DNA from: Chthonobacter albigriseus
GTDB taxonomy: Bacteria > Pseudomonadota > Alphaproteobacteria > Rhizobiales > Pleomorphomonadaceae
NCBI RefSeq assembly: GCF_013839445.1
Contig: NZ_JACDIT010000001.1
Coordinates: 1,405,935-1,469,934 of the forward strand
Length of the DNA: 64,000 nucleotides
Direction of reading: 5' to 3'
The first letter of the stretch is position 1, and each line of letters begins with the position of its first letter. Made by a program: the position numbers and the translations under genes. Positions 1 through 64,000 of this stretch are shown here, piece after piece. The notes below the pieces were generated by a model. That model saw nothing but the letters and a program-made list of their open reading frames with translations, was not told the origin of the DNA and ran no database searches.

Positions 1-1
1 G

Positions 2-145
2 CTTTCCATGACCGAGGGAGAGCCGGTCAGCGCCGATGCGGTGAAGTATCTCAACCGCCTGTCCGATTTCTTCTTCGTGGCGAGCCGCTGGGTGAACGAC
101 AAGGGCGCCACGGACGTCCTCTGGGTACCCGGCCAGAACCGCTGA
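2..145 (+). CDS. Cob(I)alamin adenosyltransferase (PduO type), C-terminal end only
   Basis: Partial gene cut by the left edge; 47 codons remain before a TGA. The readable tail contains KYLNRLSDFFFVASRW followed by DVLWVPG, which is the typical C-terminal helix and end of PduO-type ATP:cob(I)alamin adenosyltransferases. These enzymes transfer the adenosyl group of ATP to cob(I)alamin to make coenzyme B12 in the cytosol. Only the tail is visible, so domain completeness and start cannot be judged. The next gene begins 26 bases downstream on the same strand and is probably co-transcribed. Confidence 0.75.
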   Translation, partial: LSMTEGEPVSADAVKYLNRLSDFFFVASRWVNDKGATDVLWVPGQNR

Positions 146-171
146 CGCCGGGCGGCGAGGGGGCCATCGGC

Positions 172-873
172 ATGTTCGTTCCGCTCTACGACCACAACCC
201 GCTGGAACACATCCCGCGACCCTACGTGAACTGGACGATCATCCTCCTCACGTCCTTGATCTGGCTGGTGTTTCAATCCGACTTCGTGGTCCCTGCCTAC
301 AACGCTTCCATCCTCGGCCTGGGCCTGTCGCCGGTCTACCTCTTCGATGGCCTGCCGCCCCCGCCGGATATGTCCCTGGTGCCGGAATGGGCGACGCTGG
401 TCACCTACGCCCTCGTCCACGGCGATCTCTGGCATCTCCTCGGCAACATGATCTTCCTGTGGGTCTTCGGCGACAACGTCGAGGACGCGCTCGGCCATGT
501 CCGTTATGCCGCCTTCTACGCGCTCACCGCCGCGGCAGGAGGCCTCGCCCACGCCTGGATGCTCGCCGACAGCGACATGCCGCTGGTCGGCGCCTCCGGA
601 GCGGTGGCCGGCGTCATTGGCGCCTACCTCATCCTTCATCCGCGCACCAAGCTGTGGATCCTTGTGCTCGGGCGCATTCCGCTGCGCCTGACCGCGCGCT
701 GGCCGTTGCTCGCCTGGGTCGCCATCCAGTTCGGCTCGATTCTCCTCCAGGAGGAGGGTGAGACCGCATGGTGGGCCCATGTCGGCGGCCTGGCCGCAGG
801 CATCATCCTGGTCTTCGTGATGCGCCGGCCGGGCGTCGCCCTGTTCGATCGCGACCTGCCCGTCGGGGGGTGA
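172..873 (+). CDS. Rhomboid family intramembrane serine protease
   Basis: A 233-residue polytopic membrane protein. The rhomboid fold is shown by HLLGNM with Asn92 (oxyanion side), the GASGA box with the putative nucleophile Ser142, and AHVGG with the putative catalytic His203 near the last helix, so the Ser-His dyad looks intact. Hydrophobic segments lie around residues 22-40, 75-100, 110-130, 138-156, 178-192 and 203-218. Rhomboids cleave transmembrane substrates within the inner membrane; the substrate here is unknown. It follows the adenosyltransferase gene closely and precedes etfBA by about 170 bases, in which a separate promoter is likely. Confidence 0.85.
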   Translation: MFVPLYDHNPLEHIPRPYVNWTIILLTSLIWLVFQSDFVVPAYNASILGLGLSPVYLFDGLPPPPDMSLVPEWATLVTYALVHGDLWHLLGNMIFLWVFGDNVEDALGHVRYAAFYALTAAAGGLAHAWMLADSDMPLVGASGAVAGVIGAYLILHPRTKLWILVLGRIPLRLTARWPLLAWVAIQFGSILLQEEGETAWWAHVGGLAAGIILVFVMRRPGVALFDRDLPVGG

Positions 874-898
874 GGGCCGGATGCCGCAACGTCGGAAG

Positions 899-928
899 CT
901 TGACGCGAACGTCAACCACGTTAGTGAT
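899..928 (+). promoter_or_regulatory. Candidate TTGACG/ACGT operator-promoter before etfBA
   Basis: TTGACG (900-905) is followed by CGAA and CGTCAA, a 6-bp inverted repeat (900-915); an overlapping inverted repeat AACGT-N5-ACGTT fills 908-922. The element resembles the one before the acyl-CoA synthetase gene at 15522-15550 (both contain TTGACGC, two variable bases, then ACGT). From memory, MerR-family LiuR operators of fatty-acid and branched-chain amino-acid catabolism genes have this general form; assignment to such a regulator is inference. Confidence 0.4.
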
Positions 929-944
929 GCGACCACCGTCTCCG

Positions 945-973
945 TTGACAGGCGAAAGGCTCCGACACTAGGG
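945..973 (+). promoter_or_regulatory. Likely sigma-70-type promoter for etfBA
   Basis: TTGACA at 945-950, a 17-base spacer and CTAGGG at 968-973 match the usual alphaproteobacterial housekeeping promoter form. The expected transcript start would lie about 65 bases before the etfB start codon, which has its own GGAGG ribosome site. The choice between this and the TTGACG element just upstream is open. Confidence 0.45.
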
Positions 974-1045
974 TCCGAACCCTGTTGCGCTGCAATATAG
1001 AAGAAGACACCGGTCGTGGAGAACCGGGGTCGGGAGGTCTGAGAG

Positions 1046-1795
1046 ATGAAGATCCTCGTGCCCGTGAAGCGGGTGGTCGACTACAACGTGAAGATCCGCG
1101 TGAAGCCGGACGGCTCGGGCGTCGATCTCGCCAACGTCAAGATGTCGATGAACCCTTTCGACGAAATCGCCGTCGAGGAGGCGCTGCGCCTGAAGGAAGC
1201 CGGCAAGGCGACGGAGGTCGTCGCCGTCTCGATCGGGCCTGCGCAGGCTCAGGAGACGCTGCGCACCGCCCTTGCCATGGGCGCCGACCGCGGCATCCTG
1301 GTCCAGGTGGACGGCACCGTGGAGCCGCTCGCCGTCGCCAAGATCCTGAAGGGCATCGTCGCCGAGGAGGCCCCCGGCCTCGTGGTCCTCGGCAAGCAGG
1401 CGATCGATGACGACTGCAACCAGACCGGCCAGATGCTCGCTGCACTCTTGGGCTGGCCGCAGGGCACCTTCGCCTCCAAGGTTGCGCTCGCCGAGGGCAC
1501 CGTCGACGTCACCCGTGAGGTGGACGGTGGCCTGCAGACGGTGTCGTTGAAGCTTCCGGCGATCGTCACCACCGATCTGCGCCTCAACGAGCCGCGCTAC
1601 GCTTCGCTGCCCAACATCATGAAGGCGAAGAAAAAGCCGCTCGACGTCAAGTCGCCGGCCGACTACGGCGTCGACGTCACGCCCCGCCTCACGGTCGTGA
1701 AGACGGCCGAGCCGAAGGGCCGCACCGCGGGCGTCAAGGTCGCCTCGGTGGCCGACCTCGTCATGAAGCTGAAGACCGAAGCCGGCGTGCTCTGA
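1046..1795 (+). CDS. etfB: Electron transfer flavoprotein subunit beta
   Basis: 249 residues, the usual length. EtfB binds AMP and, with EtfA and its FAD, carries electrons from acyl-CoA and related dehydrogenases to ETF:quinone oxidoreductase. The ETF-beta signature lies near residues 155-176 ([10 protein letters not shown] through LPAIVTT) and is followed by the partner-docking loop around [19 protein letters not shown] (180-198). The ATG is preceded by a GGAGG site. It is the first gene of an etfB-etfA pair with a 14-base gap, and 3-hydroxybutyryl-CoA dehydrogenase follows, which ties the operon to beta-oxidation and hydroxybutyrate metabolism. Confidence 0.95.
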
Positions 1796-1809
1796 AGGAG
1801 TTCAAACCC

Positions 1810-2739
1810 ATGACCACTCTCCTCATCGCCGAGCACGACAACGCCTCCGTCAAGGACGCCACCAACAAGGCGCTGACCGCCGCCGCCGCCATCGGCGGCG
1901 AGATCCACGTGCTCGTCGCCGGATCGAACGCGGCTGCGGCCGCCGCCGAGGCCGCCAAGCTCGATGGCGTCGCCAAGGTGCTCCACGTCGACGCGCCCGC
2001 GCTGGAGCACGGCCTCGCCGAGCCGCTCGCGGCCGTCATCGTGGCGCTCGCCGGGCCCTACGATGCGATCGTCGCGCCCTCCACCTCCTCCGGCAAGAAC
2101 GTGCTGCCCCGCGTCGCCGCCCTCCTCGACGTGATGCAGATCTCCGACATCACCGCCGTGGTGGCGCCCGATACCTTCGAGCGGCCGATCTACGCCGGCA
2201 ACGCCATCCAGACGGTGAAGTCGGGCGATGCCAAGAAGGTCATCACCGTCCGCACCGCCTCGTTCAAGTCTGCAGGCGCATCCGGCTCGGCCCCAGTGGA
2301 GACCGTCTCCGCCGCCGCCGATCCCGCGCTCTCCACCTTCGTCGGCGAAGCGCTCTCCGAAAGCGACCGTCCCGAGCTCACCTCCGCCAAGATCATCGTC
2401 TCCGGCGGACGCGCGCTCGGCTCGGCCGAGAAGTTCAAGGACGTGGTGATCCCGCTCGCTGACAAGCTCGGCGCTGCCGTCGGCGCATCCCGCGCGGCGG
2501 TCGACGCGGGCTATGCCCCTAACGACTGGCAGGTCGGCCAGACCGGCAAGGTCGTCGCGCCCGACCTCTATGTCGCGCTCGGCATCTCCGGAGCGATCCA
2601 GCACCTGGCCGGCATGAAGGATTCCAAGGTGATCGTCGCCATCAACAAGGACGAGGAGGCGCCGATCTTCCAGGTCGCCGACTACGGCCTCGTCGGCGAC
2701 ATTTTCGAGATCGTACCCGAACTTACGAAAGCCCTGTAG
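1810..2739 (+). CDS. etfA: Electron transfer flavoprotein subunit alpha
   Basis: 309 residues, full length. The FAD-binding C-terminal domain is clear: SGGRALGS (198-205), [19 protein letters not shown] (238-256) leading into the [12 protein letters not shown] helix (258-269), then [10 protein letters not shown] and DYGLVGD close to the end. The N-terminal half (about 1-185) is the domain that packs against EtfB. An AAGGAG site stands before the ATG. Downstream, about 80 bases separate it from hbd, with no obvious terminator between, so one transcript may carry all three genes. Confidence 0.95.
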
Positions 2740-2820
2740 CTGACGGCGGGCCGCCGGTGGTCTATGCTGCCGGCGGCTGGCAACGGATCAGTCGCGTGGG
2801 CCAACATTTCCGAGGATAGG

Positions 2821-3699
2821 ATGGTCGAGATCAAGTCGGTCGGCGTGATCGGTGCCGGGCAGATGGGGAGCGGGATTGCGCACGTCTGCGCCATCGCCGG
2901 CTTCACCGTCGGGATACATGACGTGTCCATGGAGCGGATCGAAGCGGGTCTTGCGACCATCCACGGCAACCTCGCCCGGCAGGTCGCCGGCAAGAAGATC
3001 AGCGAGGAGGTGCGCACCGCCGCCCTCGACAGGATCAAGCCTGTGCTCTCGGTCGAAGGCTTCGCCGACCACGACCTCGTCATCGAGGCCGCCACCGAGA
3101 ACGAGACGGTCAAACGCAAGATCCTGTCGGCGCTCTGCCCCGTGCTGAAGCCCGAGGCGATGGTCGGCACCAACACCTCCTCGATCTCGATCACCCGCCT
3201 CGCCGCCTCCACCGACCGGCCGGAGCGCTTCATCGGCATCCACTTCATGAACCCGGTGCCGGTGATGCAGCTCGTCGAGCTGGTCCGCGGCATCGCCACC
3301 GAGGATGAGACCTTCGACGCCGCCAAGGTGTTCGTCGCCAAGCTCGGCAAGACCATCGCTGTCAGCGAGGACTTTCCGGCCTTCATGGTCAATCGCATCC
3401 TGCTGCCGATGATCAACGAGGCGATCTACACGCTCTACGAGGGCGTCGGCACCGTCGATGCCATCGACACCGCGATGCGGCTCGGCGCCAACCACCCGAT
3501 GGGACCGCTCCAACTCGCCGATTTCATCGGCCTCGACACCTGCCTCTCCATCATGCAGGTGCTCTATGAGGGGCTCGCCGACAGCAAGTACCGCCCCTGC
3601 CCGCTGCTGGTGAAATACGTCGAGGCTGGCTGGCTCGGCCGCAAGACCCAGCGCGGCTTCTACGACTATCGCGGCGAGAACCCCGTCCCGACGCGGTGA
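2821..3699 (+). CDS. hbd: 3-hydroxybutyryl-CoA dehydrogenase
   Basis: NAD(P)-dependent 3-hydroxyacyl-CoA dehydrogenase of about 292 residues, interconverting acetoacetyl-CoA and 3-hydroxybutyryl-CoA in the cytosol. The Rossmann loop GVIGAGQMGSGIA is at residues 8-20; the putative catalytic His141 lies in FIGIHFMNPVPVMQ with Glu153 nearby, and the C-terminal dimerisation domain includes ANHPMGPLQLADFIGLD. An in-frame ATG exists 57 bases upstream, but the conserved start is at 2821, next to a GAGGATAGG ribosome site. It follows etfBA, fitting a beta-oxidation or polyhydroxybutyrate role. Confidence 0.93.
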   Translation: MVEIKSVGVIGAGQMGSGIAHVCAIAGFTVGIHDVSMERIEAGLATIHGNLARQVAGKKISEEVRTAALDRIKPVLSVEGFADHDLVIEAATENETVKRKILSALCPVLKPEAMVGTNTSSISITRLAASTDRPERFIGIHFMNPVPVMQLVELVRGIATEDETFDAAKVFVAKLGKTIAVSEDFPAFMVNRILLPMINEAIYTLYEGVGTVDAIDTAMRLGANHPMGPLQLADFIGLDTCLSIMQVLYEGLADSKYRPCPLLVKYVEAGWLGRKTQRGFYDYRGENPVPTR

Positions 3700-3800
3700 G
3701 GCAGCTGGCTGTCGGTAGTTGGATTGCGACGTTGGGCAGTGGGCGAAGGTGACGCCTGCTCGCTCGCGGCATAGCCATCGAATATCTCCTCATCGACCGT

Positions 3801-3825
3801 CATGGTCCGCGCAGGCGGACCACCC
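3801..3825. repeat. REP-like palindrome, copy 1
   Basis: GGTCCGC-GCAG-GCGGACC (3804-3821) is a 7-bp perfect stem with a 4-base loop. Its reverse complement, with flanks, reappears 65 bases downstream at 3886-3912, so the two copies form an inverted pair in the intergenic region between hbd and purH. This is the layout of a REP/BIME-like element; no further copy was noticed in the window. Confidence 0.55.
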
Positions 3826-3885
3826 ACGACTTTGTGAGCGCCGCGCCGCTACGCGTCCCGCAGATGCACCCTTTCGGAAAAATGC

Positions 3886-3912
3886 GTGGCTGGTCCGCCT
3901 TCGCGGACCATG
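3886..3912. repeat. REP-like palindrome, copy 2 (inverted relative to copy 1)
   Basis: GGTCCGC-CTTC-GCGGACC at 3892-3909 matches the reverse complement of copy 1 including the trailing ATGACG. On the minus strand, after purH, the hairpin is followed after a few bases by CATTTTT, so it could also help to stop purH transcription; that role is inference. Confidence 0.55.
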
Positions 3913-3988
3913 ACGCTGGATGGTGGAAAAGAAGAATCTCGGCGGCCGTCGGCTCATCACCGCATTCGACTTCCTGCCGCCCTGCCCC

Positions 3989-5578
3989 TCAATGGCGGAA
4001 GTGCCGCATCCCGGTGAACACCATCGCAAGCCCCGCCGCATCCGCGGCCGCGATCACCTCGTCGTCGCGCATCGAGCCGCCCGGCTGGATCACCGCCGTC
4101 GCACCTGCCTCCACGGCAGCCTGCAGCCCGTCCGCGAACGGGAAGAAGGCGTCGGAGGCCACCACCGCGCCCTCCGTGAGGCGCCCGGTAAGGCCGGCCG
4201 CGGCGGCAGCGTCTTCCGCCTTGCGGGCCGCAATGCGCGAGGAGTCCACCCGGCTCATCTGCCCGGCCCCGATCCCGACGGTCGCCCCGTTCTTCACATA
4301 GACGATCGCGTTCGACTTCACGTGCTTGGCGACCTTGAAGGCGAACAGCATGTCGGCAAGCTCCGCCTCGCTCGGCCGCCGCTTCGTCACCACCCGGAGA
4401 TCGCCGGCCGTGACCACGCCGTTGTCGCGCGACTGGACCAGCAGCCCGCCGGCCACCGTCCGCACGGTGAGGCCCGGCGCGCGCGGCTCTGGCAGCCCGC
4501 CGGCGGTGAGCAGGCGGAGGTTCTTCTTTGCCGCCACGATAGCCACGGCCTCCTCGGTCGCGTCCGGCGCGATGATCACCTCGGTGAAGATCTCCACGAT
4601 CCGCGCGGCCGCCTCGGCATCCAGCGTCCGGTTGAGCGCCACGATGCCGCCGAAGGCTGAGACCGGATCACAGGCGAGCGCCTTGGTGTAGGCCGCAGCC
4701 AGGCTGTCCCCGATCGCAACACCGCACGGGTTCGCGTGCTTGATGATGGCGACCGTCGGCGTTTCGCGGTCGAACTCCGCCACGAGCTCGTAGGCGGCGT
4801 CCGTATCGTTGATGTTGTTGTAGGAAAGCTGCTTGCCCTGCAGCTGGCGCGCCGTCGAGACGCCGGGCCGCGCTTCCCCCGTGCGGTAGAACCGCGCCCA
4901 CTGGTGTGGATTCTCGCCGTAGCGGAGCGCCTCCTGAAGACGCCCGCCGATGCCCACGTAGTCACCCGTCTCGCCCCCGAGGACGCCTGCGAACCACGTC
5001 GAGATCGCCGCGTCGTAGGCCGCAGTCCGGGCATACGCCTTGGCCGCCAGCCGCCGCCGCGTGTCGAAGGCGATGCCACCGGCATCGATTCCCTCCAGCA
5101 CCGCCTGGTAGTCGCCCGGCTCCACCACCACAGCCACGTAGCCGTGGTTCTTCGCCGCTGCGCGGATCATCGCCGGCCCGCCGATGTCGATGTTCTCGAT
5201 CGTCTCGTCGAGCCCCGCCCCGCGCGCCACCGTCGCCTCGAAGGGATAGAGGTTGACCACCAGGAGGTCGATGCCCTCGATCCCGTGCTCCGCCATAGCC
5301 GCCGCGTGGGTCGGCTCGTCGCGCACCGCGAGCAGGCCGCCGTGGATCTTCGGATGCAGCGTTTTCACGCGCCCGTCCATGATCTCCGGGAAACCGGTCA
5401 CATCGGCGACTTCGGTCACCGGCACCCCGGCCTCCGCCAGCTCCTTCTTGGAGCCGCCCGTCGTCAGCACCGTGATGCCCCGCTCCGTCAGCGCCCTGGC
5501 GAAGGCGACCAGACCGGACTTGTCGGAAACGGAGATCAGCGCCCGCTTCGGGATGATGCGGTCGGGATGGCCAGTCAT
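3989..5578 (-). CDS. purH: Bifunctional AICAR formyltransferase / IMP cyclohydrolase
   Basis: 529 residues, the normal PurH length, catalysing the last two steps of IMP synthesis. The N-terminal MGS-like cyclohydrolase domain starts with [12 protein letters not shown] (about 13-24) and contains [13 protein letters not shown]. The formyltransferase part shows KHANPCGVA (Lys-His pair of the active site), [14 protein letters not shown], and the K+ and substrate region [20 protein letters not shown]. The gene lies downstream of a heparinase-like gene, rsmB and htpX on the same strand, an order often found in Rhizobiales. Confidence 0.97.
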
Positions 5579-5663
5579 GGGGAAACCTCCGGTCGGGCGG
5601 GACGTCGCGCCGATAGCACGCTTTTCCCGTCGCCGGAACCCGCTGGCAGCACTATCCCGGAGC

Positions 5664-7403
5664 TTAATCGAACAGGCTGCCGCCGAGCGTTCCCCGCACC
5701 CGCGGCATGCGGGCCCGGTTGCCCGGCGCGGTCCGGGTCAGCGTCCAGCCGATGTCGGGCGTGATCGTTGCCCGCCCGGAAATCACCACCTGCGCCGTCC
5801 GCCGCCGACCATGCACATCGGACAGGTAGATGCTCTCCGCCAGTTCCGGCTCGATCAGGGGGCAGGAGAACATCCAGGCCTCCCCGTCGGGCGCGACAAG
5901 CAGGATGTCGCCGCCGGTGGTGCGGTTGGCCCGGATCGCCGGATGCAGGTGGAAGCGGATCGTGAACCGGTCCCGCGTGCCGGACGCCTTGCCGGTCAGC
6001 CGATCCAGGCCCTGGATCGTCCCGCCGTCGGCGGCGATCCTGAGCGTACGCTCGTGCACCAGCCCGAACCCCCTCAGGTAGCCGTCGTGGCTGGCGGTGA
6101 CGATGGTGCCTTCCGCCATATCGCGCCGGTCTACCGAGACCGCGCTCGGCCCCGAAAGGATGAGGTTGCCGATCCGCCGCCGGAGCACGGGCGAGGTGAC
6201 GAATCGGGCCGACGAGGTGTCCTCCAGTGTCAACGTCGAATGGGCCGCCGTCGCCCGCGAAACCTGCCGCCAACGCTCGTCATCGGCCGCTCCGCAGTTG
6301 ACGATCACCCGATGCGCCCCACCGCTCAGTTCGAAGGCCAGGCACCCGGCGTGCGCGGTCCGGCTCATCCCGAGCGGCGGGACGCCGCCGGTGTCCATCA
6401 GCACCACCGTGCCGCCGTGATCGATCCGCTGGTAGCCGGAATGGCTGGCGTTCTTCACGGGCGTACCGCGGATGTCGTCGTAGGCGAGCACCGTGGCAAG
6501 CAAGTCCGCCGGGGTCGAGCCCATGCCGTTGAAGTGCGCGAAGGTCCCGTCGGAGTGCCGGAAGAAGCGCAGCATCGGCATCATCCGGTCGATAGCGCCG
6601 ATCAGCTCCTGCGAGGGCGACATCCCCCGGGCCGTGTAGGCCTGGCGCAGCGGCAGCAGCTCGGCGAGGAGTTCCAGGAGAACGCCCGGGTTCCGGCTGA
6701 CATGCCCGCCGTCCGGCAGCACCTGCTCCTTCAGTTCCTGGTCCAGGCGTTGGGTCGCCTGGCGCACCAACCGCTGCTGACCGTCCATGGAGAGAGCCGC
6801 CTCCGCCACCGCCACGGCCGAAAGCAGACGTGGGTAGCCCCCGGGTGCATCCAGGAACCGCATCCGCAGGCGTCGTACCTGGCGGACCAGGGATTTCAGG
6901 AACCGCCGGTAGAAGGTCCGGTCCGCGTCCTCCAGGATCAGCGGCGACTGGGTGATCCAGGCGAGCACCCTGTGGGCGAGCACATCGGGTTCGAAAGCGA
7001 GCGGCGGGGCCTTGGCCTCCTGCGCGATCCAGTCCGCCACCAGCGCCCTCGCGTTCTGCCGGTTCAGCGCGCTGTCCGCGGCGCGCAGGTGCCGCAGCCA
7101 GGAAAAGCCGTGAAGCTCGCGCGCCCAGGCGTCGGAGGCCGGCTTGACCTCGAACGGCGATCGGCCGCCGGTGTCGACCACTTGGCCGGCGAAAGGGAAC
7201 AGCCCCGCATAGATATCGGCTGCGAGCGTTGGATCGGCGGTGCGGATATCCTGCGGCGCGATCACCAGCCGCTCCGGCGTAGGCCCTGGCCAGCGCCAGC
7301 GTCCGAACGGGCCGCTTTCCAGGCGAACGATGGCGCGGCGCGTGAGCACGCCCACCGCATAGGAGGAGAGCCGGGCGATCCCGCTGACCGACTCCCACGC
7401 CAT
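5664..7403 (-). CDS. Heparinase II/III family protein
   Basis: About 579 residues with an N-terminal alpha-helical (alginate-lyase-like) region and a C-terminal heparinase II/III beta domain containing [17 protein letters not shown] and [12 protein letters not shown]. These proteins are predicted polysaccharide lyases or glycan-binding proteins; the rhizobial members beside purH have no firmly known substrate. The chosen ATG at 7403 begins [12 protein letters not shown] and has an AAGGA site five bases before it; in-frame starts upstream (7448 and 7583) would add up to 60 weakly coding residues. No signal peptide is evident from the chosen start, so a cytoplasmic or glycogenome-linked role cannot be separated from an exported one. 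Confidence 0.85.
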
Positions 7404-7648
7404 GGTTCCTTGCGCCTCCTCGCCCGCTGGCCCCGATCTCGGCGCCATCCGCCTCACCCCGACCTCCTGTCGGAGTGTTGTGCGGAATGCCGTCGGACGC
7501 GGGACAGAAGCACCCACGCTGCACCCCATGGGACGCGCGCCTTGGTTACCAAAGAGTGAGTGCGACAAGGAAAAAGGCAGCAACGTTGCCGCCGGGCAAC
7601 AAACACCAAACGCCTGACCTTACTCTCGTATCGCGCGGGCGGTTCGCC

Positions 7649-9325
7649 TCACGCCTTGCGGCGCAGCCGCGCCGCGAAGAACCCATCCATGCCGGCAAGC
7701 CGCGGGTCCGGGTTCGGAAGGTGGATCGGCAGCGTGCGCACGTCGCCGTCCGGCGTGATGAGTTCGGAAAGCCCGAACACCTCGTCGGCCGAAACCGGCA
7801 CCCGTTCGACCGGTGCGTCGATCAGCAGGAGCCGGCGGATCTGGTCCGGTCCCTCCTCGGGCTCCAGCGAGCAGGTGGAATAGACGAGAAGACCGCCCGG
7901 CCGCAGCATGCGGATCGCATGGTCCAGCAGTCTCCGCTGCAGCCCCGCGAGCGTGGCGATGCTTTCCGGCCCCTTCAGGAACGCGCCGTCCGGATGCCGC
8001 CGCATCGTTCCGGTCGCCGTGCACGGTGCATCCAAGAGGATCATGTCGAAGGTGGAGCCCATCCACTCCGTGGCATCCGCCATCACCGTGTCGGCCGGAA
8101 GCTCCAGCCGGAAGAGATTGCGCCGAAGCCGCTGCAGGCGATGACCCGAGCTGTCCACCGAGGTCACCTTGGCGCCGAGATGGGCGAGCAGCGCGGTCTT
8201 CCCGCCCGGGGCCGCGCAGAGATCGCCGACCTTCTTGTCCTTGACGTCGCCGAGCAGCCGCACCGGCAAGGTGGCCGCCGCGTCCTGCACCCACCACGCG
8301 CCTTCGTCGTAGCCGTCGATCTTCTCCACGGCGCCCTGGACGACGACGCGCACCGAGCCTGTCGGCAGCACGATGCCACCGAGCCGAGCCGCCCAGCCTT
8401 CCGGATCGCTCTTCACGGTGAGGTCCAGGCTCGGCTCGACCATATGCGCCGCGGCAATCGCGCGTGCGGTCTCCTCGCCGTAGGTTTCGGTCCAGCGGCT
8501 CAGCAGCCACTCCGGCGTGTTGAGCTTGACCGCATCCTGGTCGGCGAGGATCAGGTCCTTCTCGCGTGCGACCCGGCGCAGGATCGCATTGGCGACGCCC
8601 TTGAACGGCCGGCAGTCGCGGTCCGCGTCCACCTGCTCCACCGCGATGGCGACGGACGCGTGGTCGGCGATCCCCATGAACAGCACCTGCGCCGCAGCCA
8701 CGTGCATGATGGCCTTCAGCTGCAGCAGGTCTTCCGGCAGCGGACGCTCCAGGAAACGGCCGATCGCATCCGAGATCTGGCCGTTGCGGCGAAGCGTGGT
8801 CGCCACGATCGCCCGTGCGAGCGCACGGTCGCGTGGCTCCAGGAGCTGGTAGCGATCGGCGAGCTTTCCCGTGTCGAGCAACTGGTCGAGGATCTTGCCC
8901 TTGAATACCGCCGCGGCGAGATCCGCCGCGAGCGCACGCGCCGGCATGCCCACGATGGCCGCCGCGGGCGGGCCCTTCCGGCCTCCACCGCCAGGCCGCC
9001 CGGAGCCATAGCCGCCACCGCCGCCGGGCCGTTTCGGCCCAGCCTTGAAGCTGCCGGGCTTGCCCCCGCCGCGATCGGCGCGAGCATCACCCCCGCCTTG
9101 AGGCCGGGCGTCGCCGCTGCGCTGCGGGCGATCCCCGCGAGCCTCGACGTTCCGGTCCGGCCGGCCCTCGCCACGCGGCGCCCCTCCGGAAGCCGGGCGT
9201 TCCCCACGCGGTGCACCGCCGGGCTTGCCGCCGCCGAACGGCCGCGACGGCTTGCGCGGACCCGTGGGCCCGCCCTTGCCGCCGCCGCTTCCGTTTCCTG
9301 GTCCCTGTCTTGTCGGAGGCTTCAT
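7649..9325 (-). CDS. rsmB: 16S rRNA (cytosine-5)-methyltransferase RsmB with low-complexity N-terminus
   Basis: 558 residues from the ATG at 9325, which overlaps the htpX stop in ATGA and so is preferred over a GTG at 9379. Residues 1 to about 122 are a Gly/Arg/Pro/Lys-rich tail not part of the family core; then comes the NusB-like RNA-binding domain (about 125-260) and the methyltransferase domain with the SAM loop CAAPGGK (370-376), DAPC (Cys435) and the catalytic TCS (Cys485). The enzyme methylates C967 of 16S rRNA (E. coli numbering). The tail may bind RNA, but that is inference. Co-transcribed with htpX. Confidence 0.9.
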
Positions 9326-10290
9326 CCCCAAGGTCCGCGTCGCTGGCCCGGTCCGGGTGCGCCGCTGCGCCGTCCCCACGGTCCGCGCGGTGCGGGCCCG
9401 GCCGACGGCGCGCTTTCCACGAAGCTACCGGCCGAAGCCAGGCCACCGCGGGCGAACTCCATCAGCGCGGCGATCCGGTTTTCGGTCGCCGGGTGGGTCG
9501 AGAACAGATTGTCCATGCGCTGGCCCGACAGGGGATTGATGATGAACAGGTGGGCCGTAGCAGGATTCGCCTCGGCCGTCATGTTGGGAATGTGCGCCGC
9601 ACCGCCCGCGATCTTGCCGAGCGCCGAGGCCAGCCACTCCGGATGGCCGCAGATTTCCGCGCCCAGCCTGTCCGCCGAGTATTCCCGAGTGCGCGAGATT
9701 GCCATCTGGACCAGGGCGGCCGCCAGCGGCGCCACGAACACCGCGATGATCACGCCGATAAAGCCGAGCGGATTGCCGTTGTTCTCGCGCGACGAACCGC
9801 CGAAGAACAGGCCGAAGTTGGCCAGCATCGAGATCGCGCCGGCGATGGTCGCCGTGACGGTCATGATCAGCGTGTCGCGGTTGCGCACGTGGGCAAGTTC
9901 GTGCGCCATCACGCCGGCCACTTCTTCAGGCGTCAGCATCTCCAGCAGGCCGGTGGTGGCCGCGACGGCCGCGTTCTGCGGATTGCGTCCCGTAGCGAAC
10001 GCGTTCGGCTGCGGATTGTCGATCACGTAGACCCGCGGCATGGGCAGGTTGGCGTTCGCCGCCAGCCCCTGCACGAGCCTGAAGAACTCCGGTGCGGTGC
10101 GTGCGTCCACCTCGCGGGCGCGATGCATGCGCAGCACCATCTTGTCCGCGTTCCAATAGCTGAACAGGTTCATGGCCGCCGCCACCACGAAGGCGATCAC
10201 CATGCCCTGGTTGCCGCCGATCAGGTAGCCGACGCCCATGAACAACGCCGTCAGGGCGGCGAGCAGCATGGCGGTCTTCAGGATGTTCAT
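9322..10290 (-). CDS. htpX: Zinc metalloprotease HtpX
   Basis: Inner-membrane M48 family protease of 322 residues for quality control of membrane proteins. Two N-terminal membrane helices (about 7-22 and 28-46) precede the zinc motif HELAH (His130, Glu131, His134) with the third ligand Glu203 in REYSAD; further helices span about 145-165 and 175-197. The last 35 residues are rich in Gly, Pro and Arg and unlike the family core, continuing the base composition seen in the overlapping start of rsmB. Divergent from the SDHAF4-like gene. Confidence 0.95.
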
Positions 10291-10338
10291 CGCGCTTTCA
10301 GGCCTTCCCGACCTCGACCAAAGCCGGGGAGGTCGTCA

Positions 10339-10355
10339 TGTCCCGGCGCGGGACA
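10339..10355. repeat. Inverted repeat TGTCCCG-GCG-CGGGACA
   Basis: A perfect 7-bp inverted repeat with a 3-base centre in the 150-base gap between the divergent htpX and SDHAF4-like genes. The same heptamer pair recurs at 51636-51657 and, shortened, at 10670-10697. It may be an operator or hairpin; its function is unknown. Confidence 0.35.
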
Positions 10356-10440
10356 AGACGCCCGCAGATTGACTATATGATGGGGATCTGGATGCCCGCC
10401 ATCAAGCAAGCACCAGCGGGACCTTGAACCGGATCGCACG

Positions 10441-10656
10441 ATGACACCTGACGAGACGACCCACCAGCCCGCCTCCGAACAGCGCCGTCTGGAAGACCTG
10501 CCCCCGGCGGCACAGCGCGCCCTTCGGGAGGCCGAGGAGCGCCGGGCCGCCGCCGCGGCGGCGGAGCAGGCCCCGCGCGAGATCCAAGGCCGCGGCGGCC
10601 TGGAACCGGTCCGCTACGGCGACTGGGAGATCAAGGGACTGACGGCCGATTTCTGA
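10441..10656 (+). CDS. DUF1674 / SDHAF4-like succinate dehydrogenase assembly factor
   Basis: A 71-residue protein whose C-terminus, RGGLEPVRYGDWEIKGLTADF, split here as RGGLEPVRYGDWE then KGLTADF, is the hallmark of DUF1674, the family of mitochondrial SDHAF4 (Sdh8). The mitochondrial protein protects flavinylated SdhA before complex II assembly; an equivalent role in this bacterium is inferred from family membership. The N-terminal half is charged and probably disordered. It is divergent from htpX. Confidence 0.8.
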   Translation: MTPDETTHQPASEQRRLEDLPPAAQRALREAEERRAAAAAAEQAPREIQGRGGLEPVRYGDWEIKGLTADF

Positions 10657-10669
10657 GGGTGTCCTGAAA

Positions 10670-10697
10670 CGGGACGTGTCCCGATCCGGGACCGAGG
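10670..10697. repeat. Alternating GGGAC/GTCCC motifs after the SDHAF4-like gene
   Basis: CGGGAC-GT-GTCCCG (10670-10683) is followed by CGGGAC and, a few bases later, GTCCCG, giving alternating copies in the 296-base gap before the TadG-like gene. The gap otherwise shows no gene. It may form a hairpin after the SDHAF4-like stop codon, but no T-run follows, so it is not called a terminator. Confidence 0.3.
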
Positions 10698-10952
10698 GTC
10701 GTCCCGCAGGCGCGACCCCGCATCCCGATCTGTAGCGAACCGGACGGCCCACCGTAAACGAGCGGTGAACAAGCCCCTGGACGGCCCGTTGGCCGGTAAC
10801 CCTGGCAGACAATCCCTTCATTTTGAATCAATCACTTGGCATCCGCGACAGGGCTCGCGGAGGCGCTTTGGCGCGCTTCGGCACGTCTCCTGCGGAACTC
10901 CGGGCACGACACCCCGCCGGCGGCACGGCGGGTTCACGCACCGGAGGCCACG

Positions 10953-12206
10953 ATGCGCACCACCGTTTCCAAGCTGAAGTCCTCGATCACCCGTTTCCGC
11001 TCCGACGCCCGCGGTTCCATGGCGAGCCTGTTCGCCATCGCCAGCGCCGGTGTGTTTCTCACCGTTGGCGCTTCCGTCGACTTCGGCCAGTCGCTGAAGA
11101 TCCAGGCGACGATGACCGGCGCCGCCGACGCGGCCTCCCTGGTCGCCGCCAAGCTGGTCGCCTCCGGCGAGACCAACACCGCGACGATCAAGAAGGCCGC
11201 GCGCGACGCCTATGACGCCAATTTCCTGATCGAGACCAACCGCGGCTTCAAGACCGAGACCTTCGACGCCGTCCCGGACTTCACCACCAACGCGGTCAAG
11301 GTCACTGCCGGCGGCACCATGCCGACCGCCTTCATGGGCCTTGCCGGCATCAAGACCCTGCCGATCAATATCGCCTCGACCTCGCAGATCGACGGCAGCG
11401 TCATCGAGATCTCCATGATGCTGGACCTGACCGGCTCCATGGAGGAGATCACCGCCGACAAGAAGGGCAAGAAGATCACCGTCCTGGAGGCGGCCGCCAA
11501 GGACCTCGTCAAGACGCTGCTGCCCGCGACCGGCAAGCCGACGCAGGACGTTCGGATCAGCCTCGCGCCCTTCAGCGCCGGCGTCAACGCCGGCTCGCTC
11601 GCTGCCAAGGTCTCCGGCGGCAAGAGCGCCTCCTGCGTCCTGGAGCGCGCCTCCGGCACCACCGCCACCGATGCCTCGCCGATCGCCTCGCCCTTCAAGA
11701 AGGGCAGCGGCTGCCCCACCCGCGCCGTCATGCCGCTGACCGACGACCGCGCCGCGCTGCTGACCCGCCTCGACAAGCTGACCACCGGCGGCACCACCGC
11801 CGGCCACCTCGGCACGGCTTGGGCCTTCGGCCTCCTCTCCCCGGTCTGGAGCGACGTGCTCGTCGGCAGCGAGCCGGCTTCCTACGGCGACAAGGACGTC
11901 AAGAAGATCGCCATCCTGATGACGGACGGCCTCTACAACACCTGGGGCGGCACCATGAGCGGCGCCAACGTCGCCAAGTCGATGGCCGAGGCTGTCGCCA
12001 CCTGCACCGCGATGAAGAGCGCCGGCATCACCGTCTACGCCGTTGGCTTCGAACTCGCCGACGCCGACGCCAAGAAGACGCTGAAGGACTGTGCCTCTGT
12101 CGAGGGAGGCGCCCCGCTCTTCTTCGACGCCAAGAACGGCGCCGAACTGCTCGCCGCCTACAAGGCGATCGCCAACCAGATCCAGCGCCTCCGCCTCTCG
12201 GTCTGA
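10953..12206 (+). CDS. TadG-like protein with von Willebrand factor A domain
   Basis: 417 residues from an ATG preceded by GGAGG; a longer in-frame start at 10836 lacks such a site. The N-terminus (about 17-60) is a TadE/TadG-type segment, FRSDARGSMASLFAIASAG, with one membrane helix and the DAASLVAAK helix that follows. A von Willebrand A domain begins near residue 150 with MMLDLTGSM, a MIDAS-like DxTGS motif. Such proteins act in Flp/Tad pilus assembly or at the cell envelope. No other tad or cpa genes are nearby, so this looks like an orphan copy. A strong terminator follows. Confidence 0.8.
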   Translation: MRTTVSKLKSSITRFRSDARGSMASLFAIASAGVFLTVGASVDFGQSLKIQATMTGAADAASLVAAKLVASGETNTATIKKAARDAYDANFLIETNRGFKTETFDAVPDFTTNAVKVTAGGTMPTAFMGLAGIKTLPINIASTSQIDGSVIEISMMLDLTGSMEEITADKKGKKITVLEAAAKDLVKTLLPATGKPTQDVRISLAPFSAGVNAGSLAAKVSGGKSASCVLERASGTTATDASPIASPFKKGSGCPTRAVMPLTDDRAALLTRLDKLTTGGTTAGHLGTAWAFGLLSPVWSDVLVGSEPASYGDKDVKKIAILMTDGLYNTWGGTMSGANVAKSMAEAVATCTAMKSAGITVYAVGFELADADAKKTLKDCASVEGGAPLFFDAKNGAELLAAYKAIANQIQRLRLSV

Positions 12207-12582
12207 GACCCCGGCCGTCCACCACCCCGGACGGGCAGGCCCCCGCCGTCATCACGACGGCGGGGGTTTCGCGTAGCGCCACCATCGCGGGAGGCGGACA
12301 CATCCTGATACGAGAATCCTTGTTTTCGCCACGGTCTCGCCCATCCGGGACCATGCGACGCTGGCAGCTTAAGCCTCGGTTGTCTCGGGATCCCTTCTTC
12401 TGATCCCGGCTTTTCCAGCCCCCCAGCCCCCCGGGGTCGCGTTCGAAAGGGCATCGCGGGCTTCACCCCCCGCGTTCCGAGACAACCTCCTTCCCCTCGT
12501 TGACGGATCGCCACGAAGGTGCGTTGCCCGCGTCTGCGGGGAATGCTACTCGCAAGCCCCATTCGCCGCCGAGACCGTCCCG
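12207..12582. other. Intergenic region between the TadG-like gene and dsbB
   Basis: 376 bases. The first part holds the intrinsic terminator at 12240-12269. The rest, with several C-rich runs, shows no reading frame of convincing composition; the dsbB promoter probably lies within it, but no clear -35/-10 pair was picked. Confidence 0.5.
12240..12269 (+). terminator. Intrinsic terminator of the TadG-like gene
   Basis: CCCCCGCCGTC (12240-12250), loop ATCAC, GACGGCGGGGG (12256-12266), then TTT. An 11-bp perfect GC-rich stem 34 bases after the stop codon; the T-run is short. Confidence 0.8.
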
Positions 12583-13104
12583 ATGACCGCCCCCGTAAGC
12601 CCGTCGATCCAGCCCGCTCCGCTGCGCGCGCCGTTGCTCGCCCTGCTCATCGGCTTGGCCGCAATCCTCGGCGCCTGGGGGTTCCAGATCATCGGCGGCT
12701 ACGTGCCCTGCAAGCTCTGCCTTCAGGAGCGGCTCTTCTACTATGCCGGCCTGCCGCTGCTGCTGCTCGCGATCCTGCTTCGCCGCTGGATGCCGCGGGC
12801 GGCGCGCCTTCTCTCGCTCCTGGCCGGACTGGTCTTCCTCGCCGGCGTCGGCCTCGGCGGCTACCATGCCGGCGCCGAATACGATTTCTGGCTCGGCCCG
12901 TCCGACTGCGGCGGCGGCGTCGCGCCCGTCACCGACGCGGCCGATCTGCTGTCGCAGATGAAGAACACCCGCCTCGTCTCGTGTTCGGAGGCCTCGGTCG
13001 ACCTGTTCGGCCTGTCCTTCGCCGGGTGGAACGTCGTCGCATCGCTCGCTGTGGCGCTGCTGGCCCTGCGGGGCGCCTTCGCCTCGGAAAAGGCCGTTCT
13101 CTGA
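12583..13104 (+). CDS. dsbB: Disulfide bond formation protein B
   Basis: 173-residue inner-membrane oxidase that re-oxidises DsbA and passes electrons to quinone. Four hydrophobic segments are visible (about 18-36, 52-67, 74-93, 143-165). The first periplasmic pair is Cys43-Lys-Leu-Cys46 and the second pair is Cys109 and Cys134, so both redox pairs are present. It ends two bases before the convergent DUF924 gene. Confidence 0.92.
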   Translation: MTAPVSPSIQPAPLRAPLLALLIGLAAILGAWGFQIIGGYVPCKLCLQERLFYYAGLPLLLLAILLRRWMPRAARLLSLLAGLVFLAGVGLGGYHAGAEYDFWLGPSDCGGGVAPVTDAADLLSQMKNTRLVSCSEASVDLFGLSFAGWNVVASLAVALLALRGAFASEKAVL

Positions 13105-13106
13105 TC

Positions 13107-13649
13107 TCAGGCGCGGAAGCCGCCGGATTGGAGGTAGGCGATCTCCTCCGGCGTCGAGGTCCTCCCCAGGATCTCGTTGCGATGGGGAAACCGCCCGAAC
13201 CGGCGGATCGCGTCCATGTGCACGAGCGCGTAGTAGTCGAGTTCGCGGTTCTTCAGCGCGCGGAAGAGGTCGACCGACCGCGTCTGGGCCGCGATGTCCT
13301 CCGCGTGCTCGAACGGCAGGTAGAAGAAGGCCCGCACATCCACCGGAAAGGCCTCCGGGAAGCGCTTCTCCACCGCCCGCTCCGCGATCTTGAGAGCCTT
13401 GGCGTCTGTTGCGAACGCCCGCGGCGTCCGCCGGAAGATGTTGCGCGGGATCTGGTCCAGCAGGATCAGGAGGGCCAACGTTCCGTGCGGCGTCGCCTCC
13501 CAATCGTCGAGATCGCCGGCGGCCGCCTGCTCGTGCAGCGCGCCGAGCGCCTCCGCGCAGCGCGCGTCGAAGTCCGCGCCGCCCGCGAACCAGGCCGCCG
13601 GTCCGGCGTCCCACCAGAAGCTCAGAACGTCGATCGCAGCGTCGGTCAT
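13107..13649 (-). CDS. DUF924 family protein
   Basis: 180 residues, full length for DUF924. Family hallmarks are VLSFWW near the start, LALLILLDQIPRNIFR, AFFYLPFEHAED and the HMDAIRRFGRFPHRNEILGR region. DUF924 proteins are all-helical, TPR-like, and have no established function. The ATG at 13649 has GGAGG upstream. It lies 23 bases after the acyl-CoA synthetase on the same strand and is probably co-transcribed, though no functional link is evident. Confidence 0.9.
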   Translation of the reverse strand: MTDAAIDVLSFWWDAGPAAWFAGGADFDARCAEALGALHEQAAAGDLDDWEATPHGTLALLILLDQIPRNIFRRTPRAFATDAKALKIAERAVEKRFPEAFPVDVRAFFYLPFEHAEDIAAQTRSVDLFRALKNRELDYYALVHMDAIRRFGRFPHRNEILGRTSTPEEIAYLQSGGFRA

Positions 13650-13672
13650 CTCAGATCCTCCGGCAGGTTGCC

Positions 13673-15469
13673 TCAGAGCCGCACGTCTCCCCGCGCGATC
13701 GCATCGTAGCCGGCGGCATCGAGCCTCACGTAGCACTGTTCGCGCGGGTCGAGGAAGAAGAGCGGATCCTCGATTCGGTGTGGATCGAAGCCCTCGGAGG
13801 CGAGGTCCACCTTCTTCAGCTTGAACGTTCCGGTGGTCTCGATCTCGCTCTTGAGCCTCAGGAACAGGGGCTTGGCATAGGCAGGCAGCTGCTGGTCCAG
13901 GTGGCGGGAGAGCGCCTTCAGGTCGATGTCGTCGGCCGCCACGATGGCCGCCATGCCCGCGCGTCCCTCGCTCCCGGGCACCTGCACGCCGTAGACGTTG
14001 GGCGTCATCACGCCGGGAAACACGCCGAGCGCCTCCGCCACTTCGGAGGTCGCGACGTTCTCGCCCTTCCAGCGGAAGGTATCGCCGATGCGGTCGATGA
14101 AGAAGTAATAGCCGAGGCTGTCCTTGCGCACGAGGTCGCCGGTCCGGAACCACCGGTCGCCCGTCTTGAACACGTCGGTGAGGATCTTCTTCTCCGTCGC
14201 CGCCTGGTCCGCGTATCCCTCGAAGCGCTGGCTCGGCTTCTTCGGGTCGTTGACGATCTCGGAGACGAGTTCGCCCACTTCGTCCGGCGCGCATTCCACG
14301 CAGCGCCCGTCCATGTCGCGCACCTCCCGGTCGGCGGTGACATCGTACTTGATCACCTTGAGCAGGAACTTGCGCTCCAGATACTTCGGCACCCGCCCGA
14401 TCGAGCCTGCCTTGCCGTCGAGGTTGAACAGCACGGCGTTGCCTTCCGTCGAGGCGTACCACTCCAGGATCTGCGGGATCGCGAACCGCTCCTTGAACGG
14501 CAACCATACGTCGGGCCGAAGGCCGTTTCCGCTCATGATCCTCAGCCGGTGGGCGCGCTCCCGTGGATGCCGCGGCGAGTTGAGCAGGTAGCGGCAGAGC
14601 TCGCCGATGTACTGGGCCATGCTGCAGTTGTTGTCGACGATGTCGTCCCAGAACTGCCGGGCCGAGAACCGTTTGGCGATCATCACCGATCCCCCCACGG
14701 TCAGGACGGTGCCGACGGCGAGCACGCCGCCCGACGTGTGGTAGAGCGGCAGGCAGACATACATCCGGTCCTCGGCGGTCGCCTTCATCGCGGCCGAGAA
14801 GCCGTTCATGATGGCGAGCACCCGGTAGTGGTTGATGTTCGCGGCCTTGGGCAGGCCCGTGGTACCGGACGTGTAGATGAAGAGGCAACGGTCGTTGGAG
14901 GTGAGCGCCGGAACCTCGCCCGGCGCAAGATCGGCGTCCGACAGGCCGTCCAGCACGGGTTCCAGCGGCGTCCCCACCGTATCGGCACCGATCGTCCACA
15001 CCTTGGGCGCTGACGGCACGAAACCCTCGGCGCTTTGCCAGGCTTCGATCAGGTCGCCGGACACGATCACATGACGGGCCTTCGCGATCCCGACGCAATG
15101 AGCAAGCGATACCCCGGCCAAGTTGGTGTTGAGCAGCGCGACGACGCCGCCGGCGCGTGTGATCCCCAGCCAAACCGCCAGGTACTCCGGCCGGTTCGAC
15201 ATCATGAGCGCCACCACGTCGCCCTTGCGGATGCCGTTGGCGATCGCCCAGCGTGCGTATCGGTTGCCGCGCTTATGGAACTGCGCATAGGTGAGATGCT
15301 CGCCTTCACCCATCAGCGCGGTACGCTCGCCGAACCGGGCGGCCAGATCCTCCACGACCCGCGGCCAGGTCAGGTCGGGCGTCCTCGCGATCCGCGTCAC
15401 CCGCTTCAACATGCGGACCGCGCCGCTCAGATACGCCCACTCGCTGCGTGCTCGCTCGCCGAAGCTCAT
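13673..15469 (-). CDS. Long-chain/very-long-chain acyl-CoA synthetase (FATP-like)
   Basis: 598-residue AMP-forming ligase activating fatty acids to acyl-CoA. The ATP-binding loop is YTSGTTGLPKAA, the A5-type motif is YASTEGN, and KTGDRWFRTGDLV is the hinge-region motif; the C-terminal KLKK region is present. The arrangement resembles the fatty acid transport protein / FadD6 branch more than E. coli FadD. The ATG at 15469 has GGAGGAGGA nine bases upstream; an in-frame start at 15526 is less likely. A promoter with an embedded palindrome lies just upstream, hinting at control by a fatty-acid or branched-chain catabolism regulator. Confidence 0.88.
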   Translation of the reverse strand: MSFGERARSEWAYLSGAVRMLKRVTRIARTPDLTWPRVVEDLAARFGERTALMGEGEHLTYAQFHKRGNRYARWAIANGIRKGDVVALMMSNRPEYLAVWLGITRAGGVVALLNTNLAGVSLAHCVGIAKARHVIVSGDLIEAWQSAEGFVPSAPKVWTIGADTVGTPLEPVLDGLSDADLAPGEVPALTSNDRCLFIYTSGTTGLPKAANINHYRVLAIMNGFSAAMKATAEDRMYVCLPLYHTSGGVLAVGTVLTVGGSVMIAKRFSARQFWDDIVDNNCSMAQYIGELCRYLLNSPRHPRERAHRLRIMSGNGLRPDVWLPFKERFAIPQILEWYASTEGNAVLFNLDGKAGSIGRVPKYLERKFLLKVIKYDVTADREVRDMDGRCVECAPDEVGELVSEIVNDPKKPSQRFEGYADQAATEKKILTDVFKTGDRWFRTGDLVRKDSLGYYFFIDRIGDTFRWKGENVATSEVAEALGVFPGVMTPNVYGVQVPGSEGRAGMAAIVAADDIDLKALSRHLDQQLPAYAKPLFLRLKSEIETTGTFKLKKVDLASEGFDPHRIEDPLFFLDPREQCYVRLDAAGYDAIARGDVRL

Positions 15470-15521
15470 GCCTGCGTGTCCTCCTCCCGGACTGGGTTGC
15501 TCTGACGGCCCCCTGCATTGG

Positions 15522-15550
15522 CTCATATGTTACGTGAACGTAAGCGTCAA
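15522..15550 (-). promoter_or_regulatory. Promoter with palindromic operator for the acyl-CoA synthetase
   Basis: Read on the minus strand, TTGACG (15550-15545), a 17-base spacer and TATGAG (15527-15522) form a promoter. The spacer holds the perfect palindrome TTACGT-TC-ACGTAA (15543-15530). An operator sitting between -35 and -10 is the classic layout for MerR-family activators, and the sequence resembles LiuR-type sites as remembered; the regulator is not in the window. Confidence 0.5.
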
Positions 15551-15679
15551 CCGGAAACGGTCTGCCGCCGCTGCTTCTGCTGGCCTGCGACCATAGGCGG
15601 GATTAAACCTTTCCTCCGTCCGCCTATGTGATGATCGGCCAACCGCAGAAAAGCACAAGAAGTGTGAGGAACGCCCCAG

Positions 15680-16189
15680 ATGAAAACCATCCTTTCGGCC
15701 GCTGCTCTCCTGGCTGCTCTCATTATCCCACCGTTCGCCGCTCCCCCCGCTCTGGCGCAGGCGATGACCGAGGCCGAGGTCGAGGTTCCCATGGTGACCG
15801 TGGGAGACCTGGAGATCGCTGCTCCCTGGGCCCGCGCGACGCCGCCCGGCCAGAAGGTGAGCGCCGTCTACTTCCTGATCCGCAACAAGTCCGACAAACC
15901 CATTTCGCTCATCGGGGCCTCCTCGCCCGTCGCCGGATCCGTTGTGCTCCATACAATGAAGGCGCCGAACGGCTTTCCGCAGATGACGGCGATTGACGCG
16001 ATCGAGATACCGCCCAAGAGCGAAGTCGAATTCCAGCCCGGCAGCTACCATCTGATGCTCCTGGGCTTGAACACGATGTTGAGCATCGGTAAGGCCTACG
16101 ACGTGACGCTCAAGTTCTCCGACGGCACCGAAGCCGCCCTGAAGGCGGCCGTCTGGGACGTCGGCATGGTCCGGGTGATGAAGCAATGA
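15680..16189 (+). CDS. Copper chaperone PCuAC
   Basis: 169-residue periplasmic protein with a clear signal peptide (about 1-27, ending APPALAQA). The Cu(I) site typical of PCuAC is present: His91 and Met93 in VLHTMK, Met102, and His124 with Met126 in YHLML. PCuAC delivers copper to the CuA/CuB centres of cytochrome c oxidase together with Sco. It overlaps the sco start in ATGA, so translation is coupled. Confidence 0.93.
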   Translation: MKTILSAAALLAALIIPPFAAPPALAQAMTEAEVEVPMVTVGDLEIAAPWARATPPGQKVSAVYFLIRNKSDKPISLIGASSPVAGSVVLHTMKAPNGFPQMTAIDAIEIPPKSEVEFQPGSYHLMLLGLNTMLSIGKAYDVTLKFSDGTEAALKAAVWDVGMVRVMKQ

Positions 16190-16794
16190 ACGCCTTGAGA
16201 GTGGTCCGCCTGCTCACCTGGGCCCTTGTCGTGGTGCTGGCCGGCGTGACCGGCTACATCGTCTGGCAAGGCCGGCAGGCAGGACCGCAAGACGTGGTCG
16301 GCAGCGGCGAGGCTGCGGTGGGCGGGCCGTTCACGCTGGTGGACACCAATGGCCGGACGATCACGGAGAAGGATCTCGCCGGCAAGCCCTACGCCATCTT
16401 CTTCGGTTTCACCCACTGCCCCGACGTCTGCCCCACCACGCTGGCGGAACTCAGCGTGCTGATGGGCGAGATGGGGGCCGACGCCGAGAAGCTCAACGTG
16501 GTGTTCGTCACGGTCGATCCGGAACGGGACACCCCGGAAAGCCTGAAGAGCTACCTGTCATCTTTTTCGGACAAGGTGATCGGCCTTTCCGGCACCGAGG
16601 ATCAGGTCGCCGACGTCGTTGCCAAGTACAGGGTCTACCGCCGCAAGGTTCCAACCGAAGGCGGCGACTACACCATGGACCACACGGCGGCCGTCTTCCT
16701 GATGGGCGCCGACGGACGGTTCCGCGGGACCATCTCCTACGGCGAGGCGCAGGCCGACGCGCTCGCCAAGCTCCAGCGTCTGGTCGCCGGCTGA
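16186..16794 (+). CDS. SCO/SenC/PrrC family copper-binding protein
   Basis: 202 residues with a single N-terminal membrane anchor (about 7-28) and a thioredoxin-like periplasmic domain. The copper ligands are Cys78 and Cys82 in CPDVC and His166 in DHTAAV. Sco proteins reduce or metallate the CuA site of cytochrome oxidase subunit II. It partners the upstream PCuAC gene by a 4-base overlap. No oxidase genes lie in the window. Confidence 0.95.
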   Translation: MNALRVVRLLTWALVVVLAGVTGYIVWQGRQAGPQDVVGSGEAAVGGPFTLVDTNGRTITEKDLAGKPYAIFFGFTHCPDVCPTTLAELSVLMGEMGADAEKLNVVFVTVDPERDTPESLKSYLSSFSDKVIGLSGTEDQVADVVAKYRVYRRKVPTEGGDYTMDHTAAVFLMGADGRFRGTISYGEAQADALAKLQRLVAG

Positions 16795-16856
16795 GAGCGA
16801 GGCGTTTGATCCATGGCAATGGAAAGCCCTGGCGACCGGGCGTATAGTTCGTCAGT

Positions 16857-16873
16857 GGACGGTCCCACCGTCC
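16857..16873. repeat. Palindrome GGACGGT-CCC-ACCGTCC
   Basis: Perfect 7-bp inverted repeat between sco and the first small membrane gene. A TATAGT hexamer at 16843-16848 lies just before it. It could be a leader hairpin or operator for the small-gene/tusA run; no T-run follows. Confidence 0.35.
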
Positions 16874-16890
16874 GGGAAATGGAATTCGGT

Positions 16891-17037
16891 ATGAACGCGC
16901 GCTTGGCGACGGTGGTGACGTGGGGCGGGGGTGGTCTCATCCTGGCTGCCGGCGTGCTCGCTTTTGCGCTGCAGATCCTGCAGGGCGAGTCCGTCTTCGC
17001 GGCGCGCCTCCTCGCCGGCCTCGCCGGCTGCCTCTGA
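16891..17037 (+). CDS. Small predicted membrane protein (unknown)
   Basis: About 48 residues beginning MNARLATVVTWGGGG with a single hydrophobic helix (about 13-30, ILAAGVLAFALQIL) and ending AGLAGCL. I do not recognise the family. In-frame ATGs at 16879 and 16813 would lengthen it, but the extra codons have lower G/C at third positions, so they look non-coding. It is followed after four bases by a second small membrane gene which in turn touches tusA, so the three are probably one translational unit. Confidence 0.45.
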   Translation: MNARLATVVTWGGGGLILAAGVLAFALQILQGESVFAARLLAGLAGCL

Positions 17038-17041
17038 CGAG

Positions 17042-17221
17042 ATGGGCATGGACACCGACCCGCACTCCGCCAAGCCGAGCCGGACGCAAGCTTCGCGCAT
17101 GGATCTGGTCGCATCGGTGGTTCTCCCACTTGCGGTCATGGGTCTCGGCGTCGCCCTGTCGGCCGAGGCGAGCGGCGGCCTGAACGCCCTCGTCGACATC
17201 TGCCTGTCCGTCATCCGCTGA
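17042..17221 (+). CDS. Small predicted membrane protein coupled to tusA (unknown)
   Basis: 59 residues starting MGMDTDPHSAKPS, with a hydrophobic segment (about 20-37, LVASVVLPLAVMGLGVAL) and an end DICLSVIR. No family is recognised. Its TGA shares one base with the tusA ATG (TGATG), which implies translational coupling and supports it being a real gene. A second in-frame ATG two codons later is also possible. Confidence 0.5.
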   Translation: MGMDTDPHSAKPSRTQASRMDLVASVVLPLAVMGLGVALSAEASGGLNALVDICLSVIR

Positions 17222-17490
17222 TGTCAGCCGGAAAGCCGTCCGCTTCGGAAGCTTTCGACGCGGCAAACGCCGAGATCCTCGACGTCCGTGGTCTCCTTTG
17301 CCCGCTCCCGGTCCTGAAGGCCCGCAAGGCGATCGGGCGGCTGCCTCTCGGCGGTCGCCTTCTCGTCGAGGCCACCGACCCGATGGCCGCGATCGACGTT
17401 CCCCATTTCTGCAACGAGAACGGTCACACGCTGCTCGCGACCGAGCGCGACGGGGACCTCATCCGCTTCCTGATCGAACGCGGTCGCTGA
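17221..17490 (+). CDS. TusA-like sulfurtransferase
   Basis: 89 residues of the TusA/SirA fold with the conserved CPLP motif (Cys27-Pro30) in DVRGLLCPLPVLKARK. Proteins of this fold relay persulfide sulfur, for example to tRNA 2-thiolation or molybdopterin systems; the exact partner cannot be told here. The sequence is close to the generic TusA group and has an extended N-terminus of about 17 residues. Its start overlaps the stop of the preceding small membrane gene. Confidence 0.85.
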   Translation: MSAGKPSASEAFDAANAEILDVRGLLCPLPVLKARKAIGRLPLGGRLLVEATDPMAAIDVPHFCNENGHTLLATERDGDLIRFLIERGR

Positions 17491-17495
17491 CCGGG

Positions 17496-18872
17496 TCAGG
17501 GCCGGCGCACCCGGACCTTCAGCAGCAGCACTCCCCCGACCAGGAACAGACCGATCAGCGGCACCACCCCGAAACGCTGGCTGCCGGACAACTGCGTGGT
17601 CAGACCCACCAGCAGCGGCCCCATGAAGCTGGTGATCTTGCCCGTCAGGGCGAACAGCCCGAAGAACTGGCCGATCCTGTCCGCCGGGGCCACCCGGCAG
17701 AGCAGCGTGCGCGAGGCCGCCTGCACCGGCCCGGCGGCAAGCCCGATCAGTCCGCCGAGCACCAGGTAGAGCTTTTCCGGCCACGAGGCGTAGAGGCCGT
17801 CGCCCGGGGCGGGAGGGGTCACCGGCACCACGAACAGCACATGCGCGGGATCGATGGAGAGGATCCCGACCGCCGCCGCGGTGAGCAGGCCGAGCGCGCC
17901 GAGCACCACCGGTTTGGAGCCGAAGCGATCGTCGAGCCGCCCGCCGACGAAGGCTCCGATGGTGCCGGTGATCGTAAGGAGGATGCCGAAGATCCCGATC
18001 TCGATCGTTCCCCAACCGAGCACGCCCGCGGCATAGACCCCGCCGAAGGCGAACAGGGCGATCAGGCCGTCCGTGTAGATCATGTTCGCGGCGAGGAAGA
18101 AGGCCGCATCCTTCATCTGGCGCAACGACCTGAGCGTTTCCAGGAGCGATCCTGCGCCCGCCCGGACCGCCTCCCCCACCCGCATCCGACCCGGCGTGTC
18201 CGGCGTGAACAACAGCAGCGGCGTGACGAACACGGCGAACCAGAGCGCCGAAAGCGGCCCGACCGCCCGGTCGCCCTCCCGCAGGGCCGGGTCGAGCCCG
18301 AAGATCGGGTCCAGCCCCGCGAGGGTCTTGCCGGTGACCGGGTCGCCGGCCATGAGCGCGAGCGTCAGCGCCAGGCTCACCAGCCCGCCGATGTAGCCGA
18401 CCGCCCAACCCGTTCCGGACAGCCGACCGATCCGCTCCGGCGGCACGAGGCTCGGGATCATCGCGTTGTTGAACACGGCCGCATATTCCACGCCGATCGT
18501 CCCGATCGCGAACAGCAGCAGCGCCAGCGGCACGGCCATCGGCGCCCCCGGCACCACGAACCAGAGGCCGGCGGACGCCGCCGCCATCATGAACCCGAAC
18601 AGGGCGACGAAGGGCTTGCGTCGGCCCGCCGCGTCCGCCACGGCGCCGAGGAGCGGCGCCGTCAGCGCGATGACCAGCCCCGCGGCAGCCGTCGCATAGC
18701 CCCAGAGGGCTTGGCCCTCGACGGGACTCGACGCCACCGCCGCCGCGAAGAAGGGCGCGAACACGAAGGTGGTGACAAGCGTGTAGAACGGCTGGGTCGA
18801 GCAATCGAACAGCAGCCAGCCGAGGATGCCGGCCCGCGGCACGTCCTGGGGTCGGGATGCGACAGTGGCCAT
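17496..18872 (-). CDS. MFS transporter, UMF1/Atg22-like
   Basis: 458-residue membrane transporter with about 12 helices. The N-terminal FDCSTQPFYTLVTTFVFAPFF pattern (split: FDCSTQPFYTL, then VTTFVFAPFF) and the ADAAGRRKPF loop between helices 2 and 3 are typical of the UMF1 (Atg22-like) branch; FNNAMIPSLVPPERIGRLSG is another family feature. Substrate unknown. The ATG at 18872 has a GGAG site; a start at 18917 is less likely. Convergent with tusA, 5 bases apart. Confidence 0.85.
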   Translation of the reverse strand: MATVASRPQDVPRAGILGWLLFDCSTQPFYTLVTTFVFAPFFAAAVASSPVEGQALWGYATAAAGLVIALTAPLLGAVADAAGRRKPFVALFGFMMAAASAGLWFVVPGAPMAVPLALLLFAIGTIGVEYAAVFNNAMIPSLVPPERIGRLSGTGWAVGYIGGLVSLALTLALMAGDPVTGKTLAGLDPIFGLDPALREGDRAVGPLSALWFAVFVTPLLLFTPDTPGRMRVGEAVRAGAGSLLETLRSLRQMKDAAFFLAANMIYTDGLIALFAFGGVYAAGVLGWGTIEIGIFGILLTITGTIGAFVGGRLDDRFGSKPVVLGALGLLTAAAVGILSIDPAHVLFVVPVTPPAPGDGLYASWPEKLYLVLGGLIGLAAGPVQAASRTLLCRVAPADRIGQFFGLFALTGKITSFMGPLLVGLTTQLSGSQRFGVVPLIGLFLVGGVLLLKVRVRRP

Positions 18873-18959
18873 GACATCTCCGGCGGGCAGGCGCCGTCGA
18901 TTCGCACGGCGCGCCAATCAGGCGTCAAAACCGATAGGCCGGCAACCCCGCCGGGCGCG

Positions 18960-19955
18960 TCAGACGCCGAGGATCACCGCCCAGATCGACACGGTGAACA
19001 CGCCGAGCGCCGTCGTCAGCGTGATCGTCGAGGACGCGAGGCCATGGCCGACGCCGAAGTGGTTGGCGATCAGGTAGGCGTTGACGCCGGTCGGCACCGA
19101 GGAGGTCAGTACCATTGCCGCCGTCCAGACCGGCGAGAGCTCGAGCAGATGCGCCGCCACGTAGACGGAGGCCGGCAGCAGGAAGAGCTTCAATGCGCTC
19201 ATCGTCACGGCCGGCCCGAGATGGCCGCGCACGCCGTATTTGCGCACCGCCATGCCCATCGACAGCAGCGCCGCCGGCCCGGCGAGCCCGGCGATCTGAT
19301 CCATCACCACCTCCGGAATGCCGCCGATCGGCAGCCCCGTCAGCCGGAACAGCGATCCGGCGACAAGGCCGATCACCAGCGGATTGCGGACGAGGTTCCG
19401 CGCGACCTGCCGCAGGATGGCGCCGATCCCCTGCCCGGCCTTCCCCTCGACGGCCCGCTCGGCCCGCTCCATCATCAGCGTCCCCGCGATCATCATCACC
19501 GGCAGGTGCACCGAGAGCAGGATCGAAAGAGCCGCGACGCCCTGGTCGCTCAGCATCCGCCCCACCAGCGGCAGGCCGATGAAGACGTTGTTGGCGAAGG
19601 CCGACGACACCCCCGCAACCACGCCGAGCCGCGCATCACGCTTGAACACCCGCGTCGCCAGGAGATGACCCACAGTCCAGGTCACCGCGACGCCGGAGAA
19701 GTAGGCGGCCCACAGGGTCCATGGCGACGATCCGTCGAGGTCGGCCTCCGCGATCGTGCGAAACAGCAGCACCGGCACCGCGAGCTTGAACACGAAGTCG
19801 CCGAGCGCATCGCCCACCTCCGCCTTGAGAAGGCGGAGCGCGACGGCCGCCCAGCCGATCGCGATCAGCGCGAAGATGGGGATGACGTTGTCGACGATCT
19901 GGGACAAGGCGGACGGGCTTCGCTTCGGCGGGAGGGGCGAACCGTTCCGCGGCAC
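18960..19955 (-). CDS. AEC family transporter (auxin efflux carrier fold)
   Basis: About 331 residues with ten hydrophobic segments and the AEC hallmarks FKLAVPVLLFRTIAE, SSAFANNVFIGLPLV, NPLVIGLVAG and SSVPTGVNAYLIA. Members export or import small organic acids such as malate or malonate. The chosen GTG at 19955 has GGAAGGG eight bases upstream; a TTG at 19907 would give the usual family N-terminus and an ATG at 20033 a longer one, so the start is uncertain. It follows the tautomerase gene, separated by a perfect 11-bp palindrome. Confidence 0.8.
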   Translation of the reverse strand: MPRNGSPLPPKRSPSALSQIVDNVIPIFALIAIGWAAVALRLLKAEVGDALGDFVFKLAVPVLLFRTIAEADLDGSSPWTLWAAYFSGVAVTWTVGHLLATRVFKRDARLGVVAGVSSAFANNVFIGLPLVGRMLSDQGVAALSILLSVHLPVMMIAGTLMMERAERAVEGKAGQGIGAILRQVARNLVRNPLVIGLVAGSLFRLTGLPIGGIPEVVMDQIAGLAGPAALLSMGMAVRKYGVRGHLGPAVTMSALKLFLLPASVYVAAHLLELSPVWTAAMVLTSSVPTGVNAYLIANHFGVGHGLASSTITLTTALGVFTVSIWAVILGV

Positions 19956-20003
19956 GCCGACATCCCTTCCTAGATCCCCGTCAACGCCGCGGCAAGATCG
20001 AAG

Positions 20004-20033
20004 TTGTCCGATGATTGACCAGTCATCGGACAA
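20004..20033. promoter_or_regulatory. Perfect 11-bp inverted repeat between tautomerase and AEC genes
   Basis: TTGTCCGATGA, an 8-base centre, TCATCGGACAA. It starts four bases after the tautomerase stop codon and lies about 50 bases before the AEC start. No T-run follows on the minus strand, so an operator or mRNA-stabilising hairpin seems likelier than an intrinsic terminator. Confidence 0.45.
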
Positions 20034-20036
20034 CCC

Positions 20037-20495
20037 TCACCGGACACCGTACCGCGCGATCGCAGCTGTCGCGAGGTCGTCACGCCGCTTGCGCTCGATG
20101 GCGGCCTCGTCGGCCCGGAACGCCTGCGTCAGCCCGCCGTAGCCATACGCGTCGCCGCGCGCCTCCAGCACGTGGACATAGCTTTCCGGATGCAGCGCGC
20201 CAAGGATCTCACCCATCCCGGCATGCACTTCCGCCAGGAACGAGGCCTTCTCAGCGGCAGTATTGGTCCCCTCGGTGACCTTGATCTCGACCGCATAGCT
20301 CGCCAGCCCCAAGGTTGCGAGCGACCGGCCCGCAATGGTCCAGCCACTGGCGTCGACCTGTTCGACGATCACGGCCGTCAGATCCTCCCGCTTCTTCAGA
20401 ACCCGGGCCGCAAGGCGTGTCATAAGTCGGGCGACCCGGGCCCGCTGATCGGTCTCGCTGGCAGGGGTCGAAAAAGTGACGCTGACGAGGGGCAT
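20037..20495 (-). CDS. Tautomerase family protein
   Basis: 152 residues beginning Met-Pro, so that after Met removal Pro1 would be the catalytic base of the 4-oxalocrotonate tautomerase/MIF fold; the early LVSVTFST strand and RARVARLMTRLAARVL helix fit the beta-alpha-beta unit. The length is twice a monomer unit, suggesting a fused or extended tautomerase. The ATG at 20495 has GGAG upstream. It is divergent from a LysR gene across 93 bases, a common regulator-target arrangement. Substrate unknown. Confidence 0.75.
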   Translation of the reverse strand: MPLVSVTFSTPASETDQRARVARLMTRLAARVLKKREDLTAVIVEQVDASGWTIAGRSLATLGLASYAVEIKVTEGTNTAAEKASFLAEVHAGMGEILGALHPESYVHVLEARGDAYGYGGLTQAFRADEAAIERKRRDDLATAAIARYGVR

Positions 20496-20544
20496 GGCGA
20501 TCTCCATCGATTGAACACCCCAGGAGCCTAGAACCGTGTGAGTC

Positions 20545-20582
20545 ATTCGGAAAACGAATTGACAGAATATCAGAAATGCTGA
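20545..20582. promoter_or_regulatory. LysR-type boxes between tautomerase and lysR genes
   Basis: ATTC-N7-GAAT (20545-20559) fits the T-N11-A pattern of LysR-type sites, and TCAG-N5-CTGA (20570-20582) is a second small palindrome. A TTGACA at 20559-20564 could be a -35 for the lysR direction. The sites sit in the 93-base divergent gap. Confidence 0.5.
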
Positions 20583-20588
20583 AATAGA

Positions 20589-21461
20589 ATGATGATGGAT
20601 CTCGATATCGACCTCCTCCGCAGCTTTGCCGCGATTGCCGACACCCGCAGCTTCACCGCCGCCGGAACGCGCATCGGCGCCACTCAGTCCGCCGTGAGCG
20701 TTCGCCTCAAGAAGTTGGAGGAGCGGATCGGCCGGACCCTCCTGGAACGGACGCCGCGATCGGTGATGCTGACGCCCTTCGGCGAAACATTTCTCGCCGA
20801 CGCCCGTCGCATCCTGGCCGCCCACGACGACGCCCTCCGACGCGCCCTGGTCGGCGAGCCCGCGATCACGCTCTCGGTCGGGATCAGCGAGCACGCCGGC
20901 GGTCTCTCGCTGGCGCCGGCCTTGGCCGAACTCCGCCGCCTCGTACCCAACCTGCAACTGCGGATCTTCCTCGGCCTTTCCGACGACCTGCTCGCCGCTT
21001 TCCAGAACGGCCGCCACGACGCGGTCGTCATCCGGCGCAACACTGGCCCCACCGATGGCCGCGTCCTCTACCGCGACGATCTCTGCTGGTTCGCCGCCCC
21101 GAGCCTCGGCTGGCGGCCCGGCGAACCGGTTCCCCTGGTCACTCTGGAAAGTCCCTGCAACGCACGCATGGCCGCGATTGGGGCCCTGGAAGGCGCGGGA
21201 CTGGCCTACCTCGAGGCCTTCCTGTCACGCGGGGTGGCCGCAATCCAAGCCGCGACGTCCGCCGGCCTCGGGATCGCCTGCCTGGGTGCCCGGCACCGGC
21301 CGGATGGCACCAGCCGTCTTGGCGAGGAACACGGCCTGCCGCCGCTCCCGTTGAGCGAGGTGGTGCTCCACCACAGGCTGAAGGACAAGGCCGCAGCCTT
21401 CGCCCTCGATCGTTTGGGCGACGTGCTGTCCGCCGCGTCGCCCTCTCCCCTCACCCCTTGA
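20589..21461 (+). CDS. LysR family transcriptional regulator
   Basis: 290 residues. The N-terminal winged HTH runs from about 6 to 65 ([21 protein letters not shown], split as [14 protein letters not shown] and [19 protein letters not shown]), followed by the linker helix and the effector domain. It probably controls the divergent tautomerase and perhaps the AEC gene; the effector is unknown. Three ATG codons in a row open the gene and no ribosome site is visible, so the message might be leaderless. The 3' end overlaps the convergent ureG end by 11 bases. Confidence 0.9.
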
Positions 21462-22071
21462 GGCCGCCGGCTTCCTCGATGAAGGCCACCACCTGGTCCA
21501 CGTTGTGGCCGGCCCGCACGTTGGTGAAGACGAACGGCCGCTGGCCGCGCATCCGCCTGGAATCCCGGTCCATCACCTCCAGCGACGCCCCGACGTAGGG
21601 CGCGAGGTCGATCTTGTTGATCACGAGGAGGTCCGACCGTGTGATGCCCGGACCGCCCTTGCGGGGGATCTTGTCGCCGGCCGACACGTCGATGACGTAG
21701 ATCGTGATGTCGGCGAGCTCGGGCGAGAAGGTCGCCGCGAGGTTGTCGCCGCCGCTCTCGATCAGGATCACGTCGAGGTCCGGAAAGCGCTCGTTGAACT
21801 CGGCAACGGCCGCGAGGTTGATCGAGGCGTCCTCGCGGATGGCGGTATGCGGGCACCCGCCCGTCTCCACGCCGGCGATCCGCTCCGGCGGCAGCGCCCC
21901 GGAACGCGTCAGGAACTCCGCGTCCTCCTTGGTGTAGATGTCGTTGGTGATGGCGGCGATGTCGTAGCGCTCGCGCAGCACCTTGCAGAGCGCGTCCATC
22001 AGCGCCGTCTTTCCCGACCCGACCGGGCCGCCGATACCGACGCGAAGAGGACCGTGGGACTTGGCTGTCAT
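21451..22071 (-). CDS. ureG: Urease accessory GTPase UreG
   Basis: 206-residue SIMIBI GTPase that drives nickel insertion into urease. The P-loop [11 protein letters not shown] spans 12-22; the nickel-binding Cys-Pro-His motif is Cys73-His75 in [19 protein letters not shown] is the Walker B region and NKID the base-specificity motif. It is the last gene of the urease operon and its ATG overlaps the ureF stop in ATGA. Confidence 0.97.
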
Positions 22072-22778
22072 GACCGGAACAGTCTCGTGTACTGGGTTTC
22101 GTGTTTCATCGATGCGATGTCGGCTCTAAGCACCGCTCCGCCCACGTCGTCGAGTGTAGCCGCGAGCGCTTCCCCTGCGACGGCCGAGGCGATCGGCGCC
22201 ATGTCGCGGATCACCCGCTGCCCGTCAGTCTGCCCGAGCGGCACCGCGCGCACCGCCGCCGAGACGAGGTTCGCAACGAAGGCGCTGACGAAGCTCTCCA
22301 GCGCAAGCGGCAGCCCGAGCCGATGATCCGACGCGGCAACCGCCACCGCCACGGAATAGGCGACAGGCGTCGGCGCCAGATCCTTAGCCAGCAAAGCAAG
22401 CGAGGGCGCATCCCAGGTCGCACCGATGGCGGTGACGAAGGCCTTGCCCTGCGCCCCGGCTTCCAGGCGCCGTTCGCGCGAGGGCTGCAACGCATAGGCA
22501 AGCTCGGCGACGGAGCGCATCGCGCCAATGTCGCCTGAGGCCGAGGCGCGGTAGGCATGGGCGAAAAGGATCGCATCCGACCGGCCGGCCCCATGCCTGA
22601 GGATGTCCGACAGCCAGGCCCGGAGATCGTCGGCCGACGTGACGGTGCCGTCCTCGATCGCCCACTCCAGCCCGTGGCTGTAGGTGAACGCGCCGACAGG
22701 AAAGGCCGGCGACAGCCACGTCATCAGCTTGACGATCGCTTCTCCCGTGGCGGCCTCACCCGTCATCGCATCAGCCAT
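22068..22778 (-). CDS. ureF: Urease accessory protein UreF
   Basis: 236-residue all-helical accessory protein that bridges UreD (UreH) and UreG in the urease activation complex. Family features are [21 protein letters not shown] near the start (split: [14 protein letters not shown], then [13 protein letters not shown]) and the C-terminal [11 protein letters not shown]. The start at 22778 overlaps the ureE end by 8 bases; an ATG four codons later is also possible. Confidence 0.95.
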
Positions 22779-23460
22779 GTCGATGGCCGTGGTCATTCCC
22801 GCAGCCGCAGTCGGGACCGTGCTCATGGTGCGCATGTCCACGGTGGTCATGGGCATGTCCGGCCTGCTTGCCATGCGCGTGCTCGTGGCCAGGATGGGCG
22901 TGTTCGGCCGAGTGATCATGTCCATGGTCGTGACCGTGTCCATGGTCATGGTCGTGCCCGCAACCGCAGTCCGCACCGTGCTCGTGCCCGTGGGCATGAT
23001 CGTCGTCATGCGCATGACCATGCACCGTGCCGAGGCCGTAGGCACCGCCCTCCGGGTCGAACCCGTGGGCGACGTGCCGGACCTCCGCCCCGAGCTTCAC
23101 CAGCATGTCCTCGATCACGTGATCCTCGCGGATCCGCAGCCGGTCGCCCAGGATCTGTGTCGGCAGGTGGCGGTTGCCGAGGTGCCAGGCGATCCGCACA
23201 AGGTGCAGCGGGTCGCGCGCCGTCACCTCCAGAAGCCGTTCCGCCTGGGCCTTCACGGCGATCAGCCGGCCGTCCTCCAGCTCCAAGGCGTCGCCTTCCT
23301 TCATCACCTGCGCCTCCGGCAGGTTGAGCAGGAAGATCGTCTTGCCCACGCAGCGCATCACCAGCCGCCGCCGGTGCCGGTCGTCGCGCTCGAGAACCAG
23401 CGTATCGGCCGGCGCGCCGGTCCAGGTTCCCGCGGGAAGGATGCGTGTGGCGGTGATCAT
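22771..23460 (-). CDS. ureE: Urease nickel metallochaperone UreE with long His-rich tail
   Basis: 229 residues. The peptide-binding and metal-binding domains occupy about 1-145, with the conserved WHLGNRHLP (His93, His98) that corresponds to the interdomain nickel site. From residue 147 on, 30 of 83 residues are His, in HxH and HDHGH runs, with two CGCG motifs at 165-168 and 218-221. The tail should bind several Ni2+ (or Zn2+) ions and store or deliver nickel. It is longer than in many UreE proteins. Start at 23460; upstream in-frame codons belong to non-coding sequence. Confidence 0.95.
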
Positions 23461-23500
23461 GAAACTCTCGTTGGTCAGCGATGGACGTGCGGCTGCCGTA

Positions 23501-23956
23501 TCAGCCGAAGAACCCGTCGTCCATGATCTCCTCGATCGTGAACGGGCAAGTTTCGGGGAACGTGGACTCCGGAAGTCCGGTCTCGGCGATCGCCAGCAGG
23601 CGAGCGGTCTCGTACTCCTCCGCGAGCACATCGGCCGGATACTTCTTCAGACTAGGATTCCTGCGGATAACCTTCTGGATGCCGAGCCGTTGAACCTTGA
23701 TGGTCGCCTGCCAACCGCCTTTCCATTGCTCAGGTTGGAAACGGGCCTTTAGGAGGTGCATCAGCAGTTGATCCAGCCGGTTCTCGATTTCCTGCTTCTG
23801 CTGCCCCCCCACGCTGTCGATCTCCTCCGCCAGATTCTCCCAATCGATGTCGTTGTGGGAACGGGCGCGCAGTTTCGCCGCCTGTTCCTGCGTCCAGGCG
23901 TAGAAATCTTCCTCATAGGTGTCCGGCATAGTCGGACGGTCGAGCAGCTTGGCCAT
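23501..23956 (-). CDS. DUF29 family protein inserted in the urease operon
   Basis: 151 residues with the DUF29 pattern: [33 protein letters not shown], and [16 protein letters not shown], then the RNPSLKKYP and [14 protein letters not shown] region. DUF29 proteins are frequent in cyanobacteria and scattered in proteobacteria; their function is unknown. The gene sits between ureC and ureE on the same strand and has visibly more A/T than its neighbours, suggesting later arrival by transfer. It is not a known urease component. Confidence 0.85.
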
Positions 23957-24043
23957 GGAACCAATCTAGATCAGCAGACGATAATGCGCCATGGGCGCCC
24001 GTCGAACCGCCATCGAACGGTGTTTGCCCCGAGCCTCCCGAAC

Positions 24044-25780
24044 TCAGAACAGGAAATACCGCTGCGCCATCGGCAGCACCTCGGCCGGCTCGCAGGTGAG
24101 CAGTTCCCCGTCTGCCCGCACCTCGTAGGTCTCCGGATCCACCTCGATATGGGGCGTCGCTGCGTTGTGCACCATTGAGGCCTTTGAGATGCCGCCGCGC
24201 ACGTTCTCCACCGGCAGCACCAGGCTGTCGAGTTCCAGCCGGTCCTTGATGCCGTTCTCGTAGGCGGCCTTGGACACGAAGGTGATCCGCGAGGCGGTCA
24301 TCGCCTTGCCGAAGGCGCCGAACATCGGCCGGTAGTGCACCGGCTGCGGCGTCGGGATCGAGGCGTTCGGGTCGCCCATCGGCGCCGCGGCGATGGTGCC
24401 GAGCTTCAGCACCAGGTCGGGTTTCACGCCGAAGAAGGCCGGCGACCAGAGCACCAGGTCGGCGAGCTTGCCGACTTCGACCGACCCCACGTGTCTGTCG
24501 AGACCGTGCGCGATCGCCGGGTTGATCGTCACCTTGGCGATGTAGCGCTTGACGCGGAAATTGTCGGCGCCTGTGCCGACATCCTCCGCCAGAGTCCCGC
24601 GCTGGACCTTCATCTTGTGGGCGGTCTGGAAGGTGCGGATGATCACCTCGCCCACGCGCCCCATCGCCTGGCTGTCGGAGGCGATGATGGAGAAGGCGCC
24701 CATGTCGTGCAGGATGTCTTCCGCCGCGATCGTCTCCTTGCGGATCCGGCTCTCGGCGAAGGCGACATCCTCCGGGATCGACGAATCCAGGTGATGGCAG
24801 ACCATCAGCATGTCGAGGTGTTCGTCGAGCGTGTTCCGCGTGTAGGGCCGCGTCGGGTTGGTCGACGAGGGCAGCACGTTGGCGAGCCCCGCGACCTTGA
24901 TGATGTCGGGCGCATGCCCGCCACCCGCGCCCTCGGTGTGGAAGGCATGGATGGTGCGGCCCTTCATGGCCTTCACCGTGTCCTCCACAAAGCCGGACTC
25001 GTTCAGCGTGTCCGTGTGGATCATCACCTGCACGTCGTAGTCGTCAGCGACCGAAAGGCAGTTGTCGATGGTCGCCGGCGTGGTGCCCCAGTCCTCGTGC
25101 AGCTTGAGGGCGCAGGCCCCCGCCTCGATCTGCTCGACGAGCCCGGCCGGCAGCGCCGCGTTGCCCTTGCCGGAGAAGGCCAAGTTCATCGGGAAGCTGT
25201 CGGCCGCCTGGATCATACGGGAGAGATGCCACGGCCCCGGCGTGCAGGTGGTGGCGGCGGTGCCCGTCGCCGGCCCCGTGCCGCCGCCGAGCATCGTCGT
25301 CACGCCGGAATAGAGCGCTTCGTCGATCTGCTGCGGCGCGATGAAGTGGATGTGGGTGTCGAGGGCACCCGCCGTCAGGATCTTGCCCTCGCCCGCGATC
25401 ACCTCGGTGCCCGGCCCGACCACGATGGCGATGGCCGGGTCCATGTTGCCGAACCCCGCCTGGACGTCCGGGTTGCCGGCCTTGCCGATGCCGACGATCC
25501 GCCCGTCCCGGATCCCGACGTCGGCCTTCACGATGCCCCAGTGGTCCACGATCAGCGCGTTGGTGATCACCGTATCCACCGCGCCCTGCGCCCGCGTCGC
25601 CTGGCTCTGGCCCATGCCGTCACGGATCACCTTGCCGCCGCCGAACTTCACCTCCTCGCCATAGGTGGTGAAATCCTTCTCCACCGCGATCAGGAGTTCG
25701 GTGTCCGCCAGGCGAACCTTGTCGCCCACGGTCGGTCCATACATGTCGGCATAGGCGGCTCGGGAGATGCGATAGGACAT
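24044..25780 (-). CDS. ureC: Urease alpha subunit
   Basis: 578-residue catalytic subunit hydrolysing urea to ammonia and carbamate. The di-nickel ligands are visible: HIH at 143-145, the carbamylated Lys226 in [11 protein letters not shown], His255 and His281; the flap has Cys328 and the active-site His329 in MVCHHLD. Length and all key residues are intact, so an active enzyme is expected. The ATG at 25780 starts [17 protein letters not shown]; longer in-frame upstream sequence is not conserved. Encoded as a separate subunit, as in most bacteria. Confidence 0.98.
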
Positions 25781-25839
25781 GGGATCTTCCTGGCAGGGAT
25801 CTTTGATACGAAGCTGTCGGAGACTGCGCCTCGGCGGGG

Positions 25840-26145
25840 CTAGAGCGCTCCCATAACCTCTTGGCGGAAGCCGTAGACCTCGCGCTTGCCGCCGAACGGC
25901 ACCAGGGTCACGTTCCGCGTCTGCCCCGGCTCGAAGCGGACGGCAGTGCCGGCGGGGATATCCAGCCGGCATCCGCGCGCCGCGTCGCGATCGAAAGCAA
26001 GCGCCGGATTGGTTTCGGCGAAATGATAGTGGCTCCCGACCTGGATCGGCCGGTCGCCGGTGTTGGACACCTCCAGCGTCACCGTCGGCAGCCCTGCGTT
26101 CAGCTCGATCTCGCCGTCGGCAGCGATGACTTCACCCGGGATCAT
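25840..26145 (-). CDS. ureB: Urease beta subunit
   Basis: 101 residues, the usual size. MIPGEVI at the start, [22 protein letters not shown] (split: [26 protein letters not shown]) and [12 protein letters not shown] are the family hallmarks. It is a structural subunit packing beside UreC. 59 bases separate it from ureC and 10 from ureA. Confidence 0.97.
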
Positions 26146-26155
26146 GGCAGCCTCC

Positions 26156-26458
26156 TCAGCGGATCGGTTCGTGGACGGTGACGAGCTTCGTCCCGTCCGG
26201 GAACGTCGCCTCGACCTGCACGTCGTGGATCATCTCCGGCACGCCCGGCATCACCTGGTCGCGCGAGAGCACCGTCGCGCCTTCCGCCATAAGCTGCGCT
26301 ACGGTCTTGCCGTCGCGCGCGCCTTCCACCACGAAGTCGGTGATCAAGGCGATCGCTTCCGGATGGTTCAGCTTCACGCCGCGCTCCAGCCGCCGACGGG
26401 CGACGACCGCGGCCATGGCGATCAGGAGCTTGTCCTTTTCTCGAGGCGTCAGGTTCAT
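26156..26458 (-). CDS. ureA: Urease gamma subunit
   Basis: 100 residues starting [17 protein letters not shown], with [21 protein letters not shown] (split: [21 protein letters not shown]) and [15 protein letters not shown] at the end, as in other UreA proteins. It forms the (alpha-beta-gamma)3 holoenzyme with UreB and UreC. First structural gene after ureD. Confidence 0.97.
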
Positions 26459-26491
26459 GGGGTCAGTTGCCCTGCCGTTTCGTGAGTGATT

Positions 26492-27346
26492 TCAGATGGA
26501 CCAGACCCGCGGCACGGGGCCGCCGGAAAGGTCGACGATCACGGTTTCCAGCGCCGTCCGCAAGCGGCGTCCGTCGTCGGCGATGAGCCGGACGACGGCC
26601 ATCCCGTCGAAGCCGCTGACGCCCGCCTCCACGCCCTCGGCGCCGTCGAGCAGGTCGCGCAGCGTCTCCACCCGCGCTTCCGCGTCGTCCGCCACGTGGA
26701 GCACCGTGGCGAAGGCGCGCGCGCCGCGGCCCGTGGCGCCGCCGGACAGGATCGCACGCGTATCGCCAACGAGCCGCAGCGAGTCCGCATAGACGAGCCG
26801 CCCGCCCCGGCGCACCCGCCAGTGGTCGGCGACCTCGGTCGCAAGCACGTCCTCGCCCATCGCCGTCCGACCGAGCACGATCGCTTCCACCCCGGTGAAC
26901 CGCGCCGTCGACGCGAGATCCACCTCCAGCCGGCGCGACAGCGCGGCGCGGTCGAACACGATCGTCTCCTGCGGCAGCCAGAGCGCGTCGGCGCCGGCGC
27001 CCACCGTCAGCCTGTTGAGGATCGTCCCGGCACCGTCCGATCGCTTGTAGATCCGCTCGGCTGCCTGGCTGGTCACCGTCGCGCGGGTGCCTTCGCCCCA
27101 CGCCGCCTCCAGCGTGATCTCGTCACCGCCGGTGATCCCGCCGGCCGTGTTGATGAACACCGCCATCGGCCCGCGCCCGTCGTGGACGCGCGGCAGGCGA
27201 ACCTTGCACGACCCTTCCTGGAACAGCCCGTCGAGCCGCGTCCGGCCTGCCGCCTGCTTGAACGACACGCGCGCAATCCCGCGCGCCCGCTGCATGCGGA
27301 CGATCGGCATCGGCACCTCGGCCGCGATCGGCAGGACGGCATTCAT
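26492..27346 (-). CDS. ureD: Urease accessory protein UreD (UreH)
   Basis: About 284 residues; scaffold that binds apo-urease and, with UreF and UreG, guides nickel delivery. Family features are GRTRLDGLFQEGSCKVRLP, NTAGGITGGD and TSQAAERIYKRSDG, plus LPQETIVFD. The start is uncertain: ATG codons at 27346, 27370 and 27376 are in frame; the last has the better GGTGAG ribosome site. First gene of the ureDABC-DUF29-ureEFG run. The dacF-type gene lies divergently about 340 bases away. Confidence 0.93.
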   Translation of the reverse strand: MNAVLPIAAEVPMPIVRMQRARGIARVSFKQAAGRTRLDGLFQEGSCKVRLPRVHDGRGPMAVFINTAGGITGGDEITLEAAWGEGTRATVTSQAAERIYKRSDGAGTILNRLTVGAGADALWLPQETIVFDRAALSRRLEVDLASTARFTGVEAIVLGRTAMGEDVLATEVADHWRVRRGGRLVYADSLRLVGDTRAILSGGATGRGARAFATVLHVADDAEARVETLRDLLDGAEGVEAGVSGFDGMAVVRLIADDGRRLRTALETVIVDLSGGPVPRVWSI

Positions 27347-27689
27347 CGGCTCTCGGACGCTTCCCCGCATGGACATTCTTGTCTCACCATCACCGTGCAA
27401 GGCCGGGGCCACATACGCCTCGCCGAAAGCAGGCAGACCGCTGCAACCGTCAGCGCAAGCGCTGCCTATTTCCTGTGCAACCCGCCCACACTCCCGCCAC
27501 TTTCCGGCTTTAGCCGAAACCCGACCGCGCATCCATCGTTGGACTCGCGGCGCCTTTGCGAAGCACCCTCGCCTTGCGTTAAAAGGGGCGTGAGCCGCTC
27601 GGACCGGATTCGCCCATCCCGCACTTCGCCGGCAGCGGCGCGACCAGGCCGCCTCCGCGCCCCTCCTTGAAGAAGAGCCCGATCCGCCC
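27347..27689. other. Divergent intergenic region ureD / D,D-carboxypeptidase
   Basis: About 343 bases containing the control region of the urease operon and of the carboxypeptidase gene. No convincing gene was seen. A TTAAAAGGGG stretch near 27577 is the only A/T-rich patch. No NtrC- or sigma-54-type site was recognised with confidence. Confidence 0.4.
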
Positions 27690-28961
27690 GTGACCGTTCG
27701 CACCAAGACCGCCGCCGCCTTCCGCCGATTGTCCCGCCGCGTCACCGCCGCCGCCTTGGCCGGCACCCTCGCGATCGCCGCCGCCCTGCCCGCGGCCGCC
27801 GGACCCTACCTCGTGTTCGACGCGCGCACCGGCGAGGTCCTTGCCGAGAGCCAGGCCTTCGATCCGTGGTACCCCGCCTCCCTCACCAAGATGATGACGG
27901 CCTACGTCACCTTCCGCGCCATCGAGCAGGGCCGCCTCAGGCCGGATTCGCTTGTGGTGATGACCGCCAACGCATCCAAGGAACCGCCGTCCAAGATGGG
28001 CTTCAAGCCCGGCACGGCGCTCTCCGTCGACACCGCCCTCAAGATGCTCATCGTCAAGTCGGCCAACGACATCGCCGTCGCGCTCGCCGAGACGGTCGGC
28101 GGCGGCGAGGCCGAGTTCGTCGCCCTGATGAACGCGGAGGCGCGCCGCCTCGGCATGGACGGCACCCGCTTCGTTAACCCCAATGGCCTGCCCGACCCGC
28201 GCCAGTGGTCCACCGCGCGCGACTTCGCGGTCCTTTCCCGCGCCATCATCGCCGAATACCCGCAGTATTCCGAGCTCTTCCGCATCACGGCGCTCTCCCT
28301 GGGCGCCAAGGTGATCAAGTCCCACAATCACCTGCTGGAGCGCTACCCCGGAACCGACGGCATGAAGACCGGCTTCATCTGCGCTTCCGGATACAATGTC
28401 GTGGCAAGCGCCACCCGCGGCGGCCGCCGGCTGGTCGCGGTCGTGCTCGGCGAGCGCAACGCCCGCGTCCGTGCCGAAAAGGCGGCCCAGCTCCTGGAGG
28501 CTGGCTTCCGCGCCACCGGCGGCTTCTTCAGCCGCAAGGTCAAGCTCGACACGCTCCGCCCGGACGTGGCGCCGCCATCCCTGCCCACCGACATGCGGGA
28601 CTTCGTCTGCGGCAAGAACCGCAACGCAGGCGAGGATGCCGACGACCAGTCGGTGGCCACCGCCGGCGTCGGCAAGGGCGAGGCGCGCTCCTACCTGGTG
28701 CCGCCATTCAAGCTGATGGACCCGGTCCCCGTGGCGCTTGGCGGCACGGTCGACCTCGTGCCGTCCCCCGCGGGATCCGGCGTCCCGCTCGATGCCGACC
28801 TGCCGCCGCTGCCGCTGCCCAACCCGGCCCGCCGCAGCCAGCTCGCGCCCACCGCCGCCCCGGCCCCGACGACCGTTGCGCCATCCGGCGCCACCGTCGG
28901 CGTGCTGCCGCCCGCCCCGCCCCCGATCGAGATCCTGGGCTTGCGCGGCAACAGCGGCTGA
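27690..28961 (+). CDS. D-alanyl-D-alanine carboxypeptidase (DacF/PBP5 type)
   Basis: 423-residue periplasmic penicillin-binding protein with a signal peptide ending near AAALPAAAG (about 37). The active-site motifs are Ser64-Leu-Thr-Lys67, Ser124-Ala-Asn126 and Lys226-Thr-Gly228, all intact; the enzyme trims pentapeptide side chains of peptidoglycan. After residue 300 there is a Pro/Ala-rich tail and no clear membrane-anchor helix. GTG start. Divergent from ureD and followed by a CobW-type gene. Confidence 0.92.
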   Translation: MTVRTKTAAAFRRLSRRVTAAALAGTLAIAAALPAAAGPYLVFDARTGEVLAESQAFDPWYPASLTKMMTAYVTFRAIEQGRLRPDSLVVMTANASKEPPSKMGFKPGTALSVDTALKMLIVKSANDIAVALAETVGGGEAEFVALMNAEARRLGMDGTRFVNPNGLPDPRQWSTARDFAVLSRAIIAEYPQYSELFRITALSLGAKVIKSHNHLLERYPGTDGMKTGFICASGYNVVASATRGGRRLVAVVLGERNARVRAEKAAQLLEAGFRATGGFFSRKVKLDTLRPDVAPPSLPTDMRDFVCGKNRNAGEDADDQSVATAGVGKGEARSYLVPPFKLMDPVPVALGGTVDLVPSPAGSGVPLDADLPPLPLPNPARRSQLAPTAAPAPTTVAPSGATVGVLPPAPPPIEILGLRGNSG

Positions 28962-28980
28962 TCCATATCCGGCCATCGAC

Positions 28981-29002
28981 CGCCGGCCGTTCCCGGCCGG
29001 CG
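28981..29002. repeat. Hairpin CGCCGGCCG-TTCC-CGGCCGGCG before the CobW-type gene
   Basis: Perfect 9-bp stem with a 4-base loop, 19 bases after the carboxypeptidase stop and 17 bases before the CobW-type start. There is no T-run. It may lower read-through or translation of the downstream gene. Confidence 0.4.
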
Positions 29003-29018
29003 AGAATGGATGGCCTTG

Positions 29019-30266
29019 ATGAGCGCGCCCCACGACAACCAGGCATCGGTCTCCAGCGCCGAGCCCACCCGTCAGCCGAAAGCGCCCATTCCCGTCACCG
29101 TGCTCACCGGCTTCCTCGGCGCCGGCAAGACGTCCCTGCTCAATCGCCTTGTCCAGGACCGGGCCTTCCAGCACGCCGCCTTCGTGATCAACGAGTTCGG
29201 CGAGATCGGCCTCGACCATCTCTTCGTCGAAGCCAAGGACGACGGCATCGTCGAACTCGCCTCCGGCTGCCTCTGCTGCACCATCCGCGGCGATCTCGTC
29301 GCCACCCTGGAGAACTTCCTGCGCGGGCTCGACAACGGCCGCCTGGAGCGCATCGACCGCGTGGTGATCGAAACCACAGGTCTCGCCGATCCTGCCCCGG
29401 TGCTCCACACCATCATGGCCCATCCCTACCTGGTGATGCGCTACCGCCTGGACGGCGTCATCACCGTCGTCGACGCCGTCAATGGCGACGCGACCCTCGA
29501 CGCCCAGGCCGAAGCAGTGAAGCAGGCGGCCGTCGCCGACCGCATCGTCCTGACCAAGACCGACCTTGCCGCGGGCGCGGCCCGGGCGCCCGCGCTGATC
29601 GCCCGCCTTCGCGCCCTCAACCCGGCAGCCCCGATCCTGGATGCCGCAAAGGGCGAGGCCGAGGGCCGCGCATTGACCGACACCGGCCTCTGGAACCCGG
29701 ACACCAAGTCCGCCGACGTCGCCCGCTGGCTCAACGAGGAGGCCTATCTGGACCGGCGCCCCGCCACATCCCACGGCCCTGACGACCACGACCACGACCA
29801 CGGTCACCACCACCATCACAATCACGGCCAGAGCCACCATCATGGCCACGATCATGCGCACGACGTGAACCGCCACGACGCGCACATCCGGTCCTTCACC
29901 CTGGCGGCCGATCAGGCCCTGCCGGCCGGCAGCCTGGAGATGTTTCTCGACCTGCTGCGCTCGGCGCACGGCCCCAAGGTATTGCGAATGAAAGGCATCG
30001 TCCGCATCGCCGAGGATCCCGAGCGTCCGCTGGTCATCCACGGCGTCCAGGAGGTCTTTCACCCGCCCGTCCGGCTGGAGCGCTGGCCAGATGGCGACCG
30101 CCGCACCCGGCTCGTCTTCATCACCCGCGACCTTCCCGAGGGCTTTGTCCGTCGCCTGTTCGACGCCTTCGCCGGGGTGCTCCGTCCGGACACGCCGGAC
30201 CGGCAGTCGATGACCGAGAACCCGCTCGCCCTGTCCGGGTTCACCGCACCGTCCGCCCGGCGTTAA
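29019..30266 (+). CDS. CobW/COG0523 family GTP-binding metallochaperone
   Basis: About 415 residues. The P-loop GFLGAGKTS is at 31-39, the metal site CLCC at 84-87, and the NKxD-like motif TKTD near 179. A His-rich loop with runs such as HGHHHHHNHG covers about 252-281, followed by the C-terminal CobW domain. COG0523 proteins deliver zinc, cobalt or iron to enzymes; the His loop and the nearby urease genes suggest nickel or zinc handling, but cobalt for cobaltochelatase cannot be excluded. ATG at 29010 is an alternative start. Confidence 0.88.
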   Translation: MSAPHDNQASVSSAEPTRQPKAPIPVTVLTGFLGAGKTSLLNRLVQDRAFQHAAFVINEFGEIGLDHLFVEAKDDGIVELASGCLCCTIRGDLVATLENFLRGLDNGRLERIDRVVIETTGLADPAPVLHTIMAHPYLVMRYRLDGVITVVDAVNGDATLDAQAEAVKQAAVADRIVLTKTDLAAGAARAPALIARLRALNPAAPILDAAKGEAEGRALTDTGLWNPDTKSADVARWLNEEAYLDRRPATSHGPDDHDHDHGHHHHHNHGQSHHHGHDHAHDVNRHDAHIRSFTLAADQALPAGSLEMFLDLLRSAHGPKVLRMKGIVRIAEDPERPLVIHGVQEVFHPPVRLERWPDGDRRTRLVFITRDLPEGFVRRLFDAFAGVLRPDTPDRQSMTENPLALSGFTAPSARR

Positions 30267-30349
30267 GCCTTTCCTCATCCTGCAGACGGCAGAGTGCTCC
30301 GGTCAGTCTCACGAGGCGGCCCATTCCGAGGGGCCGGGGATCAGCACCG

Positions 30350-30553
30350 ATGGACGCCGCCAGCATCGCAGCCGCTTTTGTCGCCTCTCAGGCGGAGACC
30401 ACCCGCCAGGCGCTGAGCGTGGCCGTCATGAAGCAGCAGGCCTCCGCGGACGCAGCGGTCGTGGATCTGCTCGCTGCCGCCACCTCCAACGCCCAGTCGA
30501 TCCAGGCCGCCGCGCCTCCCGGAATGGGCGGCGCGCTCGACGTTACGGTCTGA
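30350..30553 (+). CDS. YjfB-like putative motility protein
   Basis: 67 residues with the pattern of the YjfB family: a MDAASIAAAF start, a central TRQALSVAVMKQQ helix and an end with a helix-Pro-Gly break (AAPPGMGG). The family is associated with motility genes in other bacteria but its role is not established. It stands alone, with a CtrA-type box about 140 bases downstream. Confidence 0.6.
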   Translation: MDAASIAAAFVASQAETTRQALSVAVMKQQASADAAVVDLLAAATSNAQSIQAAAPPGMGGALDVTV

Positions 30554-30689
30554 TCCTCACCCGAACCGACGAATCCGCACCGCGGTCTTGCCGGGCCCTG
30601 TCGTCAACTGGTCCGAATCCGGGTATGCGGCAGTGACGACCTGTACCCCTCATGCAACACAGCGCCCCTTAATCGACCATGCCGCCGTT

Positions 30690-30704
30690 TTAACCCCTCG
30701 TTAA
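30690..30704. promoter_or_regulatory. CtrA-type box TTAA-CCCCTCG-TTAA
   Basis: A perfect TTAA-N7-TTAA motif, the established full CtrA recognition form in alphaproteobacteria, 90 bases before the small gene at 30795. A half-site CTTAATC lies at about 30668. No second gene competes for it in the forward direction. Confidence 0.6.
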
Positions 30705-30794
30705 CCATGTTTCGCCACACTGCGACGGCTTAAGACAGGGGCGTTCGCAACCGCGAACTGATGCCCAGTCCGGCGAACCGAGGGATGCTCGTTC

Positions 30795-31040
30795 GTGCCA
30801 ATCGACCTGTCGAAGCCCGAGACCTATCTGTTCTCGATCACGATCAACGGCGACACCTTTGCCGTCCGCATTCCCGGATCCTCCTACGACGACGCCAAGG
30901 CGACTTTCGACGCGATGACCCTGCGGCAGAAGCGGGCAAGCGTTGTGGTGCGCATGTCCACCCGCGAGCGCGACCACGTCACCGAACTCGGCAAGTGGCT
31001 GTCGTCCTTCTTCCGTCGCGGCGCCCGCAACCGGGCCTGA
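30795..31040 (+). CDS. Hypothetical protein downstream of a CtrA-type box
   Basis: 81 residues from a GTG with GAGGGA upstream. The sequence, beginning MPIDLSKPETYLFSITING and rich in beta-forming residues, then a basic C-terminal helix (WLSSFFRRGARNR), is not recognised. No signal peptide or membrane helix. Convergent with the TlpA-like gene, 31 bases apart. The perfect CtrA-type box upstream suggests cell-cycle control. Confidence 0.55.
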   Translation: MPIDLSKPETYLFSITINGDTFAVRIPGSSYDDAKATFDAMTLRQKRASVVVRMSTRERDHVTELGKWLSSFFRRGARNRA

Positions 31041-31071
31041 TCCACGTCTCTGGGGAGCTTGGCTGCAAGGA

Positions 31072-31707
31072 TCAGGAGCCGAGCCCCGCTCCGATCAGGG
31101 CCTTGGCAGCCGGGGAATCCCACTCCGCCGGACCGTGCAGCGCACCGATCTGGCAGCCTTTCGCATCGATCAGCAGCGTCGTCGGCATCCCAAAGGCAAG
31201 GCCCCGGGTCTTCAGGTCGTTGAAGATCTTCATGGTCGGATCGCGATAGCGCGCCAGCGCTTTGATCCCCGTCTCCTCCAGAAAGGCGTCCGGCTTCTCC
31301 GGCCCGCCGAGATCGACGTTGACCGCCACCACCTCGAAGCGCTCGCTGCCGAGTTCGGCCTGCAGGCGGTCGAGTGCAGGCATCTCCTTGCGGCATGGGC
31401 CGCACCAGGTCGCCCAAAGATTGAGGAGCACGGTCCGGCCCTCCAGGTCGGCCAACGTCATCGGCGCGCCATCCGGGCTCATGAACGCCAGGCTGCCGAG
31501 CGGAACGGGGGTCTCGGCGGGAAGGAATGCGGCTAGATCGCCGCTGGCAAACGGTTTCAGCGCCGCGGCTTGTGCCGTCGAAGGCGCGCAGATCCCGGCT
31601 TCGTCGTTGCCTTGACCCCACCCCGTCACGTATACGCCTGCAAGACCCGCGGCCAACCCCGCGACTGCCGCTGCAGCGATCAGCCCGAGTCCCTGCTTCT
31701 GCACCAT
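31072..31707 (-). CDS. TlpA-like membrane-anchored thioredoxin
   Basis: 211 residues with one N-terminal membrane helix (about 7-30) and a periplasmic thioredoxin domain; the redox motif is Trp101-Cys102-Gly-Pro-Cys105 in [15 protein letters not shown], and the cis-Pro loop is GMPTTLLID. TlpA proteins reduce cytochrome c or oxidase-linked thiols in the periplasm. It is divergent from argH with only 28 bases between the start codons, as in other Rhizobiales. Upstream in-frame starts (31809) overlap argH and are not used. Confidence 0.9.
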
Positions 31708-31735
31708 TGAACTGCCCGACCTCTGGAGTACCCTG

Positions 31736-33121
31736 ATGAGCAACCGCATGTGGGGCGGCCGTTTCGAGACCGGTCCCGCCGCGATCATGGAGGAGATCAA
31801 CGCCTCCATCGACTTCGATCGGAAGCTCTACGCCCAGGACATCCGAGGCTCCAAGGCCCATGCCGCCATGCTGGCGGAAAAAGGCGTGATCTCCGCCGAC
31901 GACGCCGCGAAGATCGCTGAAGGCCTCGACGCCATCAAGGCCGAGATCGACGCGGGCACCTTCACGTTCTCGCGATCCCTGGAAGATGTTCACATGAACA
32001 TCGAGGCGCGCCTTCGCGAGCTGATCGGCCCGGCCGCCGGCCGTCTCCACACCGCCCGCTCGCGCAACGACCAGGTTGCCGTCGACATCAAGCTGTGGGT
32101 CCGGGACACCCTCGACCACATCGAGGGGCAACTGACCGAACTCATGGTGGCGCTGGTCGACAAGGCCGAGGCTCATATTGCCACGGTGATGCCGGGGTTC
32201 ACCCATCTTCAGTCGGCCCAGCCGGTCACCTTCGGCCACCATCTGATGGCCTATGTCGAGATGCTTTCCCGCGATCGCGGCCGCATTCGCGATGCCCGCG
32301 CCCGGCTCAACGAGTGCCCGCTCGGTGCGGCGGCGCTCGCCGGCACCTCTTTCCCGATCGACCGCCACAGGACGGCCGAGGCTCTCGGCTTCGCCCGACC
32401 CACGGCCAACTCGCTCGACAGCGTCTCCGACCGCGACTTCGCCCTGGAGGCCATGTCGGCGGCGGCGATCTGCGCGGTTCACCTGTCTCGCTTCGCCGAG
32501 GAGATCGTGATCTGGTCGACCGTGCAGTTCGGCTTCATCCGCTTGTCGGACGCCTTCTCCACCGGCTCCTCGATCATGCCGCAGAAGCGCAATCCCGACG
32601 CGGCCGAACTGGTGCGCGCCAAGACCGGCCGGGTGATCGGCGACCTGAACGCTCTCCTCGTGGTCATGAAGGGCCTGCCCCTGACCTACCAGAAGGACAT
32701 GCAGGAGGATAAGGAAGCGATCTTCGACAGCCTGGAGACGCTGTCCCTCGTGCTCGCCGCGACCACGGGCATGGTCCGGGACATGAAGCCTGATGTGGAG
32801 CGCATGCGCGCCTCCGCCGGTGGCGGCTTCGCGACGGCCACGGATCTCGCCGACTGGCTGGTTCGCGTTCTCGGCATTCCCTTCCGCGACGCCCATCACG
32901 TTACCGGCCGCATCGTGGCCATCGCGGCCGAGCGCGGGATCACGCTGGATGAGGTGCCGCTGGCCGATATGCAGGCGGTCCATTCGGGCATCACCGATGC
33001 GGTGTTCGACGTGCTCTCGGTGGAGAAATCCGTCGCCAGTCGCGTCAGTCACGGCGGCACCGCGCCCGAGAACGTCCGCCGCGAGGTCGCCCGCTGGCGG
33101 CGGGAACTCGCTTCCAGCTGA
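31736..33121 (+). CDS. argH: Argininosuccinate lyase
   Basis: 461 residues, full length. The fumarase/aspartase superfamily signature [11 protein letters not shown] is at 277-287, and TARSRNDQV and [13 protein letters not shown] are the other conserved regions. It cleaves argininosuccinate to arginine and fumarate in the cytosol. It begins the argH-lptM-lysA run. Confidence 0.98.
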
Positions 33122-33199
33122 ATAGCAGCGACTTTTGCGTGACGACGCTTGCCCTTTGGGTATGATCGCCCCGCACCGGAGAAGAATCGGACGGCCCTG

Positions 33200-33418
33200 A
33201 TGTCGAGTTCGGCTTTGAAAAGCGTCCTCATCCTCACCTGCGTGGCTTTCGCCGCGGCAGGTTGCGGCCGCAAGGGCGCGCTGGAGCCCCCCGGCGGCGC
33301 GCCGGAGGCCGCCAATCCGCCGAGCTCGCTGATCGGCGTCATCGCGACGCCCGCCTCCAGCGAGGAGGAGGCTGCCCCCAAGCCGGACAAGCCTTTCGTC
33401 CTCGATCCCTTGATCTGA
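33200..33418 (+). CDS. lptM: LptM-like LPS translocon lipoprotein
   Basis: 72 residues with a lipoprotein signal peptide and lipobox FAAAGCGRKGALEPP, in which Cys20 is the lipidation site; Gly-Arg-Lys-Gly is the usual continuation for the LptM (YifL) family. LptM helps LptD form its native disulfides in the outer membrane. The ATG at 33200 is the conserved start. The position just before lysA is typical. Confidence 0.85.
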   Translation: MSSSALKSVLILTCVAFAAAGCGRKGALEPPGGAPEAANPPSSLIGVIATPASSEEEAAPKPDKPFVLDPLI

Positions 33419-33444
33419 TCGTCAGATCCCTTGATCGATCGTCC
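33404..33444. repeat. Imperfect tandem duplication before lysA
   Basis: GATCCCTTGATC occurs at 33404-33415 and again at 33425-33436, each followed by a GATCGTC sequence, giving two ~20-base units in tandem. The first unit holds the end and stop codon of lptM; the second is non-coding. Confidence 0.55.
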
Positions 33445-33456
33445 CTGCGGACGATC
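33437..33456. repeat. Inverted repeat GATCGTCC-CTGC-GGACGATC before lysA
   Basis: Perfect 8-bp stem with a 4-base loop ending just before the AGGAG ribosome site of lysA, so folding could affect lysA translation. Confidence 0.45.
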
Positions 33457-33470
33457 CAGGAGCCCGACCG

Positions 33471-34739
33471 GTGCACCACTTCCACTATCGAGGCGGCGTC
33501 CTCCACGCCGAGGACGTTCCGGTCCCGGCGATCGCCGAGGCCGTCGGTACGCCCTTCTACGTCTACTCCACCGCCACCCTCGTCCGGCACTACCGCGTCT
33601 TCTCCGAAGCCTTCTCCGGCATGAAGGCGCATGTCTTCTATGCCATGAAGGCGAACTCAAACCAGGCCGTGATCCGCACCCTTGCCCGGCTCGGCGCGGG
33701 AGCCGACATCGTGTCGGAAGGCGAACTGCGGCGCGCCCTTGCCGCCGGCATCCCCGCATCCAAGGTGGTGTTCTCAGGCGTCGGCAAGACGGCCGCCGAG
33801 ATCGCCTTCGCGCTCGACGTCGACATCAAGTGCTTCAACGTGGAGAGCGAGCCGGAACTGGAGCGCATCTCCGCCGTGGCGACCGGAAAGGGCCTCGAAG
33901 CGCCGGTCTCCTTCCGCATCAATCCCGACGTGGACGCCAAGACCCACGCCAAGATCTCCACGGGCAAGTCGGAGAACAAGTTCGGCATCCCCTTCCTCGA
34001 CGCACCGAGGGTCTACGCCCGCGCCGCTGCCCTGCCGGGGATCCGGGTGACCGGCATCGACATGCACATCGGCTCGCAGATCACCGAACTCGGTCCCTTC
34101 GACAGTGCCTTCGGCCGCCTGGGCGACCTGATCAGGCGCTTGCGGGCCGACGGACACGCCATCGACCATGTCGACCTCGGCGGCGGCCTCGGCATTCCCT
34201 ACCGCGACGACAATGCCCCGCCGCCCGATCCCCGCGCCTACGCCGATGTTGTCCGCCGCCACGTCGAGGAACTCGACTGCGAGGTGCTGTTCGAGCCGGG
34301 CCGCCTCATCGTCGGCAATGCCGGCATCCTCGTTTCCACGATCGAGTACCTGAAGAAGGGCGGCGAGCGCACCTTCGTCATCATCGACGCGGGCATGAAC
34401 GATCTCATCCGCCCGACCCTCTACGAGGCCTGGCACGAGATCCGGCCGGTGATCGAGCCGCTCCCCGGCTCGGAGAGATTTGTAGGCGACGTAGTCGGTC
34501 CGGTCTGCGAAACGGGCGACTACATGGCTCTCGGACGTAGCCTGACAAATGTTCACGCGGGTGAAATGCTGGCCATCTTCTCCGCCGGTGCCTACGGCGC
34601 CGTCCAGGGCTCGACCTACAACTCGCGCCTGCTTGCCCCGGAGGTCCTGGTCGACGGCGACTGCTTCCACGTGGTCCGACCCAGGCCGACCTACGACGAC
34701 CTGATCGGCCTCGACCGCCTGCCGCCCTGGCTCGACTGA
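33471..34739 (+). CDS. lysA: Diaminopimelate decarboxylase
   Basis: 422 residues from a GTG with AGGAG upstream. PLP-dependent fold III decarboxylase making L-lysine from meso-diaminopimelate. The PLP lysine is Lys60 in FYAMKANSN; HIGSQ, GGGLG and Cys346 in CETGD (active site from the partner subunit) are present. Follows lptM at 52 bases; a tandem duplication and a hairpin lie between. The SDR gene follows at 16 bases. Confidence 0.97.
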   Translation: MHHFHYRGGVLHAEDVPVPAIAEAVGTPFYVYSTATLVRHYRVFSEAFSGMKAHVFYAMKANSNQAVIRTLARLGAGADIVSEGELRRALAAGIPASKVVFSGVGKTAAEIAFALDVDIKCFNVESEPELERISAVATGKGLEAPVSFRINPDVDAKTHAKISTGKSENKFGIPFLDAPRVYARAAALPGIRVTGIDMHIGSQITELGPFDSAFGRLGDLIRRLRADGHAIDHVDLGGGLGIPYRDDNAPPPDPRAYADVVRRHVEELDCEVLFEPGRLIVGNAGILVSTIEYLKKGGERTFVIIDAGMNDLIRPTLYEAWHEIRPVIEPLPGSERFVGDVVGPVCETGDYMALGRSLTNVHAGEMLAIFSAGAYGAVQGSTYNSRLLAPEVLVDGDCFHVVRPRPTYDDLIGLDRLPPWLD

Positions 34740-34755
34740 CCGCAGAGGTGAACGG

Positions 34756-35610
34756 ATGGCCGACTTGGCGGACCAGCGTGTCATCCTGATCACCGGCACC
34801 TCCACCGGGATCGGCTTCGCCGCTGCCCGGGACATGGCCGCGCGCGGCTGGAGGGTGTTCGCAACTGTCCGGAATGAAACGGATTTCGCGCGCCTTGCCG
34901 CAGTCCCGGGCGTCACGCCGGTCTATCTCGACTACGCCGATCCTGCCTCGATCGCCGCCTGTGCCGACACCGTTCTCCAGGCGACGGGGGGCCGGATCGA
35001 CGCCCTCTTCAACAACGGCGCCTACGGCCAGCCCGGGGCCGTGGAGGATCTGCGCCCGGATGTCCTGCGCGCCCAGTTCCAGGTCAACGTCTTCGGCTGG
35101 CACGACCTCACCGTCCGCCTGATCCCCGCCATGCGGGCCCGCGGTCACGGTCGGATCGTCCAATGCTCGTCGATTCTCGGTTTCATCGCCATGAAGTACC
35201 GCGGCGCCTACAACGCCTCGAAACATGCTCTGGAAGGCCTCACCGACACGCTCAGGTTGGAGCTGAGGGGTACCGGGATCGACGTGATCTCGATCCAGCC
35301 GGGCCCGATCGCCACGGCTTTCGTCCCATCATCGATGAAGAAGTTCCACGAAAACATAGACATAGACGGCTCGCCCCACCGCGAGGTCTACTTGCGCCGG
35401 CTGGAGCGCATGAAGCGCGGTGGCGCCAACCGCTTCAAGCTGCCGCCCGAGGCGGTTGTGGCCTGCTTGATCCAAGCCTGCGAAAACCCCAACCCACGCC
35501 CCGCCTACCGGGTGACAACTCCCACCAAGGCGCTGTGGATCCTGAAGCGCCTGTTGCCCACACGGGCCTTCCACGCCTTCCTGGCCAAGGCGTCCGACGC
35601 GGAGCAGTAG
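34756..35610 (+). CDS. Short-chain dehydrogenase/reductase
   Basis: 284 residues of the classical SDR type. The cofactor motif TGTSTGIG is at 13-20, NNGAYG at 86-91, the catalytic Ser139, Tyr152 and Lys156 in YNASK. The Arg-rich N-terminal loop (ATVRNETD) is compatible with NADP. The C-terminus carries a longer helical extension. Substrate unknown. It is 16 bases after lysA, probably co-transcribed. Confidence 0.88.
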   Translation: MADLADQRVILITGTSTGIGFAAARDMAARGWRVFATVRNETDFARLAAVPGVTPVYLDYADPASIAACADTVLQATGGRIDALFNNGAYGQPGAVEDLRPDVLRAQFQVNVFGWHDLTVRLIPAMRARGHGRIVQCSSILGFIAMKYRGAYNASKHALEGLTDTLRLELRGTGIDVISIQPGPIATAFVPSSMKKFHENIDIDGSPHREVYLRRLERMKRGGANRFKLPPEAVVACLIQACENPNPRPAYRVTTPTKALWILKRLLPTRAFHAFLAKASDAEQ

Positions 35611-35741
35611 CCGTTCACGATTCGGTGCAAGGTGTTGTTAAATCCTGCCGGAGCCGCTTCACAGGCCTGACACAGACGCTATACATTATCCGCGACGCGA
35701 TCCCGGTGACCCGCATCGGGATTCTGTCGAGGAGAGCGTAG

Positions 35742-36299
35742 GTGACGATTGCCGTCTCGCCGGACGCCCATCCGGCGCTGGTCCTCAACGCGGACTACCG
35801 TCCGCTCAGCTACTATCCCTTGTCACTCTGGTCGTGGCAGGACGCCATCAAGGCTGTGTTCCTGGACCGCGTGAACATAGTCTCCGAATACGATCTGGTC
35901 GTCCGCAGCCCGAGCTTCGAGTTCCGGCTGCCGTCCGTCGTGTCGCTGAAGACCTTCGTCCGGCCGTCGCGTCACCCCGCCTTCACGCGGTTCAACGTCT
36001 TCCTGCGCGACCGTTTTCAATGCCAGTACTGCGCGTCGAAGGAAGACCTGACCTTCGACCACCTGCTGCCGCGCTCCAAGGGTGGACAGACCACCTGGGA
36101 GAACGTCGTCACCGCCTGCTCGCCCTGCAACCTGCGCAAGGCCAACAAGACGGTTCAGGAGGCCGGGATGGAGTTGCACCTCCATCCCTTTGCGCCATCG
36201 GTGCAGGATCTCCACAACAACGGCCGGTTCTTCCCGCCGAACTACCTGCACGACAGTTGGCTCGATTTTCTCTACTGGGATACCGAACTCGATCCGTGA
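35742..36299 (+). CDS. HNH endonuclease family protein
   Basis: 185 residues from a GTG with GGAGAG upstream. The HNH region shows CQYC, TFDHLLPRSKGGQTTWENVV (the His of the catalytic core) and CSPCNLRKANKT, in which the two CxxC pairs would hold a structural zinc. The N-terminal part (LVLNADYRPLSYYPLSLW) matches a family widespread in alphaproteobacteria; function is not known and it stands alone without a restriction or phage context. Convergent with the GGDEF-EAL gene. Confidence 0.85.
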   Translation: MTIAVSPDAHPALVLNADYRPLSYYPLSLWSWQDAIKAVFLDRVNIVSEYDLVVRSPSFEFRLPSVVSLKTFVRPSRHPAFTRFNVFLRDRFQCQYCASKEDLTFDHLLPRSKGGQTTWENVVTACSPCNLRKANKTVQEAGMELHLHPFAPSVQDLHNNGRFFPPNYLHDSWLDFLYWDTELDP

Positions 36300-36314
36300 T
36301 CGTCCCTCGCCGCC

Positions 36315-38495
36315 TCAGGCGACCATGAACGACATCCCGCCGCGCTGCTGCACCATGGCGTCGATTTCCCGCGCCGGCTTGGGCCGGGCGAAATGGAAGC
36401 CCTGCAGCTCCTGGCATCCGGCGATCCGGAGCAGCATCGCCTCGTCCTCTCCCTCGATCCCTTCGGCCGTCACCCGGATCCCGAGCGCATCGGCGACCGC
36501 CACGGTGGCATGCACGAGCCTCTGAGAGGTGTCGCTCGTCGCTACGCCGGTGATCAGGGAACGGTCCAGTTTCAGCTTGTCGAAGGCGAAGCGCCGCAGA
36601 TATCCGATCGACGAGAAGCCGGTACCGAAATCGTCGAGCGACACGGAGATCCCCAGTGCCCGCAACGCCTCGATGGTTCGCTGCGCCCGGTCGGGGTGGG
36701 CCACAAGATACGTTTCGGTGATCTCCAGCTCCAACCGCTTCGGATCGAAGCGCTCCTCCTGCAGGATCCGGGCAACCTGACGGTCGAAGGAGGGGTCGCT
36801 GAACTGGGCCGGAGAGACGTTGACCGACACGTTGAGATCCGGCCAGTTGCGCGCGTCGCGGCAGGCCCGCCTGAGCACCCACTCGCCGATCTGGCCGATC
36901 ACGCCGGTTTCCTCGGCGATCGGAATGAAGTCGCGCGGGGGAACCGGTCCGACACCCGGGCGCGTCCATCGCAGCAACGCCTCCACGGACGTCGCCAGGC
37001 CGGACCGCGCATCGATCACGGGCTGGTAGACCAGGTCGAACGCGTCATCCTCCAGGCTCTGCCTCAGCGCGACAGCGATCGCGTGCTGTTCGGTCCGCTC
37101 CTCGTCGAGGACCGGATCATAGCGCTCCAGCCGGTTCTTGCCGCCCTCCTTGGCCGCATACATCGCAACGTCAGCCCGGCGCACGAGTTCAACGGCATTG
37201 ATAGACCCGTCCCGCACCCCGGCCATGCCGATCGAGGCGCCGACCTGGATGATACGCCCGTCGAACTCCATGGGGTGCGCGAGGAACGCGATCAGCTGCG
37301 CGCCGACCCGCTCGGCTTCCCCGTCGCTGAGCGTGCCCGGAAGGATGACGGCGAACTCGTCGCCGCCCAGGCGGGCGAGAAATCCGCCGGCGCCGATGAT
37401 GCGGCTGAAGCCCGACGCAACGGCTTTCAGGAGCCGATCGCCGATCTCGTGGCCGTAGATGTCGTTGACTTCCTTGAAGCCGTCGAGGTCGATGAAGAGA
37501 ACGATCGTGGGCTGGGCCTTCGCCGTTCCGAGGTGCCGCACGTCGATGTCGGCGTGGAATGCCGCCCGGTTGGCAAGCCCGGTGAGAGCGTCGTGCAACG
37601 AATCCTTGCGCGCCTTCTCTTCACCCACCCGGATCGCGCGGAGCATCCGGTAGATGCCGGCGAGAAGGAAACCGACGAGGACGAAGAGTACGGCCGTGAC
37701 GCTGAGTGCCAGCGTGCTCGCTTCGGCAAAGGCGACCGTGCCGGGCTCGCGCGGCGTCCAGACGAGATGGGTCAGCACCTTCCCATCGGCATCGACCACG
37801 CCGTAGCCGGGTTGGGCTTCCGCCCGGTCGGGGACAGCGTGGAGGTCGTCCACCGAGTAGGTCCGGCCCAGTTCGCTGATGGCCTCCGGAGAAAGGAGCT
37901 TGCCGACGAGCAGAAAGCGCTTCTCGCCCTCGGGCAGCTCGACCGATTGGTCGTAGGGAAGAACCGGTCCGACGGAGTAGCCGATCAGCCCCCAGTGCGA
38001 CCCACCGAAGTGCGCGGTTGGCAGCACTTCCTTGTTGGCGAGCACGCGCTTCAGATGTGGCCCGAAGGCCGGCCCGAGAAGCTGCTCGGCCTGCGCCTCG
38101 ACCTTCACGCCCTTGTGGAAGACGAACAGCGTCCGACCGTTTTCGTCGAACAGCAGCGAGGTATCGAACATATTCTCGTTTGCGGTGGAATCGCGGATGT
38201 TCTCGTTGACGAAATCGGCGTCTGGCGTGCCGTAGAGGTTCTCCGCGGCGTCGTCCCAGATGGCGTAATCCTGTTGTGTGGTCCGCAACCGATCGAGAAG
38301 CGTCGCGAGCGATTGCGAAACGGTCCGCGCCGTGTACTCCGTGTCGATCCGCGTGACGGCGTCGCCCATACGATGCAGCGCCAGGAAGACGATCCCGATC
38401 GTCAGGCCAAGGGTCAGGAACACCGGAACGGCGATCCGGACCAGGAAATGCGCGAGACTGTGCGGGTCTGTTCGTCGGACTTGCATGGTCGTCAT
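36315..38495 (-). CDS. CHASE4-GGDEF-EAL cyclic-di-GMP protein
   Basis: About 726 residues. Membrane helices near 20-42 and 264-285 flank a periplasmic CHASE4-type sensor with DYAIWDDAAEN. The GGDEF domain has an intact GGDEF near 377-381 but lacks an RxxD inhibition site, and the EAL domain has EAL near 505, ITETYL, LDDFGTGFSS and AEGIEGED, so both synthesis and breakdown of c-di-GMP look possible. Ligand unknown. The start is not certain: TTG at 38498 and ATG at 38486 are alternatives. No clear ribosome site. Confidence 0.9.
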   Translation of the reverse strand: MTTMQVRRTDPHSLAHFLVRIAVPVFLTLGLTIGIVFLALHRMGDAVTRIDTEYTARTVSQSLATLLDRLRTTQQDYAIWDDAAENLYGTPDADFVNENIRDSTANENMFDTSLLFDENGRTLFVFHKGVKVEAQAEQLLGPAFGPHLKRVLANKEVLPTAHFGGSHWGLIGYSVGPVLPYDQSVELPEGEKRFLLVGKLLSPEAISELGRTYSVDDLHAVPDRAEAQPGYGVVDADGKVLTHLVWTPREPGTVAFAEASTLALSVTAVLFVLVGFLLAGIYRMLRAIRVGEEKARKDSLHDALTGLANRAAFHADIDVRHLGTAKAQPTIVLFIDLDGFKEVNDIYGHEIGDRLLKAVASGFSRIIGAGGFLARLGGDEFAVILPGTLSDGEAERVGAQLIAFLAHPMEFDGRIIQVGASIGMAGVRDGSINAVELVRRADVAMYAAKEGGKNRLERYDPVLDEERTEQHAIAVALRQSLEDDAFDLVYQPVIDARSGLATSVEALLRWTRPGVGPVPPRDFIPIAEETGVIGQIGEWVLRRACRDARNWPDLNVSVNVSPAQFSDPSFDRQVARILQEERFDPKRLELEITETYLVAHPDRAQRTIEALRALGISVSLDDFGTGFSSIGYLRRFAFDKLKLDRSLITGVATSDTSQRLVHATVAVADALGIRVTAEGIEGEDEAMLLRIAGCQELQGFHFARPKPAREIDAMVQQRGGMSFMVA

Positions 38496-38625
38496 CAAGT
38501 TGCGATGACCGCGATCATAGGACCGAAGCCCTTAACGCTTGACGCATGCCCGCGGCAGCGTTTGATGGAACCGGGTTCGCCGGGGCCGTCGGGCCTTTCG
38601 GCTGGGTGAGCGGAGAGGCTTTTCA

Positions 38626-39522
38626 GTGTCGCTGGATCGAACGCGTGCCACCTTGGTCGGGCTGACCGCTGTGCTGATGTGGTCGATGCTGGGAGTCTTC
38701 ACGGCCGGATCCGGCGAGGTGCCTCCCTTTCTCCTGAACGGGATCTGCTTCGGCATTTCCGGGCTGGCGGCCATCATCGCCATGGGCCTGCGCGGCCGCG
38801 GTTTCGGTGCACTGCGGCAGCCGCTATCGGTCTGGATCGTGGGCGTCGGCGGCCTGTTCGGATTCCACGCCCTCTATTTCACAGCGCTCCGGAACGCCCC
38901 ACCGGTCGAGGCCAACCTCATCAACTACCTCTGGCCGCTCTTGATCGTGCTCTTCTCCGGGCTGCTTCCCGGAGAGCATTTGAAGGCCCATCACGTCGCG
39001 GGTGTCGCGATCGGCTTCGTCGGGGCGGCGCTCCTGGTCGGCGGTGGCGGCGGCTTCGACCTCGGACCGGAGCACGGGCTCGGCTATGCCGCGGCAATCG
39101 CCTCCGCCCTGACCTGGTCGATCTACTCCGTGGTCTCCCGGCGCATGGCGTCGGTGCCGACCGAGGCCGTCGCGGGCTTCTGCCTCGCGACGGCGGCGCT
39201 CAGCCTCGTCTGCCACGTGTTCCTGGAGACAACTGTCTGGCCCGTTGGCGCCTTCCAGTGGACCATGGTCGGGCTGCTCGCCGTCTTCCCGGTCGGCCTC
39301 GCCTTCTTCGTCTGGGATTTTGGTGTCAAGCGGGGCGACATCCAGGTGCTCGGCGCCGCAGCCTATGCCGCCCCGGTCCTTTCCACGCTGATGCTCGTAG
39401 CCACCGGCTACGGCCGGCTGACGCTCGTCTCCGGCATCGCCTGCCTCTTGGTCACCGGCGGTGCGCTGCTCGCGGCCAAGGACCTCTTCCTGAGGGGCCG
39501 CGCCGACCGGCAACCGGCCTGA
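38626..39522 (+). CDS. DMT superfamily (EamA) transporter
   Basis: 298-residue membrane protein with ten helices and two EamA repeats (about 7-137 and 150-290). The GTG start has a GGAGAG site 10 bases upstream. Features include LINYLWPLLIVLFSGLLPGE and ALTWSIYSVVSRR. Members export amino acids or other metabolites; substrate unknown. Convergent with the DUF985 gene, three bases apart. Confidence 0.85.
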   Translation: MSLDRTRATLVGLTAVLMWSMLGVFTAGSGEVPPFLLNGICFGISGLAAIIAMGLRGRGFGALRQPLSVWIVGVGGLFGFHALYFTALRNAPPVEANLINYLWPLLIVLFSGLLPGEHLKAHHVAGVAIGFVGAALLVGGGGGFDLGPEHGLGYAAAIASALTWSIYSVVSRRMASVPTEAVAGFCLATAALSLVCHVFLETTVWPVGAFQWTMVGLLAVFPVGLAFFVWDFGVKRGDIQVLGAAAYAAPVLSTLMLVATGYGRLTLVSGIACLLVTGGALLAAKDLFLRGRADRQPA

Positions 39523-39525
39523 CCA

Positions 39526-39972
39526 TCAGCCTCTCGCAGGCCTTGGCGTCGGCCGCCAGTCGGGCGGAGCCATCTCGAAACCGTCGAAGGTGAACCCCGG
39601 CGAGACCGTGCACCCGACCAGCGTCCAGGCCCCGAGGCTGGTCGCGGTCTGCCAGTGGCCCGCCGGAACCACCGCCTGCGGACGCTCCCCGGAAAGGAGG
39701 TCCGGCCCGAGCCGCAGCGAGGTCGCATCGTGCCCGTTGGGCGAGATCGTCAGCGCCAGCGGCCCGCCGGCATACCAATGCCAGACCTCGGCGGCATCGA
39801 CCCGGTGCCAGGCAGAGACGTCGCCCACGTCGAGCAGGAAGTAGATCGCCGTCGAGAACGGCCGCCCGCCGCCGGGCGGCTCGTCCCGGAACGTCTGGAC
39901 GTACCAGCCGCCTTCCGGGTGCGGCTCCATCTTCAACAGCCGGATGATCTCTTTCGCCCCGAGCCGGTTCAT
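39526..39972 (-). CDS. DUF985 cupin family protein
   Basis: 148 residues of the DUF985 cupin family: IIRLLKMEPHPEGGWYVQTFR (split: IIRLLKMEPHPEGG, WYVQTFRDE), STAIYFLL, WHRVDAAEVWHWYAG and GCTVSPGFTFDGFEMA. Such proteins are RmlC-like cupins of uncertain function. The start overlaps the gloB stop in ATGA, so it is coupled to gloB. Confidence 0.88.
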   Translation of the reverse strand: MNRLGAKEIIRLLKMEPHPEGGWYVQTFRDEPPGGGRPFSTAIYFLLDVGDVSAWHRVDAAEVWHWYAGGPLALTISPNGHDATSLRLGPDLLSGERPQAVVPAGHWQTATSLGAWTLVGCTVSPGFTFDGFEMAPPDWRPTPRPARG

Positions 39973-40739
39973 GCCCGGTCCTTCATCCGCCGAAGCGCGG
40001 CGAACACGTCGGCGTCCGATCCGTTCGGCAGACCGGCCGCAGCCTTCACGGCAGGTTGCCCCGCCCGAAGGAACGGATTGGTTGCCCGCTCCAGTCCGAT
40101 CGTCGTCGGGATCGTCGGCCGGCCCGCCTCGCGTGCGGCGGCGATCGCCTCCGCCCGCTTGATCAGGGCCGCGTTGCCCGGCTCGATCGTCAGCGCGAAC
40201 CGCGCATTGGAAAGCGTGTATTCGTGCCCGCAGTAGACCGCCGTCTCATCGGCCAGTCCGGCAAGTGTCGACAGTGATTGCCACATCGCCTCCGGCGTTC
40301 CCTCGAAGAGCCGTCCGCATCCGAGCGCGAACAGCGTGTCGCCGGAGAAGACGAGCGCCTGATCGGGAAGATGATACGCTACATGACCGAGCGTGTGGCC
40401 GGGCGTGGCGATCACCTCGACCCTGTAGGGTCCGACCTGCAGGCTGTCGCCGCCCGAGACGGTGACGTCCAGCCCGGGGATCCTGTCGGCCTCGGCGGCA
40501 GGGCCGATCGCACGCGCGCCGCTCACTGCCTTCAGGTCGGCGAGACCGGCGACATGGTCGTGATGATGGTGCGTGATCAGGATGTCGGTCAGCCGCCAGC
40601 CCCGCCGGTTCAGCACGTCCGCGATCGCGGCACTGTCGGGCGCATCGACGAGAACGGTCGCATGGCTCTCCGGATCGTGCAGCAAAACGGCGTAGTTATC
40701 GGAGCGGCAGGGGACAAGTTCGATCTCGGGACTGGCCAT
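39969..40739 (-). CDS. gloB: Hydroxyacylglutathione hydrolase (glyoxalase II)
   Basis: 256 residues of the metallo-beta-lactamase fold. The metal motif T-H-H-H-H-D-H is at 56-62, and GHTLGHVAYH, FSGDTLFALGCGR and YCGHEYTLSN hold the other ligands. It hydrolyses S-lactoylglutathione to lactate in methylglyoxal detoxification. The ATG has GAGGT upstream. Overlaps the DUF985 start. Confidence 0.95.
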   Translation of the reverse strand: MASPEIELVPCRSDNYAVLLHDPESHATVLVDAPDSAAIADVLNRRGWRLTDILITHHHHDHVAGLADLKAVSGARAIGPAAEADRIPGLDVTVSGGDSLQVGPYRVEVIATPGHTLGHVAYHLPDQALVFSGDTLFALGCGRLFEGTPEAMWQSLSTLAGLADETAVYCGHEYTLSNARFALTIEPGNAALIKRAEAIAAAREAGRPTIPTTIGLERATNPFLRAGQPAVKAAAGLPNGSDADVFAALRRMKDRA

Positions 40740-40861
40740 GAGCAGGACCTCGTACGGGACTCTGCGCCTTCTGCGTGTTAACGAAAGCGTGTCGGGTTGC
40801 CGCCCACCATAGGGTCGGACCCGAGCGCGGCCAACCCATTTGGAAACCGGACCCCAGCCCG

Positions 40862-41635
40862 ATGCATCTGGACGTGGTCGACCTGCGTGACTTCTATACC
40901 GGCGACCTCGGCTTCACCGTCCGGGAGATACTCTCCACGCGCATTCGCGACCACTGGCGCGCGGTTGGCGGCGACCGGATCATGGGCTTCGGCTATACGA
41001 CGCCCTATCTCAGCCTGTTCCGCGGCGAGGCCGAACGGTTGCTCGCCTTCATGCCGGCCGCGCAGGGCGTGGTGAACTGGCCGGCCGACGGTCCCTCGTC
41101 GTCCGCCCTCGTGGTCGAAGACACCCTTCCGCTCCCCGACGGCGCCGTGGACCGCGTGCTGCTCGTCCACGCCTTGGAGATGTCGCACGACCCGCGCGAG
41201 GTGCTTCGGGAGATCTGGCGCGTGATGGCGCCGGGCGGGCGCCTGTTCCTCATCGTGCCGAACCGACGCGGGCTCTGGGCGCGCGTCGACACCTCGCCCT
41301 TCGGCTACGGACGGCCGTTTTCCAGGAGCCAGCTCACCAACCTCCTGCGCGACAGCCTGTTCTCGCCTGTCGCCTGGGACGAGGCGCTCCACATGCTGCC
41401 GGTGAAACGCCGCCGCTTCCGACGCTCCGCATCCACATGGGAGCGCATCGGGCATGGCCTCTGGCCCGCCTTTGCGGGCGTCATCATGGTGGAGGCGACC
41501 AAGCAGCTCTACCATGGCCTGCCGATCCGCCGCCGGGCCAAGGTGGTCACCGGCTTCCGCCCCGCGCTGCTGCCGGCCCCCGCCGGCGTGTCGACGCTCA
41601 CGCCCGGATCGCTGGACGGTTCGCCGGCGCCCTGA
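40862..41635 (+). CDS. Class I SAM-dependent methyltransferase
   Basis: 257 residues starting MHLDVVDLRDFYTGDLG, which is the usual start of a conserved rhizobial family beside gloB. The middle contains VDRVLLVHALEMSHDPREVL and GGRLFLIVPNR of a class I methyltransferase; motif I is not the standard GxGxG. The C-terminal part is basic. Function unknown; an older label is a methyltransferase-type 11 protein. Divergent from gloB. Confidence 0.75.
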   Translation: MHLDVVDLRDFYTGDLGFTVREILSTRIRDHWRAVGGDRIMGFGYTTPYLSLFRGEAERLLAFMPAAQGVVNWPADGPSSSALVVEDTLPLPDGAVDRVLLVHALEMSHDPREVLREIWRVMAPGGRLFLIVPNRRGLWARVDTSPFGYGRPFSRSQLTNLLRDSLFSPVAWDEALHMLPVKRRRFRRSASTWERIGHGLWPAFAGVIMVEATKQLYHGLPIRRRAKVVTGFRPALLPAPAGVSTLTPGSLDGSPAP

Positions 41636-41641
41636 TCCGCC

Positions 41642-42271
41642 TCAGGACTTCGACAGCAGAAACAGGCCCTGCGCCCCGATCAGGTTCCACACCCACCACG
41701 GCGCGTTGAACGGCAGCTTGACGCCGTTGACGTCGAGCGCGATCGCTTTCTCCACCGTCGCGCCCACCTCGTCGGCCAGCGAGACGAAGTCGCGGATCGT
41801 GCAGAAGTGGATGTTCGGCGTGTCGTACCAGCTGTAGGGCAGCCGCGACGACACCGGCATCCGGCCGCCGAGAAGCAGCCGGATCCGCACGTCGTAGTGC
41901 CCGAAGTTGGGGAACGACACGATCGCCTTGCGGCCGATCCTCAGGAGGTTTTCCAGCACGTGCCGGGGGTTGCGTGTCGCCTGGATCGTCTGGCTGAGGA
42001 TCACGTAGTCGAACGCCTGATCCGGATACTGGTCGAGATCGCTGTCGGCGTCGCCCTGGATCACCGCAAGACCGCGCGCGACGCAGTTCCGCACGCCTGC
42101 AGGACTGATCTCCAGGCCTCGCGCGTCGACACCGCGGGTCTGCTCCAGGAGTTCCAGCAACGCGCCGTTCTCGCAGCCGATGTCGAGCACGCGGCTGCCG
42201 GGAGCGACGAGGTCGGCGATCAGCTTGAAGTCGACGCGGACGTCGGCGGAGGGAAGCGTCGGGACCACCAT
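41642..42271 (-). CDS. metW: Methionine biosynthesis protein MetW
   Basis: 209-residue class I methyltransferase-like protein that partners MetX in homoserine acylation. Motif I reads VLDIGCENGALL (the usual form is GCGDG), then GLEISPAGV and NFGHYDVRIRLLLGGRMP. The ATG at 42271 lies three bases after the metX stop; a GTG at 42277 that overlaps that stop is an alternative. Convergent with the methyltransferase gene. Confidence 0.92.
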   Translation of the reverse strand: MVVPTLPSADVRVDFKLIADLVAPGSRVLDIGCENGALLELLEQTRGVDARGLEISPAGVRNCVARGLAVIQGDADSDLDQYPDQAFDYVILSQTIQATRNPRHVLENLLRIGRKAIVSFPNFGHYDVRIRLLLGGRMPVSSRLPYSWYDTPNIHFCTIRDFVSLADEVGATVEKAIALDVNGVKLPFNAPWWVWNLIGAQGLFLLSKS

Positions 42272-42273
42272 CG

Positions 42274-43488
42274 TCACTCTCCCGCCACGGCGCTCGCCGG
42301 ACCGGGGATGCCGCGCTGACGCGCCGCCCCGGTGAGGAACCCCCGGACGATCCGGTACTGCTCGGGTATGTCGAGCAGGAAGCTGTCGTGCCCCCGGTCC
42401 GTATCGATCTCCACGAACGACACGCTGGCCCCCGCCGCGTTGAGCGCGTGGACAACGGCCCGGCTCTCGGAGGTCGGGAACAGCCAGTCGGAGGTGAACG
42501 AGACGACGCAGAAACGGGTCTTGGACCCGCGGAAAACCTGTGCCAGCACCCCGCCGTGGTCGGCAGCCAGATCGAAGTAGTCCATCGCCCGCGTCACGTA
42601 GAGATAGGAGTTCGCGTCGAACCGGTCGACGAAGCTCATGCCCTGGTGCCGGAGGTAGCTCTCGATCTGGAAATCGGCGTCGAACCCGAAGGTCAGCCGC
42701 TCGCGATCCTGCAGGTTCCGCCCGAACTTGGCGTGCAGCGAGGCGTCCGACATGTAGGTGATGTGCGCCGCCATCCGGGCGACGGCAAGGCCCTTCTTCG
42801 GGTTGACCCCGTCTTCCATGTAGCGGCCGCTGCGCCAGTCCGGATCGGCCATGACAGCCTGCCGGCCGACCTCGTGGAATGCGATGTTCTGCGAGGAGTG
42901 TCGGTGGCTGGTGGCGATCGCGATGGCCGAGAAGACGCGGGCCGGATAATCGGCCGCCCACTGCAGCACCTGCATGCCGCCCATCGAACCGCCCACGACC
43001 GAAAACAGCGTGTCGATGCCGAGCGCCGAGACGAGCATGGCCTGCGCTCGCACCATGTCGCGGATCGTCACCACGGGAAAGTCGAGCCCGAACGCCCGCC
43101 CGGTCTGCGGATTGGTGCTGGCCGGGCCCGTCGTTCCCATGCAGCCGCCGAGCACGTTGGCGCAGATCACGTAAAACCGGTCCGTGTCGATCGGCCGGCC
43201 CGGGCCGACCATCGTCGTCCACCAGCCTGGCTTGCCGGTCACCGGATGGTCGTTCGCCACATGCTGGTCGCCGGTCAGGGCGTGGCAGATCAGGATGGCG
43301 TTGGTTCGCGCCTCGTTGAGCGTGCCGTAGGTCTGGTAGGCGATCTGCCATGGAGCGATCGACGAACCACCGTCGAGCCGGAGCGGCTGGTCCGGCCCGA
43401 ACCGCATGACCGGGCTGGACGGCGCGTCGGATTCGTGACGGCGCAAGCGCTCCTGGCGCTCCAGCTCTGCGGTATCGACGGTCGACAT
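42274..43488 (-). CDS. metX: Homoserine O-acyltransferase MetX
   Basis: 404-residue alpha/beta-hydrolase fold enzyme; it acylates homoserine in methionine synthesis (acetyl- or succinyl-CoA donor cannot be told with certainty). Nucleophile Ser168 in GGSMGGMQ; the Asp in FTSDWLFP and the His in DRGHDSFLL complete the triad. The start at 43488 ([12 protein letters not shown]) is preferred to an in-frame start at 43563 that overlaps the promoter. Paired with metW. Confidence 0.95.
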
Positions 43489-43527
43489 GGGACTGAAACC
43501 TTCGGGGAACCCGTGATGAAGGCCGCT

Positions 43528-43556
43528 AGCTAGGGATGCTGCCCGGGCGCTGTCAA
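43528..43556 (-). promoter_or_regulatory. Promoter for metXW
   Basis: On the minus strand TTGACA (43556-43551), a 17-base spacer and CTAGCT (43533-43528), about 40 bases before the metX ATG. It fits the alphaproteobacterial CTTGAC-N17-CTAnnT form. No SAM-II-like fold was recognised in the short leader. Confidence 0.55.
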
Positions 43557-43674
43557 GGCGCACCGCGCGGCACCCTGTTTTCCTTTGCCTTCAGCGGCGC
43601 TCCACCCTATGAATACCGCGCTTTCGCGCAAGGGCGCCCGGCGGCGCCCGCCCCCTCGTGACCCGTCCGGATCC

Positions 43675-44547
43675 ATGTCCCTGAACGACCTCTCCTCGCC
43701 GCGCGGCCTGTCCGACCTCCGGTCCAAGATCGACGCCATCGACGCCGAGCTGCACAAGCTCCTGATCGAGCGCAGCGAGATCATCGACCAGCTGATCAGC
43801 GTCAAGCGGACCGACGAGCCCGGCGCGGCCTTCCGCCCGGCCCGCGAAGCGTCCATGATGCACGCGCTCGTCGACCGCCATCGCGGCCATCTTCCCCTCG
43901 TCACGGTGGAGCATGTCTGGCGCGAGATCATCTCCACCTTCACCTGGCTGCAAGCGCCCTACACCGTTCACGTGGCAACGGGCGACGCCGCCGAGACGCG
44001 CGACGTCGCGCGCTTCTATTTCGGCTTCACCGTTCCCTTCGAGACCGTCGACCAGGCTGCGGACGCCATCGCGGCCGTCTCGCGCACGACGTCGGACCTT
44101 GCCGTGATCCGCCTCGGTGAAGCCCCGACGCCGTGGTGGGCGCCGCTCGACGCGGACGCGCCGGCGCCGCGCATCATCGGCCGACTGCCCTTCATCGGGG
44201 TCGAGCAACGTCCGGTCTCGACGCCGGCCGTGGTCGTGTCGATGCCGCTCAAGGACCCCGTTGCCCCCGAGGTGGTCGTCTTCGCCTGCCGCGGACCGGC
44301 AGACACGTCGGCTCACCGTTGGCTGCGCAACCGGGGTGTCGAGGTGATCGCCTGGCACGCGCCCTGGGGCCGGCACACCGGAGCCATCGGCGCCGACCTC
44401 GTCGTCGCCGTCCCTGCGGAAAACCGCGACCCGGCCACCGTCGCTGCGGCCACGGCCGACAAGGCCCGCGACGATGCCGGTATCATACTCGCCGACGTGC
44501 GCCTGATCGGCGGCTATGCCGCGCCGATCGAACTTCGCGCCCGCTGA
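43675..44547 (+). CDS. Chorismate mutase (AroQ type) with prephenate-dehydratase-like C-terminal region
   Basis: 290 residues. The N-terminal AroQ mutase helix has LSDLRSKIDAIDAELHKLL and the catalytic-site pattern RSEIIDQLISVK. The C-terminal 200 residues lack the clear prephenate dehydratase motifs and resemble a degenerate form seen in alphaproteobacterial chorismate mutases. It sits before hisC and the prephenate/arogenate dehydrogenase, so the role is aromatic amino-acid synthesis. The ATG at 43675 is the conserved start; 43609 is an alternative. Confidence 0.85.
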   Translation: MSLNDLSSPRGLSDLRSKIDAIDAELHKLLIERSEIIDQLISVKRTDEPGAAFRPAREASMMHALVDRHRGHLPLVTVEHVWREIISTFTWLQAPYTVHVATGDAAETRDVARFYFGFTVPFETVDQAADAIAAVSRTTSDLAVIRLGEAPTPWWAPLDADAPAPRIIGRLPFIGVEQRPVSTPAVVVSMPLKDPVAPEVVVFACRGPADTSAHRWLRNRGVEVIAWHAPWGRHTGAIGADLVVAVPAENRDPATVAAATADKARDDAGIILADVRLIGGYAAPIELRAR

Positions 44548-44580
44548 TTCCCATTCCCGCATTCACGCTCGGATTGACCC

Positions 44581-45687
44581 ATGTCCACCGCCGCCCGTCC
44601 CCAGCCCCGTCCGAGCCTGCTTGAGATCGACGCCTACGTCCCCGGACGGTCCAAGGCCGCGCCGGGCGTCAAGCTGCACAAGCTCTCCTCCAACGAGACG
44701 CCGCTCGGCCCGTCGCCGAAGGCGATCGAGGCCTTTTCCGCCGTCGGGGACCACCTGGAGCGCTACCCGGACGGCGCATCGACGGCGCTGCGGGAGGCGA
44801 TCGCCGACACCTACGGCCTCAACCCCAACCGCATCGTCTGCGGCAACGGTTCGGACGAACTGCTGACGCTGCTCGCCTCCGCCTATCTCGCGCCCGGCGA
44901 CGAGGGGCTCTACTCGCAGTTCGGCTTCCTGGTCTACAAGATCGCCATTCTCGCGGCCGGCGCCACACCCGTGATCGCCCCGGAGACCGACCACACCACC
45001 GATGTCGACGCGCTGCTTGCCCGAGTCACCCCGCGCACCAAGGTCGTCTTCCTGGCCAATCCGAACAACCCGACCGGCACCTACCTGCCGATCACCGAGG
45101 TCCGGCGTCTTCACGCCGGCCTGCCGCCCCATGTCCTGCTGGTGCTCGACGCGGCCTACGCGGAGTATGTCCGGCGCAACGACTACGAGAGCGGGATCGA
45201 GATGGTCTCATCGGCCGAGAACGTCGTGATGACCCGCACCTTCTCCAAGGTCTACGGGCTCGCTGCCCTGCGCGTCGGCTGGCTCTACGGCCCGGAGCAT
45301 GTCGTCGATGTGCTCAACCGCCTGCGCGGCCCGTTCAACCTGTCCGCAGCGGCCATTGCAGCCGGAGCGGCCGCCGTTCGCGACAAGGCCTTCGTCGACG
45401 CTGCGGTCCGCCACAACGACGACTGGCTCGCCTGGACCGCGGAGGAAGTTCGCAAGCTCGGCCTCGCCGTGACGCCGTCGGTCGGCAACTTCATCCTGAT
45501 CCACTTCCCCGAAGCTGCGGGGCGGACCGCAGCCGACGCCGACGAATTCCTCATCGGGCGCGGTATCGTGCTCCGTCGCGTCACCGCCTACGGTTTGCCG
45601 AACGCGCTCCGCATGACGATCGGCGACGAGGAGGCCAACCGCGCCACGGTGGCCGCGCTCGCCGACTTCCTGGCGAGGCCGGCATGA
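44581..45687 (+). CDS. hisC: Histidinol-phosphate / aromatic aminotransferase
   Basis: 368-residue fold-type I PLP enzyme. The Schiff-base lysine is Lys223 in [23 protein letters not shown] and [17 protein letters not shown] are HisC features. Its place between chorismate mutase and the tyrosine-pathway dehydrogenase suggests it acts on prephenate or phenylpyruvate-type acceptors in addition to, or in place of, histidinol phosphate. Overlaps the next gene in ATGA. Confidence 0.93.
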
Positions 45688-46604
45688 TCGAGCCGCTGTT
45701 CGACAAGCTCGCCATCGTCGGCATCGGCCTGCAGGGCTCGTCCATCGCCCGGGGCGCCCGGGTGAAGGGTCTCGTCCGTCGGATCGCCATCGCGGATACC
45801 TCGCCCGACCACCTGGAACGCGCAGAGGCGCTCGCCCTCGGCGACAGCCTGCATGCCGGGGCGGACGCAGCCGTGGAGGATGCCGATCTCGTCATCCTCT
45901 GCGTGCCCGTCGGCGCCTGCGAAGACGTTGCCAAGCTGATTGCACGGGACTTGAAGCCCGGCGCCATCGTCACCGACGTCGGATCGGTAAAGGGCTCCGT
46001 GGTGCGCCAGATGCGGCCGCACTTGCCCGGGCATGTACACTTCATACCCGGCCATCCCGTCGCCGGCACGGAGTACTCAGGTCCGGATGCCGGCTTCGCC
46101 GAACTGTTCGAGAACCGCTGGTGCATCCTGACCCCGGACGAGACGGCCGACCCGACCGCCATCGCGCGGCTCACCGGCTTCTGGCGCGGTCTCGGCGCCA
46201 ACGTGGAGACGATGACGGCCGACCACCACGACCTGGTGCTCGCCATCACCAGCCACGTGCCGCATCTCATCGCCTACAACATCGTGGGAACGGCCGCCGA
46301 CCTGGAGGAGGTGACCCAGTCCGAGGTCATGAAGTTCTCCGCCGGAGGTTTCCGCGATTTCACCCGCATCGCCGCCTCCGATCCCACGATGTGGCGCGAC
46401 GTCTTCCTCCACAACAAGGAAGCGGTGATCGAGGTGCTCGGCCGGTTTACCGAAGACCTGATCGCCTTGCAGCGCCACATCCGCTGGGGCGAGGCCGACG
46501 AACTCTTCGACCTGTTTACCCGCACCCGTGCGATCCGCCGCGGCATCATCGGCATGGGGCAGGAGACGCCCGCGCCCGATTTCGGCCGCCGCAAGGGATC
46601 CTGA
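45684..46604 (+). CDS. Prephenate/arogenate dehydrogenase
   Basis: 306 residues, NAD(P)-dependent, TyrA family. The Rossmann loop [15 protein letters not shown] is at 9-23; [15 protein letters not shown] and [16 protein letters not shown] (substrate site) are conserved. It makes hydroxyphenylpyruvate from prephenate or tyrosine from arogenate; the sequence does not decide which. Operon with hisC and chorismate mutase. Convergent with the DUF2125 gene. Confidence 0.93.
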
Positions 46605-46616
46605 GCTCCGGGCGCT

Positions 46617-47618
46617 TCAGAAGAGGCGCGGCGCCGACCCGAGCGGCAGGCCGTTCGCCGTCACCGCGCCGTTGGACATGTCGATTGTCAGCGTGCGGGG
46701 ATTGCCCTCCCCCTCGCCGGCCCTTCCGATCAGCGCGAAGGCAGACCCGAGTGCTGCCAGGACCGGGTTGAGCGGCTTGCCGGCCGCCGCTTGGGCGGTC
46801 AGCCAGTCGATTCGGGTCGCAGTCGCCGTCAGCGTGCCGACAACGGCACCGTCAGAGGCGACCGTGGCGGACCCTTCGGCCTCGATCCGGGTCTCGCCGA
46901 TCTCGACGGCGACCTGCGCAACCTCCGCGCCGCCGCCCGCCGCAGCCCAGGCTGCCAGCCCGTCCGGCGTGCCGTCGATCATGGTCCCGTTCCTGACCCG
47001 CAGCAGGACGCCCGCATCGGCTTCCTCGGGAAGCAGATCCGTCGTCCCAACCAGGCCTGCGGCGCCATTCAGTGTCGCCGAGAACTCCACGTCCGCGGTG
47101 CTGGATGCCGGAGACCGCAGGTGGGCCTCCACGTGCCGCGCGGTCACCCGGCCGATGTCCAGCCCCCCCGCGGTGACGTTGGCCGCCAGATCCTCCGCCG
47201 CGATCGAGACCTGCGGCACCGAACCGCCGTTCGGGTCCGGTCGGAAGCTCGTCGTCAGCGCCGAGAAGGTGCCTTCGAACACCTCGCCTGTCGGCGCGCG
47301 GAAGGTGATCGGGGCCGCAAAGCGGGAAACGATCAGGTCCGGATCATTGACCGACCCGTTCGACTCCAGGCCGGCGGCGCTCATGTGGGTCCCGTCCGGC
47401 AGCGTGATCTCAGGGTTCCTGCAGGAAACCGAGACCCTGAACGGCCAGCCGCCGACGCTCCGGTCCAGACAGATAACGGTGATGCCCTGGGATGCGAGAT
47501 CGCCGATGCCGCGGTCCACGTTCCCGATCACGGTGTCGCGGACCTGCGTCCATGCATAGGTCCACCCCCCGACGATGGCCGCAAGGACGACGAGCAGGGC
47601 GATGAATCTTCCGCGCAT
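46617..47618 (-). CDS. DUF2125 domain protein
   Basis: 333 residues with an N-terminal signal/anchor helix (about 5-23) and a large beta-rich periplasmic region including GGWPFRVSVSCRNP and GTHMSAAGLESNG, typical of DUF2125. Function unknown; the family may act in envelope lipid or glycan processes, but evidence is lacking. It follows the aromatic amino-acid cluster convergently and is divergent from the ChaC-like gene. Confidence 0.82.
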   Translation of the reverse strand: MRGRFIALLVVLAAIVGGWTYAWTQVRDTVIGNVDRGIGDLASQGITVICLDRSVGGWPFRVSVSCRNPEITLPDGTHMSAAGLESNGSVNDPDLIVSRFAAPITFRAPTGEVFEGTFSALTTSFRPDPNGGSVPQVSIAAEDLAANVTAGGLDIGRVTARHVEAHLRSPASSTADVEFSATLNGAAGLVGTTDLLPEEADAGVLLRVRNGTMIDGTPDGLAAWAAAGGGAEVAQVAVEIGETRIEAEGSATVASDGAVVGTLTATATRIDWLTAQAAAGKPLNPVLAALGSAFALIGRAGEGEGNPRTLTIDMSNGAVTANGLPLGSAPRLF

Positions 47619-47733
47619 TCGGAGGGTCCGTGGCTAAGGTCGGCGGTCGGGATCAAGCAGCGCACGTGCCGGGCTTGCCCGGACGGGCCTGCCTCTGCTA
47701 CCCGCTTCCGGTCGACAAGGAAAGGGCGGCGGC

Positions 47734-48258
47734 TTGGCCTTCTGGGTGTTCGGCTACGGCTCCTTGATGTGGAACCCCGGTTTCCCGCATCTGCGCTCCC
47801 TGCAGGGCCTCCTGCGCGGCGCCCATCGTTCGCTCTGCGTCTACTCCTATGTCCATCGCGGCACGCCGGAGCGGCCGGGCCTAGTGTTCGGATTGGACCG
47901 CGGCGGCTCCTGCCGCGGGCTCGCCTTCGAAGTGGCTCCCGCCGATCGGGACGCTGTGATCGCCTATCTGCGCGAACGCGAGCAGGTCACCAGCGTCTAC
48001 ATCGAGGCCGTACGCCCGGTCCGCCTGCTCACCGGCGAAACGGTCGAGGCGCTCACCTACATGGTCGACCGCTCCCATCCGCAATACGCCGGCCGACTCG
48101 ACCATGCGGAGCAGGTGAGGCTGGTCCGCAACGGCGTCGGGCGCTCCGGCGCCAATCCCGATTATGTCCGCTCCACGGCCGCCCATCTGCGCGAACTCGG
48201 GATCAGCGATCATCGCGTGCAAGCGCTGGTCCGTGAATTGGCGATACCCGAGGCCTAG
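47734..48258 (+). CDS. ChaC-like gamma-glutamylcyclotransferase
   Basis: 174 residues of the ChaC family from a TTG start with AAGGAAAGG upstream. The substrate loop FGYGSLMWNPGF near the start and REREQVTSVYIEA (Glu of the active site) with YVRSTAAHLRELG are present. It degrades glutathione to 5-oxoproline and Cys-Gly. Overlaps the convergent plsC end by four bases. Confidence 0.88.
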   Translation: MAFWVFGYGSLMWNPGFPHLRSLQGLLRGAHRSLCVYSYVHRGTPERPGLVFGLDRGGSCRGLAFEVAPADRDAVIAYLREREQVTSVYIEAVRPVRLLTGETVEALTYMVDRSHPQYAGRLDHAEQVRLVRNGVGRSGANPDYVRSTAAHLRELGISDHRVQALVRELAIPEA

Positions 48259-49037
48259 GCGGCGGCGGACTGTCGGAGCCGGGTGACGCGGGCCGCAGCC
48301 TCAGGCCTCAAGGCGGCGCCTCCGTCGGCGGCCTCCAGGAGCAGGCGATCGGAGGCCGCCTCCACCTCGGACTGGAGCTTTACGAGCGCGTCCTTTGGTT
48401 CCAGCCCCGGCGCGATCGGCGGCAGGAACTCCATCACGATCGTTCCCTTGACGTGCGAGGGTGTCCGGCGCGGCCAGAAAACCCCGGAGTTCAGCGCCAC
48501 CGGTACGATCGGGACCTTCAGGTCGCGATAAAGATAGGCAACGCCGATCTTGTAGCGCGGCTCCGCACCCGCTTCCCGTCGTGTCCCCTCAGGGAAGATC
48601 ATGATCTGGCGGTCGCCGCGGACCGCCTCCCGGGCACGCTCGGTCATGTCGGCCAGCGCCTGGCTGCCCTTGCCGCGGTCTACCGGAATCATGCGAGCCC
48701 GCGACGCCCACCAGCCGAACAGCGGCAACCACATCAGTTCGCGTTTCAGGATGAACACCGGATCCGGCACCAGCGGGATCAGCGCCATCGTCTCCCAGGT
48801 CGACTGATGTTTTGCCGCGACGATCGCACCGGTGGTGGGAATGTGCTCGCGCCCGCGGATTTCATGGCGGATGCCGAGCACCGCCCTGTGCAGCGCCATC
48901 ACAGTGTTCGCCCACCAGCGCACGATCGACATGATCTGCGGCGGCTTCAGGAACAGCACGACGGGGGAGCAGACGATCAGCGCGCCGGCCGTCACGAGGT
49001 AGAAGAGCACGTTGAAGATAAAGGTACGGAGGACCAT
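48255..49037 (-). CDS. plsC: 1-acyl-sn-glycerol-3-phosphate acyltransferase
   Basis: 260-residue inner-membrane acyltransferase making phosphatidic acid. N-terminal membrane segment about 8-30. Motif I reads KHQSTWETM, HX4E instead of the common HX4D, an exchange also known among alphaproteobacteria; motif III is FPEGTRRE; VPVALNSGVFWPRR is motif IV. The ydcF-like gene lies 43 bases upstream. Confidence 0.9.
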   Translation of the reverse strand: MVLRTFIFNVLFYLVTAGALIVCSPVVLFLKPPQIMSIVRWWANTVMALHRAVLGIRHEIRGREHIPTTGAIVAAKHQSTWETMALIPLVPDPVFILKRELMWLPLFGWWASRARMIPVDRGKGSQALADMTERAREAVRGDRQIMIFPEGTRREAGAEPRYKIGVAYLYRDLKVPIVPVALNSGVFWPRRTPSHVKGTIVMEFLPPIAPGLEPKDALVKLQSEVEAASDRLLLEAADGGAALRPEAAARVTRLRQSAAA

Positions 49038-49080
49038 GGAGCGACCGGCGCGAGAACGTTCGACGCAGAGACGCTTACCG

Positions 49081-49839
49081 TCAGCGCGCGATCGATGCTA
49101 GTCCGACCGGGGCCTGGTCGCTGCCGGCAAGCGACAATCGCGCACGCGTCGCAATGTACTTCACGTACTCCTCCAGCAGCAGCGTCGCGGTCTCCTGGTT
49201 GGCGTACCAGTGAGCAATGTCCAGTCGGTTCTTGGCCACGGGATAGGCCACCATACGCATCTCCGGCATCGCATGACCGAGCTCTGCGAGCGCCCGCGGC
49301 ATGTGATAGGCGCTGGTGACGACGATCAGCGAACCGAACTCGTGGGCCCGGGCCCACTTCGCGGTCTCCTGCGCATTGCCGATCGTGTTCGCCGCGCGCC
49401 GGTCGAGATCGACGCAACAGTCAAAGAGGGAGGGCCCCGCGTCGACGACCTTGCCGATCTGGCGGGCGCTGGTGTCCGGATGGACGCCGGAGATCAGCAG
49501 CCGCTGGGCCGCGCCGTCGGTGAGGAGATCGATCGCCCCGGAGACGCGTTCAGCTCCTCCCGTCAACACGACGATCCCGTCCGCCTCCGGCCGGTCGGGC
49601 CGTGCGAGGCTGCCGACATAGGTAGCGAAAACCAGGAAACCGCACGCGAACAGGATGCCTGAGACGATGGCGCCGATGAGAAGGAAGCCGAACGCGCGGC
49701 GAACCCAGCGGGGGATCAGTGGATCGCGCATCGAAGGATGCCGGTATTTGCGCGCGCGCGAGGGTTTCGACGGCCGGGAGGCGTCGGTATGAGGGGCCTC
49801 GTAGACGGCGGCCAGGAAGGGCGTCGAACTCGGCTTCAT
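49081..49839 (-). CDS. YdcF family (DUF218) membrane protein
   Basis: 252 residues with a basic N-terminal 45 residues, one membrane helix (about 48-73) and a DUF218 domain: IVVLTGGAERVSGAIDLL, LLISGVHPDT, NAQETAKWARAHEFGSLIVVTSAYH (split: NAQETAKWARA, HEFGSLIVVTSAYHMPRA). Family members act near the envelope and may handle polyprenyl or peptidoglycan precursors. A shorter start (49731) is possible. The rhizobial order ftsE-ftsX-ydcF-plsC is kept here. Confidence 0.88.
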   Translation of the reverse strand: MKPSSTPFLAAVYEAPHTDASRPSKPSRARKYRHPSMRDPLIPRWVRRAFGFLLIGAIVSGILFACGFLVFATYVGSLARPDRPEADGIVVLTGGAERVSGAIDLLTDGAAQRLLISGVHPDTSARQIGKVVDAGPSLFDCCVDLDRRAANTIGNAQETAKWARAHEFGSLIVVTSAYHMPRALAELGHAMPEMRMVAYPVAKNRLDIAHWYANQETATLLLEEYVKYIATRARLSLAGSDQAPVGLASIAR

Positions 49840-49915
49840 CGCGGAACCATTCTATGCGATTGCGGCCGCCTCTGGGCAAGTCCCAGTTTGAGGCACTCTG
49901 CCGCCTGTTTTCGCA

Positions 49916-50866
49916 TCACTCGATGGTGGCGAGGGAACGCCGCACCGCAAGCCTGGAGGTTGCAGCCGTCAGCACCGCCACAGCGCCGACCAGCACGACG
50001 ATGCCGAGAAACCCGGGCAGCCCGATCGAGAGGCCGCCGAGCAGGGTGTCCATCTGCGCGGCGCCGGGTAGCCCCGAGGACTCCCGGAACAGGATCGCGA
50101 GCGCGATGAAGAGCACCAGCGCCAGACCGCCGCCGATCAGACCGCCGCGGATCCCGAGCAGAAGAAAGTGATGCTGGAACTCGCCCGCGATGAACCGATC
50201 TTCTGCACCGCAGAAATGAAGGACCTCGATGATCTGCCGGTTGCCGGCCATGGCAGCGCGTGTGGCGAACACCACGGACAGCACCATGGCGACGAGCACC
50301 AGCACCAGCACCGCGATGCCGACCGCGACCATCGATCCCGCCATCGCGCGCAACCGGTCCACCCAGGCGGCGTGGTCGTCCAGACTGCCACCTTGGATCT
50401 GGGTGCGAACGGCTTCGCTCAGGCCGGCGACGTCGAACAGAGCCGGATCGTCCACGGTCACCACAACCAGACGCGGCACGGGCAAGGCCGCCAGATCGAC
50501 CCCTGCGCCGAGCCACGGTTCCAGCAAGCGTCGCGTTTCCTCGTCGCTGAGCGCGCGCGCCGACGCAACGCCCGGAAATTCGCCCGCCAGCGCTGCGGCC
50601 TTGCTCAGTTCTGCGGTGATGTCGGTCCCATCGAGCGGCCTGACCTCGATAGTCACTTCCCGGCCGATGTCCGACTGCCAGGCTCGAGCCGCCGCGTCCA
50701 CCATCGTGACGGCGCCAATCGTCAGGCTGGCGAGAAACGTCATGATGGCGATCACGAGGGTGAGTGCCCGTCCGGCGATCGTCTGCGGTGGAACGATCGG
50801 AGTGCGGGTCCGCGATGGCTCGGATCGCGTCGCCGCGTCGTCCTCGGCGGGGGCGGCGGCGCTCAT
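49916..50866 (-). CDS. ftsX: Cell division protein FtsX
   Basis: 316-residue permease-type subunit of FtsEX. A cytosolic N-terminus (about 1-35), helix 1 (about 38-57), a periplasmic loop (about 60-165) and three further helices (about 171-195, 227-250, 275-300) match the FtsX topology. FtsEX recruits and activates amidase regulators at the septum. Its start overlaps the ftsE stop in ATGA. Confidence 0.92.
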   Translation of the reverse strand: MSAAAPAEDDAATRSEPSRTRTPIVPPQTIAGRALTLVIAIMTFLASLTIGAVTMVDAAARAWQSDIGREVTIEVRPLDGTDITAELSKAAALAGEFPGVASARALSDEETRRLLEPWLGAGVDLAALPVPRLVVVTVDDPALFDVAGLSEAVRTQIQGGSLDDHAAWVDRLRAMAGSMVAVGIAVLVLVLVAMVLSVVFATRAAMAGNRQIIEVLHFCGAEDRFIAGEFQHHFLLLGIRGGLIGGGLALVLFIALAILFRESSGLPGAAQMDTLLGGLSIGLPGFLGIVVLVGAVAVLTAATSRLAVRRSLATIE

Positions 50867-51522
50867 TCGTAGATCTCCATCCGTCCGCCGGCGAGCACCA
50901 GCCGCCGCGCTTCGTACTGATTCATCAGCGTAAGGTCGTGCGTGGCGATCACCACGGCGGTGCCGAGCCGGTTGAGCTCCACGAAAAGGCGGAGCAGGCG
51001 CCGCGCGAGGGGGGCATCGACGTTGCCTGTCGGCTCGTCGGCGAGCAGAATCTCCGGCTTGGTGATCAAGGCGCGCGCGATGGCCGCCCGCTGCTTCTCG
51101 CCACCGGAGAGGATGGGCGGAAGCACGTGCATCCGCTCGCCGAGGCCCACCCAGTGCAACAACTCGACCACATCGGTGCGATAGCTGCTCTCGTCGATTC
51201 CCTGCACGCGATACGGCAGCGCCACGTTTTCATAGGTCGTGAGGTGGTCGAGAAGCCGGAAGTCCTGGAACACCATGCCGATGCGTCGGCGGATCTTCGG
51301 CAGTTCGCCCGGCACGATCCGCATCGTGTCCCGCCCGAACATGCTGATCAGCCCGCGCGTCGGCTTCAGCGACATGAACAGCAGGCGGAGCAGCGTCGTC
51401 TTGCCCGCACCGGACGGACCGGTCAGGAACTGGAACGAGCGCGGCTCCACGGCGAAGGTCAGGTCGCTCAGCACTTCCGGCCCCATGCCATACCTGAGGC
51501 CAACATTCTCGAAGCGGATCAC
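50863..51522 (-). CDS. ftsE: Cell division ATP-binding protein FtsE
   Basis: 219 residues from a GTG with GGGGTGA upstream (a GTG at 51537 would add five). ABC ATPase: Walker A GPSGAGKT (35-42), signature LSGGEKQR, Walker B ILLADEPTGN and the switch His in ATHDLTL. Powers FtsX in septal cell-wall hydrolysis. The CtrA-type box lies 71 bases before the start. Confidence 0.95.
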   Translation of the reverse strand: MIRFENVGLRYGMGPEVLSDLTFAVEPRSFQFLTGPSGAGKTTLLRLLFMSLKPTRGLISMFGRDTMRIVPGELPKIRRRIGMVFQDFRLLDHLTTYENVALPYRVQGIDESSYRTDVVELLHWVGLGERMHVLPPILSGGEKQRAAIARALITKPEILLADEPTGNVDAPLARRLLRLFVELNRLGTAVVIATHDLTLMNQYEARRLVLAGGRMEIYE

Positions 51523-51592
51523 GACATCACCCCGCACCCGGCATCCGGCCCGCGGCGGGCGGAGCGGCCGGTCTCATCGTGAAAGCGTAGCG

Positions 51593-51607
51593 TTAACGGA
51601 TCGTTAA
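51593..51607. promoter_or_regulatory. CtrA-type box TTAA-CGGATCG-TTAA between ftsE and the cpdR run
   Basis: A perfect TTAA-N7-TTAA full site in the 213-base divergent gap. In the forward direction a GCTAGTC hexamer region (51623-51629) lies about 16 bases after the second TTAA, the spacing expected for a CtrA-activated -10. It could control ftsEX, the MJ0042-hpt-cpdR run, or both. Confidence 0.65.
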
Positions 51608-51635
51608 TCAATGTCAGCGTCCGCTAGTCCTGCAA

Positions 51636-51657
51636 CGGGACAGGGAGGTCTGTCCCG
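51636..51657. repeat. Inverted repeat CGGGACA-N8-TGTCCCG
   Basis: Perfect 7-bp inverted repeat in the leader of the MJ0042-type gene, downstream of the CtrA-type box. The same heptamers form inverted repeats near 10339 and 10670. May be a hairpin in the mRNA. Confidence 0.35.
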
Positions 51658-51735
51658 CCGCATGTGATTCGCACCTCCGGCGGACAATGCCTGGACATTG
51701 GGGCAGCGTCACGGGGACGGTACCGATCGGAAGCC

Positions 51736-52668
51736 ATGAAGATCAGCTGTCCGAACTGCGAGGCGACTTATCAGTTGGCGGACCGCGCGATCGGCGCGAC
51801 GGGCCGCAAGGTCCGCTGCACCCGCTGCGGCACGATCTGGCATGCCCTGCCGACCCTGCCGGAGCCCGACGAGGACGATGCCCCCTCCTGGGCTGACGCG
51901 GCACGCAGCCGCGGCTCTGCGGATGACACCGAGGTCGATGCGTGGCGCGCCGCTCTCAGCGACGACGAACAGGCCGCGGCCAGCGAAGATCCCGACGACG
52001 CGGAACCGGACGCGACCACCGGCAGCAATGTGGTCCCCTTCAAGCCGATCCCCGATCCTGACCCGACCGAAGAGGACGTGGCATCCGATGTCACCGCCGC
52101 GGAACCGACGGCGACGGCAGAGGCCGATGTGATCGACCAGGAGCCCGCCGGATTCTCCAAGGAGAAGCGCGCGGCGATCCGGGGGAACAAGAAGGCGCCC
52201 AAGCGCGTGCGGCCGGGCCGCAAGTCCACCCCGATGCCATCCGGCGTCCTGGCTCTCATCATCCTCCTGATCACGGGTGGTGCCGTCGCCGGCGCGATAG
52301 CATGGCGCGACGTGGTGGTCAGCCTCCAGCCCGATTTCGCCGGCCTCTACGAGATGGTCGGCATGAAGGTCAACCTTCGCGGCTTGGAGATCGTCGACGT
52401 CAAGACCTACCGCGAGGTCGACGGCGCCACACCCGTGCTGGTCGTGGAGGGAGAAGTCACCAACATCGATATGAAGATCAGAAGCGTTCCGACGCTTCGT
52501 TTCGGCTTGCGTTCCGCCGCCGGCCGTGAGGTCTATGCTTGGACCATGGCGCCCGGCAAGAACGAATTGGACCCCGGCGAGCGCCTGCCCTTCAAGAGTC
52601 GGCTTCCGGCACCTCCGGATGCTGCGACGGACGTTCAGGTTCGATTTACCGATCGTGCGGGATCCTGA
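51736..52668 (+). CDS. MJ0042-type zinc-ribbon membrane protein
   Basis: 310 residues. An N-terminal zinc ribbon (Cys5, Cys8, Cys28, Cys31 in CPNC and CTRC) is followed by an acidic, low-complexity stretch (about 45-150), a basic segment, one membrane helix (about 175-195, LALIILLITGG) and a C-terminal beta domain of the DUF3426 kind (VDGATPVLVVEGEVTN). The function is unknown. The ATG at 51736 has GGAAG upstream. First gene of a run with hpt (22 bases) and cpdR. Confidence 0.82.
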   Translation: MKISCPNCEATYQLADRAIGATGRKVRCTRCGTIWHALPTLPEPDEDDAPSWADAARSRGSADDTEVDAWRAALSDDEQAAASEDPDDAEPDATTGSNVVPFKPIPDPDPTEEDVASDVTAAEPTATAEADVIDQEPAGFSKEKRAAIRGNKKAPKRVRPGRKSTPMPSGVLALIILLITGGAVAGAIAWRDVVVSLQPDFAGLYEMVGMKVNLRGLEIVDVKTYREVDGATPVLVVEGEVTNIDMKIRSVPTLRFGLRSAAGREVYAWTMAPGKNELDPGERLPFKSRLPAPPDAATDVQVRFTDRAGS

Positions 52669-52690
52669 GCGTCGAAAGAGTGGAGTTTGC

Positions 52691-53236
52691 ATGACGACCA
52701 GGACCATCGACGTCCTCTACTCCGAGGAAGCGATCGCGGAGCGTGTCGCCGCGATCGCCGACCGGATCGCCGAGGACAGGCCCGAGCGGCTTCTCGTCGT
52801 CGCCATTCTCAAGGGCAGCTTCATGTTCGCCGCCGACCTCATGCGTGCTCTGCACCGGGTCGGCCTGGAACCGCAGGTGGAGTTCATGATGCTCTCCAGC
52901 TACGGCGAAGCGACGGTTTCGTCAGGGACCGTGCGCATCGTTCGCGACATTGACACCGACGTGAAGGGGCGCGACGTCCTGATAGTCGATGACATCCTGG
53001 AGTCCGGGCGCACGCTCGCCTTCGCCCGCCGCCTCATCGCCGAGCGCGGCGCCTCGCGCGTCAAGGTGGCCGTGCTCCTGGAGAAACCGGGCAAGCGCAA
53101 GGCGGAGATCCAAGCCGATCACGTCGGCTTCGTGTGTCCCGACGAGTTCGTGGTGGGTTACGGAATGGACGCCGCCCATGCATGGCGTCAACTGCCGTTC
53201 GTCGGCGTGATCAAGGACGCCGGCAGCGGCGCGTGA
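52691..53236 (+). CDS. hpt: Hypoxanthine phosphoribosyltransferase
   Basis: 181 residues. The PRPP-binding loop DVLIVDDILESGRT spans 95-108, and VVAILKGSFMFAADL is the N-terminal family motif. It salvages hypoxanthine (and guanine) to IMP/GMP in the cytosol. The ATG has GGAG six bases upstream. The neighbourhood of hpt and cpdR is typical for Rhizobiales. Confidence 0.95.
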   Translation: MTTRTIDVLYSEEAIAERVAAIADRIAEDRPERLLVVAILKGSFMFAADLMRALHRVGLEPQVEFMMLSSYGEATVSSGTVRIVRDIDTDVKGRDVLIVDDILESGRTLAFARRLIAERGASRVKVAVLLEKPGKRKAEIQADHVGFVCPDEFVVGYGMDAAHAWRQLPFVGVIKDAGSGA

Positions 53237-53253
53237 CGAAAGGGTCGGAGGAG

Positions 53254-53649
53254 ATGGCCAACATCCTGCTCACCGAGGACGACGACAGCGTCCGCACCTT
53301 CGTGAAGCGCGCCCTGGAACTGGATGGTCACGCCGTCACCACAGCCGATGACGGCGGCATGGCGCTCGAGATCCTGCAGGAGCGCAACGGCGACTTCGAT
53401 CTTCTCCTCTCAGACATCACGATGCCGGTGATGGACGGCATCGCGCTGGCGTTGGCGACCGCGCGCGATTGGCCTGATCTGACGATCCTGCTGATGACCG
53501 GCTACGCCGACCAGCGCGAACGCGCCCACGGACTGGATGCCCTGGTCCACGACGTGGTGCCGAAGCCGTTCTCCCTGGCGGACATTCGCCGCGCGGTCGA
53601 CGAGGCGATAGCCGTGCGCCCGCTCGGCGTCCGGAGAATGGCTGGGTGA
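53254..53649 (+). CDS. cpdR: CpdR-type cell-cycle response regulator
   Basis: 131-residue single-domain receiver starting MANILLTEDDDSVRTF with GGAGGAG upstream. Phospho-acceptor Asp54, acidic Asp9-Asp10, Thr82 and Lys104 are present. The motif GIALALATARDWPDLTILLMTGYADQRERAHGLDALVHDVV, here cited in parts (LTILLMTGYADQ, HGLDALVHDVV), is characteristic of CpdR. In Caulobacter unphosphorylated CpdR primes ClpXP and takes part in CtrA degradation. Convergent with the TIGR02302 gene. Confidence 0.92.
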   Translation: MANILLTEDDDSVRTFVKRALELDGHAVTTADDGGMALEILQERNGDFDLLLSDITMPVMDGIALALATARDWPDLTILLMTGYADQRERAHGLDALVHDVVPKPFSLADIRRAVDEAIAVRPLGVRRMAG

Positions 53650-53653
53650 AGCC

Positions 53654-56260
53654 TCAGAACGGCTTCAGCAGGCGCTCCAGGTAGTCCAGTTCGATCGACG
53701 GACGGCTCGGCTCGGAGAACCGGCGCCGCAGTTCTTCCAGGATGCGCCGTGCCCGCTGCACTTCGATCTCGCCTGGCACCTTGACGCTGTCGCCGAAATC
53801 CGGCCCCTCGCGCCGCTGCGGGCGACCGAGCGGATCCTCCGCATACGACCGCTGACCGCCGGGGCGGCCCTGCTGCCCCTCGCCTTCGTTGCCCATCTGC
53901 TCGGCAAGCTGCTGTGCGCCCTGCCGGAGCTGGTCGAGCGCCTGGCCCTGTTGCCCGAGCGCATCCTGGCTCTGGCCCTGCCCGAGCGATTCCTGGGCCT
54001 GGCCCATCGACTCGCCAGCCTGGCCCAGCTGCTCGCCGGGGTTCATGCCATTCTGCTGCATCTGGTTCTGCAGCTCCTGCAGGCGCTTCTGCAGATCCGC
54101 CTGACCCTGCTGCAGCTGGCGCATCGCCTCCTGCATCTCCTGTTCGGACATCTGACCGTTCTGACCTTGCTGACGGCCGTCAGGCGACATGTTGAACGTC
54201 TCGTTCATCAGCTCCTGCTGACGGCGGATCATGTCCGCGAGCTCGTTCATCATCTGGTTCATCTGACCCTGCTGCCCCTGCTGGCCTTGCTGACCCTGCT
54301 GGGGCTGCGCGGTCTGCAGGTTCTCCAGCATCTGGTCGAGCTGCGACAGCAACTGCTCGGCCGCTTCCCGATCGCCCAGCTTCGACAGTTCCTCGATGCG
54401 GTCGATCATTTTCTGGAAGTCCTCCGGAGAGACCTCCTGGGCGTTCTGCGGCATCTGCTGCTGGTTCTGCGACAGGTTCGGATTGTTCTGCATCTGCTCC
54501 TGCAGCGCCTGCATGTACTCCTGCATGGCCTGCCGGAGCTCTTCCGTCAGCTTTGCGATCTCCTCCTGAGAAGCGCCGTTCTCCAGCGCCTCGCGCAACC
54601 GCTCGCGCGCTTCGCGCAGCCGCTGCTCGGCGAGCGACGCATCGCCGCCATCGATGGCGAGCGCCATTTCCCACATCAGGTCGAGAGCTTCCTTCAGCTC
54701 ATCGTCCGTCGCCGCGTTCTGGATGCGGGACTTCAGCACGCTGAGCCCCAGATGGATGGACGCATCCGCCACGTAGCGCTCCGAACCGACCAGAACCGTT
54801 CCGAGTACGTCGCTGACGAATGGTGCCGCGTTGGCGTCCAGGGCCAGCACGCGCCGCTGCTCGATCAGCATGCGCGCGACAGGGTTGCGGAACGGCCTTG
54901 CCGGGATCACCACGTCGACCGGATCGGACCGCCCGATCTTTCCGGCGTCGTCCTTGGCCTCCAGGCGCATGGACACCACCGCGCCCGCCCAGGGATGGGC
55001 GGAAAGGTCGCGGAAGGTCTGCCCCGTTGGTTCCTTGGCGCCACGTCTCGGCAGCGACAGCGGCATATCCGGCGCCCCGATCAGGGGGCGCGCTTCGCCC
55101 GATCCCACATAGATGGAGGGCGTGAGCGCCGTCTTCGGCTCGTCGAAGACCGCGCGGGCGGAACTGACCCGGTAGTCGTCCTCCACGGAATAGGCGAGCC
55201 GGAACGCCCCGCGAACCGTGGCGGCAGGTTCTTCCGTCAACTTGATGACCGGTGCCTGGTCGAGCACCACCGCGAAGCGGAATTGCCGAAGCGTCTCCTC
55301 CCCCGAGGCGAGAGTGACGAAACCGCTGCGGTCGAGTTTCCATTCGAACGCCGTCGGCCGTACGATCGCATCCCCGGGCGTTGCCGCCGCGGCCGTCGCT
55401 TCGGGAGCCTTGCCGCCGATGTCGAGCCCGGCTTCCGCCGGATCACCTTCACCGGTGAAGCGAGCGACCGGAGTATCGACGCCCGTCACGCGGATCGCCA
55501 GGACGCTGCCTTCGGGAACCTCCAGCGGATTGTCCGGGCCGGCGAGCGGCGGCGGCGCCGCCGCGGCCGCTTCCTCCGCATCGGGCGGGACGACCGGCAT
55601 CGAAAGATAGACCGGACCACGGCCGGTGTAGCTCGGCGGCGTCACCCACGCATCGATCCGCAGGTTCGAGGGCGGCGGAGCGGGCAGCCGGACAGCGTCG
55701 GCGAGCGGCCGCACCAGATCCCCGCGCGCCGCGACGAGGCCGATCACGAAGATGAAGGCGGCAAGGGCGCGCAGGACATAAGGATCGCGACGGTCAACGC
55801 GCGGAGAGGGAGCCTTGACCCGCACCTGGCTGAGGGTCGCCGCCACCCTCCGCCGATGCGCCCGCCAGAGCGCCTGGCCGATCGGGTCGCTCTCGCCGGC
55901 GGCCTGCCGGTCGGCGAGCGCGGTGAGCGGGCGATGCTGGAAACCGCTGTCCCGCTCGAGGCGGCCAAGGGTGTCCCGTTCTTCCGGAAGTCGGGTGCGG
56001 GCCAGCCGGACCAGTGCCACCAGGAAGGCGAGCCCGAACAGGCCGACGACGATCAACCTCGGGACGTCAGGAAACAGCTGGAAGAAACCAAGCCAGGCCG
56101 CTGCCGCGAAGAGCCCGGCGATAGCCAGGGCCGTCACGAGGCGGGGCCACACCCGCTCCCACGCAAGGGCGAACCGCGCCATCCGGCGCTTCGCGACAAG
56201 GCTCGCAAGGGGATCGCCCGATCCGGCAGCCTCTGGGGAAGTCTTCACTGGATCCGCCAC
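53654..56260 (-). CDS. TIGR02302 / DUF4175 family large membrane protein
   Basis: About 868 residues from a GTG with GAGGATATCC upstream (an ATG-type start at 56377 is weaker). Two helices near 43-62 and 70-90 and one near 160-178, then a large domain with LRIDAWVTPPSYTGRGPVYL (split: LRIDAWVTPP, SYTGRGPVYL). The C-terminal 330 residues form long Gln/Met/Glu-rich helices with repeated QGQQGQQGQQG. The family is common in Rhizobiales and lacks a known role, though an envelope function is likely. It lies convergent to cpdR. Confidence 0.85.
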   Translation of the reverse strand: MADPVKTSPEAAGSGDPLASLVAKRRMARFALAWERVWPRLVTALAIAGLFAAAAWLGFFQLFPDVPRLIVVGLFGLAFLVALVRLARTRLPEERDTLGRLERDSGFQHRPLTALADRQAAGESDPIGQALWRAHRRRVAATLSQVRVKAPSPRVDRRDPYVLRALAAFIFVIGLVAARGDLVRPLADAVRLPAPPPSNLRIDAWVTPPSYTGRGPVYLSMPVVPPDAEEAAAAAPPPLAGPDNPLEVPEGSVLAIRVTGVDTPVARFTGEGDPAEAGLDIGGKAPEATAAAATPGDAIVRPTAFEWKLDRSGFVTLASGEETLRQFRFAVVLDQAPVIKLTEEPAATVRGAFRLAYSVEDDYRVSSARAVFDEPKTALTPSIYVGSGEARPLIGAPDMPLSLPRRGAKEPTGQTFRDLSAHPWAGAVVSMRLEAKDDAGKIGRSDPVDVVIPARPFRNPVARMLIEQRRVLALDANAAPFVSDVLGTVLVGSERYVADASIHLGLSVLKSRIQNAATDDELKEALDLMWEMALAIDGGDASLAEQRLREARERLREALENGASQEEIAKLTEELRQAMQEYMQALQEQMQNNPNLSQNQQQMPQNAQEVSPEDFQKMIDRIEELSKLGDREAAEQLLSQLDQMLENLQTAQPQQGQQGQQGQQGQMNQMMNELADMIRRQQELMNETFNMSPDGRQQGQNGQMSEQEMQEAMRQLQQGQADLQKRLQELQNQMQQNGMNPGEQLGQAGESMGQAQESLGQGQSQDALGQQGQALDQLRQGAQQLAEQMGNEGEGQQGRPGGQRSYAEDPLGRPQRREGPDFGDSVKVPGEIEVQRARRILEELRRRFSEPSRPSIELDYLERLLKPF

Positions 56261-56523
56261 TCGGATATCCTCGAATTCTGGCCTCGACCCCCGACGTGCC
56301 TCGCGAGGATAACATAGGAGGCCATGCCGCCAAGGCGAGAAGCCCCGCGAGATCGTCACAGCTGCGTGTGACCACACTCGCGGCCGGCTGCGGCGGAACG
56401 AAGGCGGGGAATGGACGCTCTCTCCGAAGCGGCCGGCTGCGCCCTGTCGCCTGCCGGCCCTTTTGTGTGGCGTCTTCCGAAGCTATATGGGAGACCGGAT
56501 GAACTGACGGATCGGACCCGCCC

Positions 56524-57047
56524 GTGCTCGGACATGACGAACACGATCACCATGCCTGCCGGCGCGACGGCCTCGCCCGGGCCGAAGCCCGTTGCGAGGC
56601 AATGGGGCTCCGCATGACCGCGCAGCGACGTCAGGTGCTGGATGTTCTCTTGTCCAGCCACGTCCCAGTGTCCGCCTACGAGATCATCGACCGGATCGCC
56701 CAGCACGGGCGCCGTCCAAGCCCGATCTCGGTCTACCGGGCGCTGGATTTCCTGTTGGCGAACCGGTTTGCCCATCGCATCGAGAGCCGCAACGCGTTCC
56801 TCGCGTGCAGTCAGGACCATGGCACCGCCGCCGCCGAGCCGATGCTCGTCTTTCTGCTCTGCGAAGCCTGCGGCGCGGCCGCCGAGGCCGAACCGCCGCG
56901 GCTGGCCGCGATGCTCGACGATGTCGCCGAACGCGCGGGTTTCCGGACCAAGTCGGCTGTGTTGGAGATGCGCGGGACCTGCGCTCTCTGCCAGGAGGCT
57001 GGCCGGACCGCGCCGCTCGCCCACCATCACGATCACGGAGACCATGC

Positions 57048-57051
<4 letters not shown>
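56524..57051 (+). CDS. zur: Fur family regulator, Zur-like zinc uptake regulator
   Basis: 175 residues from a GTG. The N-terminal winged helix (about 28-95) has [23 protein letters not shown] and SVYRALDFL; metal positions include Cys95, Cys113/Cys116 and Cys153/Cys156 for the structural zinc, and His-rich ends (HDEHDHH at the start, HHHDHGDHA at the end) are notable. The pattern matches Zur of rhizobia more than Fur or Irr. Its stop overlaps the ispG start in ATGA. Confidence 0.85.
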
Positions 57052-58316
<1,265 letters not shown>

Positions 58317-58333
58317 ACCGGAGCAGGACCTAC

Positions 58334-59338
58334 ATGGACGTCGCCGTCTTCAACACCAAGTCCTACGACCGTACCTTTCTGAGTGAAGCGAACGGCGACG
58401 GGCGCCACAGGCTGACCTTCCTCGAACCACACCTCACCGAAGAGACCGCCGTGCTCGCCGCCGGCCATACGGCCGTGTGCGCCTTTGTCAACGACCGGCT
58501 GGATGGCGCGACGCTCAACAAGCTCAACAGCGTCGGTGTCAGCCTCGTCGCCCTGCGCTGCGCCGGTTTCAACAACGTCGATCTCAGCGCGGCGAAGGCG
58601 CTGGGTATCAAGGTGGCCCGCGTGCCGGCCTACTCGCCGCATGCGGTCGCAGAACACACGATGGCTCTCATCCTCGCCCTCAACCGCCGCATTCACCGCG
58701 CCTACAACCGTGTACGGGAAGGGAACTTTGCTCTGGAAGGGCTCCTGGGGTTCGACCTTGCCGGCAAGACGGCCGGCGTGGTGGGGACCGGCAAGATCGG
58801 TGAACTCGTCGTTCGCATCCTGACTGGATTCGGCTGCCGGGTGCTGGTGCACGACGTGGCGCAGAACCAAGCGGTCGTGTCGATGGGCGCAACCTACGTC
58901 CCATTCACGGAACTGGCCGCCGGCAGCGATCTCATCACGCTGCATTGCCCGCTGACGCCGCAGACCCACCACCTCATCGACGCGGACACGATCGCCCTGA
59001 TGAAGCCGGGCATCATGTTGGTCAACACCAGCCGCGGCGCGGTGGTCGACACCGCCGCGGTTCTCGACGGACTGAAATCGGGCCAGATCGGCTCGGTGGC
59101 GCTCGACGTCTATGAGGAGGAGGGCGACTTCTTCTTCGAGGATCTCTCCAACCGCTTCATCAGCGACGACCTCTTCGCCCGCCTACTGACATTCCCGAAC
59201 GTGCTGATCACCGGGCACCAGGCCTTCTTCACGAGGGAAGCGCTCTCCGGTATTGCCGAGACCACCATCGGCAACTTGACCGCCTTCGAAAAGACAGGGC
59301 GCGCCCTGCACGAGATCTCGATCGAGAAGATCGGCTGA
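58334..59338 (+). CDS. ldhA: D-lactate dehydrogenase, LdhA type
   Basis: 334 residues of the 2-hydroxyacid dehydrogenase family. Strong similarity to fermentative Ldh[44 protein letters not shown] (split: [19 protein letters not shown]), the NAD loop VGTGKIG and the active His in [12 protein letters not shown]. It reduces pyruvate to D-lactate with NADH. It follows ispG by 17 bases and may be co-transcribed, which has no evident metabolic logic. Confidence 0.92.
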
Positions 59339-59356
59339 ACCGCTCGTCGCCGGCCG

Positions 59357-60298
59357 TCAGCTCTGCCGCCGCGCCACGAACCGCGCCGCCTCGGCCAGCA
59401 TGGCGCCGCGTGTTCCGAGCGGAGCGACCGTCTCTTCCGCCTCCCGGACCAGCGCGGCGAGTTCTGCCCGCGCCGCTTCCACCCCGTTGAGCGACACGAG
59501 CGTGCCTTTGCCGCGCGTGGCGTCCTTTGCGGTGGCCTTGCCCACGGTCACGGCGTCCCCGGTGACATCGAGCAGATCGTCCGAGAGCTGAAACGCCAGC
59601 CCGACGATTTCGCCGTATCGACGCACGAGCTTCAGCACGTCCGGCGCGGCGCCAGCCAGCAGGCCACCGGCATCGCAGGCGAACCGGATCAGCGCCCCGG
59701 TCTTCATCGCCTGCAGCCGGCGGATCTCCGGCTCTGTCAACGCTAGCGGCCGTCCGTCCCCGAAGCGTCCTTCGGCCGCCAGATCAAGCACCTGACCGCC
59801 GACCATGCCACCGAGACCGGAGGCGCGGGCCAGCGCCGAGGCGAGGCGGCAGCGGACGGTGGCGTCGGGATGTCCGGCAGGATCGACCACGAGATCGAAG
59901 GCCAGCGTCTGCAACGCATCCCCCGTCAGGATCGCCGTCGCGTCGTCGAAAGCCTTGTGGACGGTCGGCCGGCCACGCCGCACGTCATCGTCGTCCATGG
60001 CCGGCAGGTCGTCATGCACGAGCGAATAGCAGTGGATCAACTCCAGAGCGGCGGCCGGATAGAGGAGGTCGCCCAGGCCATCGCCCGGTTCCCGGCCGAG
60101 CGCCTGGGCGGTCTCCACCAGGAGAAACGGGCGCAACCGCTTGCCGCCTGCCAGAACCGCGTGTCGCATGGCGCGCATCAGCCGCTCCGGCCGGACCGTT
60201 TCGTCGGAGCGAGCTGCGTTGGAAAGCACGTCCTGGAGCCGCTCTTCGATCGCCACAGCAAAAGACGACAGGCGACCCTCGAACTCCGTCTTGATCAT
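59357..60298 (-). CDS. ispA: Farnesyl diphosphate synthase (polyprenyl synthetase)
   Basis: 313 residues. The first Asp-rich motif DDLPAMDDDD and the second DDLLD are intact, with GGKRLRPFL and MKTGALI as further family motifs. It condenses IPP with DMAPP/GPP to make FPP. It is convergent with ldhA and near ispG, though on the other strand. The preceding Lrp gene is 67 bases upstream on the same strand. Confidence 0.93.
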   Translation of the reverse strand: MIKTEFEGRLSSFAVAIEERLQDVLSNAARSDETVRPERLMRAMRHAVLAGGKRLRPFLLVETAQALGREPGDGLGDLLYPAAALELIHCYSLVHDDLPAMDDDDVRRGRPTVHKAFDDATAILTGDALQTLAFDLVVDPAGHPDATVRCRLASALARASGLGGMVGGQVLDLAAEGRFGDGRPLALTEPEIRRLQAMKTGALIRFACDAGGLLAGAAPDVLKLVRRYGEIVGLAFQLSDDLLDVTGDAVTVGKATAKDATRGKGTLVSLNGVEAARAELAALVREAEETVAPLGTRGAMLAEAARFVARRQS

Positions 60299-60365
60299 GA
60301 GGTTGCCTCCGCCGACCTGTCCGGCGGTGGGTGCCCCAACCGGGCACCGGCCGTCAAGCCGTTTG

Positions 60366-60875
60366 TCAGAGCGGCAGCGCGGTCGTGTGCTTGACCTCTT
60401 CCATCACCGGATAGGTGTGCGTCTCCCGCACGCCCGGTAGCGCCATCAGCACCTCCGACAGGAACGACCGATAGGCTTCCATGTCCCGGACGCGCGCCTT
60501 GACCAGGTAGTCGAAGCCCCCGGCGATCAGATGACATTCGAGCACCTCCGGCGCCCGCGCGACAGCCGCAGCGAAGGTGGAGAAGACTTCCGGGTTCATC
60601 CGGTCGAGCTTGATCTCCACGAAGACGAGCAGCCCCCGCTGCAACCGCCCCGGATCCAGCTTGGCCGTATAGCCGGTGATGTAGCCGTCCCGCGTCAGTC
60701 GCTTCACACGCTCGGCAGTCGCCGTCGGTGAAAGCCCAACCTTGTCGGCCAGCTCCAGGTTGGTGATGCGCCCGTCCGCCTGCAGCGCGGAGAGTATTTT
60801 GCGATCGATCCGATCGAGCCCCGGAATCTCGGGGTCGGTCCTGCGATTGAAACGTTCCGTCTGAACCGAGCTCAC
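60366..60875 (-). CDS. Lrp/AsnC family transcriptional regulator
   Basis: 169 residues from a GTG with GGAGGG upstream. The HTH (about 15-65) contains LDRIDRKILSALQADGRITN and LELADKVGLSPTATAERVKRL (split: LELADKVGLSP, TATAERVKRL); the RAM ligand domain has GGFDYLVKARVRD and LPGVRETHTYPVME. Probably a leucine- or amino-acid-responsive regulator; targets unknown. Longer in-frame starts upstream contain non-coding sequence including a terminator. Confidence 0.92.
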   Translation of the reverse strand: MSSVQTERFNRRTDPEIPGLDRIDRKILSALQADGRITNLELADKVGLSPTATAERVKRLTRDGYITGYTAKLDPGRLQRGLLVFVEIKLDRMNPEVFSTFAAAVARAPEVLECHLIAGGFDYLVKARVRDMEAYRSFLSEVLMALPGVRETHTYPVMEEVKHTTALPL

Positions 60876-61115
60876 AGCGGCGGTCCCTCCTGCGGCGTCG
60901 GCTGCTATGCCGGACGTCGCGCTCGATGAGCATCCCTGGCAGACTGGTGATTGGGCGGTGCACGTCCGTTGCCGGACCCCGTGCGTCCTTTCTCCCCGTC
61001 TGTCGTCCTCCGGGCGGGGAGACTTCTGCTCCGGTCCCCTCCGCACATGCCGGGAGGGAAACACGAAAAGCTGCGCCCCGCCATGCGACACGACAGTGCG
61101 CCGGGCGAAGCGGGC

Positions 61116-61142
61116 AAAAAAACAGGCCGGTGAACCGGCCTG
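61116..61142 (-). terminator. Intrinsic terminator on the minus strand
   Basis: On the minus strand CAGGCCGGT, two bases, ACCGGCCTG, then TTTTTTT. A 9-bp perfect stem with a seven-T tail. No minus-strand gene lies directly upstream, so it must end an unannotated transcript or a long leader of the Lrp gene. Confidence 0.85.
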
Positions 61143-61330
61143 AGTTTGGGAGGAAAGGTCAAGAGAAGCGCGGTCCGCTGGGGAATGCTGGCTTCGAGGA
61201 TCGACGTCAGCAGCAACTCTCGAGACAAGAGTCTCACGCTGCCTGTTTTTCCACCACGGCGAAAGTTGAGCAGAGCCTGCGCAAATTTTATGCAGACGCT
61301 CGAAATGCACGCAGTTCTGCTACCCCTGCC
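61116..61330 (-). ncRNA. Candidate small RNA or attenuated leader
   Basis: Inferred from the terminator and the absence of a gene that would need it. The stretch contains the short hairpin GAGAC-TCTT-GTCTC (near 61222-61235). The 5' end is unknown and no known Rfam-like family was recognised. The alternative is a long 5' leader of the downstream Lrp gene with an attenuator. Confidence 0.3.
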
Positions 61331-61396
61331 CACAAACCCCTCGACAGGATATGAAGTTTACCGGACTCGGGAGAGGATGGTGCGCGGAGGATCTGG

Positions 61397-62131
61397 ATGG
61401 TCGAGGCGGACGGTGTTGCTGGACCCTTTACATGGCGACAACGCCTTGCCCGCTGTCGAACGCACCGACGCGTCCGGTTGGCGATCCGCATCGCCGTGGG
61501 CATCGTGTTGCTGCCCTTCATCCTGGTTCCAGTCTATGCCGTGGTGCCTCCCGTTTCCACGCTGATGATCTGGGACCTCCTCACGCTCCGAGGTTTCGAC
61601 CGCGATTGGGTTCCGATCGAGGAGATCTCCCCGAACCTCATCCGTTCCGTCGTGATGAGCGAGGACGGCCGCTATTGCGAGCACGGCGGCGTCGACTGGC
61701 AGGCGATCAGCCTCGTCTTGGAGGCGGCCGACGAGGATGGCCCCACGAGAGGCGCCAGCACGATCCCAATGCAGACGGTGAAGAACCTGCTGCTCTGGAA
61801 TTCGCGCAGCTACATCCGCAAAGGCCTTGAGATACCGCTCGCCCTCTACGCGGACCTGATCTGGTCGAAGCGGCGGACCATGGAGATCTATCTCAACGTC
61901 GCCGAATGGGGGCCGGGCATCTACGGCGCCGAAGCCGCGGCCCGTCACCACTTCAACAAATCGGCGAACGAGTTGAGCAGGCGCGAAGCCGCGCTGATGG
62001 CATCAGCCCTGCCCAATCCCATCCTGCGCAGTCCATCCAAGCCGACCAAACGCCAGCGGCGGATCGCGACGGTCATCGAACGCCGCGCGGCGCAATCGGG
62101 CGCCTATACCAAATGCATTTTCGAGGGCTGA
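61397..62131 (+). CDS. mtgA: Monofunctional peptidoglycan glycosyltransferase
   Basis: 244 residues, GT51 family, one N-terminal membrane helix (about 28-50). Motifs SEDGRYCEHGGVDW (catalytic Glu), GASTIPMQTVKNLLLW and RTMEIYLNVAEWGPGIYGAE (split: RTMEIYLNVAEWG, PGIYGAE) are all present. Polymerises lipid II into glycan strands without a transpeptidase domain. The ATG has GGAGGA upstream. Confidence 0.95.
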   Translation: MVEADGVAGPFTWRQRLARCRTHRRVRLAIRIAVGIVLLPFILVPVYAVVPPVSTLMIWDLLTLRGFDRDWVPIEEISPNLIRSVVMSEDGRYCEHGGVDWQAISLVLEAADEDGPTRGASTIPMQTVKNLLLWNSRSYIRKGLEIPLALYADLIWSKRRTMEIYLNVAEWGPGIYGAEAAARHHFNKSANELSRREAALMASALPNPILRSPSKPTKRQRRIATVIERRAAQSGAYTKCIFEG

Positions 62132-62162
62132 GCATGGACTTCATTTTTTGAGGGCCGCGGCA

Positions 62163-62192
62163 CTGGCCAAACCGGGTCGTTGTCTGTATAAG
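62163..62192 (+). promoter_or_regulatory. Possible rpmF promoter
   Basis: TATAAG at 62187-62192 with CTGGCC at 62163-62168 about 18 bases upstream, roughly 90 bases before the rpmF start. The -10 is good, the -35 weak. Confidence 0.35.
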
Positions 62193-62278
62193 GCCCCATC
62201 TTTTTGAGCGAGCGAGCGCCACCGCTGCCGCCATGGTCGCCTGTGACCTGACGGAGGGTGGCGATTGGAGTTGGAAAC

Positions 62279-62464
62279 ATGGCAGTCCCCAAGCGAAAGA
62301 CCTCGCCGTCGAAGCGCGGCATGCGCCGTTCGCACGACGCCCTGAAGCAGCCGACCTACGTCGAGGACAAGACCTCCGGCGAACTGCGTCGTCCGCATCA
62401 CGTCGACCTGAAGTCGGGCATGTACCGCGGCCGTCAGATCCTGGAGCCCAAGGAGACGGTCTGA
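62279..62464 (+). CDS. rpmF: 50S ribosomal protein L32
   Basis: 61 residues starting [20 protein letters not shown], the diagnostic L32 N-terminus, with the family ending GMYRGRQIL. The zinc-binding cysteines of some L32 forms are absent, so it is a zinc-free form. The ATG at 62279 has GGAG upstream; an ATG seven codons earlier is not the conserved start. A strong terminator follows. Confidence 0.97.
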
Positions 62465-62493
62465 TCCGTCTTCGGGTCGTATCTTGATGAAGG

Positions 62494-62517
62494 AAGCCGG
62501 CGCCCGCGCCGGCTTTT
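62494..62517 (+). terminator. Intrinsic terminator after rpmF
   Basis: AAGCCGGCGC, CC, GCGCCGGCTT, TT. A 10-bp perfect stem about 30 bases after the rpmF stop. Confidence 0.85.
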
Positions 62518-62590
62518 CGCGTTTGTGGCCGCCACCGAAATGGATATTGTGGCTGCAGCACGAGGATTGATCCGAAGGAGCGTGGCAACG

Positions 62591-63001
62591 ATGGTCCGCA
62601 GTCTGCCGCTCACACTGGTTCCACTGATCGTCTTCAACATCTTCGCGTTCCAGATGCTCGGCGCCGAGCCTGGCGACCCCTGGCTCGCTCCCCTGATCAC
62701 CGTGGAGATGATCTCCGGCGCCCGGTTCACATTGACGTCGGGCGATCTTCTCATCGCGGCTTCGATCGTCCTTTTGTTCGTTGAGATCCTGAAGGCGACT
62801 CGCATCGGGCCGGCTCTCGCCGACCATCTCTTCTCCATGATCGTGTTCGTGGTCTATCTGATCGAGTTCCTGACGGTTTCCGCCGCGGCTCATTCCGTCT
62901 TTCTGATCCTGACGGTGATCGCTTTCATCGATGTCGTCGGCGGATTCTCGGTGACCATCCGCGCTGCGCGCCGCGACGTCGGCTTCGGCCGGGATTTCTG
63001 A
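62591..63001 (+). CDS. Conserved hypothetical membrane protein
   Basis: 136 residues from an ATG with AAGGAG upstream. Hydrophobic segments at about 7-22, 43-62, 76-95 and 97-117 suggest four helices, with a basic C-terminus (IRAARRDVGFGRDF). It is not recognised beyond being typical of small alphaproteobacterial membrane proteins beside rpmF. Function unknown. Convergent with the following small gene, 12 bases apart. Confidence 0.65.
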   Translation: MVRSLPLTLVPLIVFNIFAFQMLGAEPGDPWLAPLITVEMISGARFTLTSGDLLIAASIVLLFVEILKATRIGPALADHLFSMIVFVVYLIEFLTVSAAAHSVFLILTVIAFIDVVGGFSVTIRAARRDVGFGRDF

Positions 63002-63013
63002 CCGGAAGCCGGA

Positions 63014-63373
63014 TCAGGCGCTCCGCTGCAGCAGGAAGCCCGCCTCGATTTCACTGCCAAGCCGGTCCGCCGAGCGGTAGGCGGCCACCGCCCGGCCCGC
63101 CACCAGATCGGGTCGCCGCTGCTGTCTGCGCTCTCCGGAAGCGCCTGCACCGAGATTCGAGGCGATCAACTGGGCGAGGTAGGGTGCGCCGGTCTGCAGC
63201 CGTACGAACGTCCGCTCGCGCGGCTGCAGGGATTGGACGGGAACGAGGGCACGACTTTGCGGCGCAGTCTGAGAATCGTCTCGCTGTCGGCTGTCCGGCG
63301 CGCTGGACGTCGGGTCGACCTTGAAAGCCTTGTGCCGTTCCGGGCCACTGGACTGTCCGATGCCGCCGATCAT
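63014..63373 (-). CDS. Hypothetical protein
   Basis: 119 residues from an ATG with GGAGGA eight bases upstream; a start at 63424 is possible. The only recognisable stretch is APYLAQLIASNLGAG followed by Arg-rich sequence and a C-terminal AYRSADRLGSEIEAG, a pattern met in unnamed rhizobial proteins near this locus. No membrane segment or signal peptide. Probably regulatory or structural; function unknown. Confidence 0.5.
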   Translation of the reverse strand: MIGGIGQSSGPERHKAFKVDPTSSAPDSRQRDDSQTAPQSRALVPVQSLQPRERTFVRLQTGAPYLAQLIASNLGAGASGERRQQRRPDLVAGRAVAAYRSADRLGSEIEAGFLLQRSA

Positions 63374-63566
63374 GGGCCGTTCCTCCGGCATTCTGCTCCG
63401 GATCGGAACAGCGTCGCCTGCCATCGGCCTTCCCTCGCAAGGCGCAAGCCAGCCAGCTGATGTCTCAACGCCCGCCGCGATTCGGCGTTCCTTAAGGAGA
63501 GACGGTTAGAGTTGACACCTGTCAGTTCGCTTGAGGACAGACGCCCCCGCCAGGACCTGATTGCCG

Positions 63567-64000
63567 ATGTCGTCATACGCCGCTCAGGATCACGACTGTC
63601 TGGACCAGGATGCCGCCCGGCGGATCCTCGCCGACATGGGCGTCACCGCTTTCCGCTGGAACGCCGGCGACGACAGTCTCCTGTGGTCGCACCACTCCGC
63701 ATCCACACTCGGCATCCGCGAAGAGGACCTTCCGAGAACCGCGCGCGCCTTCAACCGGCTGCTGACCGCGGAGTCGTCCGGGGTCCGCACGCCGAAATCA
63801 ATTGCCTCGCTGGAAAGCCCCGGCCTGCTTGGCGATGGCCGGTATAAGGTCCGCTACGGCCTCAAACCGCAGGTCGTGATTTCCGGATTGCCGTGCCAGT
63901 TGGAGGAACACGGCCGTTGGATCATCGGCACCGATGGTGTCGTGGTCGGCGCCGAGGGCGTGATCCGGCCCGTGGCCGTCTTCGACCAGCAGATCTCCGA
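63567..64000 (+). CDS. N-terminal part of a signalling protein (PAS-like, possibly GGDEF/EAL)
   Basis: A reading frame open to the right edge, 144 codons visible, starting MSSYAAQDHDCLDQDAARR. The N-terminal region (about 20-110) has the pattern of a PAS-like sensor (FRWNAGDDSLLWSHHSAS, LGIREEDLP). Related rhizobial proteins at this position continue into EAL or GGDEF domains, but none is visible here, so the output domain is an inference. Confidence 0.6.
   Translation, partial: MSSYAAQDHDCLDQDAARRILADMGVTAFRWNAGDDSLLWSHHSASTLGIREEDLPRTARAFNRLLTAESSGVRTPKSIASLESPGLLGDGRYKVRYGLKPQVVISGLPCQLEEHGRWIIGTDGVVVGAEGVIRPVAVFDQQIS

Follow-up and report, generated by a model that had tools for sequence, protein, structure and literature searches.

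The CtrA-type box and its surroundings

Does the perfect CtrA-type box between the cell-division genes ftsEX and a divergent three-gene run in Chthonobacter albigriseus work as a CtrA operator, and which genes would it serve? The 15-bp box, TTAACGGATCGTTAA, was read directly in the window, by which we mean the whole 64,000-nucleotide stretch of DNA analyzed here, from a genome (G000) of 4.64 Mb in 20 contigs. Sequence and gene layout both agreed with the original prediction, which had placed a perfect box in this divergent gap (Table 1). The CtrA consensus is given as TTAA-N7-TTAAC in the available text of PMC7200025. Because the TTAA half-sites are palindromic, the box has no inherent direction. 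The original prediction had also pointed to a -10-like GCTAGTC at a fitting distance in the forward direction; this motif was present, but the match was weak, with GCGTCCGCT[AG]G recurring at the -10 offset (within one base) in three of the 19 family relatives (G001, G002 and G004) and absent at that offset from the other 16.

On the leftward side, ftsX and ftsE overlapped by 4 bases. The rightward genes, namely the zitP-like gene, hpt and a gene for a single-domain response regulator (SDRR), were separated by intergenic spaces of 22 and 17 bases, and therefore likely form an operon. The label hpt that had been given to the middle gene stands for a purine-salvage enzyme by TIGR01203, not for a histidine phosphotransferase. 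A single GANTC (CcrM-type) site was found in the gap, between the box and the start of the zitP-like gene (51666-51670; 0.64 expected); this number is no more than chance would give, though GcrA/CcrM might act through the site. It stands in TGATTCGC, which is common to G001, and GANTC positions varied across relatives.

Table 1. Features of the divergent ftsEX and zitP-like/hpt/SDRR region (positions in the window).
Feature	Position	Strand	Evidence or remark
CtrA operator (predicted), TTAA-CGGATCG-TTAA	51593..51607	none	spacing enrichment; 19/19 family relatives
-10-like GCTAGTC (putative, weak), rightward promoter	51623..51629	+	15 nt after box
ftsE, cell-division ABC ATPase	50863..51537	-	TIGR02673, 270.4 bits (cut-off 264.85)
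ftsX, permease partner	49916..50866	-	best NCBIfam match TIGR00439, 61.9 bits, below cut-off of 255
zitP-like gene, MJ0042 zinc ribbon	51736..52668	+	PF13717, 56.6 bits (cut-off 30.3)
hpt, hypoxanthine phosphoribosyltransferase	52691..53236	+	TIGR01203, 175.4 bits (cut-off 150)
SDRR, single-domain response regulator, own ortholog group	53254..53649	+	signature MTG[YF]A[DN]QRERA

The genome encoded a CtrA ortholog (G000:C16:258026-258697; NF045991, 428 bits, cut-off 350) that was 85% identical to a Caulobacter CtrA sequence, and a CckA (1305 bits, cut-off 1000). PF10090, which we take to be the ChpT family, was matched in all 40 genomes compared and PF07323, presumably the RcdA family, in 38 of them; CpdR (NF046022) was above its cut-off in 36 of the 40. 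The genome of the window was included in each of these counts.

Conservation of the box

The ftsE gap was fetched for 39 relatives, with up to 700 bases taken where no opposite gene was found. Comparison with related genomes, which had been proposed as a check on the prediction, bore the box out: it was perfect in the ftsE gap of 19/19 relatives of the same family (Pleomorphomonadaceae, Hyphomicrobiales) and of 8/20 genomes from other families of the order, the other 12 gaps having no perfect box. A Markov control (200 runs) gave mean numbers of gaps with a box of 0.01 for the family and 0.21 for the other families. With the window counted in, the family contributed 20 gaps, among which G002 alone, whose gap holds two boxes, showed other spacings (9 and 20, once each). 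The half-sites were constant and the spacer differed among genera, reading CGGATCG in the window and CGTTTCA in G001, which is of the same genus.

We evaluated 53 further loci, 24 plus 29 from the wider class. The 24 include Pleomorphomonas sp. NRK KF1 (L117) and P. oryzae DSM 16300 (L139), which are repeats of G008 and G011, and two of the 29 had less than 1.2 kb of upstream sequence. A perfect box was found upstream of SDRR in 14 loci and was absent there from 14 of the 24 and from 25 of the 29. Seven of the 14 boxes lay in the ftsE gap (two being the repeats), five were SDRR-proximal, one was just inside the ftsE match and one, on a contig without ftsE, was unplaced. For comparison, 12 other spacings pooled over the 53 loci gave 21 matches, 10 in the ftsE gap and four near SDRR. 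The SDRR-proximal boxes, one of them in Aquisalinus luteolus (L140) and the others in L197, L200, L216 and L218, begin 75-109 bp before SDRR, which suggests that CtrA control follows this gene even under a different promoter arrangement.

Which genes the box serves

The start of the FtsE match served as reference point for all distances between box and ftsE. Among the 14 genomes of the Pleomorphomonas genus group, the box started 107-148 bp before the zitP-like gene (mean 120, sd 9), and its distance from ftsE ranged from 84 to 479. Outside this group, 15 boxes lay 45-169 bp from ftsE (sd 32), and 12 boxes ended 73-465 bp from the zinc-ribbon gene (sd 108). As the box is the closer to ftsE in these other genera, ftsE may be its main target there; since they and the Pleomorphomonas group point opposite ways, we claim no single direction. 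A fixed distance to the zitP-like gene was also considered as proof of direction and was rejected, because it holds for the Pleomorphomonas group only and other genera reverse it.

A tie to cell division through ftsEX is possible. One could go further and propose ftsEX as the principal target of the box, through which CtrA would influence when cells divide, its rightward use being incidental or a Pleomorphomonas speciality. The smaller spread of ftsE distances outside Pleomorphomonas speaks for this, as do five of ten Rhizobiales loci without the zinc ribbon (including Nitratireductor, Mesorhizobium and Rhizobium), in which the box lies 50-105 bp from ftsE, and G037, in which an island parts the two sides and ftsE retains a perfect box. 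However, the zitP-like side of G037 retains a perfect box too, in the Pleomorphomonas group it is the distance to the zitP-like gene that stays nearly constant, and in five loci the box directly precedes SDRR. We consider a mainly ftsEX-directed box possible but doubtful, and favor an operator in a divergent promoter that would switch on the zitP-like/hpt/SDRR operon and perhaps also act on ftsE.

The receiver gene is not CpdR

The original prediction had the rightward run ending in a CpdR-type regulator, with the box closing a feedback loop from CtrA to CpdR. Such a loop, in which CtrA would activate cpdR through the box and so limit its own lifetime through ClpXP, has a basis in Caulobacter, for which the available part of PMC4433202 states that CtrA directly activates cpdR and that it controls cpdR/rcdA. 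The CpdR model (NF046022) was also the best NCBIfam match of the window receiver. Nevertheless, this match reached only 96.3 bits against a cut-off of 180, about equal to that of the receiver of CckA itself (97.2 bits), whereas a separate gene, the true CpdR (G000:C16:55214-55573), scored 205.5 bits. In a tree of 26 SDRR, 20 CpdR and 13 CckA-receiver sequences, the three formed separate groups (support 99/96, 97/91 and 100/94), although the position of one SDRR sequence (L039), which sits on a very long branch, is uncertain. In the 20 genomes examined, of 36 with cpdR, no perfect box was found within 700 bp upstream of the true cpdR; two of these upstream regions had one-mismatch boxes. Since the SDRR is distinct from CpdR and the true cpdR lacks a perfect box, a CtrA-CpdR loop does not run through the window box: the gene had been misnamed and the loop drawn from it was abandoned. 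That CtrA activates cpdR through this box is thus very improbable.

The residues D9, D10, D54, T82 and K104 of the SDRR were invariant in 13/13 sequences, so that all phosphoacceptor residues are kept, and by sequence the protein is probably phosphorylatable. The next-best receiver of the genome scored 72.3 bits on the CpdR model. As the SDRR is nearer to the CckA receiver and to CpdR than other receivers are, the CckA/ChpT relay would be its likeliest phosphodonor. The SDRR was found in 30 of 144 genomes of the class (own genome included) at a threshold of E 1e-26. Our literature search returned no description of this protein, nothing relevant by title for "CpdR2" (in the accessible text of PMC11519897 these characters are a citation mark) and no paper joining Pleomorphomonas and CtrA.

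TTAA-N7-TTAA sites across the genome

In the window, the perfect TTAA-N7-TTAA pattern occurred twice, and 100 dinucleotide shuffles gave none. The second of these boxes, TTAACCCCTCGTTAA (30690-30704), was followed, 91 bp on, by an ORF of 81 aa that has no Pfam match. Genome-wide there were 31 such sites among 73 TTAA-N3..20-TTAA pairs (tool count); the 17 spacings besides 7 averaged 2.5, and spacing 7 was in 12.5-fold excess over the mean of the other spacings. This comparison of spacings was used in place of a reversed-pattern control, which makes a poor null, given that AATT may differ from TTAA in frequency. Compared genome-wide with its reversed form, the pattern was commoner in 30 of 40 genomes (all 20 family genomes among them), rarer in nine and equal in one; the reversed form exceeded it in, for example, G021 (41 vs 116), G022 (110 vs 305) and G038 (23 vs 145), and in none of the family. 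With a crude ORF caller, 30 of the 31 sites fell outside ORFs (one of the 30 shares 4 bases with the end of an ORF), but extragenic placement alone is little proof because AT-rich words favor spacers.

Of 38 proteins encoded near these boxes, 28 had a Pfam family match. Among the neighbors were FlgI/FliX, flagellin, FHIPEP (FlhA), a chemoreceptor, MinC, RcdA, a sigma-70 factor and cell-wall enzymes; several such kinds of genes are controlled by CtrA in other organisms. Many other neighbors were atypical as CtrA targets, including porins, a phasin, an aminotransferase, NAPRTase and NUDIX. Individual boxes were seen before minC (L006:1501-1515) and between fliX and flgI (L065:2932-2946). A further perfect box, TTAACTTACCGTTAA (G000:C16:88874-88888; L070:3075), lay 384 bp upstream of the start of the RcdA domain. 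An upstream box accompanied rcdA in four of eight genomes examined (the genome of the window and three of seven relatives), and CtrA may feed back on its own proteolysis through rcdA.

Two short AT words make up the box, and such words are enriched in intergenic DNA; even so, that it is an AT-rich motif present in the promoter spacer by chance is scarcely credible given no box in 100 shuffles vs two observed, and a box in all 20 family gaps (window included) vs a Markov mean of 0.01. By its spacing and conservation, the box is very probably a CtrA operator.

The box as a probable attachment site of mobile elements

In G037, a genome of another genus (g24) in the same order, ftsE and the zitP-like/hpt/SDRR run stand 14.8 kb apart (L228:215-15021). 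TTAACCGCCAATTAA occurs at each side of the intervening element as a direct repeat of exactly 15 bases; on neither flank does the identity extend beyond the repeat. About 40 bp from the ftsE-side copy of the box lies a gene matching the integrase family phrog_1 of PHROG (4.4e-28). Pfam returned nothing for its product (P0001) at E 1e-4, a comparison with the PDB gave no meaningful match, and the name integrase rests on PHROGs and on motifs judged by eye. The cargo comprised genes for SIR2-like, SMC/AAA, ResIII, N6/N4 methylase, resolvase and nucleoside deoxyribosyltransferase proteins.

Relatives of this integrase were found at E 1e-15 in 19 of 397 genomes of the order. In three of these, all of genus g24 (G037, G430 and G415), the integrases were pairwise 53-65% identical and end about 40 bp from the box beside ftsE, which is perfect in G037 and G430 (L230/L249) and has one mismatch in G415. 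The G415 element (L250:249-14371, about 14.1 kb) is phage-like, with terminase, portal, head, tape-measure and integrase genes, and its ends, TTAACCGCCAATTAT and GTAACCGCCAATTAA, share a 13-bp core, both flanking boxes being one base short. The same box occurs in Rhizobiales bacterium Ga0077556 (L118:236), whose flank aligns to the arm of the G037 element over 94 columns (score 114 vs a shuffled maximum of 27). The zitP-side arm of G415 gave no alignment beyond shuffles with the arms of G037 or L118. No empty site was seen in g24, and the other end of the G430 element lies beyond its contig. An integrase scan of viral contigs returned no relative. The attachment 14-mer matched at least 120 stretches in viral contigs; we regard these matches as chance because none of the 120 listed encodes an integrase relative, ftsE, the zitP-like gene, hpt or SDRR (E 1e-6). 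Phage records held three distant integrases, at most 28.9% identical.

We infer that these integrases mediate mobile-element integration in g24, and the sequences support well that the elements attach to the chromosome at the predicted CtrA operator. It is also rather probable that elements seated at the operator split the divergent promoter, and that their carriage would either rewire the cell-cycle switch or be forced to preserve it. If this holds, an element of the G037 type leaves a full box on both sides, both halves can keep CtrA control, and mobile DNA and cell-cycle control meet at one operator, which would be unusual. We give hardly any weight to the converse, that conservation of the box is owed mainly to its use in integration and not to a role as operator: three integrases do adjoin it in g24, but the 17 integrase-relative loci of the other 16 genomes had no perfect box (one of them, L237, stops with the integrase match), and the spacer, which is part of the attachment core, varies among genera while the half-sites do not.

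The zitP-like gene

The ribbon of the zitP-like gene was the sole PF13717 match in the genome and aligned to PDB chain 2nb9, which we take to be the ZitP zinc ribbon. It contains C5, C8, C28 and C31 (CXXC-X19-CXXC, N-terminal) together with R24, R27 and W35; all of these except R27 were invariant in 15/15 aligned ZitP-like sequences. The protein has one hydrophobic stretch near residues 171-189. A C-terminal DUF3426 scored 20.5 bits in the window protein, below the cut-off of 27.7, and was matched in 9/15 aligned members at E 0.01. A PF10691 gene, presumably of the PopZ family, was present in 37 of 40 genomes, including that of the window. Changes at C5/C8/C28/C31, R24, R27 and W35 disturb the PopZ binding or polar placement of ZitP, as described in the portion of PMC5182065 available, and the ribbon residues of the window protein suggest that it, too, would bind PopZ.

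By pattern search, the zinc-ribbon motif was absent in ten Rhizobiales loci (L126-L129, L132, L133 and L135-L138), including Rhizobium, Mesorhizobium and Nitratireductor, that keep ftsE, hpt and SDRR. As no ribbon motif stands between ftsE and hpt/SDRR in these ten, the ribbon seems to have been lost there. They fit the statement in the available text of PMC5182065 that Rhizobiales encode no ZitP orthologs, whereas Pleomorphomonadaceae (Hyphomicrobiales), which encode a ZitP-like protein, run against it.

Proposed regulation and comparison with known systems

Taken together, we consider the box likely to be a true CtrA operator, set in the divergent promoter of ftsEX and zitP-like/hpt/SDRR. 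Phosphorylated CtrA would bind it at about -35 of the rightward promoter, switching on the operon and perhaps also acting on ftsE. The SDRR, charged by CckA/ChpT, might in turn feed back on CtrA. Under this proposal CtrA would time a polarity factor together with an undescribed receiver protein, and not CpdR, which corrects a tempting misreading of the locus as a CpdR loop. In Hyphomicrobiales, which are said to have no ZitP, CtrA would then probably control both an SDRR and a ZitP-like polarity protein, and the locus offers a concrete candidate for a route from CtrA to the polarity and division of the cell in this order.

The use of a conserved host site by mobile DNA resembles that of phages at dif-like sites (Jorvik), as described in the accessible text of PMC10589892; unlike at dif, the site here is a predicted CtrA operator, and the integrase is encoded by the element itself. 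The available portions of PMC10589892 and PMC9437464 do not report attachment at a CtrA box, which is not proof of absence.

The zitP-like protein is like Caulobacter ZitP, as far as the published excerpts describe it, in its ribbon residues, its one membrane stretch and its similar length (311 and 310 residues). The two differ in what precedes the gene: Caulobacter zitP is promoted by GcrA/CcrM according to the available part of PMC5182063, whereas a CtrA-type box precedes the zitP-like gene of the window.

As in the control of cpdR/rcdA in Caulobacter crescentus, a CtrA box stands before CtrA-feedback genes, and here rcdA has such a box; unlike in C. crescentus, the box of the window precedes a cpdR paralog and the true cpdR is without a perfect box. 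According to the text available of PMC7200025, neither cpdR nor rcdA is under CtrA regulation in Hyphomonas neptunium. The nearest working precedent for the SDRR, by analogy, is Osp of Rhodobacter sphaeroides, presented in the accessible part of PMC9430884 as a CtrA-activated single-domain receiver that forms a negative loop by inhibiting CckA. Like Osp, the SDRR is a single-domain receiver with a CtrA-type site before its gene or operon; unlike Osp, which by the description available lacks the Mg-binding acids and the lysine, the SDRR keeps these residues.
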